A DNA stretch of 64,000 nt from Aliiroseovarius sp. PrR006 (GTDB lineage Bacteria > Pseudomonadota > Alphaproteobacteria > Rhodobacterales > Rhodobacteraceae). Shown here one piece after another: positions 1 to 64,000 of the stretch (within the stretch, counting starts at the first letter, position 1; every line of letters starts with the position of its first letter). The notes beneath the pieces are model-generated. The model saw only the letters and a program-made list of their open reading frames with translations, ran no database searches and was not told the DNA's origin. The stretch is from positions 806,001 through 870,000 of the forward strand of contig NZ_JAAGOY010000004.1 in assembly GCF_010500215.1 (NCBI RefSeq), given 5' to 3'. The position numbers were made by a program, and so were the translations under genes.

Positions 1-1069
1 GCTCCACGCCCATTTCCGAGAACGCGTTCATGATGCGGATCACACCGCGCTCGTTGCCCGGAATGGTCTTGGACGAGAACAGGAACATGTCCCCTTCCGC
101 CATGGACAGCCCCATATATTTGCCTCTCGCCAGCTGCGCCGAGGCCGCACGGCGTTCGCCCTGCGATCCGGTTACGATCAGCATCAGGTTTTCACGCGGG
201 ATGTCGCGGGCATCTTCTGGCGTTACGGTTGTCGGGAAGTCGTGCAGGACCGATGTTTCGATCCCCGCCTGAATCATCCGACGCATCGCTCGGCCCAGCA
301 AACAAACCGAACGACCCGCTGCTTTGCCCGCGTCCGCCAACTGCTTCACCCGTGCGACGTTCGAGGCAAAGGTGGTTGCCACGACCATATGTGGCGCATC
401 TTTCAGCAGTTCGACCAGTTCAGGACCAACTTCGGCTTCGGACCGGCCCGGTGCAGGCGAGAACACGTTGGTTGAATCGCACACCAGCGCTTTCACGCCC
501 GGCTTTGCCACCTCGCGCCACAATTCTTCATCAAACGCGTCGCCCAGCACCGGGGTCTCGTCCAGTTTGAAGTCGCCTGTATGCACGATGCGACCAGCAG
601 GCGTGTCGATGATCAGACCCGCGCTTTCTGGGATCGAGTGGCTGAGCGGCAGATAGCTGACCTTGAACGGTCCGGCCTCGATCACCTGCGGATAAACATC
701 GGCGGTGATCACGACCTCGGGCACCTGCCCCGCTTCCTCCAGCTTGCGTTGCGCATGATAGCGTGTGAAGGGGCGCGCGTGGATCGGCGCCTTTAGTTTC
801 GAATACAGACGGCCCACCGCGCCCACGTGATCCTCGTGCGCGTGGGTGATGAAGATGGCTTCCAGGCGATCGACGTTTTCAACCAACCACGAGATATCGG
901 GCATGATCAGGTTCACGCCCGGCGTCGTGTCCATATCCGGGAAGGTCACGCCCAGATCCACAAGGATCAGGCGTTCTTTACCGGGCTTGCCATAGCCATA
1001 GACATAGGCGTTCATGCCGATCTCGCCGGCGCCCCCCAGCGGGAGGTAAATCAGACGGTCAGCACTCAT
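1..1069 (-). CDS. rnj: Ribonuclease J (partial, 3' end outside window)
   Basis: The first ~356 codons of a metallo-beta-lactamase/beta-CASP ribonuclease, which processes and degrades RNA with endo- and 5'-3' exonuclease activity in the cytoplasm. The conceptual translation starts MSADRLIYLPLGGAGEIGMN and carries the zinc-binding HAHEDH motif at about residues 73-78, followed by beta-CASP features (a TGSQGE segment near residue 300). The ATG at 1067-1069 overlaps the coaX stop by 4 nt (ATGA), implying translational coupling. The gene continues beyond the left edge, so the C-terminal domain cannot be judged. Family assignment is clear; the gene name is by homology. Confidence 0.9.
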   Translation of the reverse strand, partial: MSADRLIYLPLGGAGEIGMNAYVYGYGKPGKERLILVDLGVTFPDMDTTPGVNLIMPDISWLVENVDRLEAIFITHAHEDHVGAVGRLYSKLKAPIHARPFTRYHAQRKLEEAGQVPEVVITADVYPQVIEAGPFKVSYLPLSHSIPESAGLIIDTPAGRIVHTGDFKLDETPVLGDAFDEELWREVAKPGVKALVCDSTNVFSPAPGRSEAEVGPELVELLKDAPHMVVATTFASNVARVKQLADAGKAAGRSVCLLGRAMRRMIQAGIETSVLHDFPTTVTPEDARDIPRENLMLIVTGSQGERRAASAQLARGKYMGLSMAEGDMFLFSSKTIPGNERGVIRIMNAFSEMGVE

Positions 1070-1845
1070 ATGTTGCCCTGTTCCTTGTTGTAATCATAGA
1101 TGCGCACAAGCCCGTGCATGGTTAGATCTTCATCGATCTCGTCGTATAGATGCGCGCCTTGTTCAAAGAGCGGCGCCAGCCCTCCTGTTCCGATGACCTT
1201 CATGGGAAGGCCGTATTCGTCTTTCACCTTCTGCACCAGCCCTTGCACAAGGCCAACATAGCCCCAGAAGATGCCAGACTGGATGCAGCCCACGGTGTTG
1301 GTGCCGATAACCTTGTCAGGCTGGGTGACGTCCACATGCGGCAGCGCGGCGGCCCCTTGGTGCAGCGCTTCCAGCGACAGGTTTACACCGGGCGCGATCA
1401 CGCCGCCGATATAGGCCCCGTCATGCGCGACCACGTCGATATTCGTGGCTGTCCCAAAATCGACAACCATGCAATCGCCACCATAACGCTCGAACCCGGC
1501 CACGGCGTTGGCCAGACGGTCAGGGCCGGGCGTAGTCCCCTGATCCACGCGCGGTGCAACCGGCAGCAGGCAGTCAGGTTTGCCGACAACCAGCGGCCGC
1601 AAGCCAAAGAAACGATCTGCAAACACGCGCAGGTTCCACACCACGCGCGGCACGGTCGAGCTGATCACCACGCCCGAAATCTGTGGATCAATCTTGTAGT
1701 GATTGATCAGCGTCGAGAACCACGTGAAATAGGCATCCGCCGTGCGCGAATGGTGGGTCGATGTTCTGAGCGTGCACAGGAATTTTTCGCCATCCCAGAT
1801 CGAGAAAACGGTGTTCGTGTTGCCGCAGTCAATGGCCAGAAGCAT
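1066..1845 (-). CDS. coaX: Type III pantothenate kinase
   Basis: This 259-residue ASKHA-fold kinase phosphorylates pantothenate, the first step of coenzyme A synthesis. The N-terminal phosphate-binding motif DCGNTN is at residues 6-11, and a conserved PGPDRLANAVA block and VVDFGTATNID motif follow in the middle. Length is typical. The start is supported by an AAGGAG ribosome-binding site 6 nt upstream. It lies 11 nt behind birA and overlaps rnj by 4 nt, so it is probably read with the end of the nuo transcript. Type III enzymes are not inhibited by CoA in characterised members; that is family knowledge, not visible here. Confidence 0.93.
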   Translation of the reverse strand: MLLAIDCGNTNTVFSIWDGEKFLCTLRTSTHHSRTADAYFTWFSTLINHYKIDPQISGVVISSTVPRVVWNLRVFADRFFGLRPLVVGKPDCLLPVAPRVDQGTTPGPDRLANAVAGFERYGGDCMVVDFGTATNIDVVAHDGAYIGGVIAPGVNLSLEALHQGAAALPHVDVTQPDKVIGTNTVGCIQSGIFWGYVGLVQGLVQKVKDEYGLPMKVIGTGGLAPLFEQGAHLYDEIDEDLTMHGLVRIYDYNKEQGNI

Positions 1846-1856
1846 GGGCCACTCCT

Positions 1857-2624
1857 TCAGAAAAAGATCTCGGCCGCGGGGATGACCTCGCGGGATTTTG
1901 CTGTTGATAGGACAAGGTTGCCCTGCGCGTCCACTGTTTCAAATCGTCCCACGTATTCGTCGCGCGTCGTGCGGGCGGTAATGACTTCCCCAAGACGGGC
2001 GGCACGGGCCAGCCACGCCTCGCGAATTGGCTCGAACCCGTAGGTGGTGAACTGGGACTCAAAGTGCTGATAAGCCGGAGCCAAAAAGCCCAAAAACTCC
2101 TCGGGTGTCAGCTGCACGCCCGTCTCTCCAGCCAGACTGACGGGCGCCACGGCGGTGGCTTCGACCTGTTCCGTCTGTGGTGCGTCGATCAGGTTTACGC
2201 CGATCCCAATAGCGATGTGGCTGACCTGCCCCCCTGCAAGGCCCGCGCTTTCCAGAAGGATGCCGGCCACCTTACCGCCATTCAGAAGCACGTCATTGGG
2301 CCATTTCAACGACAATCCGCTAGTGCGCCCGGTGGCCGTGGCGAATGCATCATAAAGCGCCAAAGATGCCACGAAGCTGCGTAGCGCGACCTTATCCGGG
2401 GTCTCGTTCGGACGCATGACCAGCGTCGCCGAGAAGTGGCCGCGCGGTGCGGCCCATGGCCTGCCCCGCCGTCCGCGCCCGGCGGTTTGCTGATGCGCAA
2501 GCACCCATGTGGGGCCCAAAAGGCCCGGCGCGATACGCCGGGCCTCTTCATTGGTGCTGTCCACACTGGCCAGAACGCGTTTCTCAACACCTTCGGGCCA
2601 TTTGGGCAGCGCGTTATTTGACAA
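1857..2624 (-). CDS. birA: Biotin--[acetyl-CoA-carboxylase] ligase
   Basis: This enzyme activates biotin as biotinyl-AMP and transfers it to the lysine of biotin-carrier proteins. Recognisable motifs are DSTNEEA near residue 22, the biotin/ATP loop GRGRRGRPW near residue 50, and KWPNDVLL near residue 107. The protein has 255 residues and no N-terminal DNA-binding helix-turn-helix, so it is a group I, non-repressor ligase. The best start is a TTG at 2622-2624 that overlaps nuoN by 11 nt; no ATG lies before the conserved catalytic core. Its likely client in this window is the methylcrotonyl-CoA carboxylase biotin subunit at 22652-24592. Confidence 0.9.
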
Positions 2625-4050
2625 GGGCTTCAGCAGCCGCAGCAGCGGCGCCTTCGATGCCGAAGAAGTTCACGACACCCAGAAGGATGATCGCAGCCGA
2701 TCCCATCAGAGCAGCCCATGCGGCAGGCGACATGTTCAGCTCCAGCCCTTCGCCTTCTTCACCGAAATACATGAAGTACACGATGCGCAGGTAGTAGAAG
2801 GCACCGATCACCGAAGCGATCACACCAGCAACCGCCAGCCACGCCATTCCGGCCTGAACGGCGGCGATCAGCACACCATATTTGGCGAAGAAGCCCAGCA
2901 TCGGCGGCACACCTGCCAGCGAGAACAAGAGGATCAGCATGGCCAGACCCTTCAGTTTATCGTTCACGGCGAACTGGTTCAGCGCCGCGATGTCGGTGAC
3001 GGGACGACCGTCACGCTCCATCGACATGATGAAGGCGAAGGTCCCGATGTTCATGGTCAGGTAGACGGCCATGTAAAGCAGCATCGCCTGAACGCCATAC
3101 TCGCTGCCCGCGGCCAGACCCAGCAGGGCAAAACCCATATGGGCAATGGATGAGTACGCCATCAGACGCTTGATGTTGGTTTGTCCGATCGCAGCGAAAG
3201 CACCAAGGAACATGGATAGCACAGCCAGAAGCGCGATGATCTGCTGCCAGTCGCCAACGGCCTGACCGAAAGCGTCAAACAGAACACGGGCGAACAGGCC
3301 CATTGCGGCCAGTTTCGGCGCGGTGGCGAAGAAGGCGGTAACCGGGGTCGGTGCGCCTTCGTACACGTCCGGCGTCCACATGTGGAACGGTACGGCGGAT
3401 ACCTTGAAGGCCAGACCAGCGGTCACAAAGACCAGACCGATCAGCAGACCAAGGCCAACCTGACCGTGGTTTGCGGCCTCGATAATGCCCGAGAACAGTG
3501 TGGTACCCGAATAGCCGTAGACCAGCGACGAACCGTAGAGCAGCAGGCCCGAGGACAACGCGCCCAGAACGAAGTATTTCAGACCGGCTTCGGTCGACTT
3601 CACGCTATCGCGGTTCAGCGACGCAACGACGTAAAGCGACAACGACTGCAGTTCGAGGCCCATGTAGAGCGTCATCAGATCACCAGCCGAGACCATGACC
3701 ATCATACCAACAGTGCCGAGCGTCACGAGGATCGGATACTCGAATTTCAGCAGGCCACGGCGCGACATGGTTGCCTCGCCCATGACCAGAACCGCAGCGG
3801 CGGCCAGAAGGATCGCAACCTTAGCGAAACGCGAATACGCATCGTCCAGGAACATGCCGCCGAAGGCCGCTGTGTTGCCGTCTCCGCCTGCGACCATCAG
3901 GGCCACAAGCACCATGACGGCGCCAGTGATCCAGGTGATCGGCTTGGCCAGCCCGTCCTTCGACGTATAGACCGCGCCCAGAAGCGCCACCATCGCATAG
4001 ACCGCAAGGATCAGCTCAGGCAGAACCGTTTGAATATCAACAGAGCTCAT
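2614..4050 (-). CDS. nuoN: NADH-quinone oxidoreductase subunit N
   Basis: This 478-residue multi-pass membrane protein is one of the three antiporter-like proton-channel subunits of complex I. It is hydrophobic throughout, with ~14 predicted membrane segments and the conserved loops [20 protein letters not shown] near residue 230 and [10 protein letters not shown] near residue 305. The start ATG has an AAGGAG site upstream. It is the last nuo gene; birA begins inside its 3' end. Length is normal for the family. Confidence 0.95.
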
Positions 4051-4062
4051 CTTTCGCTCTCC

Positions 4063-5604
4063 TTAATGCGCTGCGGCCTGAGCCATCTCTGCGTCTGCAG
4101 GGATAGCGGCGTGGAAGTTGGTCAGAAGCGCCTCGACCGAGGGGCCAATGATGTCCGTGACCAGTGATGGGTAGACACCCAGAAGCAGGGTCATGAAGAC
4201 GAGCGGTGCGAAGATTGCTTTCTCGCGAGCGTTCATTTCAGTGATCGACTTCAGGCTTTCCTTGATCAGGTCGCCAAAGACGACGCGGCGATAGAGGTAC
4301 AGCGCATAAGCGGCCGAGAAGATCACACCCGAGGTCGCAACCAAGGCCACCCAGGTATTGGCTTTGAACATGCCGACCAGCGTCAGGAATTCACCGACAA
4401 AACCCGAAGTGCCCGGCAGGCCCACGTTCGCCATGGTGAAGAACATGAAGATCAGCGCGTAGGCCGGCATGCGGTTCACAAGGCCACCATAGGCGTCGAT
4501 GTCGCGGGTGTGCATGCGGTCATAGATGACTCCCACACACAGGAAGAGCGCGCCCGAGATGAAGCCGTGGCTGATCATCTGGAAGATCGCCCCGTCCAGA
4601 CCTTGTTGGTTTAGCGAGAAGATACCGGCAGTGACATAACCCATGTGGGCAACCGACGAATAGGCGATCAGCTTTTTCATGTCTTCCTGAACCAGCGCCA
4701 CCAGCGAAGTATAGACGATGGCAATCGCCGACATCCACAGAACGAAGCAGGCCATGACATCGGCCCCGACGGGGAACATCGGCAAGCTGAAGCGCAGGAA
4801 GCCGTAGCCGCCCATTTTCAGCAGGATCGCAGCCAGCACAACCGAACCTGCAGTTGGCGCTTGAACGTGTGCGTCAGGCAACCAGGTGTGGACCGGCCAC
4901 ATCGGCATCTTCACTGCGAAGCTTGCAAAGAAGGCCAAGAACAGAAGCGTTTGTGCGCCACCTACGATCTGGATGCCCAGAAGGCTGAAGTCTTCCGAAC
5001 CAAACTTGTGTGCCGTCAACGTCGGAATATCCGTCGTGCCTGCGTCGACGAACATATAGATCATCGCAACCAGCATCAGGACCGAGCCAAGGAACGTATA
5101 AAGGAAGAACTTGAAGGATGCGTAGATGCGCTCTTTGCCGCCCCAGATACCGATGATCAGGAACATCGGGATCAGACCTGCTTCGAAGAACAGGTAGAAC
5201 AGCACCAAATCCAGCGCCATGAAGACGCCCAGCATTAGGGTCTCGAGCAGCAGGAAGGCGATCATGTATTCCTTCACGCGCGACGTCACGCCCCAGCTGG
5301 CCCAGATGGTCAGAGGCATCATGAAGGTGGTGAGCATCACAAATAGGACCGAGATCCCGTCGACGCCCATCTTATACTTCAGACCCATGATCCACTCGCC
5401 CTCTTCCACAAACTGGAAGCCGGTGTCCGCGGGATCAAACCCGACAAGCACCAGAAGCGAGAAAAGGAAGGTTGCAACCGTCGCTGCCAGCGCAAGATAT
5501 TTCGCGTTGCGCGCGGCCGCTTCGTCATCGCCGCGCAAGAACAGCGCGAGGATCACCGCCGCGACCAGCGGCAGGAAGGTGATGATGGAAAGCAGGTTGT
5601 TCAT
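4063..5604 (-). CDS. nuoM: NADH-quinone oxidoreductase subunit M
   Basis: This antiporter-like membrane subunit of complex I has 513 residues starting [10 protein letters not shown]. The ATG at 5602-5604 shares one base with the nuoL stop (TAATG), so an in-frame upstream extension to 5727 is rejected. Visible family signatures are [20 protein letters not shown] near residue 235 and the [11 protein letters not shown] segment near residue 310. Multiple membrane helices run throughout. It lies 12 nt before nuoN and is translationally coupled to nuoL. Confidence 0.95.
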
Positions 5605-7745
5605 TAGTGCGCTCCACCGCTGAAGATAATCATGATTGTCACCAAGGCGACGATGCCAAGGACCATCGCGAAGGCATAAGAGAAGACGTAACCGGTCTGT
5701 GCACGGCCAGCCTGTTTGGTGAACCAAGGCACGATGCCCATCGCCACACCATTCAGGAAGCCGTCAATCACGTTGCCGTCACCGCGCTTCCACAGGAACC
5801 GCCCAACGATGAACGCAGGTTTCACGAAGAGGATGTCGTAGATCTCGTCGAAGTACCATTTGTTCAGAAGGAAGTTGTAGACCAGCGGGAACGTGGCCGC
5901 GAGACGCTTGGGCAACGACGGGTTCAGGATGTAGAACCAGAAGGCCGTGGCGAAACCGATGATCATCGCAATAAAGGGCGAGACCTTGACCCATTTCGGC
6001 ACATAATGCGCGTCATGCAGGACGTGGTTGTCCGGGTGCATGAAGATGGCCCCTTTCGGTGCTTCGCCGTGATGGGCAGCTGCAACAGCCGCATGGGCTG
6101 GATCTGCCATTGTTTCAGCATGCGCTTCTTCCGTGGCGTGGCCTTCGTCAGCGTGCGTATCCTCTGCATGATCATCGCCGTGACTATCAGCAGCTTCGCC
6201 ATGGGTCGCCGAAGCATGCGCCTCGATGCCGAAGAACTGATTCACTTTGTCTTCTTTACCGAAGAACGGGCCATACCAGATCATACCGGCAAAGATCGCA
6301 CCAATGGCCAGAACACCCAGCGGGATGGTCATGACCAGCGGGCTTTCATGGGCATGCTCGTGCGTGTGCTTGTCGCCGCGCTGTTTGCCATAGAAGGTCA
6401 TGAACATCAGACGCCAGCTGTAGAAGCTGGTGAACAGCGCTGCGATGACAAGCATCCAGAAGGCGTATCCGCCATTGGTGCCTGCAAATGCGCTTTCAAT
6501 CACAGCGTCTTTCGACAGGAAGCCTGCAAAGCCGATGGTGGTCAGCGGGATGCCGACACCGGTGATGGCCAGCGTACCGATCATCATCGCCCAGAAAGTG
6601 ATGGGCAGCTTCTTACGCAGGTTGCCATAGTTCCTCATGTCCTGCTCGTGATGCATTCCGTGGATAACCGAACCGGCACCAAGGAACAGCATCGCCTTGA
6701 AGAAGGCGTGGGTGAACAGGTGGAACATGGCGACCGAATAGACGCCGACGCCTGCAGCCACGAACATGTAGCCCAGCTGCGAACAGGTCGAATATGCAAT
6801 CACGCGTTTGATGTCGTTTTGCACAAGGCCCACGGTGGCCGCGAAGAACGCGGTGGTGGCGCCAAGGAAGACGATGAAGTTGGTCGCCTCGGGCGCGTAT
6901 TCCATCAGGGGCGACATGCGGCAGACCAGGAAGACACCCGCGGTCACCATGGTCGCGGCGTGGATCAGCGCCGACACCGGGGTCGGACCTTCCATCGCGT
7001 CCGGAAGCCAGGTGTGCAGGATCAGCTGCGCCGATTTACCCATCGCGCCAACAAACAGCAGGAAGGCCAGCAGGTTGGCAGCGTTCCAATCCGTCCACAG
7101 GAAGTGGATGTTGGTTTCCGCCAGCGCAGGTGCGGCTGCAAACACGTCGTCAAAGCGGATGCTGTCGGTCATGTAGAACAGGCCGAAGATCCCCAGCGCG
7201 AAGCCAAAGTCACCCACGCGGTTTACAACAAAGGCTTTGATCGCCGCCGCGTTGGCCGAGGGTTTCTTGTAGTAAAAGCCGATCAGCAGGTACGAAGCAA
7301 CACCCACACCCTCCCAGCCGAAGAACATCTGCAAGAGGTTGTCCGAGGTCACAAGCATCAACATGGTGAAGGTGAAGAAGGACAGATAGGCGAAGAAGCG
7401 GGGGCGATAGCTTTCGCCCTCGAACTGCGGATCGTGGGCCATATAGCCCATCGAATAAAGGTGAACCAGCGACGAGACCGAGGTCACAACAACCAGCATG
7501 ATCGCGGTCAGACGGTCCAGACGGATCGACCAGTCAACCGACAGGCTGCCCGACTGCACCCAATCCATTAGGTGGATGGTCTGTGTCTCGGAGCCAAGGC
7601 CAAAGAAGGTGATCCACGACAGGAACGCCGACCAGAACAGCAAGGCTGTTGTCAGGATCTGCGCGCCCTTGTCTCCGATGAACCGGTGGCCGAAGCCAGC
7701 GACCAACGCGCCAAAAAGCGGGGCAAAAAGGATGAACTGTACCAT
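5604..7745 (-). CDS. nuoL: NADH-quinone oxidoreductase subunit L with His-rich insertion
   Basis: This is the distal antiporter-like subunit of complex I, 713 residues, including the long lateral helix typical of NuoL. Signatures include [17 protein letters not shown] near residue 145 and [20 protein letters not shown] near residue 240. It is longer than the E. coli protein (about 613). Much of the excess is a hydrophilic His/Asp/Glu-rich segment at about residues 503-578 with 14 histidines, preceded by a shorter KHTHEHAHE stretch near residue 460. These segments sit between membrane helices and could bind metal; that is inference. It is 6 nt behind nuoK and overlaps nuoM by one base. Confidence 0.95.
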
Positions 7746-7751
7746 TCTTGG

Positions 7752-8057
7752 TTAGCCTTTCATCACGTTGACATCTTCGACAGCGATTGTGCCGCGGTTG
7801 CGGAAGAAGCTGACAAGGATCGCCAGACCAATGGCGGCTTCAGCAGCGGCCACGGTCAGTACAAAGAGCGTGAAGACCTGCCCCGTCAGATCGCCCAGAT
7901 AGGACGAAAAGGCGACAAGGTTGATATTCACCGATAGAAGCATCAATTCGATCGACATCAGCAGGATGATGACGTTCTTACGGTTCAGGAAGAGCCCGAA
8001 AATGCCGATGACGAACAGCGCCGCACCAACTGCGAGATAATGTTCAAGACCTACCAT
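7752..8057 (-). CDS. nuoK: NADH-quinone oxidoreductase subunit K
   Basis: This small membrane subunit of 101 residues has three transmembrane helices. It starts [15 protein letters not shown] at the ATG 8055-8057, with GAAGGGA upstream; an upstream in-frame start would add 13 polar residues and is rejected. The conserved buried glutamates of the NuoK proton path are present ([11 protein letters not shown] near residue 35 and [12 protein letters not shown] near residue 72). Length matches the family exactly. It lies 68 nt after nuoJ, the widest gap among the adjacent membrane-arm genes. Confidence 0.95.
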
Positions 8058-8125
8058 TTTGTCCCTTCCATTCCGGACGCATCGTCTAGCGCCCACATCG
8101 TTTTATTCTTGTTCATCTCAGCCTC

Positions 8126-8740
8126 TTAAAGCCCCTGCCCCGGTTTCACGTCGATGATCTCCATCGCTTTGGCCGGGTCGCGGTGCATCTGGGCCATCAC
8201 GTTCTGGCGCTTCACATTCGTGCGGTGGCGCAGGGTCAGGACGATCGCGCCGATCATGGCGACCAGCAGGATCAGACCTGCCAGCTGGAAGAGCAGGATG
8301 TATTGGGTATAGAGGATCTGGCCCAGAGCCTCGGTATTGTGGGCAACGTCCAGCGCGGGGGTGACAGAAGCACGTGCGGCCTCGGCCCCGTCAGCGAACT
8401 GCCACACACCGAAGATGGTGCCCAGTTCCATCAGCAGGATCACACCGATCAGCAGTGCCAGCGGCAGAGATTTCGACATCTCGGCCTTCAGGGCGGCGAA
8501 ATCAACGTCCAGCATCATGACGACAAACAGGAACAACACCGCAACCGCGCCCACATAGACGATCATCAGCAGCATCGCCACGAACTCGGCGCCCAGCAGG
8601 ACAAACAGACCGGTGGCTCCAATGAAGGCAGTGATCAGCCACAGGACCGAGTGCACGGGGTTTCTTGCCATCACGGTAAAGAACCCGCCGACCACGGTGG
8701 TCAGGGCAAAGAGGTAAAAGGCGAAATCGGCAACGCTCAT
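8126..8740 (-). CDS. nuoJ: NADH-quinone oxidoreductase subunit J
   Basis: This membrane subunit of 204 residues has five predicted helices. The conserved block around [20 protein letters not shown] near residue 52 forms the TM3 region with its pi-bulge in known complex I structures. A basic, hydrophilic C-terminal tail follows residue 170. Its ATG overlaps the stop of the upstream carboxymuconolactone decarboxylase-like gene by 4 nt (ATGA), which ties that extra gene firmly into the operon. Confidence 0.94.
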
Positions 8741-9144
8741 GCGTTCCCCTCCTCGTTTTCGGCAAAGACGGCATTTGCTTCTTCAAGCGCCCGGTTCATC
8801 GCCGGCAGGCCGCCCAACATGGACATTTGATAGATCACTTCCGCGATCTCTTTTTCGGTAGCACCCGCTTCCAAAGCATGGCGCACAGTCACTTTCAGCT
8901 GAGGTCCGGCCTGCGCGCCCGCCGCCACTAGCCCGGCAAGGGCCACCAGCATGCGGGTTTTCGTGTCCAGACCATCCTTGTTGAAGGCATTGCCAAACAT
9001 CATGTCCATCATGTCTTTCGGCATGGTGGGCATCAGCTTGTCCAAACCCTCGGGAACGAACTTCTCGAGCGCGGGGTTGAAGGCGCGGAGCATCAAGGTG
9101 CCCTGCTCCAGCATTTCAGCGTATTTCTTGGAAAAGTCGTCCAT
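8737..9144 (-). CDS. Carboxymuconolactone decarboxylase-like protein inside the nuo operon
   Basis: The 135 residues start [15 protein letters not shown], using the ATG 9142-9144 directly behind a GGAGCATCC site. The central segment (about residues 55-115: [16 protein letters not shown], then [20 protein letters not shown]) is the CMD/AhpD-like all-helical fold. There is no cysteine in the protein, so the AhpD-type CxxC redox centre is absent; a peroxidase role is unlikely. It sits between nuoI and nuoJ and overlaps nuoJ by 4 nt. Function unknown. An assembly or metabolite-binding role tied to complex I is only a guess from position. Confidence 0.85.
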
Positions 9145-9154
9145 TGGATGCTCC

Positions 9155-9646
9155 TCAGCGATAGGGCGCGTCAAGTTCGATGTTGCGCGCGATCTCGGCT
9201 TCCCAGCGTTCGCCGTTCTCAAGCAGTTTTGCTTTGTCATAGAACAGCTCTTCGCGGGTTTCCGTCGCGAACTCGAAATTCGGACCTTCGACAATCGCAT
9301 CCACCGGGCAGGCTTCCTGACAGAAGCCGCAATAGATGCATTTGGTCATGTCGATGTCATAGCGCGTGGTGCGGCGCGAGCCGTCTTCGCGGGGTTCCGC
9401 GTCGATGGTGATCGCTTGGGCGGGGCAGATTGCCTCGCACAGTTTACAGGCGATGCAGCGCTCTTCCCCGTTGGGATAACGGCGCAGTGCGTGTTCACCA
9501 CGGAAGCGCGGCGACAGCGGGCCCTTTTCGAACGGGTAGTTGATCGTCGCCTTCTTCGAGAAGAAGTACTTCAGGCCCAGCTGGAACCCTTTCATGAAGT
9601 CCATCAGCAGGAAGTACTTCGTTGCGCGTGCGTAATCAAAAGCCAT
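9155..9646 (-). CDS. nuoI: NADH-quinone oxidoreductase subunit I (2x 4Fe-4S)
   Basis: This 163-residue ferredoxin-like subunit of the peripheral arm carries clusters N6a and N6b. Two CxxCxxCxxxCP motifs are intact, starting at Cys64 and Cys102. An N-terminal amphipathic stretch (residues 10-35) anchors it to the membrane arm. The start ATG has a GGGGGG site 7 nt upstream, within the end of nuoH, whose stop lies 3 nt before this start. Length is typical for alphaproteobacteria. Confidence 0.96.
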
Positions 9647-9649
9647 TGA

Positions 9650-10687
9650 TCAGCCCCCCACAGTCCAGCGGGCATAAGCGCCCCAGAATGCCCCGTATTG
9701 GGCGAAGAATGCGACCAGCACGACCCAACCCAGCGACAGCGGCAGGAAGACTTTCCAGCCAATGCGCATCAGTTGGTCATAGCGGTAGCGCGGCGTGATG
9801 GCCTTCACCATCGAGAAGACGAAGAAGAAGAAGAAAATCTTCGCAAACAGCCACAGGATGCCATCCGGCAGCGCCTCGACCGGCGACAGCCAGCCACCGA
9901 AGAACAGGATCGAGATCAGCGTACACATCAGAACGATGGCCACATATTCACCGATCATGAACAGCAGGAACGGGGTCGACGAGTATTCAACCTGATAGCC
10001 AGCAACCAGTTCGGATTCCGCTTCTGGAAGGTCAAACGGTGGGCGGTTGGTTTCAGCCAGCGCCGAGATCAGGAACAGGAAGACCATCGGGAAGTGCGGC
10101 AGCCAGTACCAGCTGAAGAGGCCAGCACCGTCCTGTGCGTTCACGATGTCACCGAAGTTCATCGAGCCAGTCGAGATGATCACACCGATGATGATCAGGC
10201 CGATCGAGACTTCGTAAGAAATCATCTGTGCTGCCGAGCGAAGCGAGCCAAGGAAAGGGTATTTCGAGTTCGATGCCCAGCCGCCCATGATCACGCCGTA
10301 GACCTCGAGCGAGGAGACCGCGAAGACGAACAGGATCGCGACGTTCACATCCGCCAGCACCCAGCCGTCGTTGAACGGGATTACCGCCCAGGCGACCATC
10401 GCAAGCACGAAGCTCAGCATCGGGGCCAGCATAAAGACAAACCGGTCCGCACCCGCAGGCACCACGATTTCCTTCAGCACGTATTTCAGGAAGTCCGCAA
10501 AGGATTGCAGCACGCCGAAAGCGCCAACAACGTTGGGGCCTTTGCGCAGCTGAACGGCTGCCCAGACCTTGCGGTCGAAATAGAGCAGAAAGGCCAGCGC
10601 CACCAGAAGCGGGACCACGATCAGCAGACACTGACCAATGATCAAAAGCGCGATGCCTAAGTTTGTTGTGGTGAAGAATTCATACAT
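9650..10687 (-). CDS. nuoH: NADH-quinone oxidoreductase subunit H
   Basis: This is the membrane subunit that forms the quinone chamber with NuoB and NuoD, 345 residues and about eight to nine helices. The signature loop [20 protein letters not shown] is at about residues 212-231 and the [11 protein letters not shown] segment at about residues 53-63. Length is normal. It lies 36 nt after nuoG and 3 nt before nuoI. Confidence 0.96.
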
Positions 10688-10723
10688 ATCTCTTCATGCC
10701 CTCAGACCGTAGGTATTCCATAT

Positions 10724-12745
10724 TCATTCAGCAGCCAGCGGCGCACCCGTGCGGGCGCGCGCTTGTGCGGACAGTTCAGCCATAACTTCCGACGCCCGAG
10801 CAATCGGGTTGGTCAGATAGAAGTCGCCAATCACATAGCGGAAGGACGCGTTGCCCATCTTCTCGACCGGCAGTGCCTGCCATTCATTCTCAGCCACCTG
10901 ATCGACGCCGCCCAGAACCGGAGCCGCTTCAACCATGGCGCGGCGCAGGCCAGCTTGGGTGTCCCAAGGCAGGGTCGCGCCCAGTTCAGCCGACAGCGCA
11001 CGCAGGATGGCCCAGTTTTCCTTGGCCTCGCCCGGTGCGAAGTTGGCGCGCAGGGCAACCTGCGGGCGGCCCTCGGTGTTCACGAACAGACCGCTTTCTT
11101 CCGTGTAAGCAGCGCCCGGCAGGATCACGTCGGCGCGCATCGCGCCGCGGTCACCGTGGCTGCCCTGATAGATAACAAAGGGACCGTCTGCGATTTCAAT
11201 CTCGTCGGCGCCCATGTTGAAGATGACGTCAGCACCAGCAGTTGCCGCTTCCATGCCACCTTCGGTGACAGCGCCCAGATCCATCGCGCCCACGCGGCCA
11301 GCCGCAGTGTGCAGGATCATCAGCTTCGATCCAGTGTCTTCAGCCAGTTTCATGGCATTGGACAGGACAGCCAAACCGTCAGCTTCACGCAAAGCGCCCT
11401 GCCCGACGATCACCACGCTCGGTGCGTCTTTCACGGCGCCGTAATCCTTGCCCACGATGCTTTCCAGCGCGGCGCGGTCATTGCCCACATGTGCGTAGTC
11501 ATAGGTCAGATCGACAGCTTCACCGACCAAACCGACCTCGGCACCTTTCAGCCACGCCTTGCGGATGCGGGCGTTCAGAACCGGAGCTTCAACACGCGGG
11601 TTGGTGCCGATCAGCTGAATGAACTTGGCGTTGTCGATATCTTCGATCGACGCGGTGCCCACATAGCCCGAGCGGTTGTCAATCGGCAGACGTGCGTTAT
11701 CGGTGCGGCATTCCACGTTGCCACCCAGACCCTCGACGATGGTCTTGAGCGAGAACGTCGCCTCGGCCGAGGCCAGATCACCGATCAGACCGGCGACCTT
11801 ACCCGCACCTTTCAGCGCCTCGGCAGCTTTCGACAGAGCCTCCCCCCAGGTGGCTTTGCGCAATTTGCCGTTTTCGCGGATGTAAGGCACGTCCAGACGC
11901 TGACGACGCAGACCGTCCCAGATGAAACGCGTCTTGTCCGAAATCCACTCTTCGTTCACACCATCATGGTTACGCGGCAGCACACGCATGACTTCACGAC
12001 CCTTGGTGTCCACGCGGATATTCGAGCCAAGCGCGTCCATCACGTCGATGGTCTCGGTCTTGGTCAGTTCCCACGGGCGGGCGGTGAACGCATAAGGTTT
12101 CGAGGTCAGAGCACCAACCGGGCAAAGGTCGATGATGTTGCCCTGCATGTTGCTGTCCAGCGTCTGGTTCAGATAGCTGGTGATCTCGGCGTCTTCGCCG
12201 CGACCAGTCTGGCCCATCTGCGTGATGCCAGCGATTTCCGACGTGAAACGCACGCAGCGGGTGCAGGAAATACAGCGGGTCATCGCGGTCGAGACCAGCG
12301 GCCCCAGATCCAGATCATCGACCGAGCGCTTCATCTCGTTAAAACGCGTGCCGGACATGCCATAGGCCATCGCCTGATCCTGAAGGTCGCATTCGCCACC
12401 TTGGTCGCAAATCGGACAATCCAGCGGGTGGTTGATCAGCATGAATTCCATCACGCCTTCGCGGGCCTTCTTGACCATGGGCGAGTTGGTTTTCACGACC
12501 GGAGGTTGGCCTTCTGGGCCGGGGCGCAGATCGCGCACCTGCATGGCGCAAGAGGCTGCTGGCTTGGGCGGACCGCCCACGACCTCGACCAGACACATGC
12601 GGCAGTTGCCCGCAATCGACAGACGCTCGTGATAGCAGAAACGCGGAACCTCGATCCCGGCCACTTCACATGCCTGGATCAGCGTCATCGCGCCGTCCAC
12701 TTCGACTTCCATGTCGTCAATGACGATCTTTTTCAGGTCGCTCAT
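10724..12745 (-). CDS. nuoG: NADH-quinone oxidoreductase subunit G
   Basis: This is the largest peripheral-arm subunit, 673 residues, carrying several iron-sulfur clusters and a molybdopterin-oxidoreductase-like (inactive) domain. The N-terminal 2Fe-2S ligands are within residues ~35-60 (GNCRMC). The [18 protein letters not shown] motif is near residue 107, and the 4Fe-4S motif CISCTRC near residue 158. The ATG 12743-12745 is preferred over an adjacent GTG because GGGA then lies at a proper 6-nt spacing. The C-terminal domain is shorter than in E. coli NuoG (about 908 residues), as is usual in alphaproteobacteria. Confidence 0.95.
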
Positions 12746-12804
12746 CACGGTCCCTTTTTCGTTTCATGAGCCGGTGTTTTCACCGTGCCCACACAGTCTT
12801 GCCC

Positions 12805-13224
12805 TCAGCGCTCGTACAGTAACGAGCCCGCAAAAGAACGTTTTTCAATTTCGGCACGGCCCACCGTGCAATAGGTTTCTTCCTGACCCGCAACCACGCC
12901 TTTCGACGCCAGCAGAGGCTCGGCGATGGCACGGAAACGGTCCTGTTCGATGTCGCTGTCCACGTAAGCCATGACCTCGCCATGCGAGAAGCCCAGTGAC
13001 ATGGCGTGCTTGCGCAGCGAAAAGGCCTTGTTCAAAAGGCGCAGCTTGCGCAGCTTCAGCGCGTCACAGTTTTCGTCGATCAGATAGGCAACCGAGGCGC
13101 CCAGCAGTTCATTATGCATCCGTGCATCTTTGCGCAGCAGATCATAGTCGGTGGCAGATGCCATCCCAGCGCCAGCAAGTGCCGTCAGGGCAGTGGCCAG
13201 AAAAACAGTACGAATACGCATCAT
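12805..13224 (-). CDS. DUF5333 family secreted/periplasmic protein between nuoG and nuoF
   Basis: The 139-residue protein has a clear Sec signal peptide (MMRIRTVFL, a hydrophobic core, then MASA before residue 24). The mature part is helical with two cysteines (ENCDALKLRK and ETYCTVGRAE), which could form a disulphide. It resembles the Rhodobacterales-restricted DUF5333 family. The start is fixed by AAGGAG 7 nt upstream of the double ATG. It lies 59 nt before nuoG and 146 nt after nuoF, with a hairpin in that gap. Function is unknown; being exported, it cannot be a matrix-arm subunit of complex I. Confidence 0.75.
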   Translation of the reverse strand: MMRIRTVFLATALTALAGAGMASATDYDLLRKDARMHNELLGASVAYLIDENCDALKLRKLRLLNKAFSLRKHAMSLGFSHGEVMAYVDSDIEQDRFRAIAEPLLASKGVVAGQEETYCTVGRAEIEKRSFAGSLLYER

Positions 13225-13288
13225 GTCAAATCTCCTTTTCGTAGAAAGGAGATGGTGATGCACGGCGCTGTCATGCAATAACAACGCG

Positions 13289-13319
13289 CTGAAACGGGCG
13301 GGAAACCGCCTGTTTTCAG
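13289..13319 (-). other. Intercistronic hairpin between nuoF and the DUF5333 gene
   Basis: Inverted repeat with inner stem GGCGG/CCGCC around a 4-nt loop, extended by CTGAAAC/GTTTTCAG with one bulged base, giving a stem of about 13 bp. No T-run follows on the minus strand, so it is not a standard terminator. It may stabilise or process the nuo mRNA, or mark the start of a sub-transcript. Confidence 0.6.
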
Positions 13320-13370
13320 TATGTTGTTCTGCTTGATCATTGTCTCGCCTCTACCCGGTCAACCGTCTGC

Positions 13371-14666
13371 TTACTCAGCAGCGATGCTGACCTTGCCCTG
13401 TTTGTTTACGCGAATGCGGTCTTCGATTTCGTCGCGGAAGTTGTTGATCAGGCCCTGGATCGGCCATGCGGCCGCATCCCCCAGCGCACAGATCGTGTGA
13501 CCTTCGACCTGCTTGGTCACGTCCCACAGCATGTCGATCTCTTCCACATCGGCCTCGCCTTTCACCAGACGATCCATCACGCGCATCATCCAGCCGGTGC
13601 CTTCACGGCACGGCGTACACTGGCCGCAGCTTTCGTGCTTATAGAACTTCGACAGACGCCAGATGGCTTTGATGATATCGGTGGACTGGTCCATGACGAT
13701 CACAGCCGCGGTCCCAAGGCCCGAGCCCAGCTCGCCGCGCAGATAGTCGAAATCCATGATCGCGTCGCGCATGTTCTCGGCGCGGACACACGGCACAGAG
13801 GAGCCGCCCGGAATAACCGCTTTCAGGTTGTCCCAGCCGCCGCGAATACCGCCGCAATGCTTCTCGATCAGTTCTTCAAAGCTGATCGACATCGCCTCTT
13901 CCACCACGCACGGGTTGTTCACGTGACCCGAAATGCCAAAGAGCTTCGTGCCCGCGTTATTGGCGCGGCCAAAGCCCGCGAACCATTCGGGACCACGGCG
14001 CAGGATGGTCGGGACAACAGCAATCGATTCCACGTTGTTCACCGTGGTCGGGCAGCCATACAAACCCGCACCCGCCGGAAATGGCGGCTTCATGCGGGGC
14101 ATGCCTTTTTTGCCTTCAAGGCTTTCGATCAGCGCGGTTTCTTCACCGCAGATATAAGCGCCCGCACCGTGATGCAGGAACAGGTCGAAATCCCAACCGG
14201 ATTTCGCAGCGTTCTTGCCCAGCAGACCCGCGTCATAGGCTTCGTCAATCGCCGCTTGCAGCGCTTCACGCTCGCGGATGAACTCGCCACGGATGTAGAT
14301 GTAGGCGGTATTTGCATTCATCGCGAAGGACGCGATCAGCGCGCCTTCGATCAGTGTGTGCGGATCATGGCGCATGATCTCGCGGTCTTTACAGGTACCC
14401 GGCTCGGATTCGTCGGCGTTGATCACCAGATAGGCCGGACGCCCGTCGCTTTCTTTCGGCATGAAGGACCATTTCAGACCGGTCGGGAAACCCGCCCCAC
14501 CACGACCCCGCAGGCCCGAGGCTTTCATCTGGTCGATGATCCAGTCGCGACCTTTTTTGATGATCCCGGCTGTGCCGTCCCAGTGACCGCGCGCTTTGGC
14601 GCCCGCAAGGGTACGCTCGTGCATGCCATAGAGGTTGGTAAAGATCCGGTCTTTATCCTGCAGCAT
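13371..14666 (-). CDS. nuoF: NADH-quinone oxidoreductase subunit F (NADH/FMN site)
   Basis: This 431-residue NADH-oxidising flavoprotein subunit carries FMN and cluster N3. The nucleotide/FMN-binding glycine-rich motif [13 protein letters not shown] is near residue 53, and the 4Fe-4S ligand motif [15 protein letters not shown] near residue 345 with the distal cysteine later ([13 protein letters not shown]). The start ATG follows GAAGGAT. The DUF5337 gene ends 6 nt upstream. Length and motifs are standard. Confidence 0.96.
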
Positions 14667-14672
14667 TAGCTT

Positions 14673-14897
14673 CTATCCTTCATCCGTCTGACGCGCGCGC
14701 CAGATCCGATACGTTACGACCAGTCCGAAAACGAACCCGGCCAGCGCCAGCATGTCCATCAGGGCCATGGTCCGGTTGGACCAGCCGAGGGAGTTGCCAG
14801 CAAAGGTGCTTCCGACCCACAACAATCCGGTCACAGCGATGACGATTGCCGCCAGACGCCCCTGCCGTTTGATGTTGTTTTGAGGATCAGTAGCCAT
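14673..14897 (-). CDS. DUF5337 family two-helix membrane protein between nuoE and nuoF
   Basis: This protein of about 74 residues has two predicted transmembrane helices (residues ~15-35 and ~45-65) and charged ends. It matches the pattern of the small DUF5337 proteins found next to nuo genes in Rhodobacterales. The ATG 14895-14897 is preferred over the ATG two codons earlier because AAGGA lies at workable spacing only for the former. It sits 9 nt after nuoE and 6 nt before nuoF, so it is co-transcribed. No function is known; an accessory complex I subunit or assembly factor is possible by location. Confidence 0.75.
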   Translation of the reverse strand: MATDPQNNIKRQGRLAAIVIAVTGLLWVGSTFAGNSLGWSNRTMALMDMLALAGFVFGLVVTYRIWRARQTDEG

Positions 14898-14906
14898 TCC
14901 CATTCC

Positions 14907-16052
14907 TTAGTAAACCTTGCCCTTTTTGACCTTGGACGAGAACTCGGTCTCTCCGCCCTCAGCCAGGGTCTTGGCTTGCTCAATCCAGCCGTCCCGTTCG
15001 ATCCGGCCTTTGAATTTCAGGTTGTCATCAACCCATGCGATCTCGTCCGCGCCCCATTTGGCGATCTGGTCGAAATGCCAGAAACCCAGCTCGTTCAGGG
15101 TCTGCTCCAGCTTGGGACCAACACCCTTAAGCTGTTTCAGATCATCCGCGCCCGCTTTGCGGGGGGCTTTCATGGTGCGGGGTTTCTTCGCCTTACCAGT
15201 GACAGCAGGCGCGGCCTCTACCTTCTCGGCTTTTTTCGGTGCAGCTTTTTTGGCCGCCGGTTTGGCTTGCTGAGCAGCGGTCTTGCCAGTCGCAGGTGCT
15301 TTCGGCGTCGGTGCGGCGGCATTGCGGCCTGCTACGGTCCCGTCTTTGCCAATCCACGGCGTCAAAAGCGGAACTTCGGTGCCGTCGATGCGCTTGACCG
15401 TGTCGCCGATGTCGGTGGCCAGCTGAACCGAGGCGTTATACTGCGTCTTGCCGCTGTCATATTCGGTCAGCGAAGTTAGACCGGACAGAGGCTCGGCCGC
15501 ATAGCGACCGTTTTGCGGACCGGGCGTGGGAACATTGCCTGCACGTAGCTCGTCCACGATCTTGGCGAAGCTCTCGGCGGTCAGATCTTCGTAATAGTCT
15601 TTCCCGATCTGAGCCATCGGCGCGTTGGTACAGGAGCCAAGGCACTCGACCTCTTCCCAGCTCAGCTTGCTGTCGTCCGACACAACATGCGGCTTGTCGG
15701 CGATCTTCTCGCGGCAGACGGCGATCAGGTCTTCCGCACCGCAGATCATGCAGCCCGTCGTGCCGCAAATCTGGATATGCGCAACAGATCCAACCGGCTG
15801 CAGTTGGAACATGAAATAGAACGAGGCGACTTCCAGCACGCGGATATAGGCCATGCCCAGCATGTCAGCCACAGCTTCAATCGCGGGCTTGGTCAGCCAG
15901 CCTTCCTGTTCCTGCGCCCGCCACAGAAGCGGGATCACCGCCGAGGCCTGACGCCCCTCGGGATATTTCGTGATCTGCCCTTCCGCCCACGCAAGGTTGG
16001 CGGGTGTGAAAGCAAAGCTTTCGGGCTGTTCATGATGCAAACGGCGGAGCAT
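14907..16052 (-). CDS. nuoE: NADH-quinone oxidoreductase subunit E with C-terminal extension
   Basis: The N-terminal ~220 residues are the thioredoxin-like 2Fe-2S subunit of complex I. The four ligands are at Cys96, Cys101, Cys137 and Cys141 (CGTTGC and CLGSC motifs). Beyond about residue 240 comes an Ala/Pro/Lys-rich linker. It is followed by a compact domain at residues ~303-363 with a helix-hairpin-helix-like core ([10 protein letters not shown], then [15 protein letters not shown]). Total length of 381 is about twice that of E. coli NuoE (166). The extension resembles tails seen in Rhodobacterales NuoE and, from memory, on ribosomal protein L21 of the same group; its role is unknown. The start ATG shares a base with the nuoD stop (TAATG). 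Confidence 0.93.
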
Positions 16053-17275
16053 TAGCGGTCGATCTCCCCAAACACGACGTCCATGGTGCCGATGATGGCG
16101 GCGACGTCAGCCAGTTGGTGGCCACCGGCCACATAGTCCATTGCCTGAAGATGCAGGAACCCGGGCGCGCGGATTTTCGAACGATAGGGTTTGTTCGATC
16201 CGTCCGACACCAGATAGACGCCGAACTCGCCCTTGGGCGCTTCCACGGCGGCGTATACTTCACCTTCAGGCAGTTTGAAGCCTTCGGTGTAAAGCTTGAA
16301 GTGATGGATCAGGCTTTCCATCGACTGTTTCATGTCGCTGCGCTTGGGCGGGGTCAGCTTGCCACGGGCCAGCACATCGCCCTGCCCTTCGGGGGCGCGC
16401 AGTTTTTCAACACATTGCAGGATGATCGACAGCGACTGGCGCATCTCTTCCATACGGACAAGGTAGCGGTCATAACAGTCGCCGTTCTTGCCGACCGGAA
16501 TTTGGAACTCGAACTCGTCATAGCATTCATAGGGCTGCGCGCGGCGCAAATCCCATGCCAGACCCGAGCCACGGACCATCACGCCCGAGAAACCCCAATC
16601 CAGAATGTCCTGTTCGTTCACCACACCAATATCAGCGTTACGCTGTTTGAAGATGCGGTTTTCGGTCAGAAGCTCGTCCAGATCCTTGATGCGCGTCGGG
16701 AAATGATGGGCCCACGTCTCGATATCATCGATCAGCTCAGGCGGCAGGTCCTGATGCACACCGCCGGGACGGAAATAGGCTGCGTGCAGGCGGGCACCGC
16801 AAGCGCGCTCGTAAAAGCCCATAAGTGCTTCACGTTCCACAAAACCCCACAGCGGCGGGGTCAGGGCACCGACGTCCATCGCCTGCGTAGTGATGTTCAG
16901 AAGGTGGTTCAGAATACGGCCAATTTCCGAGTACAGCACGCGGATCAGCTGACCACGGCGCGGGACTTCGACACCGGCCAGTTTCTCGATCGCCAGACAC
17001 CAAGCGTGTTCCTGGTTCATCGGAGCCACATAGTCCAGCCGGTCGAAATACGGCAGGTTCTGTAGATAGGTGCGGCTTTCCATCAGCTTTTCGGTGCCAC
17101 GGTGCAGAAGGCCGATATGCGGGTCGGCCCGCTCGACGATCTCGCCATCCAGCTCAAGCACCATGCGCAGCACGCCGTGTGCCGCCGGGTGCTGAGGCCC
17201 GAAGTTGATGTTAAAGTTTCGGATCTTCTGTTCGCCGGTCTTGGCGTCTTCGAAGTTGTTGGATCCGTCCATCAT
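16052..17275 (-). CDS. nuoD: NADH-quinone oxidoreductase subunit D
   Basis: This 49-kDa-type subunit of 407 residues lines the quinone-binding site with NuoB. The signature [15 protein letters not shown] is near residue 23, LLHRGTEKL follows about 35 residues later, and the C-terminal DVVFGEIDR ends the protein. The ATG 17273-17275 overlaps the stop of the upstream sulfotransferase gene by 4 nt, so an in-frame extension inside that gene is rejected. NuoC and NuoD are separate proteins here, not fused as in E. coli. Confidence 0.95.
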
Positions 17276-18129
17276 ACGCTCACCATCTTCTGGGTCCATT
17301 CCGACGGAAGCTCACCCATGAACTTCTCGACGAAATTGTATTGCGGTTTAAGGGCTGCTTGCAGCTGGGCCCGTTGGGCTGCTGGCAGATCGGCAGACAC
17401 GCTGCGATGCACCACGCGGTCAAACTGCGCCGGTTCATGGGTGATCCCCAAAAAGGCACAAAGACGCGCGATTGCGTCGGGCGAGAACAGCCGTTCGTAA
17501 AATTCAATGTGAAACATCTCGGTCGGCATCGCCGCGCTGAGACGGTTCAAAGTGCGGCGATAGTTCGACCGCTCAAGGATATTCGTGGCCGTTCCATCCA
17601 GAACGCCCTTGATCTTGGCATCCAAGGCGGCACGTCCGCCCTGCCCTGCAACCATGCGGATGTTCGACCAGATGCGCTCCACCGGGTCGCGCATCAGATA
17701 AACAAAGCGCACCTTGCCGGTCAGCCCTGCCATCGCACGAAAAGTCGCTTCCTTCAGCATGCCATAGGCCGGCGTAAAGTCTCCGATCAGCTTGGCATCG
17801 CCCGAGGTTCTGCGGACAAAGTTCAGATAGGCGTCGTCATCGCGGGTTTCCCCATCAAATGTATCCAGCCACTCCTGACCATCCTTCAGCAAACGCTTCT
17901 GGTGCGGCTTCGGCGTGTCGTCTATCGCCAGTTTGGCACGCACGCCTTCCATCCGCTCTTCAAGCTGCTTGCGGTGCCATGCGCCGCTGCCATGCTCAAG
18001 CGCGTCGAAATAGTGAAGCTCCTTCACGGCCGGAAGCTGACACTCCCGGTGCGAATTGAGGTAGTCGTACAGCCAGCTTGTGCCAGCCTTCGTCGCCCCA
18101 ACGCAGAATATGAAGGTTTGCCCACTCAT
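17272..18129 (-). CDS. Sulfotransferase family protein embedded in the nuo operon
   Basis: The 285 residues start [19 protein letters not shown]. The 5'-phosphosulfate-binding loop [13 protein letters not shown] is at residues 12-24, and the 3'-phosphate motif [12 protein letters not shown] at 147-158, both hallmarks of PAPS-dependent sulfotransferases. The chosen ATG lies just 5 nt after nuoC; the stop overlaps nuoD by 4 nt, so it is tightly built into the operon. No signal peptide is seen, so it is likely cytoplasmic. The acceptor is unknown; the fold is also used for carbohydrate and lipid sulfation. This is not a recognised complex I component. Confidence 0.88.
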
Positions 18130-18134
18130 CAGGA

Positions 18135-18746
18135 TCAGCCTTTGGCCTCTTCCGTTTTCTCGTCGCCGGGCAGGATGTAGTTTGCACCTTCCCACGGGGA
18201 CATGAAGTCGAACTGGCGGTAATCCTGGGTCAGGGTTACCGGCTCGTACACCACGCGCTTCTCGACCTCGTCATAGCGTACTTCGGTATAGCCGGTGGTC
18301 GGGAAATCCTTGCGCAGCGGGAAGCCACGGAAGCCGTAATCCGTCAGGATGCGGCGCAGATCCGGGTGGCCTGTGAACAGGATGCCGAACATGTCGAAGA
18401 CTTCGCGTTCAAACCAGTTAGCCGACTTGTGGACCTCGGTGATCGAGGGCACCATCTCGTCCTCGCGCACGGCCACTTTCACGCGAATGCGCTGGTTCGT
18501 GTACATGGACAGGAAGTGGTAAACCACGTCGAAACGGGCTTCACGCTCGGGATGGTCGACGGCGGTGATGTCCACCAAGGTCGAGAACTTGCAGGTGTTG
18601 TCGGTCTTCAGGAACTCGATGAAGGCCGGAATTCCCGACAGCGGCACATTCACGGTCAGCTCGCCATAGGCGACTTCCCAGCTCAGGACACAGTCAGGGC
18701 GTTTGGCTTCAATGGTTGCGCCAAGTTCGTTCAGGGCTTCGCTCAT
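18135..18746 (-). CDS. nuoC: NADH-quinone oxidoreductase subunit C
   Basis: This 30-kDa-type peripheral subunit has 203 residues. The family signature ERE(V)FDMFGI(L)[13 protein letters not shown] is seen near residue 120, followed by [12 protein letters not shown]. The ATG 18744-18746 is preferred over an adjacent GTG because GAGG lies 6 nt upstream. It begins 3 nt after nuoB and ends 5 nt before the sulfotransferase gene. Confidence 0.95.
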
Positions 18747-18749
18747 CAC

Positions 18750-19283
18750 TTACCTCACAATCGTGCCGGTGCGGCGGATTTTGCGTTGCAGCTGCAGGAT
18801 GCCGTACAACAGTGCCTCTGCGGTCGGAGGGCAGCCGGGAACATAAACGTCCACAGGCACGATGCGGTCACAGCCGCGCACCACCGAGTAGGAATAGTGA
18901 TAGTAGCCACCACCGTTTGCGCAGGATCCCATCGAGATCACGTAGCGCGGGTCGGGCATTTGGTCGTACACTTTGCGCAGTGCCGGGGCCATCTTGTTGG
19001 TCAGCGTGCCAGCCACGATCATCAGGTCCGACTGACGCGGGGACGCACGCGGGGCAGTCCCGAAACGCTCAAGGTCATAGTGGGCCATCGCCGAGTGCAT
19101 CATCTCGACCGCGCAGCAGGCCAGACCGAAGGTCATCCAGTGCAGCGACCCGGTACGGGCCCAGTTGATGATGTCATCCGTAGTGGTCAGCAGAAAGCCT
19201 TTGTCAGCCAGCTGATCGTTCAGAAGACGGGTCGCGTGTTCGCGGTCACCGCCTGCCGTGTTGGCTCCGGTCATCACTCCCAT
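18750..19283 (-). CDS. nuoB: NADH-quinone oxidoreductase subunit B
   Basis: This subunit carries cluster N2, which reduces quinone. The tandem cysteines of [10 protein letters not shown] near residue 55, [10 protein letters not shown] and the [10 protein letters not shown] motif provide the four ligands. A start at the ATG 19281-19283 gives 177 residues with AAGGGG 7 nt upstream and a 10-nt overlap with nuoA. An internal ATG at 19274 would give 174 residues and cannot be excluded. Confidence 0.95.
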
Positions 19284-19639
19284 TCGAGCGCCCCTTTCTT
19301 CCATTCATATGCAAAGCCGATTGTCAGAACGGCCAAGAACACCATCATCGACCAGAACCCGACCAACCCGACATCCTTGAAGGCCACGGCCCAAGGGAAC
19401 AGGAAGGCAATTTCCAGATCGAAAATGATGAACAGGATCGCCACCAGATAAAACCGGCTGTCAAATTTCATCCGTGCGTCATCGAAGGCATTGAAACCGC
19501 ATTCGTAAGCACTAAGTTTTTCGGGGTCGGGATTGCGGACTGCCAGCACGACGGCTGCGAGGATCAGAACAAGTCCGATAACAATGGCGAGTCCGAGGAA
19601 AATGATGATGGGGAGGTATTCCCGGAGAAGATCTTCCAC
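19274..19639 (-). CDS. nuoA: NADH-quinone oxidoreductase subunit A
   Basis: This 121-residue membrane subunit has three helices. The conserved loop [20 protein letters not shown] near residue 45 and the acidic TM2 segment [14 protein letters not shown] are both present. The start is a GTG at 19637-19639, with AGGAG 6 nt upstream. It is the promoter-proximal gene of the operon. Confidence 0.94.
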
Positions 19640-19950
19640 GTGTGGCTCCTTTTAAAGCGGATTTACCGCCTTTCGCTAGCTATGTGCGGTTTACCGCCGC
19701 ACCGATGCAGGGTCAACCGACAGGCCATCGCATTCAGCCATTTGAATTTGACCAGGTGAGCGATCAGAAATTAAGCGAAATGGCGTTGAAAGTAAGGGGC
19801 GTGAGCGCTACCTGCGACGGAATTTCATCGGAAATTTCCATCACGTGTTAATCAAATTTCCTTGTCGACTTTCCGACGATCCGCGCATCTGCAGCATTTC
19901 GACTTCTGTGACGGGTCGGAAAAGAGACTCACTCGGTCGCTCGAGGGTGC
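19640..19950 (-). promoter_or_regulatory. nuo operon upstream region with tandem GCGG-CCGC elements
   Basis: About 310 bp without a supportable gene. Just upstream of the nuoA ribosome-binding site lie two near-identical palindromic elements, at 19657-19670 and 19686-19698. On the nuo strand they read GGCGGTAAATCCGC and GGCGGTAAACCGC, with starts 28-29 bp apart. Further upstream are the palindromes GGAAATTTCC (19830-19839) and CACGTG (19842-19847). The elements could be protein sites or small leader hairpins. I cannot assign a convincing -35/-10 pair. Confidence 0.45.
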
Positions 19951-20316
19951 CTAGACAAACGCAAGACGCAGCGCACAGAGGGTCAGGACCACGGTCACCG
20001 GTCCCCACAGGCGACGCTCGGCACGCGACGGAGTGGCCAGATTGGCAATTGTGGTGGCAATCGTGACAGCAAAGGCGGCCCAAAATGTCCAGTTGGGCCA
20101 GTCGAATGCGATGCCAGCCCGCGCCGCTATCGCTGTCCCCATGAAAGCGAGCAAAGCCCCTTGCCCGATGGCCACCACGCGCATGAAGCCCGGCAAGCGC
20201 CCGCGCCAGCGGCCTCCGTTCGCCAGATGTCCCCAAGGCGCCCCCAACGCCATGCAGGCTTGGAAACACACAAGGATCGCGATCAGCGTGACATATATCC
20301 AGCCAGCCCAAATCAT
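19951..20316 (-). CDS. Small membrane protein of unknown function
   Basis: The protein of about 121 residues has three to four predicted hydrophobic helices and no motif I recognise. The ATG 20314-20316 is preferred to a TTG two codons upstream. It starts 17 nt after the enoyl-CoA hydratase stop, so it is probably the last gene of the leucine-catabolism transcript. No function can be proposed from sequence; only the position suggests a link to acyl-CoA metabolism. Confidence 0.65.
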   Translation of the reverse strand: MIWAGWIYVTLIAILVCFQACMALGAPWGHLANGGRWRGRLPGFMRVVAIGQGALLAFMGTAIAARAGIAFDWPNWTFWAAFAVTIATTIANLATPSRAERRLWGPVTVVLTLCALRLAFV

Positions 20317-20333
20317 CGGCAAAGCCTAGCGGA

Positions 20334-21116
20334 TCAGGCCCAGCTTGGCTTCTCTTTTGCAAAGAACGCCGCGATGCCTTCCTGCGCCTCGGCACTTTCC
20401 CAGCGCGCAACCAGACCAGCGATGGTTTCGTCGATGATCTCTTCCGTGATGGGCGGGCCAAGACGGCGGGCCAAGGCTTTGGCTTCGGCCACGGCACCGG
20501 GGGCCACCGACAAATAGGGCTTCACTTCGGCCTCAACAGCCGCGTCCAGATCCTCGGGCGCAACGGCCTTGGCCAGCAGGCCCAATGTCACGGCTTCGTC
20601 CGCATCGAAAATGCGCGCTGACATGAAGACGCGGCGCGCCATCGCCTCGCCCAAACGGGCCAGAACGTAGGGGCCGATGGTGGCCGGGATCAGGCCCAGA
20701 CGGGTTTCGGTCAGGCCGTACTTTGCCCCCTGCACTCCGATCGACACGTCCGAGACCGAGGCCATGCCAACCCCACCACCAAACGCCTGCCCCTGCACAC
20801 GCGCGATCAAAGGTTTAGGCATTTCATTCAATGCATTCAACATCATAGCCAGCTTCTTGGCTTCGACCCCACGGGTCACGGGATCGGCCGCCATCTGGTC
20901 TTGCATCCAACGCAGATCACCGCCCGCGCAGAAGCTTTTGCCATCACCGGTCAGGATCACAACGCGTACCGCGTCATCTGCGCCCAGCTTGTGCGCGGCG
21001 TCCGTCAGCTCTTCAATCATCTGGGCCGACATGGCGTTGTGCTTGTCCGCACGATCCAAAAGCAGAGTGGCTACGCCGCGTTCGTCGGTCGAGATGGAAA
21101 TGGTTTCGTAGGCCAT
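20334..21116 (-). CDS. liuC: Enoyl-CoA hydratase/isomerase, probable methylglutaconyl-CoA hydratase
   Basis: This crotonase-fold protein has 260 residues. The oxyanion-hole segments are visible as GDGKSFCAGGDLRWMQD near residue 60 and QGQAFGGGVGMASVSD near residue 105. In the leucine pathway this enzyme converts 3-methylglutaconyl-CoA to HMG-CoA. The specific assignment rests on its place directly after HMG-CoA lyase and near the methylcrotonyl-CoA carboxylase genes; the crotonase family alone would not fix the substrate. The ATG 21114-21116 follows GGGGAG, and the gap to HMG-CoA lyase is only 2 nt. Confidence 0.85.
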   Translation of the reverse strand: MAYETISISTDERGVATLLLDRADKHNAMSAQMIEELTDAAHKLGADDAVRVVILTGDGKSFCAGGDLRWMQDQMAADPVTRGVEAKKLAMMLNALNEMPKPLIARVQGQAFGGGVGMASVSDVSIGVQGAKYGLTETRLGLIPATIGPYVLARLGEAMARRVFMSARIFDADEAVTLGLLAKAVAPEDLDAAVEAEVKPYLSVAPGAVAEAKALARRLGPPITEEIIDETIAGLVARWESAEAQEGIAAFFAKEKPSWA

Positions 21117-21118
21117 GG

Positions 21119-21973
21119 TCACTCCCCTGCCCGCATCTGCCGCGCCATCACGGCGGCTTTTTCAAGAATGTCCCGGTCCAGCCCGGTGGTGTAGCCCAGC
21201 GCAGTCACGCGATCATACACGGCCTCGGTCGCCACGTTGCCCTGCGCACCCGGCGCATAAGGGCAGCCGCCCAACCCGCCGACAGCGGCGTCAAACACGC
21301 GAAGGCCCTTGGCCAGCGACGCCTCGACATTATCGCACGCTCGCCCACTGGTGTCGTGGTAATGGCCCGCAAACTTCGACGCATCGCCCTCGCCCAACAC
21401 GGCGTCGAGCATTGCCGAAATGCTGTCCGGCGTCGCCTGCCCGATCGTGTCGCCCAGCGAAATCTCATAGCAGCCCATCGCCAGCAGTTCTTTCGCGACC
21501 CACGCCACCTGTGCGGGATCGGTCTTGCCGTCATAGGGGCAGTCCGTCACGCAGGAAATGTAGCCGCGCATGGGAAGGCCCGCCGTCTTGGCAGACTCGG
21601 CCACGGGCTGAAAGCGCTCAAGGCTTTCGGCAATCGTGCAGTTAATATTGGCTTTCGAGAACCCTTCCGAGGCCGAGCCAAAGATGGCGATCTCGTCGGC
21701 TTTCGCCGCCACCGCGCCCTCAAACCCGCGCATGTTCGGAGTCAGCGCTGCATAGGACACGCCCGGCGCGCGGGTGATGCCAGCCAGTACATCAGCACTG
21801 TCGGCCATTTGCGGCACCCATTTGGGGCTGACAAAACTGGCGATCTCGATCCGCTTGAAACCCGCGCCGGACAGCAGGTCGACCAGAGCGATCTTTTCCG
21901 CCGTCGGGATTTGGCGCTTTTCATTTTGCAACCCGTCACGCGGGCCGACTTCGAAAATCTCTACGTATTCCAT
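21119..21973 (-). CDS. liuE: Hydroxymethylglutaryl-CoA lyase
   Basis: This 284-residue TIM-barrel lyase cleaves HMG-CoA to acetoacetate and acetyl-CoA, the last step of leucine breakdown. Motifs are VGPRDGLQNEKR at residues ~8-19, the metal-binding HYHDT(S)G near residue 205, and the flexible catalytic-loop cysteine in GGLGGCPYAPGAQGN near residue 240. The start ATG 21971-21973 follows GGAG at 7 nt; longer in-frame extensions run into the GST gene and are rejected. Confidence 0.92.
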   Translation of the reverse strand: MEYVEIFEVGPRDGLQNEKRQIPTAEKIALVDLLSGAGFKRIEIASFVSPKWVPQMADSADVLAGITRAPGVSYAALTPNMRGFEGAVAAKADEIAIFGSASEGFSKANINCTIAESLERFQPVAESAKTAGLPMRGYISCVTDCPYDGKTDPAQVAWVAKELLAMGCYEISLGDTIGQATPDSISAMLDAVLGEGDASKFAGHYHDTSGRACDNVEASLAKGLRVFDAAVGGLGGCPYAPGAQGNVATEAVYDRVTALGYTTGLDRDILEKAAVMARQMRAGE

Positions 21974-21977
21974 AGGG

Positions 21978-22655
21978 TTACTCCTCGGGCACCGGATAGA
22001 AATCCTGCGCATAGAACCGTTGCTCACCCTCGCGGGCGACGGTGCGCTGATAGGACGGCAATGCCTCGATCCGCGCCTTATAGGCCGTGACATTCGGGAA
22101 CTCGTCGAGCTTCACATAGTAAGGTGCCGCGAAGATGTTGAACCCCATCATGATGTCGGCCGCCGAGAACCCGCGATCCAGCAACCAGTCGCGCCCCTCA
22201 AGACGTTTTTCAAGCCCAGCCAGCGTGTGACGCAGACGCGCCACGTTTAGCTTCAGAACAATCGGGCTGGCCTTCGCGGGCGGACGCAGGAAGACCATCT
22301 GCATGTTCAGCTGTTCGATCAGGCTGGCCATGGTTTCGGTGTAGTGGATCCATTGCAGATAGTCGGTGCGTTCCGGCTGGCCGGGGGCGACACCCAGATC
22401 GGGCGCGTTGGTCTCGATCAGATATTCGACGATGGCACCGCTTTCCGACATGGTGATGTCGTCGATTTCCAACGCCGGAATACGGGTGGCGGGCGAGACC
22501 TTGCGCAGATCGCTTTCGAACATCTCGCGCGAGCCGATCTGGTATTCGACCACTTCGAGCGTCTCGCCCAGCTTCTCTTCCAGCCCGATTTCTTCGATCA
22601 GCCAGAGGATCCGAACCGAACGGCCATACTGAACATGATGTAGTCGAAAGGTCAT
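21978..22655 (-). CDS. Glutathione S-transferase family protein
   Basis: The 225 residues have an N-terminal thioredoxin-like GST domain (residues 1-80, with the cis-Pro in RIPALEID and the glutathione-binding SESGAIVEYL). An all-helical C-terminal domain includes the N-capping WLLDRGFSAADIMMG. There is no N-terminal catalytic cysteine of the CPFC type. It overlaps mccA by 4 nt and lies 4 nt before HMG-CoA lyase, so it is translated with leucine catabolism. Substrate unknown; it could detoxify reactive enoyl-CoA intermediates such as methylcrotonyl-CoA, which is inference. Confidence 0.88.
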   Translation of the reverse strand: MTFRLHHVQYGRSVRILWLIEEIGLEEKLGETLEVVEYQIGSREMFESDLRKVSPATRIPALEIDDITMSESGAIVEYLIETNAPDLGVAPGQPERTDYLQWIHYTETMASLIEQLNMQMVFLRPPAKASPIVLKLNVARLRHTLAGLEKRLEGRDWLLDRGFSAADIMMGFNIFAAPYYVKLDEFPNVTAYKARIEALPSYQRTVAREGEQRFYAQDFYPVPEE

Positions 22656-24592
22656 GCCTCTTCCTCTTCGTCTTCCAGACGGATCAGCGGCGCACCGGCT
22701 TCCACCTGATCACCGTCGGCGCACAGCACCTCGGCCACCACACCATCACGCGCAGCTTCCAGCGAATGCTCCATCTTCATGGCTTCAAGGATCGCAAGGC
22801 GGTCGCCTTCCTTCACCTCTTGGCCAGCGGTGGCGAACACGGCTTTCACAAGGCCCGGCATCGGCGCTTCGATCACGCCAGCACCTGCACCGCTGTCAGC
22901 CATCTGATCCAAGGGATCGGCCACGTGGAACTCCAGACCCGATTGGGCAAATACGGTAACCACGTTTCCAGCCTTGGCCACGCGTGGGCCACGGTCGCCG
23001 CCCATTTTCCACTGACCGTTCAGGCACAGCGCCTCGATCTGATCGTCGCCGACTGCGATCATGTGACGATCCGCACCGTACGAGGTCACGACCACGTCGA
23101 ACTGCTCGTCCGCATGTGTAAGCGTGACGAAGTGGTTCTGACCGCCCCACAGGGTAAAGCCGGTACCTTCACGTTTCAGCAGGTCCAGCGCACACAGGGC
23201 TGCGGCGCCAATGTCGCTGAGGCTGGGGCCGGGTTCGTCGGTTAGCGCCTCAAGGTCGCGTTCGATCAGGCCGGTGTCTACATCCCCTGCCGCAAATCCT
23301 TCATGACGGGTCAGTGCGCCCAGGAACGCAAGGTTGGTCACAGACCCGGCAACTTCCGTATGAGAAAGCGCCGAGGACAGCATCCGCAGCGCAGCCGCCC
23401 GCGAACCAGCATGCACCGTCAGTTTCGCAATCATCGGGTCATAGAACGGGCTGATCGTATCCCCTGCCCGCACGCCGGTATCGGCCCGCGCGCCTTCGGG
23501 GAATTTCAGGTGGGACAGCGTACCGGTCGCGGGCAAGAAGCCCTTCGGCACGTCCTCGGCATAAAGACGTGCTTCAAACGCGTGGCCGGTGATGGTCAGC
23601 TCGTCCTGCTGCTTGGGCAGGCCTTCGCCCGAGGCAACGCGCAGCTGCCATTCCACAAGGTCAACGCCGGTGATTTCTTCGGTGACGGGGTGCTCCACCT
23701 GCAGGCGGGTGTTCATTTCCATGAACCAGAACCCGTCCGTGCGCAGACCGTTGGCCCCGTCCACGATGAACTCAACCGTGCCTGCACCCTTATAGCCGAT
23801 CGCCTCGGCGGCACGTACGCCAGCCATGCCCATTGCCTCGCGGACCTCTTCGGTCATGCCGGGGGCCGGGGCTTCTTCGATCACTTTCTGGTGGCGACGC
23901 TGCAGCGAGCAGTCGCGCTCGAACAGATGCACCGCATGGGTGCCATCGCCAAAGACCTGCACCTCGATGTGGCGTGGGCTTAGAATGTATTTTTCGACCA
24001 ATACATCGGGGTTGCCAAATGCGGTCTGGGCTTCGCCCTGAGCCGAGGCCAAGGCATCCGCGAAATCGGCAGGATCATCAACACGACGCATCCCTTTGCC
24101 GCCGCCACCTGCGACAGCCTTGATCAGCACCGGATAACCCATCTTCTCGGCCTCAGCGGCCAGAAGCGCGGGATCCTGATCTTCGCCGTGATAGCCGGGA
24201 ACAACGGGCACGCCTGCATCCACCATCAACTTCTTTGCGGCATCTTTCAGACCCATCTTGCGGATCGCATCTGCCGACGGGCCGATGAAGGTCAGGCCAG
24301 CCTTTTCAACAGCATCCACAAAGTCGGGGTTTTCCGACAAGAAGCCATAGCCGGGGTGAATACCCTGTGCGCCGGTGTCCAGTGCCACCTGAATGATCCG
24401 GTCGCCGAGCAGATAGGACTGCGCGGGCTGCGGCGGACCAATGTGAACGGCTTCATCAGCCATCCGCACATGGCGTGCATTCGCATCCGCGTCCGAGTAA
24501 ACGGCCACCGTGGCCACGCCCAGCTTGCGGGCGGTGTCGATGACGCGGCAGGCAATTTCGCCGCGGTTTGCAATCAGAATTTTCGTGAACAT
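22652..24592 (-). CDS. liuD: Methylcrotonyl-CoA carboxylase, biotin-carrying (alpha) subunit
   Basis: This 646-residue protein contains biotin carboxylase (residues ~1-450) and a C-terminal biotinyl domain. Visible are ILIANRGEIACRV at the start, the ATP-grasp glycine loop GGGGKGMR near residue 163, ERDCSLQRRHQKVIEEAPAP, and the biotin acceptor EAMKMEHS near residue 605. It fixes bicarbonate onto biotin for transfer to 3-methylcrotonyl-CoA. The choice of methylcrotonyl- over propionyl-CoA carboxylase rests on the neighbouring ivd and HMG-CoA lyase genes. The lysine is a predicted substrate of the BirA at 1857-2624. Confidence 0.92.
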   Translation of the reverse strand: MFTKILIANRGEIACRVIDTARKLGVATVAVYSDADANARHVRMADEAVHIGPPQPAQSYLLGDRIIQVALDTGAQGIHPGYGFLSENPDFVDAVEKAGLTFIGPSADAIRKMGLKDAAKKLMVDAGVPVVPGYHGEDQDPALLAAEAEKMGYPVLIKAVAGGGGKGMRRVDDPADFADALASAQGEAQTAFGNPDVLVEKYILSPRHIEVQVFGDGTHAVHLFERDCSLQRRHQKVIEEAPAPGMTEEVREAMGMAGVRAAEAIGYKGAGTVEFIVDGANGLRTDGFWFMEMNTRLQVEHPVTEEITGVDLVEWQLRVASGEGLPKQQDELTITGHAFEARLYAEDVPKGFLPATGTLSHLKFPEGARADTGVRAGDTISPFYDPMIAKLTVHAGSRAAALRMLSSALSHTEVAGSVTNLAFLGALTRHEGFAAGDVDTGLIERDLEALTDEPGPSLSDIGAAALCALDLLKREGTGFTLWGGQNHFVTLTHADEQFDVVVTSYGADRHMIAVGDDQIEALCLNGQWKMGGDRGPRVAKAGNVVTVFAQSGLEFHVADPLDQMADSGAGAGVIEAPMPGLVKAVFATAGQEVKEGDRLAILEAMKMEHSLEAARDGVVAEVLCADGDQVEAGAPLIRLEDEEEEA

Positions 24593-24640
24593 ATGTCTGT
24601 TCCTTTTGTCGGGCGGAGGTTCCGGGGGCTGTCTGGCGCC

Positions 24641-24680
24641 TCGGACATCCGAGAATATTTCCGGCCCGATGACGGGCCGG
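24641..24680 (-). repeat. Paired intercistronic hairpins between mccB and mccA
   Basis: Two adjacent perfect inverted repeats: CCGGCCCG/CGGGCCGG around ATGA (24661-24680) and CTCGGA/TCCGAG around CA (24641-24654), separated by AATATT. They fill the 94-nt gap between the carboxylase subunit genes. No T-run follows, so they look like mRNA-stability or REP-like elements rather than terminators. Confidence 0.55.
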
Positions 24681-24686
24681 GTCCGA

Positions 24687-26291
24687 TTACATCCGGAAGA
24701 CGCCGAACTTGGTGTCTTCGATCGGGGCGTTCAGAGCGGCCAGCAGCGACAGGTACAGCACCTCGCGCGATTTACGCGGGTCAATGACGCCGTCATCCCA
24801 CAGACGCGCCGAGGCATAGAGCGGGTGGCTCTGTTCCTCGAACATATCGATGGTGGGCTGCTTGAAAGCGGCTTCTTCATCTGCCGACCATTCGCCGCCC
24901 TGACGTTCGATCGCATCGCGTTTCACCGTGGCCAGCACGCCAGCGGCCTGTTCGCCGCCCATCACGGAAATCCGCGAGTTCGGCCAAGACCACATGAAGC
25001 GCGGCTGATAAGCGCGACCGGCCATGCCGTAGTTTCCTGCGCCATACGAGCCACCGACAACCATTGTCACTTTCGGGACGTTTGTGGTGGCAACCGCAGT
25101 CACCATCTTGGCGCCGTGACGGGCGATGCCCTCGTTTTCATACTTCCGGCCCACCATGAAGCCGGTGATGTTTTGCAGGAATACCAGCGGGATATTGCGC
25201 TGGCTGCACAGTTCCACGAAATGCGCACCTTTCTGCGCGGCTTCCGAGAAGATCACGCCGTTATTTGCGATGATCCCGATGGGGCAGCCTTTAAGGTGGG
25301 CAAAGCCGGTGACCAGTGTTTCGCCAAAGCGCGGTTTGAATTCGTCAAAGCGCGAGCCGTCCACGATACGCATGATCACTTCGCGGATGTCGTAGGGCGT
25401 CTTGAGGTCGGCGGGGACAACACCCAACAGTTCTTCGGCGTCATAGGCAGGTTCTTCCGGCTCTTGCCACTTCACAGTGGCCGGACGCTCGCGGTTCAGG
25501 CTATCGACTGCGCGGCGGGCCAGCGCCAGCGCGTGGGCGTCGTCTTCGGCCAGATAGTCTGCCACGCCCGACAGGCGGGTGTGCACGTCGCCACCGCCCA
25601 GATCTTCCGCGGACACAACCTCGCCCGTTGCGGCCTTCACCAAGGGGGGACCTGCAAGGAAGATGGTGCCTTGCTCTTTCACGATGATCGTCACGTCGGA
25701 CATGGCGGGCACATAGGCACCACCAGCGGTACACGACCCCATCACAACCGCGATCTGCGGAATGCCCTTCGACGACATGCGCGCTTGGTTATAGAAAATC
25801 CGGCCAAAGTGGTCGCGATCCGGGAACACCTCGTCCTGCTGCGGCAGGTTCGCGCCGCCGCTGTCGACCAGATAAATACAGGGCAGATTACACTCTTCCG
25901 CGATCTCTTGGGCGCGCAGGTGCTTTTTCACGGTCATCGGATAGTAGGTGCCGCCCTTCACGGTGGCATCGTTACAGACGACCATGCATTCCTGACCGTG
26001 GACCTGTCCGATCCCGGCAATCACACCGGCACAGGGCGCGGAATTGTCATACATATCATGGGCGGCCGTCGCGCCGACCTCAAGGAACGGAGATCCCGGA
26101 TCCAGAAGGTTCGACACGCGGTCACGCGGCAGCATCTTGCCACGCGACAGGTGACGGTCGCGGGATTTCTGTCCACCGCCGCCAACAGCGGCTTCGGCAG
26201 CATCTGCCACCACTTTCAAGGCTTCAAGGTGCCCTTCGCGGTTTGCTTTATACGCCTCAGAGCCGGGCGTGGCTTGGGATGTTAGTTTCAT
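24687..26291 (-). CDS. liuB: Methylcrotonyl-CoA carboxylase, carboxyltransferase (beta) subunit
   Basis: This 534-residue carboxyltransferase has the crotonase-type N and C halves. Recognisable parts are the [16 protein letters not shown] segment near residue 55, [19 protein letters not shown] near residue 141, and the second-half acyl-CoA loop [16 protein letters not shown] near residue 420. It transfers the carboxyl group from biotin to 3-methylcrotonyl-CoA. It begins one nucleotide after the LprI-like gene, and GGATG sits upstream of the ATG. Confidence 0.93.
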
Positions 26292-26292
26292 C

Positions 26293-26829
26293 TCAGCATC
26301 CTTCGTGGTTGCAGTTCATTTCGAGCCAGCCCTGAGCATCCTGTTCAAGCGACCAGGCTTGGCGGGCGGTCATGTTCAAGAAACACGAGACGCCAGCCGG
26401 ACCGGCTCCCGTGCCATTGCCCCAATGGGAGCGGTCATAAGCACAGCTTGCATCGCGGAATGTGATCCACGCGCGCTGCATGTTGCGCAGGGCGTCCGCA
26501 CGACTGGGAACGGTTGCGCCGATCTCGGCCATCTCAGTGTCGCTGGCTTTGTAGGCCGCCCTTAAAAGCCCATAGACTTTGTTCAGACGCCGGTCCCAAT
26601 CGCGGGCTTCTTGGTCCATGCAGGACACCATGCCCATCGTGCTGTAGCCGGCGTCATTGGCCTCCATGCAGGCTTCTGCAGCTGCGCCGAAGCACTGATG
26701 CGCCTCTCCGGTTGAGCCCTTTTCAGCAAGGCAATCGGTGGTCGGCGCAAAGGAATAGTCCCAATCCTGCGCCGCAGCGGGTTGCGCTGCAGCACCGAAC
26801 AAGATCAATGCGCCAACCAGAATCTTCAT
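26293..26829 (-). CDS. LprI-like (DUF1311) periplasmic protein
   Basis: The 178-residue protein has an N-terminal signal peptide (cleavage likely after PAAA, residue ~20). The DUF1311/lysozyme-inhibitor LprI-type domain covers residues ~60-175 and includes the family's [17 protein letters not shown] and [14 protein letters not shown] segments. Eight or so cysteines suggest disulphides in the periplasm. Its ATG shares a base with the ivd stop (TAATG), and it precedes mccB by one nucleotide, so it is locked into the leucine operon although no catabolic role is obvious. Confidence 0.85.
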
Positions 26830-27989
26830 TACTGCGCGTTCATCAGTTCGCGGCCGATCAACATACGGCGGATTTCCGAGGTGCCCGCGCCAATTTCCAT
26901 CAGCTTGGCGTCGCGGAAGATGCGGCTAACCGGGGTTTCATTCATGAAGCCCGCACCACCCATGGCCTGTACGGCTTGGTGCGCCTGTTTCATCGCTTCT
27001 TCCGAGGCATAAAGCACACAGGCAGCGGCGTCCTGACGGGTCACCTCGCCACGGTCACAGGCTTTGGCGACTTCGTAAACATAAGCACGGGCCGAGTTCA
27101 TCGCGGTGTACATGTCGGCGATTTTCGCCTGCATCAGCTGGAAGTCCCCGATCGGACGACCGAACTGCTTGCGCTCTTTCATGTAGGGCATGATCTCGTC
27201 CAGACAGGCGGCCATGATGCCGGTACCAATGCCCGACAAAACCACACGTTCGTAGTCCAGACCCGACATCAGAACAGCAACGCCTTTGCCTTCCTCGCCC
27301 AGCACGTTTTCGAACGGCACTTCCACGTCTTCAAAGATCAGCTCGGCGGTATTCGATCCGCGCATCCCCAGCTTGTCGAAATGTTCCGAGGTCGAGAAGC
27401 CCTTCATCCCCTTTTCGATGATGAAGGTGGTGATGCCGCGGGGACCTGCATCCGGGTCGGTCTTGGCGTAAACCACCAGTGTGTCCGCGTCCGGGCCGTT
27501 GGTGATCCAGAATTTGGTGCCGTTCAGAACATAGTAGCCGTTGCGCTTTTCCGCACGCAGTTTCATGCCCACAACGTCCGAACCCGCGCCCGCTTCAGAC
27601 ATGGCCAGCGCGCCGATATGTTCGCCCGAACACAGCTTCGGCAGGTATTTCGCTTTCTGCTCGTCGGTGGCGTTGCGGCGGATCTGGTTCACGCAGAGGT
27701 TCGAATGCGCGCCATAAGACAGCGAGACCGAGGCCGAGGCGCGGGCGATCTCTTCCACCGCGATCACGTGCGCCAGATAGGACATGTCCGACCCGCCGTA
27801 TTCCTCAGGCGTGGTGACGCCCAACAGGCCCAGCTCGCCGAACTCTTTCCACAGTTCGTTCGGGAAGGCGTTTTTCTGGTCAACTTCGGCAGCGATCGGC
27901 TTGATCCGGTCTTGTGCAAAGCGGTGCACCATCTCGCGGATGGCGTTGACGTCTTCACCCAGGTCGAAATTCATAGAGTTGTTGAACAT
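26829..27989 (-). CDS. liuA: Isovaleryl-CoA dehydrogenase
   Basis: This FAD-dependent acyl-CoA dehydrogenase of 386 residues oxidises isovaleryl-CoA to 3-methylcrotonyl-CoA and passes electrons to ETF. Family motifs are [12 protein letters not shown] near residue 90, [14 protein letters not shown] near residue 130, [11 protein letters not shown] near residue 157, and the C-terminal [16 protein letters not shown]. The catalytic glutamate is expected in the LDYERV segment near residue 250, as in isovaleryl-CoA dehydrogenases. It is the first gene of the operon, with a palindrome 41 bp upstream. Confidence 0.93.
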
Positions 27990-28029
27990 GGCGGCTTCCT
28001 TCCGGATCAGATATTCTGGATCGCATTAT

Positions 28030-28043
28030 TGAACACTTGTTCA
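28030..28043 (-). promoter_or_regulatory. Palindromic operator candidate upstream of ivd
   Basis: TGAACA-CT-TGTTCA is a perfect 6+6 bp palindrome centred about 47 bp upstream of the ivd start, in a 151-bp promoter gap. Its form and position fit a dimeric repressor controlling leucine catabolism (TetR- or MerR-type regulators do this in other proteobacteria). No regulator gene is in the window. Confidence 0.5.
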
Positions 28044-28140
28044 GTTAATGCGCCGAAAGCTCGATTCGCGTCAATACGCGCGCAAATTCACGCAGCGTCA
28101 CAACGCGCGCGGGCCTCGTTTCTGTCTGATTTTCGGGGGC

Positions 28141-29343
28141 TCAGCCCGCCTGCTGTACCCGCCCCACCACGTCACGGATAATCCGCGCAATCAGCGCGCA
28201 GTCATCCAGCGAGAAGGTCAGCGGTAGACGCAAATCCAGAATGCCTTTTAGGATCCGGTCGGTCTTGGGCAGGGTGGGCGTATCTGCATAGCGCCAACTG
28301 TCATAGCGGCTAGTAAAGCCAGCAGGCTCGGCCCCGCCGAACCATTTCAATTCGACACCACGGTCAGCACAGCGCGCGACAACTTCGGTCACGGCGTTTT
28401 CTGACCAATCCAACAAGAGGAACTGAAACGAGGACATGACGTAATCCTCGGCATCGGGCCGTTCGATCACCGTTAGACCCGGCGTGCTGCGAAGCCCTTC
28501 CTCGACCACGCGATAGCGCGCATTCCATGCGGCGCATTGTTCTTCCAGCTTCGCCAGCTGAGGCCGCAAGATCGCCGCCCGCAGATTGTCCATCCGGCCC
28601 GAGATATTGGGCGTGATGTATTTCACCTTCTCGAATGCTTCAGGCGGTGGACCGGCCAAGTGACGCTCATAGAGCATGTAGCTGCCCGACAGGATGATCG
28701 CGCGGGCCATCAGGTCGGGATCGTCCGAGATCAGCAACCCGCCCTCGCCCGAATTCACATGCTTATAGGTCTGGGTCGAATAGGCCGCCATCGCCCCGTG
28801 ACGTCCGGACAGAGTGCCGTTCCAGCGCGCGCCCATCGTGTGGGCACAGTCCTCGATCACCGTGACCCCTGCCCCGTCGCAGATCTGCATCAAATGGTCC
28901 ATGTCACAGATATGTCCGCGCATATGGGACAGCAGCAGCATACGCGGCGCATCCTTCTCAGCCACCAGCTGCGCCAGATGGTCCAGATCAATGGTCAGCG
29001 CCTCCGTCACTTCGACAAAAACCGGCTTCGCACCAAGGGACGCAATCGCACCCGGCACCGGGGCCAGCGTGAAGGCGTTGGTCAGAACGTGGTCACCCGC
29101 TTCGACCCCGACCGCACGCAGGGCGGTCGCAATCGCATACCCGCCCGAGGACACGGCGAGCGCATATTTCGATCCCATCTGGGCCGCGAATTCCTGCTCC
29201 AGCAAGGCTGCATGCGCGGTCTCGCCCTCGGCCACGTTATAGCGGTGCAGGCGTCCGTGACGCAGAACCTCCAAGGCTGCATCGACCCCTTCGTCGGGAA
29301 TGGGTTCTTGCTGGGTGAAATTGCCGGTGAATCGTTCAGTCAT
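28141..29343 (-). CDS. DegT/DnrJ/EryC1/StrS-family aminotransferase
   Basis: This 400-residue fold-type I PLP enzyme has the internal-aldimine lysine at K194 (QTYKHVNSGEGG), the IEDCAHTMGA aspartate motif at ~163-172, and the SSGGYAIATAL phosphate-binding region near residue 65. Such enzymes aminate keto-sugars or related keto-acids for surface polysaccharides or antibiotics. No other sugar-nucleotide genes flank it, so the substrate is unknown. A phosphoglycolate phosphatase gene ends 44 nt upstream, and the two may share a transcript. Confidence 0.88.
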   Translation of the reverse strand: MTERFTGNFTQQEPIPDEGVDAALEVLRHGRLHRYNVAEGETAHAALLEQEFAAQMGSKYALAVSSGGYAIATALRAVGVEAGDHVLTNAFTLAPVPGAIASLGAKPVFVEVTEALTIDLDHLAQLVAEKDAPRMLLLSHMRGHICDMDHLMQICDGAGVTVIEDCAHTMGARWNGTLSGRHGAMAAYSTQTYKHVNSGEGGLLISDDPDLMARAIILSGSYMLYERHLAGPPPEAFEKVKYITPNISGRMDNLRAAILRPQLAKLEEQCAAWNARYRVVEEGLRSTPGLTVIERPDAEDYVMSSFQFLLLDWSENAVTEVVARCADRGVELKWFGGAEPAGFTSRYDSWRYADTPTLPKTDRILKGILDLRLPLTFSLDDCALIARIIRDVVGRVQQAG

Positions 29344-29387
29344 GGCGGCAGAGTGCGCAGCCCTGCCGGGAAGGTCAATGGACAGGC

Positions 29388-30071
29388 TTAGCCAATCAGT
29401 CGTGCCACCGTGTCGTCCAGATCATCATAATGGTTCAGCATAGCCTCGGGTTCCAACCGCGCAACGCCCGGCCCCTCGGGTCCGAACCCTACAAGGATAC
29501 AGGGTGCGTTGGCGGCGCGGGCCGTCTCGCGGTCGGTCACGGTATCGCCTACCAATAGCGCGCGGGCCGGATCGCCGCCAGCTTGCAAGGCAGCCGCCAC
29601 AAAGGGCGCCGGATCAGGCTTCCGTGTTGGCAGCGTGTCCGCTCCGATCAGCGAGGTGAACCGGTCCAGAATGCCCAGACGCGTGAGCAAAATACGCGCT
29701 AGCCCCTCGGGCTTATTGGTGCAGATCCCAACCGCATAGCCCGCCACATGCAGCCGCTCGACCGCCTCCATCGTGCCGGGATAGATCACCGTGTGCCGAT
29801 CGATGTCGGCCTCATACGCGGTCAATAGGTTGGGAAACTCGCGATCCACGTCAGCCTCGGCCGCTGCGCCGTTCAACCTTTCAAAACCTAGGCGCAGCAT
29901 GGCCCGCCCACCGTGAAACGCAGTCAGCGCGTCCGCCTCCGGGTCCAACAGAGCCCCATGCCCCAGCCCTTCAAAACACGCATTTGCTGCTGCGATCAGG
30001 TCACCCGACGTGTCCGCAAGCGTGCCATCCAGATCAAAAATCACCGTGCGTTTTCCGTTGCCTTGCGCCAT
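29388..30071 (-). CDS. gph: Phosphoglycolate phosphatase (HAD superfamily)
   Basis: This 227-residue HAD hydrolase has motif I VIFDLDGTLADT at residues ~9-20 and ICTNKPEGLA (motif II) near residue 118. RKPDPAPF (motif III) and VGDTVTDRETARAAN (motif IV) follow. It probably dephosphorylates 2-phosphoglycolate; close HAD relatives with other substrates cannot be excluded. The ATG 30069-30071 follows AGGGAT; an in-frame extension upstream to 30209 would run through the intergenic region into glmU and is rejected. It is divergent from glmU. Confidence 0.88.
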   Translation of the reverse strand: MAQGNGKRTVIFDLDGTLADTSGDLIAAANACFEGLGHGALLDPEADALTAFHGGRAMLRLGFERLNGAAAEADVDREFPNLLTAYEADIDRHTVIYPGTMEAVERLHVAGYAVGICTNKPEGLARILLTRLGILDRFTSLIGADTLPTRKPDPAPFVAAALQAGGDPARALLVGDTVTDRETARAANAPCILVGFGPEGPGVARLEPEAMLNHYDDLDDTVARLIG

Positions 30072-30202
30072 TCCACTGATCCCTCTTTGGCAAATCCCCG
30101 CCGACCCTGTAACCTCGCGTAAGGTTAATTGAACCGGTTTCCCTTGCGAGCCGCGCCTCAAGGGGTAAAACGGGCCAAAAGGAATTGAAAGAGCAGATCG
30201 AC

Positions 30203-31558
30203 ATGGCAACAGCCTTGATTATCCTTGCCGCGGGCAAGGGAACACGGATGAATTCGGACCTTCCCAAGGTGATGCATGAGGTCGCAGGCGCGCCGCTGTT
30301 TGCGCATGCGCTGGCCTCGGGTGCGGCGCTAGAGCCCGAACGCGCCGTGCTGGTCGTCGGCCACGGGGCCGAAATGGTGGGCAAAGCCGCCGCTGATCTG
30401 GACCCCGACATCACCATCGCCGTGCAGGAAGAACAGCTGGGCACCGGCCACGCTGTCGCTCAGGCCCGCTCCGCGCTGGACGGGTTCGATGGGGACGCAA
30501 TCGTTCTGTATGGCGACACGCCGTTCATCCGCCCGGAAACGTTGGAAGCCATGGCGGCCGAGCGTGCGTCTGGGTCCGATGTGGTCGTTTTGGGGTTTGA
30601 GGCCGCAGATCCCGGTCGTTATGGCCGCTTGATCGCGAACGACGGCGCGCTGGAGCGCATTGTCGAATTCAAAGACGCATCGGAAGAGGAGCGCGCCGTA
30701 ACGCTCTGCAATAGCGGCGTTATTGCGGCGAATGCTCAAACCCTGTTCGAGCTGATCGATGGGGTCGGGAACGACAACGCCTCGGGCGAGTATTACCTGA
30801 CCGACATCGTGGAAGTGGCCCGCGCCAAGGGCCTGACCGCCCGCGTCGTCACCTGTGACGAGGCCGAGACGCTGGGCATCAACTCGCGCGCTGAACTGGC
30901 GGCTGCGGAAGAGGTGTTCCAAGCGGGCGCCCGTGCTACCGCGCTGGAGGATGGCGTTACGCTGATCGCCGCCGACACCGTCTATTTCGCACATGACACA
31001 GTGATTGGCCGCGACACGGTCGTGGAACCCAACGTAGTCTTCGGCCCCGGTGTGACCGTGGAAAGCGAGGCCCGCATCCGTGCCTTCTCGCACCTCGAAG
31101 GCTGCCACGTCTCACGCGGTGGGGTGGTCGGCCCCTATGCCCGTCTGCGCCCCGGCGCGGAATTGGCAGAACACGCCAAGATCGGCAATTTTGTCGAGAT
31201 CAAGAACGCCCAGATCGAAGAAGGCGCGAAGGTGAACCACCTGTCCTATGTGGGCGACGCACGTGTGGGCGAAGGCGCGAATATCGGCGCAGGGACGATT
31301 ACCTGCAACTATGACGGCGTCTCGAAGCACCACACCGATATTGGCGCGCGCAGCTTCATCGGGTCGAATACCTGTCTGGTGGCTCCGGTCTCGGTCGGGG
31401 ATGAGGCGATGACCGCCACCGGTACCGTGGTCACGAAAAACGTGCCCGCAGGGGCAATGGCCGTAGCCCGCCCGAAGCTTGAGATCAAACCGGGCCTTGC
31501 CGTGAAATTGTTTGAAAAGTTAAGGGCGACCAAGGCCCGCCGTCAGAAAGGATCCTGA
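30203..31558 (+). CDS. glmU: Bifunctional UDP-N-acetylglucosamine pyrophosphorylase / glucosamine-1-phosphate N-acetyltransferase
   Basis: This 451-residue enzyme makes UDP-GlcNAc for peptidoglycan and lipopolysaccharide. The N-terminal uridyltransferase domain (to ~230) shows LAAGKGTRMNSDLPKVMH at residues 7-24, with GTGHA and YGDTP motifs. The C-terminal left-handed beta-helix (hexapeptide repeats, residues ~250-430) includes GAGTITCNYDG and the acetyl-CoA-binding end. The ATG 30203-30205 is chosen over a TTG at 30185 because the conserved core starts immediately. It is followed after 2 nt by glmS. Confidence 0.96.
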   Translation: MATALIILAAGKGTRMNSDLPKVMHEVAGAPLFAHALASGAALEPERAVLVVGHGAEMVGKAAADLDPDITIAVQEEQLGTGHAVAQARSALDGFDGDAIVLYGDTPFIRPETLEAMAAERASGSDVVVLGFEAADPGRYGRLIANDGALERIVEFKDASEEERAVTLCNSGVIAANAQTLFELIDGVGNDNASGEYYLTDIVEVARAKGLTARVVTCDEAETLGINSRAELAAAEEVFQAGARATALEDGVTLIAADTVYFAHDTVIGRDTVVEPNVVFGPGVTVESEARIRAFSHLEGCHVSRGGVVGPYARLRPGAELAEHAKIGNFVEIKNAQIEEGAKVNHLSYVGDARVGEGANIGAGTITCNYDGVSKHHTDIGARSFIGSNTCLVAPVSVGDEAMTATGTVVTKNVPAGAMAVARPKLEIKPGLAVKLFEKLRATKARRQKGS

Positions 31559-31560
31559 AA

Positions 31561-33381
31561 ATGTGTGGTATTGTAGGGGTTCTTGGCGATCACGAAGCAG
31601 CACCGATCTTGGTCGAGGCGCTGAAACGGTTGGAATATCGCGGATATGACAGCGCGGGCATTGCAACCATCGACGCGAAAGGCCAACTGGGTCGCCGCCG
31701 GGCTGTCGGCAAGTTGGTGAACCTGTCCGACACGCTGGTCCACAACCCGCTGTCGGGCAAATCCGGCATCGGTCACACCCGCTGGGCCACCCATGGCGCG
31801 CCCACGACAGACAACGCCCACCCACACCGCGCAGGCAACGTGGCCGTGGTGCACAACGGCATTATTGAAAATTTCCGCGAGCTTCGTGATCGGCTTGCCG
31901 CTGAAGGGTTCGAGTTCTCGACCGAAACAGACACCGAAACCGTCGCTCTGCTGGCGCAAAGCTATGTGGCCCAGGGAAAGACCCCGAAAGAGGCTGTCGA
32001 GGCCACTCTGGCTCAGCTGGACGGGGCCTTTGCGCTGTGCTTCCTGTTCGATGGAGAAAGCGATCTGATGATCGCCGCGCGCAAGGGCAGCCCATTGGCC
32101 ATCGGTCACGGCGACGGTGAAATGTTCGTGGGTTCAGACGCCATCGCACTGGCGCCGATGACCGACAAGATCACCTATCTGGAAGAAGGCGACTGGGCCG
32201 TCATCACCCGCGACGGAGCCGAGATCTACGACGCCGAAGGTCGCCGCGCCAACCGCCCCGTGAAACAGGTAAAACTGGACGCCGCCCGGATCGAGAAAGG
32301 CGGCTACAAGCACTATATGGCGAAGGAAATCGCCGAGCAGCCGACCGTGGTCGGCAATGTACTGAAGGCCTATGCCTCGGGCGACAAGATCACCATGGAT
32401 CTTGGCGGGGTCAATTTCGCCGACGTGGATCGCCTGTCCATCGTGGCCTGTGGCACGGCCTATTACGCCGGGTTGGTCGCCAAATACTGGTTCGAACACT
32501 ATGCCCGCCTGCCCGTTGACATCGACGTCGCGTCCGAGTTCCGCTATCGCGAGGCCCCCTTCGCGCCCAAAACCATCGGACTGTTCGTCAGCCAGTCGGG
32601 CGAAACTGCCGACACACTGGCCGCCCTGCGCTATTCGGCGGGCAAGGTCGATAAGATCGTGTCGCTGATCAACATGCCCGAAAGCTCGATCGCGCGGGAA
32701 AGCGATGTGGCGGTGGAAATCTATGCGGGTGTCGAGGTGTCCGTGGCCTCGACCAAGGCGTTCACCTGCCAGCTGGCCAGCTTCGCCATCATGGCGCTGA
32801 AAGCCGCCCATGATCGCGGGCATCTGGACGATGCCGCACTGGCCCAGCGTCTGGCCGAACTGCGTCAGCTTCCCGGCCTGATGAGCCACGCCCTGACCAT
32901 CGACGCGGCCACCAAGAAGATTGCCAGCAAACTGGCCGAGGCACGCGACGTCCTGTTTCTGGGCCGCGGACAAATGTTCCCGCTAGCCCTGGAAGGCGCG
33001 CTGAAACTCAAGGAAATCAGCTATATCCACGCCGAGGGCTATGCGTCGGGCGAGCTAAAACATGGTCCCATCGCGCTGGTCGACAAGGTTACACCGACTG
33101 TCGTCATGGCACCTCACGATGCGCTGTTCGACAAGACCGTCTCGAACATGCAAGAGGTCATGGCCCGTGGTGGTCGTGTGGTGCTGGTATCCGATGCGCG
33201 CGCCGCCCAAGAAGCTGGGGATGGCGTGTGGCAGTCGCTCGCCCTGCCCGAAGCGCCTGAACTGATCCAACCGATCCTGTATGCCATTCCCGCACAGCTT
33301 TTGGCCTATCATACTGCGATCGCAAAGGGTACAGACGTGGACCAACCCCGCAATCTTGCCAAATCGGTGACCGTAGAATGA
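31561..33381 (+). CDS. glmS: Glutamine--fructose-6-phosphate aminotransferase (isomerizing)
   Basis: This 606-residue enzyme makes glucosamine-6-phosphate from fructose-6-phosphate and glutamine. The N-terminal Ntn-amidotransferase domain begins MCGIVGVLG, with the catalytic Cys exposed after Met removal. EYRGYDSAGIA and HTRWATHG motifs follow. Two SIS sugar-isomerase domains occupy residues ~280-600 (SQSGETADT near residue 346) and the conserved C-terminus is AKSVTVE. I see no glmS ribozyme in the 2-nt gap from glmU, as expected outside Gram-positives. The stop overlaps the next gene by 4 nt. Confidence 0.97.
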   Translation: MCGIVGVLGDHEAAPILVEALKRLEYRGYDSAGIATIDAKGQLGRRRAVGKLVNLSDTLVHNPLSGKSGIGHTRWATHGAPTTDNAHPHRAGNVAVVHNGIIENFRELRDRLAAEGFEFSTETDTETVALLAQSYVAQGKTPKEAVEATLAQLDGAFALCFLFDGESDLMIAARKGSPLAIGHGDGEMFVGSDAIALAPMTDKITYLEEGDWAVITRDGAEIYDAEGRRANRPVKQVKLDAARIEKGGYKHYMAKEIAEQPTVVGNVLKAYASGDKITMDLGGVNFADVDRLSIVACGTAYYAGLVAKYWFEHYARLPVDIDVASEFRYREAPFAPKTIGLFVSQSGETADTLAALRYSAGKVDKIVSLINMPESSIARESDVAVEIYAGVEVSVASTKAFTCQLASFAIMALKAAHDRGHLDDAALAQRLAELRQLPGLMSHALTIDAATKKIASKLAEARDVLFLGRGQMFPLALEGALKLKEISYIHAEGYASGELKHGPIALVDKVTPTVVMAPHDALFDKTVSNMQEVMARGGRVVLVSDARAAQEAGDGVWQSLALPEAPELIQPILYAIPAQLLAYHTAIAKGTDVDQPRNLAKSVTVE

Positions 33382-34166
33382 CACTTGACGACGCGCTGGC
33401 CGCGCTGAAGGCCCAGATCGAACCGGGCCGCGCCGAAGGGCAGAAGGCCTATCATAAGCAAACGCGCGAGGTGTGGGGTATCCCGAACCCAGCGCTGAAT
33501 GACCTGACCAAGGAATGGCGGCAGTCATTGTCCGTCGACGAACGCGTGGCTTTGGCCGATCAGCTGTGGAAAACCGATGTGTTCGAAGCCCGTATCGCCG
33601 CCGCAAAGCTACTGACTCAGGCCCGTATCCGTCCCGATGATGCGGTGTGGGATCTGATCCAAAGCTGGGTGCCGGATTTCGACAGCTGGGCGATTGCGGA
33701 TCATGTCTGCATGGCCGGGCAAAAACGTCTGGTGGCCGATCCCTCGCGCCTTGATGATGTCGAGAAATGGACCACGTCCGACCACATGTGGACCCGCCGC
33801 GCGGCCCTTGTGATCACCCTGCCGTGGACCAAGCAAAACAACCCTAAGGACGAAGAAATCGCTGTTCGGGATCGCGTATTGGGCTGGGCCGATGGCTATG
33901 TCAGCGACCCGGATTGGTTCATCCAGAAGGCCGTGGCTTGGTGGGTACGCGATCTATCCAAACACGATCCGGATCGCGCCCGCGCCTTCCTGAAACCGCA
34001 TGCCAAAACCCTGCAGCCTTTTGCGCTGAAAGAGGCGCGCAAGCATCTTCCTCCCCCTGCCCAGCTTCAAAAGGAAGCCAAGGACAAGTGGCGGGCAGAA
34101 AAGCGGAAATTGCGCGAAGAGAGCTGGGGCCGCAGGCGTCAGGACAACACCAACGACGACAACTGA
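33378..34166 (+). CDS. AlkD-like DNA alkylation repair protein
   Basis: The 262 residues look like the HEAT-repeat DNA glycosylase family (AlkD/DNA alkylation repair), which excises alkylated bases. Family-typical features are a WxxDSWAxADH-like segment (FDSWAIADHVC near residue 98), MWTRRAALV near residue 136, and IQKAVAWWVRDLSKHDP near residue 186. A basic tail ends the protein. It overlaps glmS by 4 nt (ATGA), so it is translationally coupled to cell-wall precursor synthesis without an obvious functional link. Activity is inferred from the family only. Confidence 0.85.
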   Translation: MTLDDALAALKAQIEPGRAEGQKAYHKQTREVWGIPNPALNDLTKEWRQSLSVDERVALADQLWKTDVFEARIAAAKLLTQARIRPDDAVWDLIQSWVPDFDSWAIADHVCMAGQKRLVADPSRLDDVEKWTTSDHMWTRRAALVITLPWTKQNNPKDEEIAVRDRVLGWADGYVSDPDWFIQKAVAWWVRDLSKHDPDRARAFLKPHAKTLQPFALKEARKHLPPPAQLQKEAKDKWRAEKRKLREESWGRRRQDNTNDDN

Positions 34167-34244
34167 CCCGGCACGGCTTGGGTCCCAACCTCTTCAGATC
34201 TTAGAATTCCCGACAGTGATTAGCATTTCACTCGAAGGCCAGAC

Positions 34245-34259
34245 GGGGGCAGTGCCCCC
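34245..34259. terminator. Hairpin in convergent gap (possible terminator)
   Basis: GGGGGC-AGT-GCCCCC, 6-bp GC stem, in the 95-nt gap between the convergent AlkD-like and acyl-CoA synthetase genes. A short TTCT follows on the plus strand. Position suggests shared termination; the lack of a T-run makes it weak. Confidence 0.4.
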
Positions 34260-34261
34260 TT

Positions 34262-35923
34262 CTACCTCCTGAGCTCACGCCGCATAATCTTGCCAGTAGC
34301 CGTCATGGGCAGCTGATCCACGAAGTCGATAGACCGAGGCGCCACATGGGGGCTGATCCGGTCGCGGACCAGTTGGATCAGCGCCTTTTCCATCTCTTGG
34401 GGCGCGCAGCCGTCGCGCAAAACCACCACAGCCTTCACGGCTTCGGTTCTCAGCGGGTCCGGCACACCGATCACCGCCGCCATTGTCACGTCGGGATGAG
34501 TCATTAGGCAGTTCTCGATCTCGCTCGGCCCGATGCGATACCCGGCCGAGGTGATCACGTCGTCATCGCGGCTGGCAAAGGTAAAATAGCCCGCAGCGTC
34601 GCGCGTCGCCAAATCTCCAGTGCGCAGCCATTTGACCCCGCCCACATCGTGAAACTTGTCGCGTGTCTTCTCGGGCAGGTTCCAATAGCGCAGGAACATC
34701 ACAGGGTCCGGCGCTTTCACACAGATCTCGCCCATTTCGCCCGGCTCAACAGGTGTTCCGTCTTCTGCCAGCAGCGTCACGTCGTGCCCGGGAATGGCCT
34801 GCCCCATACTGCCCGGCTTCACGTCCATCGCGCCAGCGACCGAGGACAGAACCAGATTGCATTCGGTCTGGCCGTAAAACTCGTTGATCTTCACGCCCAG
34901 GGCTTGATCCGCCCAATCGAGCAGCCCTGCCCCAAGGCTTTCGCCACCCGATCCAATAGACCGAATATTCACGCCATCAGGTGTTGCATCCGATTGCCGC
35001 AGCAGCTTCAGCGCTGTCGGCGGCATGAACAGGTTGCGCAGCTTGTGGTCGGCCAACAGGCGATAGGCGACCTCGGCCTCAAATTTGCGCATACGGTGGC
35101 TTACAATGGGTACGCCGAAATAAAGGAATGGCAGCGCCAGATCCATCAAGCCGCCAATCCACGCCCAGTCGGCCGGGGTCCAGCCTTTATCGCCCGCTTG
35201 TGGGAAGTCCTCGTTAAAGGTCTCGACGCAGGGCAAATGGCCCAACAGGAACCGATGGGCGTGCAACACGCCTTTGGGCGGCCCAGTCGTGCCCGAGGTA
35301 TAGATCATCACCGCCGGATCTTCGGCCAACGTTTCGACGGGATCGGTTAGCGGATCGGCAGCGTCCAGTGCGCGCCACATATCCGTGGCCCCGTCGCAGG
35401 GATTCACCGTGAACACCGCCTGAAGTGTCGGCAGATCGGCGCGGATTTCGGACAGTTTCGCCATGTTGTCGGGATCTGTGACCACCAGCTTGGCGCCGCT
35501 ATCTGACAGACGATACGCTAAGGCATCCGCGCCAAAGAGCGTAAACAGCGGCAACACCACTGCGCCCAGCTTATAGGCCGCGAAATGAGTGATCAGAACC
35601 TCAGGCCCCTGCCCCAGCAGAACCGCAATCCGGTCGCCTTCGCCAAGCCCCGCATCGCGCAATACCGTCGCAAACCGGTCCGAGGCCTCTTTCAGGCGCC
35701 CAAAGCTCCAATCCTCGGCGCCGCCATCCTGCCGCACATGGGTCAGCGCGATCCGGCCCTGATCCAGCGCGGCCCAGCTATCACAGCAGCGTTCAGCGAT
35801 GTTGAAGTGTTTGGGAATATCCCATGAGAACCCGTCCTGCATGTCCCGCCACCGCCCCCAAGGCGCGACAAGCTTGCGGGCGCGGCCATGAGCCAGCCAC
35901 GCCGCGTCAGATATCGACGTCAC
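34262..35923 (-). CDS. Acyl-CoA synthetase (AMP-forming)
   Basis: This 553-residue member of the ANL superfamily activates a carboxylic acid to acyl-AMP and then acyl-CoA. The P-loop-like A3 motif YTSGTTGPPKGVLHAHR is near residue 210, GDLATRDAAGYFTFASRDDDV near residue 430, and the catalytic lysine in TATGKIMRREL at the C-terminus. The architecture is like acetyl/medium-chain acyl-CoA synthetases; the substrate cannot be set from sequence. The start is a GTG that overlaps the stop of the lipoprotein gene by 4 nt. Confidence 0.87.
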   Translation of the reverse strand: MTSISDAAWLAHGRARKLVAPWGRWRDMQDGFSWDIPKHFNIAERCCDSWAALDQGRIALTHVRQDGGAEDWSFGRLKEASDRFATVLRDAGLGEGDRIAVLLGQGPEVLITHFAAYKLGAVVLPLFTLFGADALAYRLSDSGAKLVVTDPDNMAKLSEIRADLPTLQAVFTVNPCDGATDMWRALDAADPLTDPVETLAEDPAVMIYTSGTTGPPKGVLHAHRFLLGHLPCVETFNEDFPQAGDKGWTPADWAWIGGLMDLALPFLYFGVPIVSHRMRKFEAEVAYRLLADHKLRNLFMPPTALKLLRQSDATPDGVNIRSIGSGGESLGAGLLDWADQALGVKINEFYGQTECNLVLSSVAGAMDVKPGSMGQAIPGHDVTLLAEDGTPVEPGEMGEICVKAPDPVMFLRYWNLPEKTRDKFHDVGGVKWLRTGDLATRDAAGYFTFASRDDDVITSAGYRIGPSEIENCLMTHPDVTMAAVIGVPDPLRTEAVKAVVVLRDGCAPQEMEKALIQLVRDRISPHVAPRSIDFVDQLPMTATGKIMRRELRR

Positions 35924-36384
35924 GACCCGAAGACCACCAGCTCATGCAGACCGGACAAATCCAAGTCCAACAGTTGCAGGGCCGAGATCGAAATCCGGCT
36001 TCCCCCGGTAGTGGTGGGTTTCAGCGTTACCTTCACCGTGCGCCCGGTTGCTTTGGACTGCACACGCCCCTCGGTCTCGGTGGCCACAAGCGGCGTTTCA
36101 AGCCAGAAACCCGGAACAGTCGGATCGCCCAGATTGGCAACCGTCGTCCCCAGCGCACCCGCTGGCGTCGGAGTCGATGACAACGCAGCCATATTGTCGC
36201 CCGCGCTGGCCGTGTTGAACTCGTCCACCGTGGTCGCATCCGCAGGTGGCGCATCCGGGTTAACGACCGGACCAGCCGGAGCCTGACGCAGATGCGGCGG
36301 CGTCGGCCAAAGAGTGTTCACGTCTACACCGGCACATCCCGTGACGGCCAGACAGGTGGCGGAGATAAGAATAACCTGTTTCAT
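35920..36384 (-). CDS. Conserved lipoprotein of unknown function
   Basis: This protein of about 154 residues has a lipoprotein signal peptide (MKQVILISATCLAVTGC, lipobox LAVTGC with Cys17). A Pro/Thr/Ala-rich linker follows, then a C-terminal domain (residues ~85-154) with VANLGDPTVPGFWLETPLV and a hydrophobic end. I recognise it only as a lineage-type lipoprotein. It is the first gene of a two-gene unit with the acyl-CoA synthetase (4-nt GTGA overlap), and it is divergent from moaA. Confidence 0.75.
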   Translation of the reverse strand: MKQVILISATCLAVTGCAGVDVNTLWPTPPHLRQAPAGPVVNPDAPPADATTVDEFNTASAGDNMAALSSTPTPAGALGTTVANLGDPTVPGFWLETPLVATETEGRVQSKATGRTVKVTLKPTTTGGSRISISALQLLDLDLSGLHELVVFGS

Positions 36385-36478
36385 ACAGGCAAACTGGCGC
36401 AATTCGCAGACGCATTCAACGGTTGAAATGACGCGGCCGTGACTTGCGCACAGCTTCGCCCACGCTTAGGTTCGCCCT

Positions 36479-37486
36479 ATGGAAACGCCCAAGCTTGTCG
36501 ACCCGTTTCACCGCCCGGTGACCTATCTGCGCCTGTCCGTGACAGACAGGTGTGATTTCCGCTGCACCTATTGCATGTCCGAAAACATGACCTTTCTGCC
36601 CAAGAAAGATCTTCTGACGCTCGAAGAACTCGATCGTCTGTGCACAGCCTTCATTGGACTTGGCGTGCGCAAGCTGCGCATCACCGGCGGAGAGCCTCTG
36701 GTCCGTAAGGGCATCATGGGTTTCTTCGACGCGATGGGACGGCATCTGGACAGCGGCGCGCTGGACGAGCTGACGCTGACCACCAATGGATCGCAATTGC
36801 ATCGCTTCGCCGACGATCTGTTCAAGGCTGGCGTGCGGCGGGTGAACGTCTCGCTCGACACGCTGGACGAAGACAAGTTCGCCAAGATCACACGCTGGGG
36901 CCGCCTGCCGCAAGTTCTGCGCGGGATCGAGTCTGCTCAAAACGCCGGGCTGCGCGTCAAGATCAACGCCGTGGCGCTGAAAGGCTTCAATGATGACGAG
37001 GTCTTTGCCCTCGCCGAGTGGTGCGCCCAGAAAGACATAGACTTGACCTTTATTGAGGTCATGCCGATGGGCGATATGGGCGAGGAAAACCGGCTGGACC
37101 AATACTGGCCTCTGACCGAGCTGCGCCAGCACCTTGAAACACGGCTGTCCCTGACCGATTTGGACGATAACACCGGCGGACCCGCACGTTATGTGCGCGT
37201 CAATGAAACCGGTCAGAAAATCGGCTTCATCACGCCAATGACACATAATTTCTGCGAAAGCTGCAACCGCGTACGGATGAGTTGCACCGGCCAGCTGTAT
37301 ACGTGCCTCGGCCACGACGGCATGTCGGATCTGCGCGCACCACTGCGATCTTCGGAAAGCGACACGGTGCTGATTGATGCCATCCACGCTGCCATTGGGC
37401 GCAAACCCAAGGGGCATGATTTCGACTATAGTCGTCAGGAAATCCGCGGCCAGACGATCCGGCACATGAACCATACGGGCGGGTAA
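36479..37486 (+). CDS. moaA: GTP 3',8-cyclase (molybdenum cofactor biosynthesis)
   Basis: This 335-residue radical SAM enzyme catalyses the first step of molybdopterin synthesis. The SAM-cluster cysteines are C25, C29 and C32 (CDFRCTYC), and the second 4Fe-4S cluster is formed by C259, C262 and C276. The protein ends in Gly-Gly, a conserved requirement for MoaA activity. No other moa or mob genes are nearby in the window. Single-gene unit, flanked downstream by a strong hairpin. Confidence 0.96.
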
Positions 37487-37522
37487 CCCCCTAATTTTCT
37501 TGCATTAAATATCCTGGGGTGA

Positions 37523-37553
37523 GGCCCAATTGGGCCGAGGGGCAAAGCCCCTC
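37523..37553. terminator. Double-hairpin terminator-like element after moaA
   Basis: A perfect palindrome GGCCCAATTGGGCC (37523-37536) is immediately followed by GAGGGGC-AAA-GCCCCTC (37537-37553). It lies between the convergent moaA and M20 hydrolase genes and is preceded by ATATCCTGGGG. It looks like the GC-rich terminator-type repeats scattered between genes in Roseobacter genomes; that comparison is from memory. Confidence 0.55.
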
Positions 37554-37568
37554 CTCCCCAACATCATC

Positions 37569-38732
37569 TCAGCCGATTGGCATCCGGCTTTCTGCCATCT
37601 CTGCCCACCACGAACAACCCTGTGGGATCGCTTCATCATTGAAGTTGTACTCCGGGTGGTGAACCATCGCGGTGTCCCCATTTCCCATAAGAATATAGGC
37701 GCCGGGGCGCTCTTCCAGCATGAAGGCAAAATCCTCACCGCCCATGACGTAAGGGGCCTCGGAGCACTCCCCCGACACCTTGCGCGCGGCCTCAGCGGCG
37801 AACTCGGTCTCGTCGCCGTGATTCACCATCACCGGATAGTTCCGTTCATACCGAACCTTGGCCTCGCCGCCAAAAGTCGCAGCAATCCCACTGCATATCT
37901 CGGAAATGCGGGTCTCGGCCAGATCGCGGATCTCGGGCGACAGGGTGCGCACGGTGCCTTTCAGCTGCACCGATTGCGGGATCACGTTGAACGTGGTCGA
38001 GGACGTCTCGACCGAAGTGATCGAGACGACCACCTGTAACGTCGGATCGGCATTGCGCGAGGCAATCGTTTGCAGCGCGGTCACGGCCTGCGCGGCCATC
38101 ACCACCGGGTCAATCGTGTCATGGGGTTTGGCCGCGTGCCCGCCGCGTCCGATCAACTGAATGTCCAGCAGGTCAGCCGCAGCAAAAAACGGGCCGGGCC
38201 GGATCGCAAATGCCCCCAAGGGCTGACCGGGCCAGTTGTGCATACCATAGACCTCTTGCACGCCGAAGCGGTCCATCAGCCCGTCTTCGCACATGACGCG
38301 ACCACCGCCTCCACCCTCTTCGGCAGGCTGGAAGATCACCACGCACGTTCCATCGAAATTGCGTGTTTCAGCCAAATACTGCGCAGCCCCCAAAAGCATC
38401 GCAGTGTGCCCATCATGGCCACAGGCATGCATCTTGCCCGGCGTGGTGGACGCATAGTCCAACCCGGTTTCTTCATGTATCGGCAGCGCGTCCATGTCTG
38501 CGCGTAGACCAACAACTTTACCCGAATCCGTTTTTCGCCCGCGGATCACTCCAACGACACCTGTACGCCCGATGCCTTCGACAACCTCATCACAGCCAAA
38601 GTCACGCAGTTTCTCAGCCACAATCCCGGCGGTCCGATGGGTGTCGAACAGAAGCTCGGGGTGTTGATGAAAATCCTGACGCCACGCAGTGATGTCCTTG
38701 TGAAGTTCGGCAAAACGATTTCGGATCGGCAC
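37569..38732 (-). CDS. M20-family metal-dependent amidohydrolase
   Basis: This 387-residue M20D-type hydrolase is related to hippurate/N-acyl-amino-acid amidohydrolases. The metal-ligand motifs are HACGHDGHTAMLLGAA near residue 103 and the EEGGGGG catalytic glutamate region near residue 138. A C-terminal VMGGEDFAFMLEERPG segment supplies the last ligands. A dimerisation/lid domain lies between residues ~185 and 300. No signal peptide, so cytoplasmic. It is divergent from a peptide-type ABC transporter, suggesting that imported acylated amino acids or peptides are its substrates; this is inference. Confidence 0.88.
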   Translation of the reverse strand: MPIRNRFAELHKDITAWRQDFHQHPELLFDTHRTAGIVAEKLRDFGCDEVVEGIGRTGVVGVIRGRKTDSGKVVGLRADMDALPIHEETGLDYASTTPGKMHACGHDGHTAMLLGAAQYLAETRNFDGTCVVIFQPAEEGGGGGRVMCEDGLMDRFGVQEVYGMHNWPGQPLGAFAIRPGPFFAAADLLDIQLIGRGGHAAKPHDTIDPVVMAAQAVTALQTIASRNADPTLQVVVSITSVETSSTTFNVIPQSVQLKGTVRTLSPEIRDLAETRISEICSGIAATFGGEAKVRYERNYPVMVNHGDETEFAAEAARKVSGECSEAPYVMGGEDFAFMLEERPGAYILMGNGDTAMVHHPEYNFNDEAIPQGCSWWAEMAESRMPIG

Positions 38733-39098
38733 AGGATCATCCTTTTCTTTGTGGGGTAATGCAGCACACAGGCCTTGCGGACGACAATGCCCAGAAACCT
38801 TCTAAGGCTCAAGGTCTCTCTGACGGATAGTTCACGATGAAGAAGTGGTTCTGGCTGCTCGTGATTTGTCTTTGAATTCCATCAGAATTAGAAATGCAAC
38901 AACACTGGGATTTCACCAAAACCCGTCGGCTCCCCCTTGCAACTCGCTTGTAATACAGTGTCATATTGCGCACAGGTTTGGCGGCGCGCGACACGGGTAT
39001 TTGAGTTTGTTTTCTGCCACGAACGATCGAACTTGCACCGCCATTTCCCGGTTTATTAGCGGGGGTGGTTTGCAGAAACACCTAGGGAACCGACCAAA
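38733..39098. promoter_or_regulatory. Divergent promoter region, M20 hydrolase / ABC transporter
   Basis: A 366-bp region between divergent genes. It must contain both promoters but I see no strong consensus elements, only moderately AT-rich segments (38865-38905 and 38995-39015). A 12-codon ORF in it is not considered a gene. No riboswitch-like structure is evident. Confidence 0.35.
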
Positions 39099-40808
39099 AT
39101 GCCTGCTGCTTTTAAACACATCACCTTGGCCACTCTCAGCGTCACCGCTTTGGCCTCTGCCGCCCACGCCGAGCGCGGTTCGCAAGGGGACCTGAGCCTG
39201 ATCTACTGGCAAGCCCCGACACTCCTAAACCCCTACCTTGCCTCTGGCCCTAAAGATTCCGAACCCGCGTCGCTGGTGCTGGAGCCACTGGCCCGCCATG
39301 ATGAAACCGGCAAAATGGTCCCGTGGCTGGCCCAGTCGATCCCCACATTGGAGAATGGTGGCATTGCCCCCGATCTGCAGTCGATTACTTGGATTCTGAA
39401 GCCCGGGATCACGTGGTCCGATGGCAGTGACTTCACCGCAGATGACGTCGTCTTTACGGCGAACTACTGCATGGAGGCCGAGAGCGGCTGTCAGATGACT
39501 GCCAAGTTCACCGATGTTGTTGGGGTGCAAGCTCTGGACCCACTGACAGTGAAGATCAGCTTTTCGAAACCCAAACCCTACCCCTATGCGCCGTTCGTGG
39601 GCCTTGAAGTTCCTGTTCTGCAAGCTGCCCAGTTCGCGGACTGCATGGGGGCAAATGCGTTGAACTGCTCGGCCCAGAACCTCGCCCCGATTGGAACTGG
39701 TCCCTATCAGATCAGCGATTTCAAACCCGGTGATGTGGTGACCTATGACATCAACCCCAATTACCGCGACGCGGACAAGCCGGGCTTTGCCAAGGTGACC
39801 ATCAAAGGCGGCGGCGATGCCTCGGGCGCGGCTCGCGCCGTGCTGGAAACCAGCGAGTTTGACTATGCGTGGAACCTGCAACTGGACCCGCAAGTGCTGG
39901 GTCAGATGAAAACCGCAGGAAATGGGCAAGTCGTGTCCTCGTTTGGAACCGCCGTAGAACGCCTTCAGGTCAACCTGACCAATTCGGCAGCCGATCTGGG
40001 CGACGCGCGCTCGACCCGAAACGGCGGCGCGCACCCCTTCCTTGCAGACCCGCGCGTGACGAAAGCCCTATCCTTGGCAATCGACCGCAGCACCTTGATC
40101 GACATCGCGTACGGAGACGCCGGACGCCCCACCTGTGACGTGCTTGCCGCCCCTGCCATCTATGCCTCGGGCGCGAATGACGCCTGCCTGACGCAAGATC
40201 TGGATGCCGCGCGTGCCCTGCTGGACGAGGCTGGCTGGACGGACAGCGACGGCGACGGCATCCGCGACAAGGATGGCGTGTCGATGACGATGCTCTATCA
40301 GACCTCGGTCAATCCGGTACGCCAGACCACACAGGACCTACTGAAAGCCTGGTGGGCTGAAATCGGCGTCGCGACCGAGCTGCGCGCCATTGCGCCTGCG
40401 GTCTTTTTCGGCGGCGATCAGTCCAGCCCAGATACCTATCAGAAATTCTATGCCGATCTGGAAATGTTCACCAACTTCTTCCCCGGCAACGACCCTGAAC
40501 CTTACCTGAACAACTGGGCCTGCGCGTCGATCCCGACGCCCGAAAACGGCTGGTCCGGCATGAACGTCCCGCGTTACTGCGACCCGGACTATGACACCCT
40601 GCTGGCAAAGCTCGGTAATACGGTGGATATCGCCGAGCGGATCGCGATCTCAAAACAGCTGAACGACATGCTGATGCAGGCGGGCGCGCTGATCCCGCTG
40701 GTGCACCGCGGCGAGGTCTCGGCCCATGCCAATTCGCTGGAAGGTGTGCGGATGAATGTCTGGGACAGCGAACTTTGGAACATCGCGGACTGGACCCGCG
40801 CCAAGTAA
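39099..40808 (+). CDS. ABC transporter periplasmic substrate-binding protein, oligopeptide (SBP family 5)
   Basis: The 569-residue protein has a Sec signal peptide cleaved after AHA (residue ~24). The mature protein follows the SBP-5 pattern: PHxxxxx-type start with LNPYLASGPKD, WILKPGITWSDGSDFTADDVV near residue 113, and KALSLAIDRSTLIDIAYG near residue 325. DSDGDGIRDKDG near residue 384 is common in this family. It binds peptides, opines or similar solutes for import. The two permease genes follow after a hairpin. The ATG follows the AGGGAACC segment. Confidence 0.92.
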   Translation: MPAAFKHITLATLSVTALASAAHAERGSQGDLSLIYWQAPTLLNPYLASGPKDSEPASLVLEPLARHDETGKMVPWLAQSIPTLENGGIAPDLQSITWILKPGITWSDGSDFTADDVVFTANYCMEAESGCQMTAKFTDVVGVQALDPLTVKISFSKPKPYPYAPFVGLEVPVLQAAQFADCMGANALNCSAQNLAPIGTGPYQISDFKPGDVVTYDINPNYRDADKPGFAKVTIKGGGDASGAARAVLETSEFDYAWNLQLDPQVLGQMKTAGNGQVVSSFGTAVERLQVNLTNSAADLGDARSTRNGGAHPFLADPRVTKALSLAIDRSTLIDIAYGDAGRPTCDVLAAPAIYASGANDACLTQDLDAARALLDEAGWTDSDGDGIRDKDGVSMTMLYQTSVNPVRQTTQDLLKAWWAEIGVATELRAIAPAVFFGGDQSSPDTYQKFYADLEMFTNFFPGNDPEPYLNNWACASIPTPENGWSGMNVPRYCDPDYDTLLAKLGNTVDIAERIAISKQLNDMLMQAGALIPLVHRGEVSAHANSLEGVRMNVWDSELWNIADWTRAK

Positions 40809-40823
40809 GACCGCTAGACTGGC

Positions 40824-40848
40824 GGCGCGGCTAATTTCTGGCCGCGCC
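40824..40848 (+). other. Hairpin between binding-protein gene and permease gene
   Basis: Perfect GGCGCGGC/GCCGCGCC stem with a 9-nt loop, 16 nt after the binding-protein stop. Such intercistronic hairpins protect the upstream binding-protein mRNA or partly terminate transcription, giving excess binding protein over permease. No T-run is present. Confidence 0.55.
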
Positions 40849-40874
40849 CCGGAACCAAAGGCCGTCGACCGCCC

Positions 40875-41885
40875 ATGTTAACCTATTGTTTGCGCAGGCT
40901 TGCTTTCTCGGTTCCCGTGCTGATCTTCATCAGCTTCGCCATCTTCCTTCTGATGGATATGGCCCCGAACGACCCCACCGCAAATCTGCCCATGTCGATC
41001 CCCGCCGAGACCCGCGCCCAACTGCGCGAGGCGTTGGGCATGGGGGATCCGCTGGTGGCCCGCTATCTGCTGTGGTGCAAACAGTTCTTTATCCATGAAC
41101 CGCTGAACTGGCTGACCGATCTGACCGGCCTCAGTTTCGGAGACCCTGACCGTCTGCGCGTTCTTAGCTGGGCCTCGCGCGCGCCAGTGGTCGAACTGAT
41201 TGCCGAACGCCTCCCCCAAACCCTGTGGGTGGTCGGCCTGTCCTATCTGCTGGGCATCCTGATCGCCCTGCCCGTTGGAATCTATTCCGCCTATCGCCAG
41301 CACGGCTGGTTCGACCATCTGGGCAGCTTCATCTCGATGATCGGCTATTCCGTGCCGTCCTTCTTTCTGGGCGTCGTGGTGATCGTGATTTTCGCGGTGA
41401 AACTAAACTGGTTTCCATCGGTCTATGACACGACGCTGACCGTCACCGGGTGGGACAGCCTAATGGACCAACTGCGCCAAATGATCATGCCGGTCACGAT
41501 CCTTGCGCTCTATAACGCCGCCCAGATCAGCCGCTTCATGCGCGCATCAATGCTGGAAAACCTGCACCATGATTACGTCCGCACCGCCCGCGCGAAAGGC
41601 GCCTCCGAGCCCCGCGTGGTGCTGGCCCATGTGGCGCGCAACTCGCTTCTGCCAGTCGTGACCGTGATCGCCTTGGGCGTCCCGCAGGTGCTGGCAGGCG
41701 CCATCATCACCGAGCAGATTTTCAAGATCAACGGGATCGGAGAGCTTCTGATTTCCTCAATCCAAAGTGGCGATCTGCCTGTGGTGCAAACCCTGACCTT
41801 TCTGTTCGCCGTGCTGATCGTGTTGTTCAACCTTCTGGCCGACATCGCCTATGGCCTGTTGGACCCGAGGATCAGCTATGACTGA
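40875..41885 (+). CDS. ABC transporter permease (DppB/OppB type)
   Basis: This 336-residue inner-membrane permease has the N-terminal hydrophobic helix of the DppB family. The EAA loop occurs around RTARAKGASEPRVVLAHVARN near residue 235, the contact site for an ATPase. About six membrane segments are visible. The C-terminal DIAYGLLDPRISYD matches DppB ends. It overlaps the next permease gene by 8 nt. Confidence 0.92.
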   Translation: MLTYCLRRLAFSVPVLIFISFAIFLLMDMAPNDPTANLPMSIPAETRAQLREALGMGDPLVARYLLWCKQFFIHEPLNWLTDLTGLSFGDPDRLRVLSWASRAPVVELIAERLPQTLWVVGLSYLLGILIALPVGIYSAYRQHGWFDHLGSFISMIGYSVPSFFLGVVVIVIFAVKLNWFPSVYDTTLTVTGWDSLMDQLRQMIMPVTILALYNAAQISRFMRASMLENLHHDYVRTARAKGASEPRVVLAHVARNSLLPVVTVIALGVPQVLAGAIITEQIFKINGIGELLISSIQSGDLPVVQTLTFLFAVLIVLFNLLADIAYGLLDPRISYD

Positions 41886-42777
41886 TCTATCGGTCCTCAG
41901 CGCTCCACCCAAAGGATTCTGGTGGCGATTTCTACGGCACAAGGGCGCCGTGTTCGGGGGCGGTTTGCTTGTCCTGATCCTGCTTGCTGTCCTGATCGGT
42001 CCGTTCCTGTGGCCGCATGAAGCGGGACAGATCAACGTCACCGCCCGCAACCTTGGACCCAGCTTGTTGCACCCGATGGGCACCGATCACCTTGGCCGCG
42101 ACCTGTTCGCTGCCGTGCTGCAAGGCGGGCGTGTGACGATCTTGGTCGGCGTGGTCGCGATGGCTCTGTCGGTGCTGATCGGCGCTACTGTCGGAATTCT
42201 GGCGGGCATGATCCGTTGGCTGGACGCCCCCTTGATGCGCCTGACCGACTTGTTTCTGGCCCTGCCCGTCCTGCCCCTACTGCTTGTTACGATTATGCTA
42301 TGGCGTGACAGCCTGCGCAGTCAATTTGGGGCCGAGGCCGGGATCTTCCTGTTGATCGTCGCGATGATTGCTCTGACCAGCTGGATGCAAACCGCCCGCA
42401 TCCTGCGCGCCGAAGTTCTGGCCTTGAAGAAACGCGAGTTCGTCACTGCCGCCACCGCCTTAGGTCTGCGCCCTTGGGGTCTGATCCGGCGACACATCCT
42501 GCCCAACGTGATGGGGGTGATCATCGTCTCGGCCACACTGGGGCTGGCCAATGCGATTATCACAGAAAGCGCGCTGAGTTTCCTTGGGCTGGGCTTTCCC
42601 CCGGACCATCCCACATGGGGGCGGCTGTTGTTTGACGGGACCGAGTATCTGACGCTAACCCCCGCCCGCGCAATCTGGCCCGGGTTGATGATCACGCTGA
42701 CGATTCTGTGCGCCAATTACCTTGGCGACGGGCTGCGGGATGCCTTGGATCCGCGCGGCAGCATCGGACACAAATAA
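41878..42777 (+). CDS. ABC transporter permease (DppC/OppC type)
   Basis: This 299-residue permease starts MTDLSVLSAPPKGFWWRFLR at an ATG inside the end of the preceding gene. It shows the DppC-type HPMGTDHLGRDLF segment near residue 62 and an EAA loop (TAATALGLRPWGLIRRHILPN near residue 190). Five to six membrane helices and the DGLRDALDPR C-terminus fit the family. No gene for an ATP-binding subunit follows; the next gene is an unrelated YeeE/YedE protein after 195 nt. Confidence 0.92.
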   Translation: MTDLSVLSAPPKGFWWRFLRHKGAVFGGGLLVLILLAVLIGPFLWPHEAGQINVTARNLGPSLLHPMGTDHLGRDLFAAVLQGGRVTILVGVVAMALSVLIGATVGILAGMIRWLDAPLMRLTDLFLALPVLPLLLVTIMLWRDSLRSQFGAEAGIFLLIVAMIALTSWMQTARILRAEVLALKKREFVTAATALGLRPWGLIRRHILPNVMGVIIVSATLGLANAIITESALSFLGLGFPPDHPTWGRLLFDGTEYLTLTPARAIWPGLMITLTILCANYLGDGLRDALDPRGSIGHK

Positions 42778-42972
42778 GAACAGATCGAGCGCCCGCATAC
42801 CTGCAGCGGTCCACCTGACCACCAAAAGCTCCACGACTGGTCATTCGTTCCGTGAACCTCGAACGATCAGAACATCTTCCCATCTCACCCCCTACTAGAT
42901 GCGCTCATTAAGCTTGCTTAACGCAATCTCCCGCGCCAGATGGAACATATTCCCAAATGCGGAGACGTGAAG

Positions 42973-44037
42973 ATGTTTGAAACCTTCGGCTTTGAGACCC
43001 TGGCCCCACGCACAGCCTCGATCCTGTTCGGGCTGGGCCTTGGTGCGACTTTCGGCATCCTGGCCGAGATCACGCGCTTCTGTCTGCGTCGCGGCGTGAT
43101 TGGGGCCGGCATTGAAGGCCGTCAGGCACTGGCCGTCTGGCTGACAGCACTGGCCGTCGCCGTGATCGGTACGCAAGGTGCCGTCTGGGCCGGCTGGATC
43201 AGCTTCGCAGACCATCGTTATCACGCTCCCACCCTTCCGATCCTCTCGCTTGTCATCGGCGGACTGATGTTCGGCGCTGGTATGGTGCTGACGCGCGGTT
43301 GCCTATCGCGACTGGTCGTTCTTGGATCCTCGGGCAACCTGCGCGCGATCGTCGTTCTTGGCGTGGCGGCGCTGACCGCTCTTGCAACCCTCAAAGGCGT
43401 GTTTGCGCCGCTTAGAAACTCCCTGGGGGCGGTTGAGTTCGCCGCCCCTTCCCTGCCAGCCCTGGGCGCTCTTCTGCCCCTTACCCTGGCCGCCGTTTTT
43501 ATCGCGCAAGCTCGTCCCAAGTTGCGCGTTTTGGTACCGGCGGCCTTGCTGGGGGCGCTCGTGCCTCTGGGCTGGCTGGGAACCGGATTGGTCTTGATGG
43601 ACGAATTCGACCCCATCGCGGTGGAAAGCCTGTCTTTCACTGCTCCTTTGGCTGACACGCTTTTCTGGACCGCTGCTGCCAGCGCTGTCGGAGGTAACTT
43701 CGGCACCGGATTGGTCGGAGGCGTCATCTTCGGCGCCGCCCTGTCCGCCCTGATCGCCGGGCGCTTTGCATGGCAGGGCTTTGACGGCGCAGGCCAGATG
43801 GGCCGCTATCTGTCGGGCGGTGTTCTGATGGGCATGGGCGGCGTACTGGCCGGGGGGTGCACCGTGGGTGCGGGCCTGTCGGGCGTCGCAACACTTTCGA
43901 CATCCGCCGTGATCGCGCTGCTGGCGATCATCGCCGGCGCTTGGCTGGCTGCCCGCGTCGACGCGCGTGTCAGTGGCCGAGCGACTTCCGAATTCGACGC
44001 ACAGACAGCCACACCAGAAGCACCACAGGCAGCGTAA
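42973..44037 (+). CDS. YeeE/YedE family (sulfur transport type) membrane protein
   Basis: The 354-residue, very hydrophobic protein has about nine to ten membrane segments. Two copies of the family's Cys-containing GxxxxxGC motif are visible: GAGMVLTRGCLSRLVVLG near residue 100 and GVLAGGCTVGAGLSGV near residue 295. Related YeeE/TsuA proteins import thiosulfate. The ATG 42973-42975 is chosen because GGAG lies 8 nt upstream; an ATG 11 codons earlier has no ribosome-binding site. Its last 68 bases overlap the 3' end of the opposite DUF3422 gene. Confidence 0.85.
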   Translation: MFETFGFETLAPRTASILFGLGLGATFGILAEITRFCLRRGVIGAGIEGRQALAVWLTALAVAVIGTQGAVWAGWISFADHRYHAPTLPILSLVIGGLMFGAGMVLTRGCLSRLVVLGSSGNLRAIVVLGVAALTALATLKGVFAPLRNSLGAVEFAAPSLPALGALLPLTLAAVFIAQARPKLRVLVPAALLGALVPLGWLGTGLVLMDEFDPIAVESLSFTAPLADTLFWTAAASAVGGNFGTGLVGGVIFGAALSALIAGRFAWQGFDGAGQMGRYLSGGVLMGMGGVLAGGCTVGAGLSGVATLSTSAVIALLAIIAGAWLAARVDARVSGRATSEFDAQTATPEAPQAA

Positions 44038-45256
44038 GCAACGCCGTCAGCGTGCCCTTGGACATGTTCAGCGCGCCCGCCAACGGATAGAACAAGTAGC
44101 CCGCCAGCGACACAGCGTAATAGCTGATCGCGACGACGGACAGCCCCTCAACCGTTTCCTGCAGGCGCAACTGCATTTTGGCGCGCGCATCCATGCTTTC
44201 AAGCAGCGCCTGGTTCTGTTCGGCCCGCTCGACGTCGACACGAGTGCGCAGCAGCTCGCCGGCCCGCGCAGCCCGTGCGGACATGTTTTCAAGCTGCGTC
44301 GCTGCGCTTTTCGTGGTCCGCATCGCGGGATCATAGCGACGCATCATGAACTCGCTCAGCGTCTGACGACCGCGAAACCGCTCTTCGCGAAGCACATCTA
44401 TGCGTTGATTTAGGATGGCCTCGTACGCCCTCGTTGCCCCCAACCGGAACGAGGTCGACGCCATCAGCTCTTCCAATTCGGACGAGATGGTCAGAAGTTC
44501 ACGCAACGTATTGTCTGGCGACTCGTCACTCCGCGTCATCGCCCCAACCAGATGTGTCAGCTCTCCATCCAGATTCCGCAGTTTTCGATGAATATCTTGT
44601 GCGACCGGAAAGCCCAGCATCGACATGGTCTTGTAGGTCTCGATCTCACACAAACGCTGCACAATTCGTCCGATGCGCCGTTTACTGGTACCCTCGCCAA
44701 TAAACGCAACCAGACGCATATGGCCCGCGGGATCAATGCGAAAATCGGCCGCCACCATGGCCGCCCGATCCAGCACCCAAGTCGAGGCAATGCTTTCCGA
44801 CACGAACCATTCGCGTACCAGCTTGTCCATTTCCTTTTCGGTACCGGGCATTTGTTGCACCCGGATATGGGCCGAGGTAATACGAGCACCCGGCGCGTCA
44901 GCCAACCAATCGTCCGGGAAGACATCAAAGGCTGCGGGGTCAAACGCGCGTGACGAAATCCCGTCCGAGAACACCGTGTAGCTGACGAACTCGTTATGCT
45001 GTTCCCACTTCAAATGATAGCGGCCGATCTCGCCGAAATAGTGGTTCGAGCCGGGACTGGGATGCGGCGCACCAAACCGATCCAAAAGCGCGACCAGATG
45101 TTGGCGATCAGCCTCGCGATCACGATTTGCCGCGTTCTCTGGACGCTTGATGGCCAGATAGACCGCCGTCCCCGGCGCACTCAGCGCGGGCGATGGACGG
45201 GCGTGCAGCTCGTTCGCAAGGTCATAGCGGCCCGGGTGGTCGGTCAAAGTCTTCAT
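43970..45256 (-). CDS. DUF3422 family membrane-anchored protein
   Basis: The 428-residue protein has a large N-terminal soluble region and two C-terminal membrane helices (residues ~370-420), followed by a basic tail ending RKSLGH. The N-terminal block ANELHARP, with the later GEIGRYHLKWEQHNEFVSYT, identifies the DUF3422 family. Helical, arginine-rich middle segments (residues ~240-360) may form coiled coils. Function unknown. The start ATG follows GGAGAC. It lies downstream of murD in the same orientation, 108 nt away, and may be co-transcribed with it. Confidence 0.82.
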   Translation of the reverse strand: MKTLTDHPGRYDLANELHARPSPALSAPGTAVYLAIKRPENAANRDREADRQHLVALLDRFGAPHPSPGSNHYFGEIGRYHLKWEQHNEFVSYTVFSDGISSRAFDPAAFDVFPDDWLADAPGARITSAHIRVQQMPGTEKEMDKLVREWFVSESIASTWVLDRAAMVAADFRIDPAGHMRLVAFIGEGTSKRRIGRIVQRLCEIETYKTMSMLGFPVAQDIHRKLRNLDGELTHLVGAMTRSDESPDNTLRELLTISSELEELMASTSFRLGATRAYEAILNQRIDVLREERFRGRQTLSEFMMRRYDPAMRTTKSAATQLENMSARAARAGELLRTRVDVERAEQNQALLESMDARAKMQLRLQETVEGLSVVAISYYAVSLAGYLFYPLAGALNMSKGTLTALLTLPVVLLVWLSVRRIRKSLGH

Positions 45257-45364
45257 GCGCGTGTCTCCTACGCGCAAAGTCGTAACAGAGACGTGACACA
45301 TTGCAACCCTTTAAAAACAAGGGGTTTTTGATAGCTTTCGCATACCGCGGAATACCGGTATCGC

Positions 45365-46771
45365 TCACATATCCTGAAGACGGTCCTGGACCAACCGGGT
45401 GAAGTCCTCTCCCCGCTTTTCGAAATCGGGATACTGATCGAAGCTGGCAGCGGCGGGGGCCAGCAGCACAGTGTCCCCGGATTGAGCGTCCTTGGCGGCA
45501 GCCGCGACGGCATTTTCCATCGTTTCGCAGATTTCATAGGGGACATCGCCCAGTTGCAGTGCGAACTCGCGCGCCGAATGGCCGATCAGATAGGCTTTGG
45601 TTACATTGCCAAGCGTATCCGATAGGCTTTCGATCCCGCCGTCTTTGCCAAGCCCCCCGGCGATCCAGCGGATGTTGTCGAAGGCCCCAAGGGCTGCGCG
45701 GGCGCTGTCCACATTGGTGGCTTTCGAGTCATTCACGAACGCCACACCGTCTTTCTCACCTACCAATTGCGAGCGGTGGGGAAGACCTTTGAAGGCGTGG
45801 AACGCGGCCTCGATCACCTTCGGGGCCAGCCCGATGGAACGGCATACCGCGTAAGCCGCACAGGCGTTTTGGTGGTTGTGGCTGCCCGGCAGCCCCTTCA
45901 CGGCCCTCAGATCGACCGAAGCGATCTGACGGCCCTTGCGATACTCGGACAGGAAGCCTTTGCGTGCGAAAACCTGCCAGCCCGGCCCAGTCAGCTTGCG
46001 TTCAACTGAGATACGGATCACGCGGTCATCCACAGCGCCTTCGGACAGTTGCCCCGCCAGATAGGCGCCTTCAGCCTCGTCCACGCCAATGACGGCGCGA
46101 TCAGGGCCACCTTCGGCAAACAGGCGGCGCTTGGCCGCGAAATAGCCGCCCATACCGCCGTGACGATCCAGATGATCGGGTGACAGGTTGGTGAAGACCG
46201 CGATATCGGGCGTCAGGGAACGGGCCAAATCGGTCTGATAGCTCGACAGCTCCAGCACCACGACCTCGCCATCATGGGCGGGGTCGATATCCAACACGCC
46301 ACGGCCGATATTGCCTGCCAGCTGGGTGGGCTTGCCCGCATGTTCCAGCACGTGGTGGATCAGCGCCGAGGTGGTCGACTTCCCGTTCGATCCCGTCACC
46401 GCCACAATGCGCGGTAGAGTGTCGAAATTGTCCCATTCCTGATCGGCAAAGCTGCGGAAGAAGAGGCCAATATCGTTGTCCACCGGCACACCTGCCTCCA
46501 TCGCGCGTGCGATCAGTTTGTTGGGCTCGGGGTAAAGATGCGGAATGCCCGGGCTGACGATCAGGGCGGCGACATCTTCCCACGCGTTGCCCTTGTTCAG
46601 GTCATGCAGGATCAGACCCTGCCCCTCGGCACGTTCGCGGGCCTCTTGTCCGTCATCCCAGCACAACGCCTCGGCCCCGCCAGCTTCCAGCGCATGGGCC
46701 GTGGCCAGCCCCGAGCGCCCAAGCCCCAGAACCGCAACCTTGCGACCATCAAAACCTTTCACCGGGATCAT
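45365..46771 (-). CDS. murD: UDP-N-acetylmuramoylalanine--D-glutamate ligase
   Basis: This 468-residue ligase adds D-glutamate to UDP-MurNAc-L-Ala in the cytoplasm. The ATP-binding motif [18 protein letters not shown] is near residue 123, the central [11 protein letters not shown] near residue 190 and the C-terminal FVNDSKATN near residue 345. The ATG 46769-46771 has a strong AGGAGG site at 5 nt, so an ATG five codons earlier is rejected. A strong terminator separates it from mraY, so murD probably needs its own promoter or read-through. No ftsW, murG or murC follows. Confidence 0.95.
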
Positions 46772-46816
46772 ACGTGCCTCCTGCATTCGTCCGTTTTATC
46801 GCTAAAGGGTTTGGCC

Positions 46817-46848
46817 CAAAAACAAAAGCCCCGCCGGATGGGCGGGGC
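46817..46848 (-). terminator. Intrinsic terminator between mraY and murD
   Basis: On the minus strand, GCCCCGCC-CATCC-GGCGGGGC is followed by TTTTGTTTTT: an 8-bp GC stem with a strong T-tract, 24 nt after the mraY stop. A textbook rho-independent terminator in the middle of the cell-wall cluster. Confidence 0.88.
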
Positions 46849-46871
46849 GTTTGCAAAAGCTTTGATGACGC

Positions 46872-47954
46872 TTAGCGCACCTTCAGCGTCGCCAGACCAA
46901 TCAGCGCCAGGATCAGCGAGATGATCCAGAAGCGAATGACGATCTGCGGCTCTTTCCAGCCTTTATGCTCGAAATGGTGATGGATCGGGGCCATCAAGAA
47001 AACGCGTTTTCCGGTCTTCTTGTAGTACAGCACTTGGATGATGACCGAGAGCGCCTCGACCACGAAAAGCCCGCCCACGATGGCCAGTACGATCTCGTGC
47101 TTGGTGGCAACCGCAATGGCACCCAAGGCCCCGCCAAGGGCCAGTGACCCGGTGTCGCCCATGAACACAGCGGCGGGCGGTGCGTTGTACCACAGGAAGC
47201 CCAAGCCGCCTCCGATCAGGGCCGAGGTGAAGACGAACAGCTCTCCCGTACCTGGCACATAGTGCACGTCCAGATATTCGGTGAAGTCGACGCGGCCCAC
47301 AGCATAGGCGATCACGCCCAGCGACCCTGCTGCGATCATCACCGGCATGATGGCCAAGCCGTCCAGCCCGTCCGTCAGGTTCACCGCATTCGCAGACCCG
47401 ACGATCACGATCATCACGAAGGGGATGAAGAAAAAGCCCATATTCAAAAGCGTGTCTTTGAACACCGGGAAGGCCAGTTGATACTGAAGCCCCTCGGGAT
47501 GCACGCTGGACGCCCAGAAGCCCGCAATCGCGGCGATCGCCAGACCGATCGCCAATCGGACCTTGCCCGAGACCCCTGCCGTGTTGTTCTTTGACACCTT
47601 CGCGAAATCATCCGCAAAGCCAATCAAACCAAAGCCATAGGTCACAAATAGCGTAATCCAAACATAGGGATTATCAAGTCGCGCCCACATCAGAGTGGCA
47701 ACCAAAAGCGCCGACAGGATCAACAGCCCGCCCATGGTCGGCGTGCCCTGTTTTTCCTTGTGGCTTTCCGGGCCATCCTCGCGGATCGGCTGGCCTTTGC
47801 CCTGCTTGCGACGCAAGATGTTGATCAGCGGCTTGCCGAACATGAAGCCGAAAATCAACGCGGTAAAGAACGCCCCGCCCGAGCGGAAAGTGATGTAGCG
47901 AAACAGGTTGAAGACATCGCCACCATCCGAAAACTCGGTCAACCAATACAGCAT
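46872..47954 (-). CDS. mraY: Phospho-N-acetylmuramoyl-pentapeptide-transferase
   Basis: This 360-residue integral membrane enzyme with ten helices transfers phospho-MurNAc-pentapeptide to undecaprenyl phosphate, making lipid I. Motifs are [10 protein letters not shown] near residue 71, the catalytic aspartates in FADDFAKV near residue 117, [13 protein letters not shown] near residue 188, and [13 protein letters not shown] near residue 323. It lies 20 nt after murF and is closed by the intrinsic terminator. Confidence 0.96.
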
Positions 47955-47974
47955 ATTGTGGGCCCTCTTGCTTG

Positions 47975-49390
47975 TTAGCCTTGCGATTGGCTCATTTTGC
48001 GGATCGCGTCAACAGCTTTGGAGACCAGCGACCCTTTCGATCCCTTGACCAGCACCACATCGCCTGCGTCGATCAGAGTGTGGACCTGCGCGGCCATTTC
48101 ATCGGCGGTTTCGGTATAGATCCCCTGCTTGCCGCCCGGCAGACGCTCCCACAGAGATTTCATCAGCAGGCCTGAGCAATGGACCACGTCGATCTCGGCC
48201 ACGAAGGGCAGATCGGCGATCTGGGCATGCAGAGCAGCCTCGTCCGGTCCCAGTTCCAGCATGTCGCCCAGAATGGCCATCCGGCGCCCCTTGTGGATCG
48301 CGCCGACACCATCGACAGGTTGGGCAGCCGCCAGAACTTCAAGCGAGGCTGCCATCGAGGTCGGGTTGGCGTTGAACGCGTCATCGATCAGCGTCAGGGT
48401 CAGCCCTTCAGGCGCGTCCAACAGAATATCCTCATGGGTGCCGCGCCCAGACGGGGGCAGCCAATGGCTGATGTCGCGGGCGGCCAAGGTAACATCCCCG
48501 CCGAGCGCGCGGGTGGCGACCAGAACCGCCAGCGCGTTCATTGCAAAATGCCGCCCAACACTTGCAATTTTCAACAAATGCTCCTGCCCGGCCACGTTGG
48601 CTTTGCAGATCGTGGCATCGGGGCTGAGGACGACGTGGACCAAATGGTGATCGTCACTGCGTTGGGCACTGAAGCTTTGGGTTTCGAACCCTTTGGCGGC
48701 GTCGCGCAGGATCTGCGTATTGTCCAGATCGGCGTTGACGATGGCAATGCCATCCGGCTCCAACCCTCTGAAGATGGACCCTTTTTCGCGCGCAATGCCG
48801 TCCAGATCGTCGAAGGCCTCAAGATGCGCGGGGGCGACGGTGGTCACCAGCGCCACGTGCGGGCGCGCCATCCGGGCTAAGGGCTCGATCTCGCCGGGGT
48901 TGCTCATGCCGATCTCGATCACAGCGAATTCGGCATCGGCGGGCATCCGCGCCAAGGTCAGGGGCACACCCCAATGGTTGTTATAGCTCGCCTCGGCTGC
49001 ATGGGTTTTGCCCTGTCGTTCCAACACGGTGCGCAGCATCTCCTTGGTCGAAGTCTTACCGACCGAGCCAGTCACCGCGACTACCTGTGCCTTAGCGCGC
49101 GCGCGGGCCGCGCGGCCCAGATCTTCGAGCGCGGACAGAACGTCATCCACGATCAAGAGCGGCGCATCCTCGGCCACGCCGTCCGGAATATGACTGACCA
49201 AAGCCGCTCCCGCACCTTTTTCCAGCGCCTGCGCCACGAAGTCATGCCCATCACGGGCTGCTTTCAGCGCCACGAACATATCGCCAGCCTCGATCGTGCG
49301 GGTGTCTATGGACACACCGGACGCGGTCCAATCGCCGCGTGCGTCGCCACCTGTGGCCTTTGCCGCCTCTTTCGCTGTCCAAAGGCTCAT
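47975..49390 (-). CDS. murF: UDP-N-acetylmuramoyl-tripeptide--D-alanyl-D-alanine ligase
   Basis: This 471-residue ligase adds D-Ala-D-Ala to the muramyl tripeptide. The ATP motif [16 protein letters not shown] is near residue 105 and the C-terminal domain includes [13 protein letters not shown] near residue 330 and ILGDMLELG. The ATG overlaps the murE stop by 4 nt. Length is normal. Confidence 0.95.
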
Positions 49391-50877
49391 GCCAACCGTC
49401 CTTCCAAAGCTGCCACCGCGACCGAGGCCTGTTCCACATCATCAAAGGGCAGCACATCATTACCAACGGTCTGGCCGGTTTCGTGCCCTTTGCCCGCAAT
49501 CAACAGTGTGTCGCCCGGCCCAAGAGCGTCGACACCGCGCAGGATGGCTTCGGCGCGGTCGCCAACATTAACGGCCTCAGGGCAGCCTTCCATCACCATA
49601 GCGCGGATCAGGGCTGGGTCTTCGGTGCGTGGGTTGTCGTCGGTGACAAAGACCACATCCGCGTTCCCCGCCGCCGCCTGCCCCATCAGAATACGTTTCG
49701 AGGTATCGCGGTCACCGCCAGCACCAAATACGACCACCAGACGCCCCAACACATGCGGGCGCATAGCACGCAGCGCGGTTTTCAGCGCATCAGGCGTGTG
49801 CGCATAGTCCACAAACACGGCGGCCCCATTTTCACGGGTCGCGGCGTGTTGCATCCGACCGCGCACGGTTTCCAGATCTTTGAACGTCTCGAAAACATGT
49901 TCCGGTTCCGCGCCACAGCCGATTGCCAGCCCTGCGGCAGCCAAGACATTCTCTGCCTGAAAGCCGCCGATCAGGTTCAGCCGCGCGGTGTAGGGCTTGC
50001 CCAACCAGGTAAACATCAGCTCCTGCCCCGTGGCGTCATAGCGGCGCGCCTTGAGTTGCAGTTCACACCCCTCGGCTTGCCCCACGCGGATCAGCTTCTG
50101 GCCACGTGCCTCGGCGATGGTCGCCATCTCGGCGCCCTTCGGGTCGTCCATGTTGATCACGGCGGTGCCATCTTCGGGCAGCACACGCGCGAAGAGACCC
50201 GCTTTGGCCGCGAAGTATTCGTCGAAGGTTTCGTGATAATCCAAATGGTCTTGCGTGAAGTTGGTGAAGGCAGCGGCGGACAGGCGCACCCCGTCCAGAC
50301 GGCGCTGCGCAAGGCCATGGCTGGACGCCTCCATCGCGGCGTGGGTCACGCCTGCACCGGCCATGTCGGCCAGTGTTTTGTGCAATGTGATGGGTTCAGG
50401 CGTGGTGTGCGACAAAGGGGCGGTGAACGCGCCTTCCACTCCGGTTGTACCCAGATTGGCGGCCTTGATGCCCAGAAGGGTCCAGATCTGGCGCGTGAAG
50501 CTTGCAACCGAGGTCTTTCCGTTCGTCCCCGTCGCTGCAACCATATGCTCGGGCTGCGTGCCGAACCAAAGCGCGGCGGCATAGGCGAGCGCCATACGCG
50601 GGTCTTCGGTCACAACAAGGGCGGCGTCCGACGCGGCCAGCTCGGCCTCGGCAATATTGGCACCTTCGGGATCGGTCAGGATGGCTGCTGCGCCCATGCG
50701 CAACGCGTATTGGATGAACTCGCCACCGTGCATCTTGGCCCCCGGAAGAGCTGCAAACAAATGGCCCGGTTTGACCAGACGGCTGTCCACCGACAGCCCC
50801 GTCACCTGCGCATCACGCCCGGCCCGGGCGCTGAGCCCCAGTTCACCCAGGGATTTCGTTACCATCTCAGCACCCAT
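49387..50877 (-). CDS. murE: UDP-N-acetylmuramoyl-L-alanyl-D-glutamate--2,6-diaminopimelate ligase
   Basis: This ligase of up to 496 residues adds the third amino acid of the stem peptide. The ATP motif ATGTNGKTSVASF is near residue 115. The DNPR motif (FVTDDNPRTEDP near residue 410) specifies meso-diaminopimelate, so the wall is DAP-type. Two possible starts, ATG 50877 and ATG 50865, are four codons apart; neither has a decisive ribosome-binding site. It is 16 nt after ftsI and overlaps murF by 4 nt. Confidence 0.95.
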   Translation of the reverse strand: MGAEMVTKSLGELGLSARAGRDAQVTGLSVDSRLVKPGHLFAALPGAKMHGGEFIQYALRMGAAAILTDPEGANIAEAELAASDAALVVTEDPRMALAYAAALWFGTQPEHMVAATGTNGKTSVASFTRQIWTLLGIKAANLGTTGVEGAFTAPLSHTTPEPITLHKTLADMAGAGVTHAAMEASSHGLAQRRLDGVRLSAAAFTNFTQDHLDYHETFDEYFAAKAGLFARVLPEDGTAVINMDDPKGAEMATIAEARGQKLIRVGQAEGCELQLKARRYDATGQELMFTWLGKPYTARLNLIGGFQAENVLAAAGLAIGCGAEPEHVFETFKDLETVRGRMQHAATRENGAAVFVDYAHTPDALKTALRAMRPHVLGRLVVVFGAGGDRDTSKRILMGQAAAGNADVVFVTDDNPRTEDPALIRAMVMEGCPEAVNVGDRAEAILRGVDALGPGDTLLIAGKGHETGQTVGNDVLPFDDVEQASVAVAALEGRLA

Positions 50878-50893
50878 CTGTTTGCCATCCGCT

Positions 50894-52699
50894 TTAGTTC
50901 GACGTGAGTGTTACCCCAGTTGCGGTCAAAGGTTCAACGTGGGTTTCGCGCGGTTTCATGCCCAAAAGGGGCGCCACACGTTCGATGATCGTGGCCGCGA
51001 CCGGAACCGCCGTCCAGCCAGCAGTGCGGCGCGGCTTGGTGCCCGAGGTCTCGACCGGTTCGTCCAGCGTCACAATCAGCACGTATTTCGGATTGTCGAC
51101 TGGGAACATGCTGGCAAAGGTGTTGATCACCTTGTCTTCGTAATACCCGCCACGCGGCTTAGGCTTGTCCGCCGTGCCGGTCTTTCCGCCGACCAGATAG
51201 CCCTGAACCTCACCAAAGCTGGCGGTGCCTTCCGTCACAACCTTGCGCAGCATATCGCGCGCTGCCGTAGCACTTTCCGCGCTCATCACGCGCGGGCCGC
51301 GGTCCACATGATGTTGTTTCAACACGGTAGGCGTCACCGCATAGCCACCATTGGCAATCGCTGCATAGGACGCCGCCAAGTGCATCGGCGTGTTGGAAAT
51401 ACCGTGACCATAGGAAATCGTGACCGCGCTGAGCTTGCCCCATTTTTGTGGCAAAAGCGGGGTCGACCCCGAGGCCTCGACAATCTCGAACGGGGTGCGA
51501 TCGAGCAGGCCCAGTGTTTTCAGGAACTCCTGCTGACGTTCTGGACCGATCTGCAGCGCCATGCGGCCCGTGCCGCGGTTCGAGCTTTTGACGATGATGT
51601 CCGATACTGACAGCTCGCCATAATTCTTGTTGCGAAACTCGCCGATGCTGAAGCCCGAGATCTTCATCGGCTGTCCCGTGTCGATCACAGTGTTCGGGTT
51701 CACCAGCCCCAGATCCATCGCCTGAATGGCGGTGAAAATCTTGAAGGTCGAGCCAAGTTCATAGACGCCCTGCACCGCGCGGTTAAAGAGCGGGCTGTCA
51801 GATTGATCCATCCCTTTGTCCGCCACGGTCAAGGGACGTGGACGGTTGTTCGGGTCGAAATCCGGCAGCGACGCGACCGAGATCACCTCGCCCGTGTGCA
51901 CATCCATCAAGATCGCTGCGGCACCCTTGGCATTCATCATCTTCATGCCGCCATAGAGAACACGTTCGACCGCGTCCTGAATGGTCAGGTCGATGGACAG
52001 CTCAAGCGGTGCGCCGCCATTGGCAGGATCGCGCAGGAACTCGTCGAATTGCTTTTCGACACCGGCAACGCCAATCACTTCAGCCGCAGAAACGCCTTCG
52101 CGCCCAAAGCTTGCCCCGCCCAGCACGTGGGCTGCCAGCTTGCCGTTCGGATACAGGCGCATCTCGCGCGGGCCAAACAGAAGGCCCGGCTCGCCAATGT
52201 CGAACACGGCCTGTTTCTGCTCAGGGCTAATTTTCTTCTTGATCCACAGGAACTTACGCGACCCGGTGAAATCCTTGATCAGGCGCTCGTGCTCCAGATC
52301 CGGGAAGATACGCACCAGCTCTGTCGCGGCGCGTTTCGGGTCGACCATCTGATGCGGCTGCGCATAAAGCGCGTGGGTCACAAGATTGGTCGCCAGAATT
52401 CGACCCTGACGGTCCAAAATGTCAGCGCGCGCGGTTGCGATGGACGCGCCCGGCGCTTGCGCGCGCGGCTCTTGCGCTTCAGACGCGGACAGGGTTGCCA
52501 TGCGCACCCCGACCATCGCAAAGGCACACAGGAAAAACCCAGCAAGCACCAAAAGCCGCCCTTCCGAGCGCAGACGCGATTCATTGCGGATCTGGTCATG
52601 CCGCTGGCGCAGGTTTTCTCGTTCGATGGTATCGGGGTTTTCACCCTTGGCGCGCGCTTCAAGAATGCGGGCAAGCGGACGAAGGGGGACGCGGGTCAT
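50894..52699 (-). CDS. ftsI: Peptidoglycan D,D-transpeptidase FtsI (PBP3)
   Basis: This 601-residue class B penicillin-binding protein makes septal peptidoglycan. A cytoplasmic basic N-terminus (to ~47) precedes one membrane anchor (residues ~48-67). The transpeptidase domain has the SxxK motif STFK near residue 316, SSN near residue 370 and KTGT near residue 505. The start shares a base with the ftsL stop (TAATG). Typical length and context for the dcw cluster. Confidence 0.95.
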   Translation of the reverse strand: MTRVPLRPLARILEARAKGENPDTIERENLRQRHDQIRNESRLRSEGRLLVLAGFFLCAFAMVGVRMATLSASEAQEPRAQAPGASIATARADILDRQGRILATNLVTHALYAQPHQMVDPKRAATELVRIFPDLEHERLIKDFTGSRKFLWIKKKISPEQKQAVFDIGEPGLLFGPREMRLYPNGKLAAHVLGGASFGREGVSAAEVIGVAGVEKQFDEFLRDPANGGAPLELSIDLTIQDAVERVLYGGMKMMNAKGAAAILMDVHTGEVISVASLPDFDPNNRPRPLTVADKGMDQSDSPLFNRAVQGVYELGSTFKIFTAIQAMDLGLVNPNTVIDTGQPMKISGFSIGEFRNKNYGELSVSDIIVKSSNRGTGRMALQIGPERQQEFLKTLGLLDRTPFEIVEASGSTPLLPQKWGKLSAVTISYGHGISNTPMHLAASYAAIANGGYAVTPTVLKQHHVDRGPRVMSAESATAARDMLRKVVTEGTASFGEVQGYLVGGKTGTADKPKPRGGYYEDKVINTFASMFPVDNPKYVLIVTLDEPVETSGTKPRRTAGWTAVPVAATIIERVAPLLGMKPRETHVEPLTATGVTLTSN

Positions 52700-53040
52700 T
52701 ATTCGATCGCTCCCATTACTTCGACGGCGCCGGTAAATTCGGGTAGCCCATCATCTTCAGCAAAAGCGATCTGATCGACGCGGCCGAATTGGCCCGGCTC
52801 CAGCACGTTCAGCTCCAGCTTGTCATAGTTCAGCTGCGCCAGATCCCGCAGACGGTCGGGACGGTTCAGATAGGCCCATTCGGCACGCAGAACGGCCAGT
52901 TCCTCCTGCATGCGTCCAATCTCGCTTTGCAATTCCTGCGCGTGATCCAGTGAGGCTTGCGTTTTGTAGTTTTCCGAATAGGCCCAATAGGCCAGACCCA
53001 TCACGGCAAGAGCGGAAAGGATATACAGCAAACTACGCAT
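52699..53040 (-). CDS. ftsL: Cell division protein FtsL
   Basis: This 113-residue bitopic protein has one N-terminal membrane helix ([19 protein letters not shown]) followed by a coiled-coil stretch (residues ~30-60, alternating Leu/Ala with Glu/Gln). FtsL forms the FtsQLB divisome complex. Sequence conservation is low in this family. The call rests on size, topology and the position between rsmH and ftsI, with TAATG overlaps on both sides. Confidence 0.85.
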   Translation of the reverse strand: MRSLLYILSALAVMGLAYWAYSENYKTQASLDHAQELQSEIGRMQEELAVLRAEWAYLNRPDRLRDLAQLNYDKLELNVLEPGQFGRVDQIAFAEDDGLPEFTGAVEVMGAIE

Positions 53041-54050
53041 TACGCTCTGTCCTTAAATACCAGCGGCGGCAACCCAAGCTTCTTGCGATCCGAAGGGCCA
53101 GCGGGGGCATCCGTGCGGGTGGCCACCCTCAAACGGGCCGAACGGGCACGCGGATTTTCTTGCAATTCTTCCTTGTCCGGGCCGATGGCTTTGCGCGGGG
53201 TCAGCTTGAAGCGCGGAGTCTCTTCTGCAGCTTCCGGTGCATAGCGCGACCCGCCCCCGCCCGAGGACGCACGCGCCTGCAGGAACCGCTTTACCACGCG
53301 GTCTTCCATGGAATGGAAGGTCACGACAGCGAGTTTACCACCAGGCTTTAACGCCCGCTCCGCTGCCTCAAGCCCCTCAATCAATTGACCAAATTCATCA
53401 TTCACCGCGATGCGGATCGCCTGAAAACTGCGCGTCGCAGGGTGACTTTGACCCGGCTTCGATCGCGGCAGGTTCTTCTCGATCACCTCGGCCAATTGTA
53501 AGGTCGTCTCAAACGGTGTCTCGGCCCGCGCCTTCACAATCGCGCGTGCAATCCGGCGCGAGGCACGTTCTTCACCGTAGTGATACAGTATGTCCGCCAG
53601 CGCATCAGCATCCGCTTCGTTCACCAGATCAGCGGCCGAAGGACCAGATTGGCTCATCCGCATGTCAAGCGGGCCATCTTTCATGAAGGAAAAGCCACGC
53701 TCAGCCAGGTCCAGCTGCATCGAGCTGACACCCAGATCCAGCACAACCCCATCGAGAAGCTTGCCAGCCAGCGTGTCCATCTCGGAAAACGTGCCTTCAC
53801 GCAACGCCAGCCGGTCGCCATAATCGCCCGCCCAGCTTGCGGCCATCTCGAACACCATCGGATCTCGGTCGATCCCGCAGACCCAATCGGCCCCGGCATC
53901 GAGCAATCCGCGTGTATAGCCGCCCGCACCGAACGTCCCGTCTGCCCAGTCGCCGGAAACAGGCGCGACCGCCTCCAGAAGCGGCCGTAGCAAAACAGGA
54001 ATATGGGGACGCTTGTCAGGTGAGTTGTTTGGGGCAGCCGGATCTGACAT
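53040..54050 (-). CDS. rsmH: 16S rRNA (cytosine(1402)-N(4))-methyltransferase
   Basis: This 336-residue SAM-dependent methyltransferase (formerly MraW) modifies C1402 in the 30S P site. [13 protein letters not shown] is near residue 16, the SAM-binding [14 protein letters not shown] near residue 36, [16 protein letters not shown] near residue 103, and [14 protein letters not shown] near residue 245. The ATG 54048-54050 begins one nucleotide after the mraZ stop; an open extension through mraZ in another frame is rejected. Confidence 0.95.
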
Positions 54051-54051
54051 T

Positions 54052-54555
54052 TTAGCCTTCCCCCTGCCCGCCCAACAGGGACAGCACATCAAAATCATCC
54101 GGCTGTTCGTCCAGCCATTCTTCGGTTTTGGCGACCTCGACCTCTTCATAGGTCTCGGGCTTCCAGATCTGGAACGTGTCGCCGGTGGCGATAAAGAACG
54201 CCTCTTTGTCCAACCCGATCTTCTGACGCAGCTTCGCGGGCAGCACCAAACGGCCAGTTTCATCCACGGTTGTGGGGAAGGATTGCCCGTTGAACAAACG
54301 CTCCAGCATCCGACGCTCCATCGAGCCCCGCTGCATCTGTGCGATCTGGTCGTCCACCTCGTCGATAGCCTCGATCGTGTAAGCTTCCAGATAGTTGCGG
54401 CGGTGGTCGCCATATACAATGACAAGATTGGGGTTCAGACCGTCGGTCCAATCAGGGTCGCCCGCTTCCAGCACACGGCGAAACAGGGCCGGGATCGAAA
54501 CCCTGCCCTTCGCGTCCACCTTATGGTGGCTTTCACCTCTGAACCTGCGTGCCAC
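54052..54555 (-). CDS. mraZ: Transcriptional regulator MraZ
   Basis: This 167-residue protein has two AbrB/SpoVT-like MraZ domains: [15 protein letters not shown] near residue 13 and [17 protein letters not shown] near residue 95. MraZ forms ring-shaped oligomers that bind tandem TGGG repeats and repress the division/cell-wall operon. The start is GTG at 54553-54555 with only a weak GGGGG upstream. A terminator lies 58 nt upstream and TGGG repeats lie in the promoter further up, both consistent with autoregulation. It is the first gene of the dcw cluster. Confidence 0.95.
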
Positions 54556-54605
54556 TTGCGCGGCCCCCTTTAATCAACTGTCCCGCCAACCCTGATTGGG
54601 GCTGG

Positions 54606-54649
54606 AATAAAAACGGCGAATTGATCTGCTGCCACTGACCAATCCGCCG
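54606..54649 (-). terminator. Intrinsic terminator/attenuator in the mraZ leader
   Basis: On the minus strand, CGGCGGATTGGTC-AGTGGCAGCA-GATCAATTCGCCG forms a 13-bp stem (two G-U pairs) followed by TTTTTATT. It ends 50 bp before the mraZ start codon with no gene between, so it would stop most leader transcripts and release a small RNA. Confidence 0.85.
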
Positions 54650-54815
54650 CCTGTCCCGTTTCCGGGGGTGCCCAGCTGCGCGCGCCACCTGGGGGGATGT
54701 CTGCTCGCGTACGCGCCGGATCTCTTTCGTATGATGAAGCGGGGGCCTGTATGAAACCTGACTTGGGAGTGTCTAGCGGGGTCTTGTTGCCCCTTTCTGT
54801 CCCGTCCTCATCTTG
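54606..54815 (-). ncRNA. UpsM-like small RNA from the mraZ 5' leader
   Basis: Predicted transcript of about 210 nt, from a promoter with -10 at 54822-54827 to the intrinsic terminator at 54606-54649. In Rhodobacter sphaeroides the abundant ~206-nt sRNA UpsM comes from the same place, the mraZ leader. Identity in size and genomic position is the evidence; I have not compared the sequences. The exact 5' end is inferred as about 7 nt after the -10 element. Confidence 0.65.
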
Positions 54816-54821
54816 AATACA

Positions 54822-54850
54822 TGGATAACTTGGGAATTCATGGGAAGCAA
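54822..54850 (-). promoter_or_regulatory. Promoter of the mraZ leader with overlapping MraZ boxes
   Basis: On the minus strand, -35 TTGCTT (54845-54850), a 17-nt spacer, and -10 TATCCA (54822-54827). The spacer and -10 contain three tandem TGG(G/A) units on the plus strand, starting at 54822, 54831 and 54841, i.e. 9-10 bp apart. That is the spacing of known MraZ operators, so bound MraZ would cover the promoter. Confidence 0.6.
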
Positions 54851-55106
54851 TAGTTTTTTGCGGGACCGAACATGGAGCAACGGTAGAAAAATCGCGCAGA
54901 TTCAAGTGCAAATGCAGAATACCTAGCGAAATTTTGCGGAATGTAGGCCAACTTACAAAATCACCCACAAGATATAGTGCTGCCACCGCAGAATCATTTT
55001 TCCCATAAAATCCAAAATTTTTTACTTTTTTACGAGAGTGGTGCGCTCAGGCCGCAGTTATAGCCGCGCTCAACGCGAAAATCCATAGGCGGACAGCCTG
55101 ATTTTT

Positions 55107-55161
55107 CCCACATCCATGGCTCGGCCCATGATTTCCCAGCCGGCCCACCCATGAATTCCCA
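55107..55161 (-). promoter_or_regulatory. Second cluster of MraZ-type TGGG repeats
   Basis: Six TGGG tetramers occur on the minus strand, at 55161, 55151, 55147, 55138, 55128 and 55110 (5' base). Two pairs have exact 10-bp spacing, TGGGAATTCATGGG and TGGGAAATCATGGG. The first 14-mer is identical, in opposite orientation, to the one in the promoter at 54831-54844. A possible -10 (TATAAC at 55057-55062, minus) lies downstream. The remaining leader between the two clusters holds AT-rich sequence but no recognisable gene. Confidence 0.55.
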
Positions 55162-55181
55162 AAGGAGGCCTCTCACCAGCG

Positions 55182-55214
55182 AAAACGCCCGGCGCATTCT
55201 CTGCACCGGGCGTT
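55182..55214 (-). terminator. Intrinsic terminator of mrp
   Basis: On the minus strand, AACGCCCGGTGCA-GAGAA-TGCGCCGGGCGTT (13-bp stem, one G-U pair) followed by TT, 24 nt after the mrp stop. It separates mrp from the dcw leader. Confidence 0.85.
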
Positions 55215-55237
55215 CATGTCATTGCATTTCCAAGATC

Positions 55238-56311
55238 TCAGGCGATCCCGCGCGCCACCATGTCTTGAGCCAGCTTGGCATAGGCATCGGCCACCGCCCC
55301 CTCGCCCGCAGCAATCGGCGTACCGCCGTCGCCCGCAAGGCGCACATCCAAGGACAGCGGGATTTCCCCAAGGAAGGGCGCACCAATCGCCGCGGCCTCG
55401 TCCTTTACGCCGCCATGACCGAACAGATGCGCCTCGTGGCCGCAATCAGGGCAAACATATGAGGACATGTTTTCAACGAGCCCCAAAATCGGAACCTTCA
55501 CCTTATCAAACATGTCGATGGCTTTGCGCGCATCCAGAAGCGCCACGTCCTGCGGGGTCGAGACCACGACCGCTCCGCTGATCTGTGCCTTTTGCGCCAG
55601 CGTCAGTTGCACGTCACCAGTTCCGGGCGGCAGATCGATTAGCAGCACGTCAAGCGGCCCCCACGAGACTTGGAACAGCATCTGTTGCAACGCGCCCATC
55701 AGCATGGGCCCACGCCAGACAACGGCCTCGCGATCCGATTTCAGCATCAGGCCAATCGACATCATCTTGACCCCGTGCGCCATGACCGGTGTCAACATGT
55801 CGCCGTCGGGGGATCCGGGCCGCTCGCTTGTGCCCATCATGCGCGGCTGTGACGGGCCGAGGATATCGGCATCCAGAAGCCCCACCTTGCGCCCTTGCTT
55901 GGCCAGCGCCACTGCAAGGTTAGAGCTGAGCGTGGATTTCCCGACCCCCCCCTTGCCCGAGGCAATCGCAACAATCGACTTCACGCCCGGCACTTGCATC
56001 GGACCCGCCTGCGGCTTGGGGTGGCCACCAATCTTCAAATTCGGTGCAGGCTTTGCGGGGGCAGCACCGTGGGCCGTCAAAATGACAGACACGCTCTCGA
56101 TCCCCGGCAGATCGGCCACGGCGGCCTCGGCCGCACGGCGTTGTGGCTCTAGTCCTGCGGCCTGCTTGGGCGACTGCGCTTCGATTACGAACCGCACCAC
56201 CGCCCCATCGACTGTCAGAGCGCGCACCATGTCGCGCGATACAAGATCGCCACCATCCGGCAACGCCACTGCCGACAGCGCGCCCATAATCCTGTCTTTT
56301 ACATCCGCCAT
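55238..56311 (-). CDS. mrp: Mrp/NBP35-family iron-sulfur carrier ATPase
   Basis: This 357-residue protein has an N-terminal MIP18/DUF59 domain (residues ~1-85) and a P-loop ATPase domain. The deviant Walker A motif GKGGVGKST is near residue 118. Near the C-terminus CPDCG provides the CxxC that holds a bridging 4Fe-4S cluster in the family. It carries Fe-S clusters to apoproteins, possibly including complex I. The ATG 56309-56311 has AAGGAGG at 5 nt; longer in-frame forms are rejected. Confidence 0.92.
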
Positions 56312-56761
56312 TGAAGCCTCCTTGATCCTGACCTCTTTACTTGGCGAATTTCTACGGGCGCGCAAGGGGCTAATCAGTTGGTCAGATCACGCCCCGAAGA
56401 ATCATTCGCGCGCCTTCAGCGGCCCTGTCCGCTCATCACACCCCACATTAAGTAGTGCCGAAATTCACCGCAGGAACTTTAAGACGAAAACTTACCCCAC
56501 GGCACTTAACACACCAATCTTTCTGCTGTGCAGCAATTAAGGGCGACGCACAGCCTGATTGCGCCTAAATGCCTATTTTATTGGCCATTTTACCTATGCG
56601 CCAGACGCATGCCGGGTTTGTTTTTCCAAGGTATTGTGCATTCGCAGCATTACCCCCATGTTTGCTTCACAGCGACACCGTTGTCGCTAACAAGAAGAGT
56701 TTGGCCCAACGATACGGGCACCCAACCCGCAGAGATCTGCGAACAAAAGTGAGTACGTGCA
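56312..56761 (+). promoter_or_regulatory. Divergent mrp/DUF1127 region with RpoH-like promoter
   Basis: A 450-bp gene-free stretch. An RpoH (sigma-32)-like promoter is visible on the plus strand: TTG at 56634-56636, 17 nt, then CCCCATGT at 56654-56661, predicting a start near 56668, about 95 nt upstream of the DUF1127 gene. An imperfect inverted repeat (GTGCCG at 56456-56461, CGGCAC at 56502-56507) lies upstream. A 74-codon open frame within the region shows no homology or codon signal. Confidence 0.5.
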
Positions 56762-56977
56762 ATGGCACACGCATCTGAAATCATTCTGGCTCATGCCAGC
56801 CTAGCTGATCGGTTCGTCGCCTTGATCGCAGGCTGGAAAGACGACTTCGCTACGCGTCAAGCCTATCGCCAGACCGTGAAAGAGCTGAGCAGCCTGAGCG
56901 ATCGCGAGCTGAAAGATCTGGGCATCAACCGAAGCTCGATCCGCCTGATTGCACGCATGGCCGTTTACGGCAACTAA
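56762..56977 (+). CDS. DUF1127 small protein (CcaF1-like)
   Basis: This 71-residue basic protein has the C-terminal YjiS/DUF1127 domain (residues ~35-70, LSSLSDRELKDLGINRSSI). The start ATG is preceded by AGTACGTGCA with little ribosome-binding site. In Rhodobacter sphaeroides the DUF1127 protein CcaF1 is encoded directly upstream of the CcsR sRNAs, is RpoH-dependent, and has RNA-binding activity linked to stress. Here too, eight CCTCCTCCC hairpins begin 12 nt after the stop. Orthology is inferred from this arrangement. Confidence 0.9.
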   Translation: MAHASEIILAHASLADRFVALIAGWKDDFATRQAYRQTVKELSSLSDRELKDLGINRSSIRLIARMAVYGN

Positions 56978-56988
56978 GTTTCTGTTCC

Positions 56989-57057
56989 CCGCCTTCCTCC
57001 TCCCTGGCGGTGAACTGAATGGCGGCGAGGTCTCTCCTCCTCCCTGATCTCGCCGCC
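56989..57057 (+). ncRNA. CcsR/cuckoo-type sRNA unit 1 (hairpins 1-2)
   Basis: Hairpin 1: CCGCC (56989-56993) and GGCGG (57006-57010) with CCTCCTCCC at 56996-57004 in the loop. Hairpin 2: GGCGGCGAG (57021-57029) and CTCGCCGCC (57049-57057) with the motif at 57036-57044. Two motif-presenting hairpins per unit is the CcsR layout. Confidence 0.85.
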
Positions 57058-57067
57058 CAAAATCTTC

Positions 57068-57136
57068 GGACTGTCACCCTCCTCCCAGACAGTCCTCGGG
57101 TCGCGGTGATGTCTTCCTCCTCCCTGACATCACCGC
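57068..57136 (+). ncRNA. CcsR/cuckoo-type sRNA unit 2 (hairpins 3-4)
   Basis: Hairpin 3: GGACTGTC/GACAGTCC (57068-57075, 57088-57095), motif at 57078-57086. Hairpin 4: GCGGTGATGTC/GACATCACCGC (57103-57113, 57126-57136), motif at 57116-57124. Stems are perfect but share no sequence with unit 1; only the loop is conserved. Confidence 0.87.
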
Positions 57137-57142
57137 ACCCCC

Positions 57143-57217
57143 AAATTTCGGGGCGTTCCACCCTCCTCCCAGGAACAACCCGATTTGACGTGGGTCACCT
57201 CCTCCCGACCCAGGTCA
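57143..57217 (+). ncRNA. CcsR/cuckoo-type sRNA unit 3 (hairpins 5-6)
   Basis: Hairpin 5: GTTCC/GGAAC (57155-57159, 57172-57176), extended after an internal loop by CGGG/CCCG and AAAT/ATTT; motif at 57162-57170. Hairpin 6: TGGGTC/GACCCA (57191-57196, 57207-57212), extended by TGAC/GTCA; motif at 57198-57206. The two share base 57186. Confidence 0.84.
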
Positions 57218-57223
57218 CAGCGC

Positions 57224-57308
57224 CGGACCTCTCTCCTCCTCCCAGAGGTCCGACCAAATAGGAAACGGCGTCGCTCTCCTCCTCCCGAGCGGCGCCGTTT
57301 TTCTTTTC
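57224..57308 (+). ncRNA. CcsR/cuckoo-type sRNA unit 4 (hairpins 7-8)
   Basis: Hairpin 7: CGGACCTCT/AGAGGTCCG (57224-57232, 57244-57252), motif at 57235-57243. Hairpin 8: a 12-bp stem, AAACGGCG and CGCT against AGCG and CGCCGTTT with single unpaired bases (57263-57275, 57288-57300), motif at 57278-57286. Hairpin 8 runs into a T-tract and so doubles as the terminator of the unit. Confidence 0.86.
57263..57308 (+). terminator. Terminator of the DUF1127-CcsR transcript
   Basis: Hairpin 8 of the array is followed by TTTTTCTTTT (57298-57307), forming an intrinsic terminator. On the opposite strand the same stem ends in TTT, giving at best a weak stop for the convergent helicase gene, which ends at 57325. 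Confidence 0.8.
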
Positions 57309-57324
57309 GGAATGTCTGATGTGT

Positions 57325-59865
57325 TTAGAAGGGAACGTCGCCTGCTTGCGCGGCTGGGACGATGAACTTGGACACGACTTTCTTGGCCCCGGCCTTGTCG
57401 AATTCAATGTCCAACTTGTCGCCCTCGATCCCCATCACGGTGCCATAGCCGAACTTGGTGTGGAACACGCGGTCGCCTTGGGTGAAGGACGAGACAGCGG
57501 TCGCGTCGATCACAAGGCCCTTCGCTTCGTTCTGGGCGGGTTTCGCGCGCAGATTACCCTGCGCCTGCATCCGCTTCCAACCGGGCGAATTATAAGCGTC
57601 CGCGCGGCTGGCCTTGTCTTCCAGCGGAGATTGCCCACCGAAATCTCCTGACATGCCGCCATAGCCACCGCCATAGAGACCCGGTGCCGTCAGAACTTCC
57701 ACGTGGTCCTCGGGCAGCTCATCGACAAAGCGTGAGGGCAGCTGCGACTGCCACTGGCCGTAAACGCGGCGGTTGGCGGCGAAAGAGATCGTGCAGACCT
57801 CCTCGGCCCGCGTAATGCCCACATAGGCCAGCCGCCGTTCTTCCTCGAGCCCCTTCAGTCCGCTTTCATCCATCGAGCGCTGAGACGGGAACAGCCCGTC
57901 TTCCCAGCCCGGCAGGAACACGGCGGGATACTCCAACCCTTTGGCACCGTGCAGGGTCATGATCGTGACCTTCTCTTCCGCATCGTCCGTGTCATTGTCC
58001 ATGATCAGGCTGACATGTTCGAGGAATCCTTGAAGGTTTTCAAAGCTTTCCAGCGCCTTCACCAGTTCCTTGAGGTTCTCTAGCCGCCCCGGCGCTTCGG
58101 GCGTCTTGTCGTTCAGCCACATCGTTGTGTAGCCGGATTCCTCAAGGATCATCTCGGCCAATTCGATATGGGTGTCTTCCTCGGCGCGCAGTTGGTTGAA
58201 CCAACGGTCGAGGTTCCCAACCAGCTCGGCCAGCCCCTTGCCGCCTTTGCCCTTGATCGCCCCGCTTTCCACCGCAATCCGCGCGCCTTCGACCAGCGAG
58301 ACGCCGTTGGTGCGGGCGAGCATCTGGATGGTCTGGACAGCTTTGTCGCCCAAGCCACGGCGCGGCGTGTTGACGATGCGTTCAAATGCCAGATCGTCAT
58401 CTTGGCTGACGGCGAGCCGGAAATAGGCCATCGCATCGCGGATTTCGAGCCGTTCATAGAAGCGCGGACCGCCAATGACGCGATAGGGCAAGCCTATGGT
58501 CAGGAAGCGGTCTTCGAAGGCGCGCATTTGGTGCGACGCGCGAACAAGGATTGCCATGTCATCCAGCGACATCCCCGCCCTGCCCCGTGTACCCGATTGC
58601 ATCGCCTCGATTTCTTCACCGACCCAGCGCGCTTCCTCGTCGCCGTCCCAGTGACCGATCAGGCGCACCTTCTCGCCGCCTTCGGCCTCGGTCCACAGCT
58701 CTTTGCCCAGACGATCCGCGTTGCCCGCGATCACGCCGGACGCGGCCGCCAGAATATGCGCGGTCGAGCGATAGTTCTGCTCCAGCCGCACCACCTTCGC
58801 GCCGGGAAAATCCTTTTCAAACCGCAGGATATTGCCGACCTCGGCCCCGCGCCAGCCATAGATCGACTGGTCGTCATCGCCCACGCAGCAGATGTTTTTA
58901 TGCCCCGCAGCGAGCAGGCGCAGCCAGAGGTATTGGGCGACGTTCGTATCTTGGTACTCGTCCACGAGGATGTATTTGAACCAGCTTTGATACTTGGCCA
59001 GAATGTCGTCGTGCCGCTGGAAAATCGTGACCATGTGCAGCAGCAGATCACCGAAATCACAGGCATTCAGCGTCTTCAGACGTTCCTGATATTGGGCATA
59101 GAGTTCTGGCCCGCGGCCATTAAACGCCTGCGCCTCGGACGTGGGCAGCGTTTCCGGTGTCCACGCCCGGTTTTTCCAATTGTCGATCACGCCCGACAAC
59201 AGCCGCGCGGGCCAGCGTTTTTCGTCAATATTGTTGGCCACGATCAGCTGTTTCAGCAGCCGGATCTGGTCGTCCGTATCCAGAATGGTGAAGTTGGTTT
59301 TCAGCCCCACAAGCTCGGCGTGCCGGCGCAACAGCTTCACGCAGATCGAGTGGAAGGTGCCCATCCACGGCATGCCCTCTACCGTCTGCCCCAGCAGCCC
59401 CGCGACCCGTTCCTTCATCTCGCGCGCAGCCTTGTTGGTAAAGGTCACGGCCAAGATTTCATTGGTTCGCGCGGACCCGGTGGTCAGCAGATGCGCGATG
59501 CGGGTGGTCAAGGCTTTGGTCTTGCCCGTCCCCGCGCCAGCCAGCATCAAAACAGGGCCGTGTAGAGTCTCGACCGCCTCGCGTTGGGCGGGGTTCAAGC
59601 CGTCCATGTAGGGTGCTGAGCGAGCCCCCAAAGCCGCACCCATCGCACGCTGTGACAGCGGTACGTTTGGCGTGCTCATCCCGTCATCGGAATCATCAAT
59701 CAGGTCGTCATCAAGATCACCGGCACCTTGGCCGGCCCCACCCGCACCCGATCGCCCCACAGCGCCCACGCGCGCTCCCCCTCCTTGCACGCGCCGAGGC
59801 TTTTCGGCCCCCGCCCAGTCTTCGGTAGATTTATCAAAAAGTTTGTCGTCGTCGGTGCTGCTCAT
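57325..59865 (-). CDS. UvrD/PcrA-type ATP-dependent 3'-5' DNA helicase
   Basis: This 846-residue SF1A helicase acts in repair and replication restart. A disordered acidic/Gly-rich N-terminal tail (residues 1-~80) precedes the core. Motif Q/I is LNPAQREAV then LAGAGTGKTKALTTRIAHL near residue 108, motif II VDEYQDTN near residue 298, motif III VGDDDQSIYGWRGAE near residue 325, and motif VI LAYVGITRAEE near residue 690. The C-terminal tail (KFGYGTVMGIEGDKLDIEFD, near 815) is the Tudor-like RNA-polymerase-binding domain of PcrA/UvrD. It is monocistronic and convergent with the sRNA array. Confidence 0.93.
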   Translation of the reverse strand: MSSTDDDKLFDKSTEDWAGAEKPRRVQGGGARVGAVGRSGAGGAGQGAGDLDDDLIDDSDDGMSTPNVPLSQRAMGAALGARSAPYMDGLNPAQREAVETLHGPVLMLAGAGTGKTKALTTRIAHLLTTGSARTNEILAVTFTNKAAREMKERVAGLLGQTVEGMPWMGTFHSICVKLLRRHAELVGLKTNFTILDTDDQIRLLKQLIVANNIDEKRWPARLLSGVIDNWKNRAWTPETLPTSEAQAFNGRGPELYAQYQERLKTLNACDFGDLLLHMVTIFQRHDDILAKYQSWFKYILVDEYQDTNVAQYLWLRLLAAGHKNICCVGDDDQSIYGWRGAEVGNILRFEKDFPGAKVVRLEQNYRSTAHILAAASGVIAGNADRLGKELWTEAEGGEKVRLIGHWDGDEEARWVGEEIEAMQSGTRGRAGMSLDDMAILVRASHQMRAFEDRFLTIGLPYRVIGGPRFYERLEIRDAMAYFRLAVSQDDDLAFERIVNTPRRGLGDKAVQTIQMLARTNGVSLVEGARIAVESGAIKGKGGKGLAELVGNLDRWFNQLRAEEDTHIELAEMILEESGYTTMWLNDKTPEAPGRLENLKELVKALESFENLQGFLEHVSLIMDNDTDDAEEKVTIMTLHGAKGLEYPAVFLPGWEDGLFPSQRSMDESGLKGLEEERRLAYVGITRAEEVCTISFAANRRVYGQWQSQLPSRFVDELPEDHVEVLTAPGLYGGGYGGMSGDFGGQSPLEDKASRADAYNSPGWKRMQAQGNLRAKPAQNEAKGLVIDATAVSSFTQGDRVFHTKFGYGTVMGIEGDKLDIEFDKAGAKKVVSKFIVPAAQAGDVPF

Positions 59866-60089
59866 CTGCTCTTCTTAGCAACGCCATCGCCACAGGGGAA
59901 GAGCATGTTCCACATCTGTTCCATCCGCCCCCTAAAAACGCCCACAACTTTCCGCCCCCTACGGGGGCGTGACGAAATGCGCCCCTATATAAGAAGAGTG
60001 CCCATTGACAAGCTGCCCCTTCCCGACCCATCTAACGCCCCCAGAGCAAGGCTGGTATTGCGCAGCCTGAATGAGTCGAGAGGAAGTTC

Positions 60090-62651
60090 ATGCCCGTAGT
60101 CGTCGTTGAAAGCCCGGCCAAAGCCAAGACCATCAACAAATACCTTGGCTCGGACTACACGGTGCTTGCATCTTACGGGCACGTGCGCGACCTGCCGCCC
60201 AAGGATGGTTCGGTCGACACCGACAACGAATTTGCCATGAAATGGGAGGTCGGCCGCGACAGCGCCAAGCATGTGCGTGCGATTGCCGAGGCCCTGAAGG
60301 ACGACAACAACCTGATCCTCGCCACCGACCCCGATCGCGAAGGAGAAGCGATTTCGTGGCACTTGGAAGAAGCTTTGCGCAAGCGTCGAGCCGTCAAGAA
60401 AGACACACCGGTCAGCCGTGTGGTTTTCAACGCGATCACCAAATCCGCCGTGACCGAGGCGATGCAGAACCCGCGCGATGTGGACAGCGATCTGGTCGAG
60501 GCCTATCTGGCCCGCCGTGCACTGGACTATCTGGTGGGGTTCAACCTGTCGCCGGTTCTGTGGCGCAAACTGCCCGGCGCACGCTCGGCCGGACGCGTGC
60601 AATCAGTGTGCCTGCGTCTGATCGTAGAGCGGGAAGAAGAGATCGAGGCGTTCAACGCCCGTGAATACTGGTCGGTTAAGGCGCTTCTTCAAACGCCGCG
60701 CGGAAAAGACTTCGAGGCCCGTCTGACGGTTCTGGGGGGCCAAAAGCTCGACCGGTACGACCTTGAAAACGAAACCGCTGCCGAATTGGCCGTGCAGGCC
60801 ATCACCTCGCGCGATCTGTCGGTTCAGTCGGTGGAAGCGAAGCCTGCGACCCGCAACCCTTCGCCGCCCTTCATGACCTCGACCCTGCAGCAGGAAGCCA
60901 GCCGCAAGTTCGGCTTCGGTGCACGTCAGACCATGTCGACCGCCCAGCGCCTCTATGAGGCGGGCTATATCACCTATATGCGGACCGACGGGATCGATAT
61001 GGCCCCCGAGGCTGTGGCGGCTGCGCGTGACGCCATTTCCGACCGCTATGGCAAGGACTTCATCCCGGCCTCCCCGCGGATTTACAAGAACAAAGCCAAG
61101 AACGCGCAGGAAGCGCACGAATGTATCCGCCCGACGGATATGACCGTCTCCGGCAGCGATCTGGCGAAACTTGAACCCGATCAGCGCAAACTTTACGACC
61201 TGATTTGGAAGCGGACGCTGGCCAGCCAGATGGAAAGCGCCCGGTTCGAGCGCACCAGTGTGGATGTCGGCTCGAACGATGGCCAAGTGGTGCTGCGCGC
61301 CACCGGTCAGGTTGTCGTCTTCGAAGGCTTCCTGAAGGTCTACGAAGAGGGCCGTGACGATCAGGTGGTGGACGATGACGACAAGCGTCTGCCGCAAATC
61401 ATGGAAGGCGAGAAGGCTGACAAGAAGACCATTTCGCCCGAACAGCACTTCACCCAGCCCCCGCCCCGCTACACCGAGGCGACGCTGGTCAAACGCATGG
61501 AAGAGCTGGGCATCGGCCGCCCCTCGACCTATGCGTCGGTGATCACCACCATTCAGGACCGCGAGTACGTTCGCAAAGACAAGAACCGCCTGTTCCCCGA
61601 GGATAAGGGCCGGATCGTGACCATCTTCTTGATGAACTTCTTCCGCCAGTACGTAGGCTATGAGTTCACCGCGAATTTGGAAGAGGAGCTCGACGAGATT
61701 TCGGCGGGCGACATGGACTACAAGGAAGTGCTGGCGCGCTTCTGGCGAGATTTCTCTGCCGCGATTGCCGAGACGTCCGAGCTGCGCATTTCAGAGGTAC
61801 TGGACAAGTTGGACGCGGCCCTCGCCCCTCAGCTTTATCCCCCGCGTGAAGACGGCACCGATCCACGTATCTGCCCGAAATGCGGCACCGGTCAATTGCA
61901 CCTGAAGACCTCGCGCACCGGCGGGTTCGTGGGCTGCGGCAACTATCCGGAGTGTAACTACACCCGCCCGATCGCCGGTGAAGGCGCGGAAGGCGAAGAG
62001 AAGCTTTTGGGCACCGATGGTGATGACGAGATCTGGCTGAAGGATGGCCGCTATGGCCCCTATGTGCAGCGCGGAGAAGCCACACCGGAAAACAAGCGCC
62101 CCAAGCGGACGTCCCTGCCGCAAGCCCGCAATGGCGGCTGGCCGAAAGAGGAAACCGATCTGGAACGCGCACTGCAGCTTCTGTCGCTGCCGCGCCATGT
62201 GGGCGACCACCCGGAGGGTGGCCGCATCACTGCGAACCTTGGCCGGTTTGGTCCCTACCTGATGCACAAGTTCCCGGATGACGAAAAGCCGGTTTACGTG
62301 AGCCTCAAGCAATGGACCGAGATGTTCGACGTGGGCATGAACCACGCGGTCGAACTGCTGGCCGACAAGCGGGCCAACCCGGGCCGTCGTGGGGCTGCGG
62401 CTGCCAAACCCTTGAAAGAACTGGGCGAACACCCGGAAGAGGGTGGACCTGTGAACGTGTTGGACGGGCGCTATGGGCCTTACGTGAAATGGGGCAAGGT
62501 CAACGCCACCATTCCGAAAGAGGTCGCCCCCGCTGACGTCACCATGGAAATGGCCGTGGGCTGGATCTCGGAAAAAGCCGCCAAGAAAAAGCCCGCCCGT
62601 AAGAAAGCGGCGCCAAAGAAAAAAGTCGCAGCCAAGAAGAAGGCAAGCTGA
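60090..62651 (+). CDS. topA: DNA topoisomerase I (type IA)
   Basis: This 853-residue enzyme relaxes negative supercoils. The Toprim domain starts VVVESPAKAKTINKYL with the metal-binding LATDPDREGEAISWHL near residue 74. The active-site tyrosine is in ITYMRTDG near residue 296. A four-cysteine zinc-ribbon is seen near residue 594 (CPKCGTG, GCGNYPEC), and further repeat-like TopA C-terminal segments follow (DGRYGPYV occurs twice). A Lys/Ala-rich tail (residues ~830-853) is typical for DNA contact. The 224 nt upstream hold a CGCCCCC-TAC-GGGGGCG hairpin (59953-59969) of unclear meaning. Confidence 0.96.
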   Translation: MPVVVVESPAKAKTINKYLGSDYTVLASYGHVRDLPPKDGSVDTDNEFAMKWEVGRDSAKHVRAIAEALKDDNNLILATDPDREGEAISWHLEEALRKRRAVKKDTPVSRVVFNAITKSAVTEAMQNPRDVDSDLVEAYLARRALDYLVGFNLSPVLWRKLPGARSAGRVQSVCLRLIVEREEEIEAFNAREYWSVKALLQTPRGKDFEARLTVLGGQKLDRYDLENETAAELAVQAITSRDLSVQSVEAKPATRNPSPPFMTSTLQQEASRKFGFGARQTMSTAQRLYEAGYITYMRTDGIDMAPEAVAAARDAISDRYGKDFIPASPRIYKNKAKNAQEAHECIRPTDMTVSGSDLAKLEPDQRKLYDLIWKRTLASQMESARFERTSVDVGSNDGQVVLRATGQVVVFEGFLKVYEEGRDDQVVDDDDKRLPQIMEGEKADKKTISPEQHFTQPPPRYTEATLVKRMEELGIGRPSTYASVITTIQDREYVRKDKNRLFPEDKGRIVTIFLMNFFRQYVGYEFTANLEEELDEISAGDMDYKEVLARFWRDFSAAIAETSELRISEVLDKLDAALAPQLYPPREDGTDPRICPKCGTGQLHLKTSRTGGFVGCGNYPECNYTRPIAGEGAEGEEKLLGTDGDDEIWLKDGRYGPYVQRGEATPENKRPKRTSLPQARNGGWPKEETDLERALQLLSLPRHVGDHPEGGRITANLGRFGPYLMHKFPDDEKPVYVSLKQWTEMFDVGMNHAVELLADKRANPGRRGAAAAKPLKELGEHPEEGGPVNVLDGRYGPYVKWGKVNATIPKEVAPADVTMEMAVGWISEKAAKKKPARKKAAPKKKVAAKKKAS

Positions 62652-62657
62652 ACAGCA

Positions 62658-62682
62658 GGAGCCGGGTCACCAACCCGGTTCC
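62658..62682 (+). other. Hairpin directly after topA
   Basis: GGAGCCGGGT-CACCA-ACCCGGTTCC, a 10-bp stem with one G-U pair, 7 nt after the topA stop. No T-run, so either an imperfect terminator or an RNA 3'-end stabiliser. Confidence 0.5.
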
Positions 62683-62719
62683 GCACCGCAATTTGCCTCA
62701 CTTTGAATTTGTCCCTATC

Positions 62720-62754
62720 GTTGACCCGGCGCTTGGCAATTGCGCCGGGTCAAC
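62720..62754 (+). other. Perfect 13-bp inverted repeat upstream of the MAPEG gene
   Basis: GTTGACCCGGCGC and GCGCCGGGTCAAC flank a 9-nt loop, 26 bp before the MAPEG start codon. No T-run. It may be a second terminator-like structure for topA or a leader element or operator for the MAPEG gene. Confidence 0.55.
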
Positions 62755-62779
62755 GCCGTACTTCAGGGATGGATTGGAC

Positions 62780-63241
62780 ATGCTGGATTTAACGAACCCC
62801 GTATTTGAGACCTACGTAATCGCGGCAGCGCTCATGGTGCTTAAGCTCATGGGGCAGGGCTGGATGACAGTCTATCGGATGATGAAAAGCAACAGCGGCC
62901 TTGCCAGCCCGGAAGACCTGCAAAAAGGCATCCTGAATACCGACCCGCGCCCAGAACAGCTGGAGGTGAACGACTATGTCGACCGGTCGCGACGCATGCA
63001 CCGAAATGATCTTGAAAACATCCCCGGGTTCCTGATCGCAGGCCTTCTGTTCGTGGTGACCGATCCCAGCCTGCTTATGGCGCAACTGCTAATGTTTGGT
63101 TTTGTCGCGGCGCGTCTGGCCCATTTCGTCGCCTATGCCACCAAGCAGACACACGAAGTCCGGGCGACGTTCTATACCATCGGGTCGCTGATCGTGATCT
63201 ACATGGCAGCGCACGCGCTTGTCGTGGCGCTTGCAGGCTAG
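62780..63241 (+). CDS. MAPEG family membrane protein
   Basis: The 153-residue protein has four membrane helices and matches the MAPEG (microsomal glutathione transferase-like) family. The HRNDLENIPGFLIAGLLFVV segment near residue 73, with Asn-Glu-Asn/Pro, and the later RLAHFVAYATKQTHEVRATFY arginine-rich loop are diagnostic. Eukaryotic members conjugate glutathione or handle leukotrienes; bacterial roles are mostly unknown. The ATG 62780-62782 is chosen because the conserved first helix starts there. Confidence 0.86.
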   Translation: MLDLTNPVFETYVIAAALMVLKLMGQGWMTVYRMMKSNSGLASPEDLQKGILNTDPRPEQLEVNDYVDRSRRMHRNDLENIPGFLIAGLLFVVTDPSLLMAQLLMFGFVAARLAHFVAYATKQTHEVRATFYTIGSLIVIYMAAHALVVALAG

Positions 63242-63363
63242 AAACTCGCGCTACGTAGTCTGGTAGGTAGAAATACCTTCGCCCCTGTAAAACCGCCCTG
63301 TTTCGTTGACTCCGTCCCTCCCCTTCGCCAGAAAAGCAGCGAAATAGACGAGAGGGAACTTTC

Positions 63364-64000
63364 ATGAACAAGGTATATGGCAGCGCCGCCGAAGCTCTGG
63401 ACGGGCTTCTGTCGGACGACATGCTGATTGCCGCCGGCGGCTTTGGCCTGTGCGGCATCCCCGAGCTTCTGCTGGAAGCCATCAAGGAAAGCGGCGTGAA
63501 GGATCTGACCTTCGCCTCGAACAACGCTGGCGTTGATGATTTCGGCATTGGCATCCTGCTGCAGACCAAGCAGGTCCGCAAAATGATCTCGTCCTATGTG
63601 GGCGAAAATGCCGAGTTCATGCGCCAGTACCTGTCGGGCGAGCTTGAGCTGGAATTCAACCCGCAGGGCACTCTGGCCGAGCGTATGCGCGCAGCCGGTC
63701 ACGGCATCCCCGGCTTCTACACCAAGACCGGCGTGGGCACCGTGATCGCCGAGGGCAAGGAACACAAAGATTTCCCCACCGGCCCGAACGGCGAAGCCGA
63801 GACTTACATCATGGAAGAAGGCATCTTTGCCGATCTGTCCATCGTGAAAGCCTGGAAAGCCGACGAGACCGGCAACCTGGTCTTCCGCAAGACCGCCCGC
63901 AACTTCAATCCGCCGGCGGCCATGTGCGGCAAGACCTGCGTGGTCGAGGTGGAAGAGATTGTGCCGACCGGCTCGCTGGATCCGGATTCGATCCATCTGC
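63364..64000 (+). CDS. scoA: Succinyl-CoA:3-ketoacid CoA-transferase subunit A (partial, 3' end outside window)
   Basis: The first 212 codons of a class I CoA-transferase alpha subunit, which moves CoA from succinyl-CoA to acetoacetate. GGFGLCGIPELLLEAI is at residues ~26-41, ASNNAGVDDFGIG near residue 52, and AAGHGIPGFYTKTGVGT near residue 111, all typical. A GAGAGGGAA site precedes the ATG at 7 nt. Subunit B would be expected just downstream. It fits with acetoacetate released by the HMG-CoA lyase at 21119-21973. Other class I transferases (e.g. 3-oxoadipate) are possible. Confidence 0.9.
   Translation, partial: MNKVYGSAAEALDGLLSDDMLIAAGGFGLCGIPELLLEAIKESGVKDLTFASNNAGVDDFGIGILLQTKQVRKMISSYVGENAEFMRQYLSGELELEFNPQGTLAERMRAAGHGIPGFYTKTGVGTVIAEGKEHKDFPTGPNGEAETYIMEEGIFADLSIVKAWKADETGNLVFRKTARNFNPPAAMCGKTCVVEVEEIVPTGSLDPDSIHL

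Follow-up and report, generated by a model that had tools for sequence, protein, structure and literature searches.

Known CcsR-type RNAs and the present locus

The closest described system is the ccaF1-CcsR1-4 locus of Rhodobacter sphaeroides, which is reported to be co-transcribed from an RpoHI/HII promoter and matured by RNase E (PMC10253847; PMC8625941). Further features given in the accounts of this locus are an influence of the DUF1127 protein CcaF1, dependence on Hfq, turnover by PNPase and flhR as a target (PMC10253847, PMC8625941, PMC7866481, PMC8307010). CcaF1 is described as promoting CcsR maturation, yet as hindering it when its level is raised (PMC8307010 for the hindrance). In NfeR1, a three-hairpin relative, the loops are reported to be redundant and silencing to be genetically confirmed (PMC7143759).

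The window analysed here is a stretch of 64,000 nt from Aliiroseovarius sp. PrR006 (contig NZ_JAAGOY010000004.1, positions 806,001 to 870,000). It contains an eight-hairpin array that belongs to the CcsR/cuckoo (CIN1-type) RNAs, a family already known, of which it is a new member. With a probability of about 0.75, we read the locus as a stress-made CcsR/cuckoo-type operon that would be cut into two-hairpin RNAs whose loops would pair with Shine-Dalgarno sites, the pairing and the cutting being taken over from published relatives.

Anatomy of the array

The exact 9-mer CCTCCTCCC occurs eight times on the + strand of the array, from 56996 to 57286 (Table 1), compared with a mean of 0.69 and a maximum of 3 copies in 100 shuffles of the window. 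All eight motifs are flanked by stems, the loop-to-loop distances (36-46 nt) are nearly even, and hairpin 8 runs into the T-tract TTTTTCTTTT. The sequence-only reading of this region, eight consecutive hairpins with an exact 9-mer in the loop and a T-tract at the end, is thus borne out, as is the DUF1127 gene that it placed ahead of them. Its extent for the array, 56989-57308, is right in position but not in its start: hairpin 1 reaches back to within 2 nt of the DUF1127 stop codon. The statement that the stems differ completely applies to most pairs, with arm identities of 0.32-0.65 (null mean 0.45, 95% level 0.63), but not to hairpins 2 and 4, whose identity of 0.73 lies at the 99% level of the null and is only suggestive among 28 comparisons.

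Table 1. Positions of the array, its upstream elements and neighbouring genes in the window.
Feature	Position	Strand	Remarks
Neighbour: Mrp-type NTPase gene	55238-56305	-	
Promoter element B, ATTGTGCATTCGCAGCA	56633-56649	+	0-mismatch match; TTG would fit RpoHI/HII -35
CCCCAT, possible RpoH-type -10	56654-56659	+	read from sequence
DUF1127 gene, 71 aa, CcaF1-like	56762-56977	+	PF06568, E 9.4e-13
Hairpin 1	56980-57019	+	loop motif 56996-57004
Hairpin 2	57021-57057	+	loop motif 57036-57044; hairpins 1-2 are the full-length CcsR1 model match 56978-57061
Hairpin 3	57068-57095	+	loop motif 57078-57086
Hairpin 4	57098-57141	+	loop motif 57116-57124
Hairpin 5	57148-57183	+	loop motif 57162-57170
Hairpin 6	57186-57217	+	loop motif 57198-57206; hairpins 6-8 are the Rfam ar14 match 57180-57302
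Hairpin 7	57224-57252	+	loop motif 57235-57243
Hairpin 8 and T-tract	57261-57307	+	loop motif 57278-57286; terminator also bearing loop
Neighbour: UvrD/PcrA-type helicase gene	57325-59865	-	

Genome-wide, CCTCCTCCC is present in 13 copies in 3.2 Mb, eight of them in the array, and the reversed control pattern in 10; a whole-genome motif search found no second cluster of the exact motif. A ninth copy in the window stands single at 37550, outside any array, where it overlaps the 3' arm of a GGGGCAAAGCCCC hairpin (37539-37558). A blastn search with 671 bases returned no plasmid relatives. A reading frame running across the array was considered and rejected: across the window and the six relatives nearest to it, loops 1 and 8 lie 280-284 nt apart, and the relatives deviate from the window value by 1 or 2 nt, which leaves no conserved frame.

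Family assignment and distribution

Two Rfam models were compared with the array, the three-hairpin ar14 (RF02344) and the two-hairpin CcsR1 (RF02791; 83 positions). The ar14 model matches hairpins 6-8 with 77.9 bits, above its cut-off of 58.8, and hairpins 1-3 (56976-57101) with 58.0 bits, just below it. CcsR1 covers hairpins 1-2 with its full length (1-83) and an E-value of 2.6e-13, but its 54.2 bits fall short of the cut-off of 65.3. The array had been assigned to the CcsR/cuckoo family from the sequence alone, with background-level covariance scores named as the outcome that would speak against it; the ar14 score and the CcsR1 E-value, together with the PF06568 gene upstream, uphold that assignment. 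Of 20 loci of relatives, none reaches the CcsR1 cut-off and eight reach that of ar14. In the family, ar14 matches with E up to 0.001 occur in 121 of 149 genomes and lie above the cut-off in 20; the corresponding counts are 57 and 15 of 61 genomes in the order sample, and 15 and 1 of 289 in the class sample, where at most 11 candidates were scored per genome listed.

A scan of named genomes retrieved at least 120 loci. Among the 120 loci listed, 107 have clusters of three or more hairpins; taxa were assigned from record titles. The 21 Rhodobacterales arrays among them have a median of 8 hairpins (4-14), and in 20 a DUF1127 gene ends at most 100 nt upstream. The 82 Hyphomicrobiales arrays listed have a median of 3 hairpins (3-6); 15 have DUF1127 within 100 nt and 67 do not, some of the latter with a DUF1127 gene about 200 nt away and 4 at the slice edge. 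Six of the 120 listed loci lie outside the alphaproteobacteria, five of them without a hairpin cluster. The sixth, L194, is spaced at exactly 63 nt and looks like a tandem repeat. The window array is of the Rhodobacterales type, DUF1127-linked and with a median of 8 hairpins, an association that is called CIN1 in the account of PMC10253847.

Selection on structure and loop

The predicted fold of the 335-nt stretch has an energy of -157.8 kcal/mol (z -10.6), equalled by none of 100 shuffles, and the mean unpaired probability is 1.0 for all eight loops in the predicted ensemble. By DNA search, 20 of the 21 genomes of the source genus have the locus, with DUF1127 directly upstream in all 20. Nineteen of these arrays have eight hairpins and were aligned on an eight-helix structure for the covariation analysis; the remaining one, L051, in which seven hairpins were found, was left out.

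Two-sided changes were found in 36 of 74 pairs across the 19 sequences, compared with 21.2 in shuffles (0 of 500 reach 36) and 7-14 in controls with slid partners. Paired cells account for 96.7% of 1398, against 86.5 in shuffles, and the covariation measure is 0.409, against 0.216 in shuffles and 0.060-0.110 with partners slid. The measure of further pair types is just slightly higher than in shuffles (85 versus 78.7; 6 of 500 shuffles reach 85). Because most of the structure came from this very alignment, the unslid version has an advantage, and relatedness among sequences can lift values above those of shuffles; even so, the two-sided changes lie far beyond both the shuffled and the slid controls. 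Of the 152 hairpins of these 19 sequences, 148 have an exact loop, and majority-base frequencies are 0.985 in loops, 0.821 in stems and 0.707 elsewhere. This sequence comparison indicates that the hairpins are orthologous across the 19 genomes and that both structure and loop are under selection. The differing stems had earlier been taken as a covariation-like sign of such selection. The selection itself is proven by the orthologs, but differences between hairpins within one array are not covariation. The array, described earlier as a clean example with per-unit stems and perfect loops, is clean and well conserved.

Paired build of the arrays

Loop spacing was counted in relatives together with the window: 55 loci were chosen, four with fewer than four hairpins were dropped, and 51 arrays remained, two of which (L123 and L148) are unplaced metagenome bins. 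Arrays in this wider set have 4 to 14 hairpins; the number is even in 38 of 51, and in 34 of 51 at least four consecutive Ts were found at the last hairpin. Loop-to-loop distances of at least 55 nt follow an even-numbered hairpin 67 times and an odd-numbered one 7 times. Restricting the count to 55-76 nt, a range less prone to overlooked hairpins, leaves 51 and 4, and individual arrays lean towards even in 31 cases and towards odd in 3. Long gaps thus come after every second hairpin, and the arrays are spaced as pairs, which fits the two-hairpin units of CcsR, with 8 = 4 x 2. This supports the view that the arrays probably grow by hairpin pairs, as two-hairpin units. The A+T content of mid-spacers does not rise after every second hairpin in these arrays (0.400 even versus 0.411 odd, p 0.43), and hence no RNase E signature was found. 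The idea in the sequence-only reading that eight loops make four units accordingly gains from the spacing rule in the relatives, but not from the near-even distances of the window itself or from spacer A+T.

Promoter region

The promoter set was drawn from the same 55 loci. An upstream DUF1127 gene was found in 53 of them (not in L012 and L020), and L108 was too short upstream (3 nt) to be read, so that 52 promoters remained. TTGTGCA-N3-GCAG is present in all 52 readable promoters and ATTGTGCA in 51, although not all 52 are independent (for example, L011 and L073 are of one genus); mononucleotide shuffles gave 0.7 for TTGTGCA and 0.1 for ATTGTGCA. Within the source genus, TTGTGCA-N3-GCAGCA was found in 19 of 20 promoters. 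This element, element B, also precedes three named Rhodobacterales loci outside the set (L134, L135 and L142). It is absent before L204 and therefore not universal; L205 has no hairpin cluster. By a strict pattern, element B precedes 17 of 21 Rhodobacterales and none of 82 Hyphomicrobiales arrays among the loci listed. The conserved GCAG appears to exceed what a sigma factor would need.

Downstream of element B, the window has CCCCAT, which has the form of the RpoH-type -10 consensus and is a possible -10. CCCAT occupies the -10 place in 17 of 20 genus promoters, and CC(C/T)AT does so in only 16 of the 52 of the family set. The window promoter reads TTG-N17-CCCCAT (56634-56659), with CAT where TAT is described: RpoHI/HII promoters are given as TTG at -35 and TAT at -12 (PMC10673084).

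In 33 of 52 relatives, a second element, element A (exact CTGCATRGCAG), starts 28-29 nt ahead of TTGTGCA. It carries CTGCNNNGCAG, quoted in PMC12542648 as the site of PhaR in R. sphaeroides and found in exact form anywhere upstream in 35 of 52, compared with 0.3 in shuffled sequence and 2.1 in random stretches. As a tentative and rather doubtful extension, we propose that a second regulator, besides the stress sigma factor, may act on the Rhodobacterales cuckoo operon at a two-part operator made of element A (GCTGCATRGCAGCATTG) and element B (ATTGTGCANNYGCAGCATT, 28-29 nt downstream and overlapping the presumed -35). Since element A carries the published PhaR half-sites, the carbon-storage (PHB) state might then control these anti-Shine-Dalgarno RNAs. 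PhaR was not accepted as a proven regulator: the centre of element A is ATA or ATG in 33 of 33 cases and RNY at 36 of 37 exact sites near phaR, and element A is degenerate in the source genus, where it is exact in only 1 of 20. In the source genus the element A region reads as a TATGC-N7-GCAT inverted repeat (56595-56610). Elsewhere in the genome of the window, two exact CTGCNNNGCAG boxes (L255:748-795) lie upstream of a 147-aa phasin-like frame adjoining phaR.

Genome-wide, element B has 24 sites with up to two mismatches, and its reversed control has 3. Because coding DNA may be rich in GCAGCA and many of these sites fall within reading frames, no regulon is claimed. One TGC/GCA-rich site resembling element B (L246; C4:1711930 of the same genome) separates a divergent pair of reading frames, which presumably resemble a DUF1611 protein and malyl-CoA lyase.

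In L134 (Yoonia litorea), about 77 nt separate element B from the first loop (at 5496) of an array of seven hairpins, and no DUF1127 gene intervenes; the promoter can therefore serve the array alone. This bears on the reading in which the array acts in cis, its hairpins protecting or terminating the DUF1127 mRNA and its loop being kept for a protein or for folding. An array that abuts the DUF1127 stop codon, ends in a terminator and is linked to DUF1127 nearly throughout the listed Rhodobacterales loci would suit such a role. We nevertheless regard it as improbable, because the loops are far more conserved than the stems, most of the Hyphomicrobiales arrays listed and the arrays of viral contigs have no DUF1127 gene within 100 nt, and L134 has the promoter element and the array without one.

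Proposed mechanism and candidate targets

The operon reading, which we prefer, builds on the established anatomy, selected structure, conserved loop, DUF1127 linkage, conserved promoter element and pairwise build in relatives, and takes transcription, cutting, pairing and targets from comparison with described systems. An RpoHI/HII-type stress promoter would produce a single RNA consisting of the DUF1127 mRNA and an eight-hairpin 3' end. This 3' end would be cut into about four stable two-hairpin RNAs, as is done by RNase E in R. sphaeroides, and the DUF1127 protein may influence their maturation. Each loop shows CCUCCUCCC and would pair with the purine-rich ribosome-binding sites of some mRNAs, so that their translation would be blocked. 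Several identical loops would provide a higher dose and redundancy.

The CCUCCUCCC loop is presumably a near copy of the anti-Shine-Dalgarno sequence of 16S rRNA. A search for the 16S 3' end in the source assembly gave 0 matches. In the source organism, the loops would probably pair with Shine-Dalgarno sites. The perfect complement of the loop, GGGAGGAGG, has five copies outside the array, one of which was recognised by eye as a ribosome site. It lies 4 nt before the ATG of a gene whose 86-aa product is the small subunit of a sodium/substrate symporter (TIGR03647, E 1.7e-33; L064:1236-1509, motif C7:313214-313222), where the ribosome site is AGAGGGAGGAGGCTTCATG. Among 18 genus orthologs, 10 have the perfect 9-mer and 8 have AGGGAGGTGG. 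The predicted loop pairing energy at this site is -18.7 kcal/mol; over 48 open reading frames in the window the median is -6.7. The same picture would arise if a strong ribosome site had been preserved only for translation, and the symporter gene is therefore a candidate target rather than evidence of regulation. The idea that the ribosome site of DUF1127 genes avoids loop pairing was dropped (GGAGG in 0 of 52 versus 3 of 67 control genes; pairing energies not weaker).

The scarcity of perfect 9-mer sites in the genome, with one recognised at a ribosome site, and the multivalence of the arrays, with as many as 14 identical loops each, would also suit an RNA sponge that titrates G-rich RNAs such as other small RNAs rather than blocking mRNA ribosome sites. 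We hold this to be unlikely, as the published accounts of the relatives give mRNA targets, among them flhR for CcsR (PMC8307010, PMC7143759). A repeat or mobile element that acts as DNA and has no RNA function, which the regular loop-to-loop distances might suggest, is hardly credible, being already contradicted by compensatory changes that preserve RNA pairs, by the persistence of eight hairpins after the DUF1127 gene in 19 of the 20 genus genomes and by the single exact-motif cluster of the genome.

For the favoured operon, the promoter and the perfect ribosome-site match offer direct tests of who controls the RNAs, and also of target choice by an RNA that resembles the anti-Shine-Dalgarno sequence of the ribosome. 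The CcsR/cuckoo locus type gains a firm comparative footing from covariation, hairpin counts, pairwise growth and the promoter signature of nearly all relatives examined. Its interest rests in the paired build, the common promoter signature and the phage-borne cousins.

Arrays in viral contigs

A scan of viral contigs yielded 58 contigs, 51 of them with clusters of at least three such hairpins. Exactly three hairpins are present in 48 of 52 viral clusters, and none has DUF1127 within 100 nt. Three-hairpin arrays of the ar14 type lie near phage replication genes, of helicase, Gam-like, methyltransferase or exonuclease type, in four contigs (L307:7518-7638, L312:5113-5233, L323:5420-5543 and L334:7806-7931). 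The ar14 cut-off was passed by 7 of 10 viral contigs tested. A blastn search of the GenBank phage collection with one of the viral-contig arrays gave no match. Phages may carry anti-Shine-Dalgarno RNAs of their own.

Comparison with known systems

The ar14 family, which includes NfeR1 of Sinorhizobium, has the same loop as the window array, and its model fits hairpins 6-8 above and hairpins 1-3 just below the cut-off. The NfeR1 transcript is described as 123 nt long, with a promoter signature of the sigma-70 type and a 29-nt stretch conserved upstream (PMC10746234), whereas the window array forms the 3' end of a DUF1127 gene. The window array is not placed in the free-standing NfeR1 branch, because it begins 2 nt past the DUF1127 stop codon and a simple consensus scan of 56300-57400 found no sigma-70-like site. 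SmelA075 and SmelA099, of the "cuckoo RNA" family of Reinkensmeier and co-workers, resemble the window array in their variable stems and anti-Shine-Dalgarno loop CCUCCUCCC but are described with three and four hairpins, compared with eight here (PMC3927594).

The CIN1 locus of R. sphaeroides, CcsR1-4/ccaF1, resembles the window locus in its 71-aa DUF1127 gene, CCUCCUCCC hairpins and terminator (PMC10253847; the motif is from the Rfam family name). Hairpins 1-2 of the window fit the whole CcsR1 model with a score under its cut-off, the R. sphaeroides locus being compared by its published description and the Rfam model. The window array shares several hairpins, a conserved loop and variable stems with the cuckoo RNAs, and a same-strand DUF1127 gene directly upstream with the CcsR/CIN1 loci. 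Given the CcsR1 score below the cut-off, it is filed under the wider cuckoo/CIN1 kind rather than under Rfam CcsR1.
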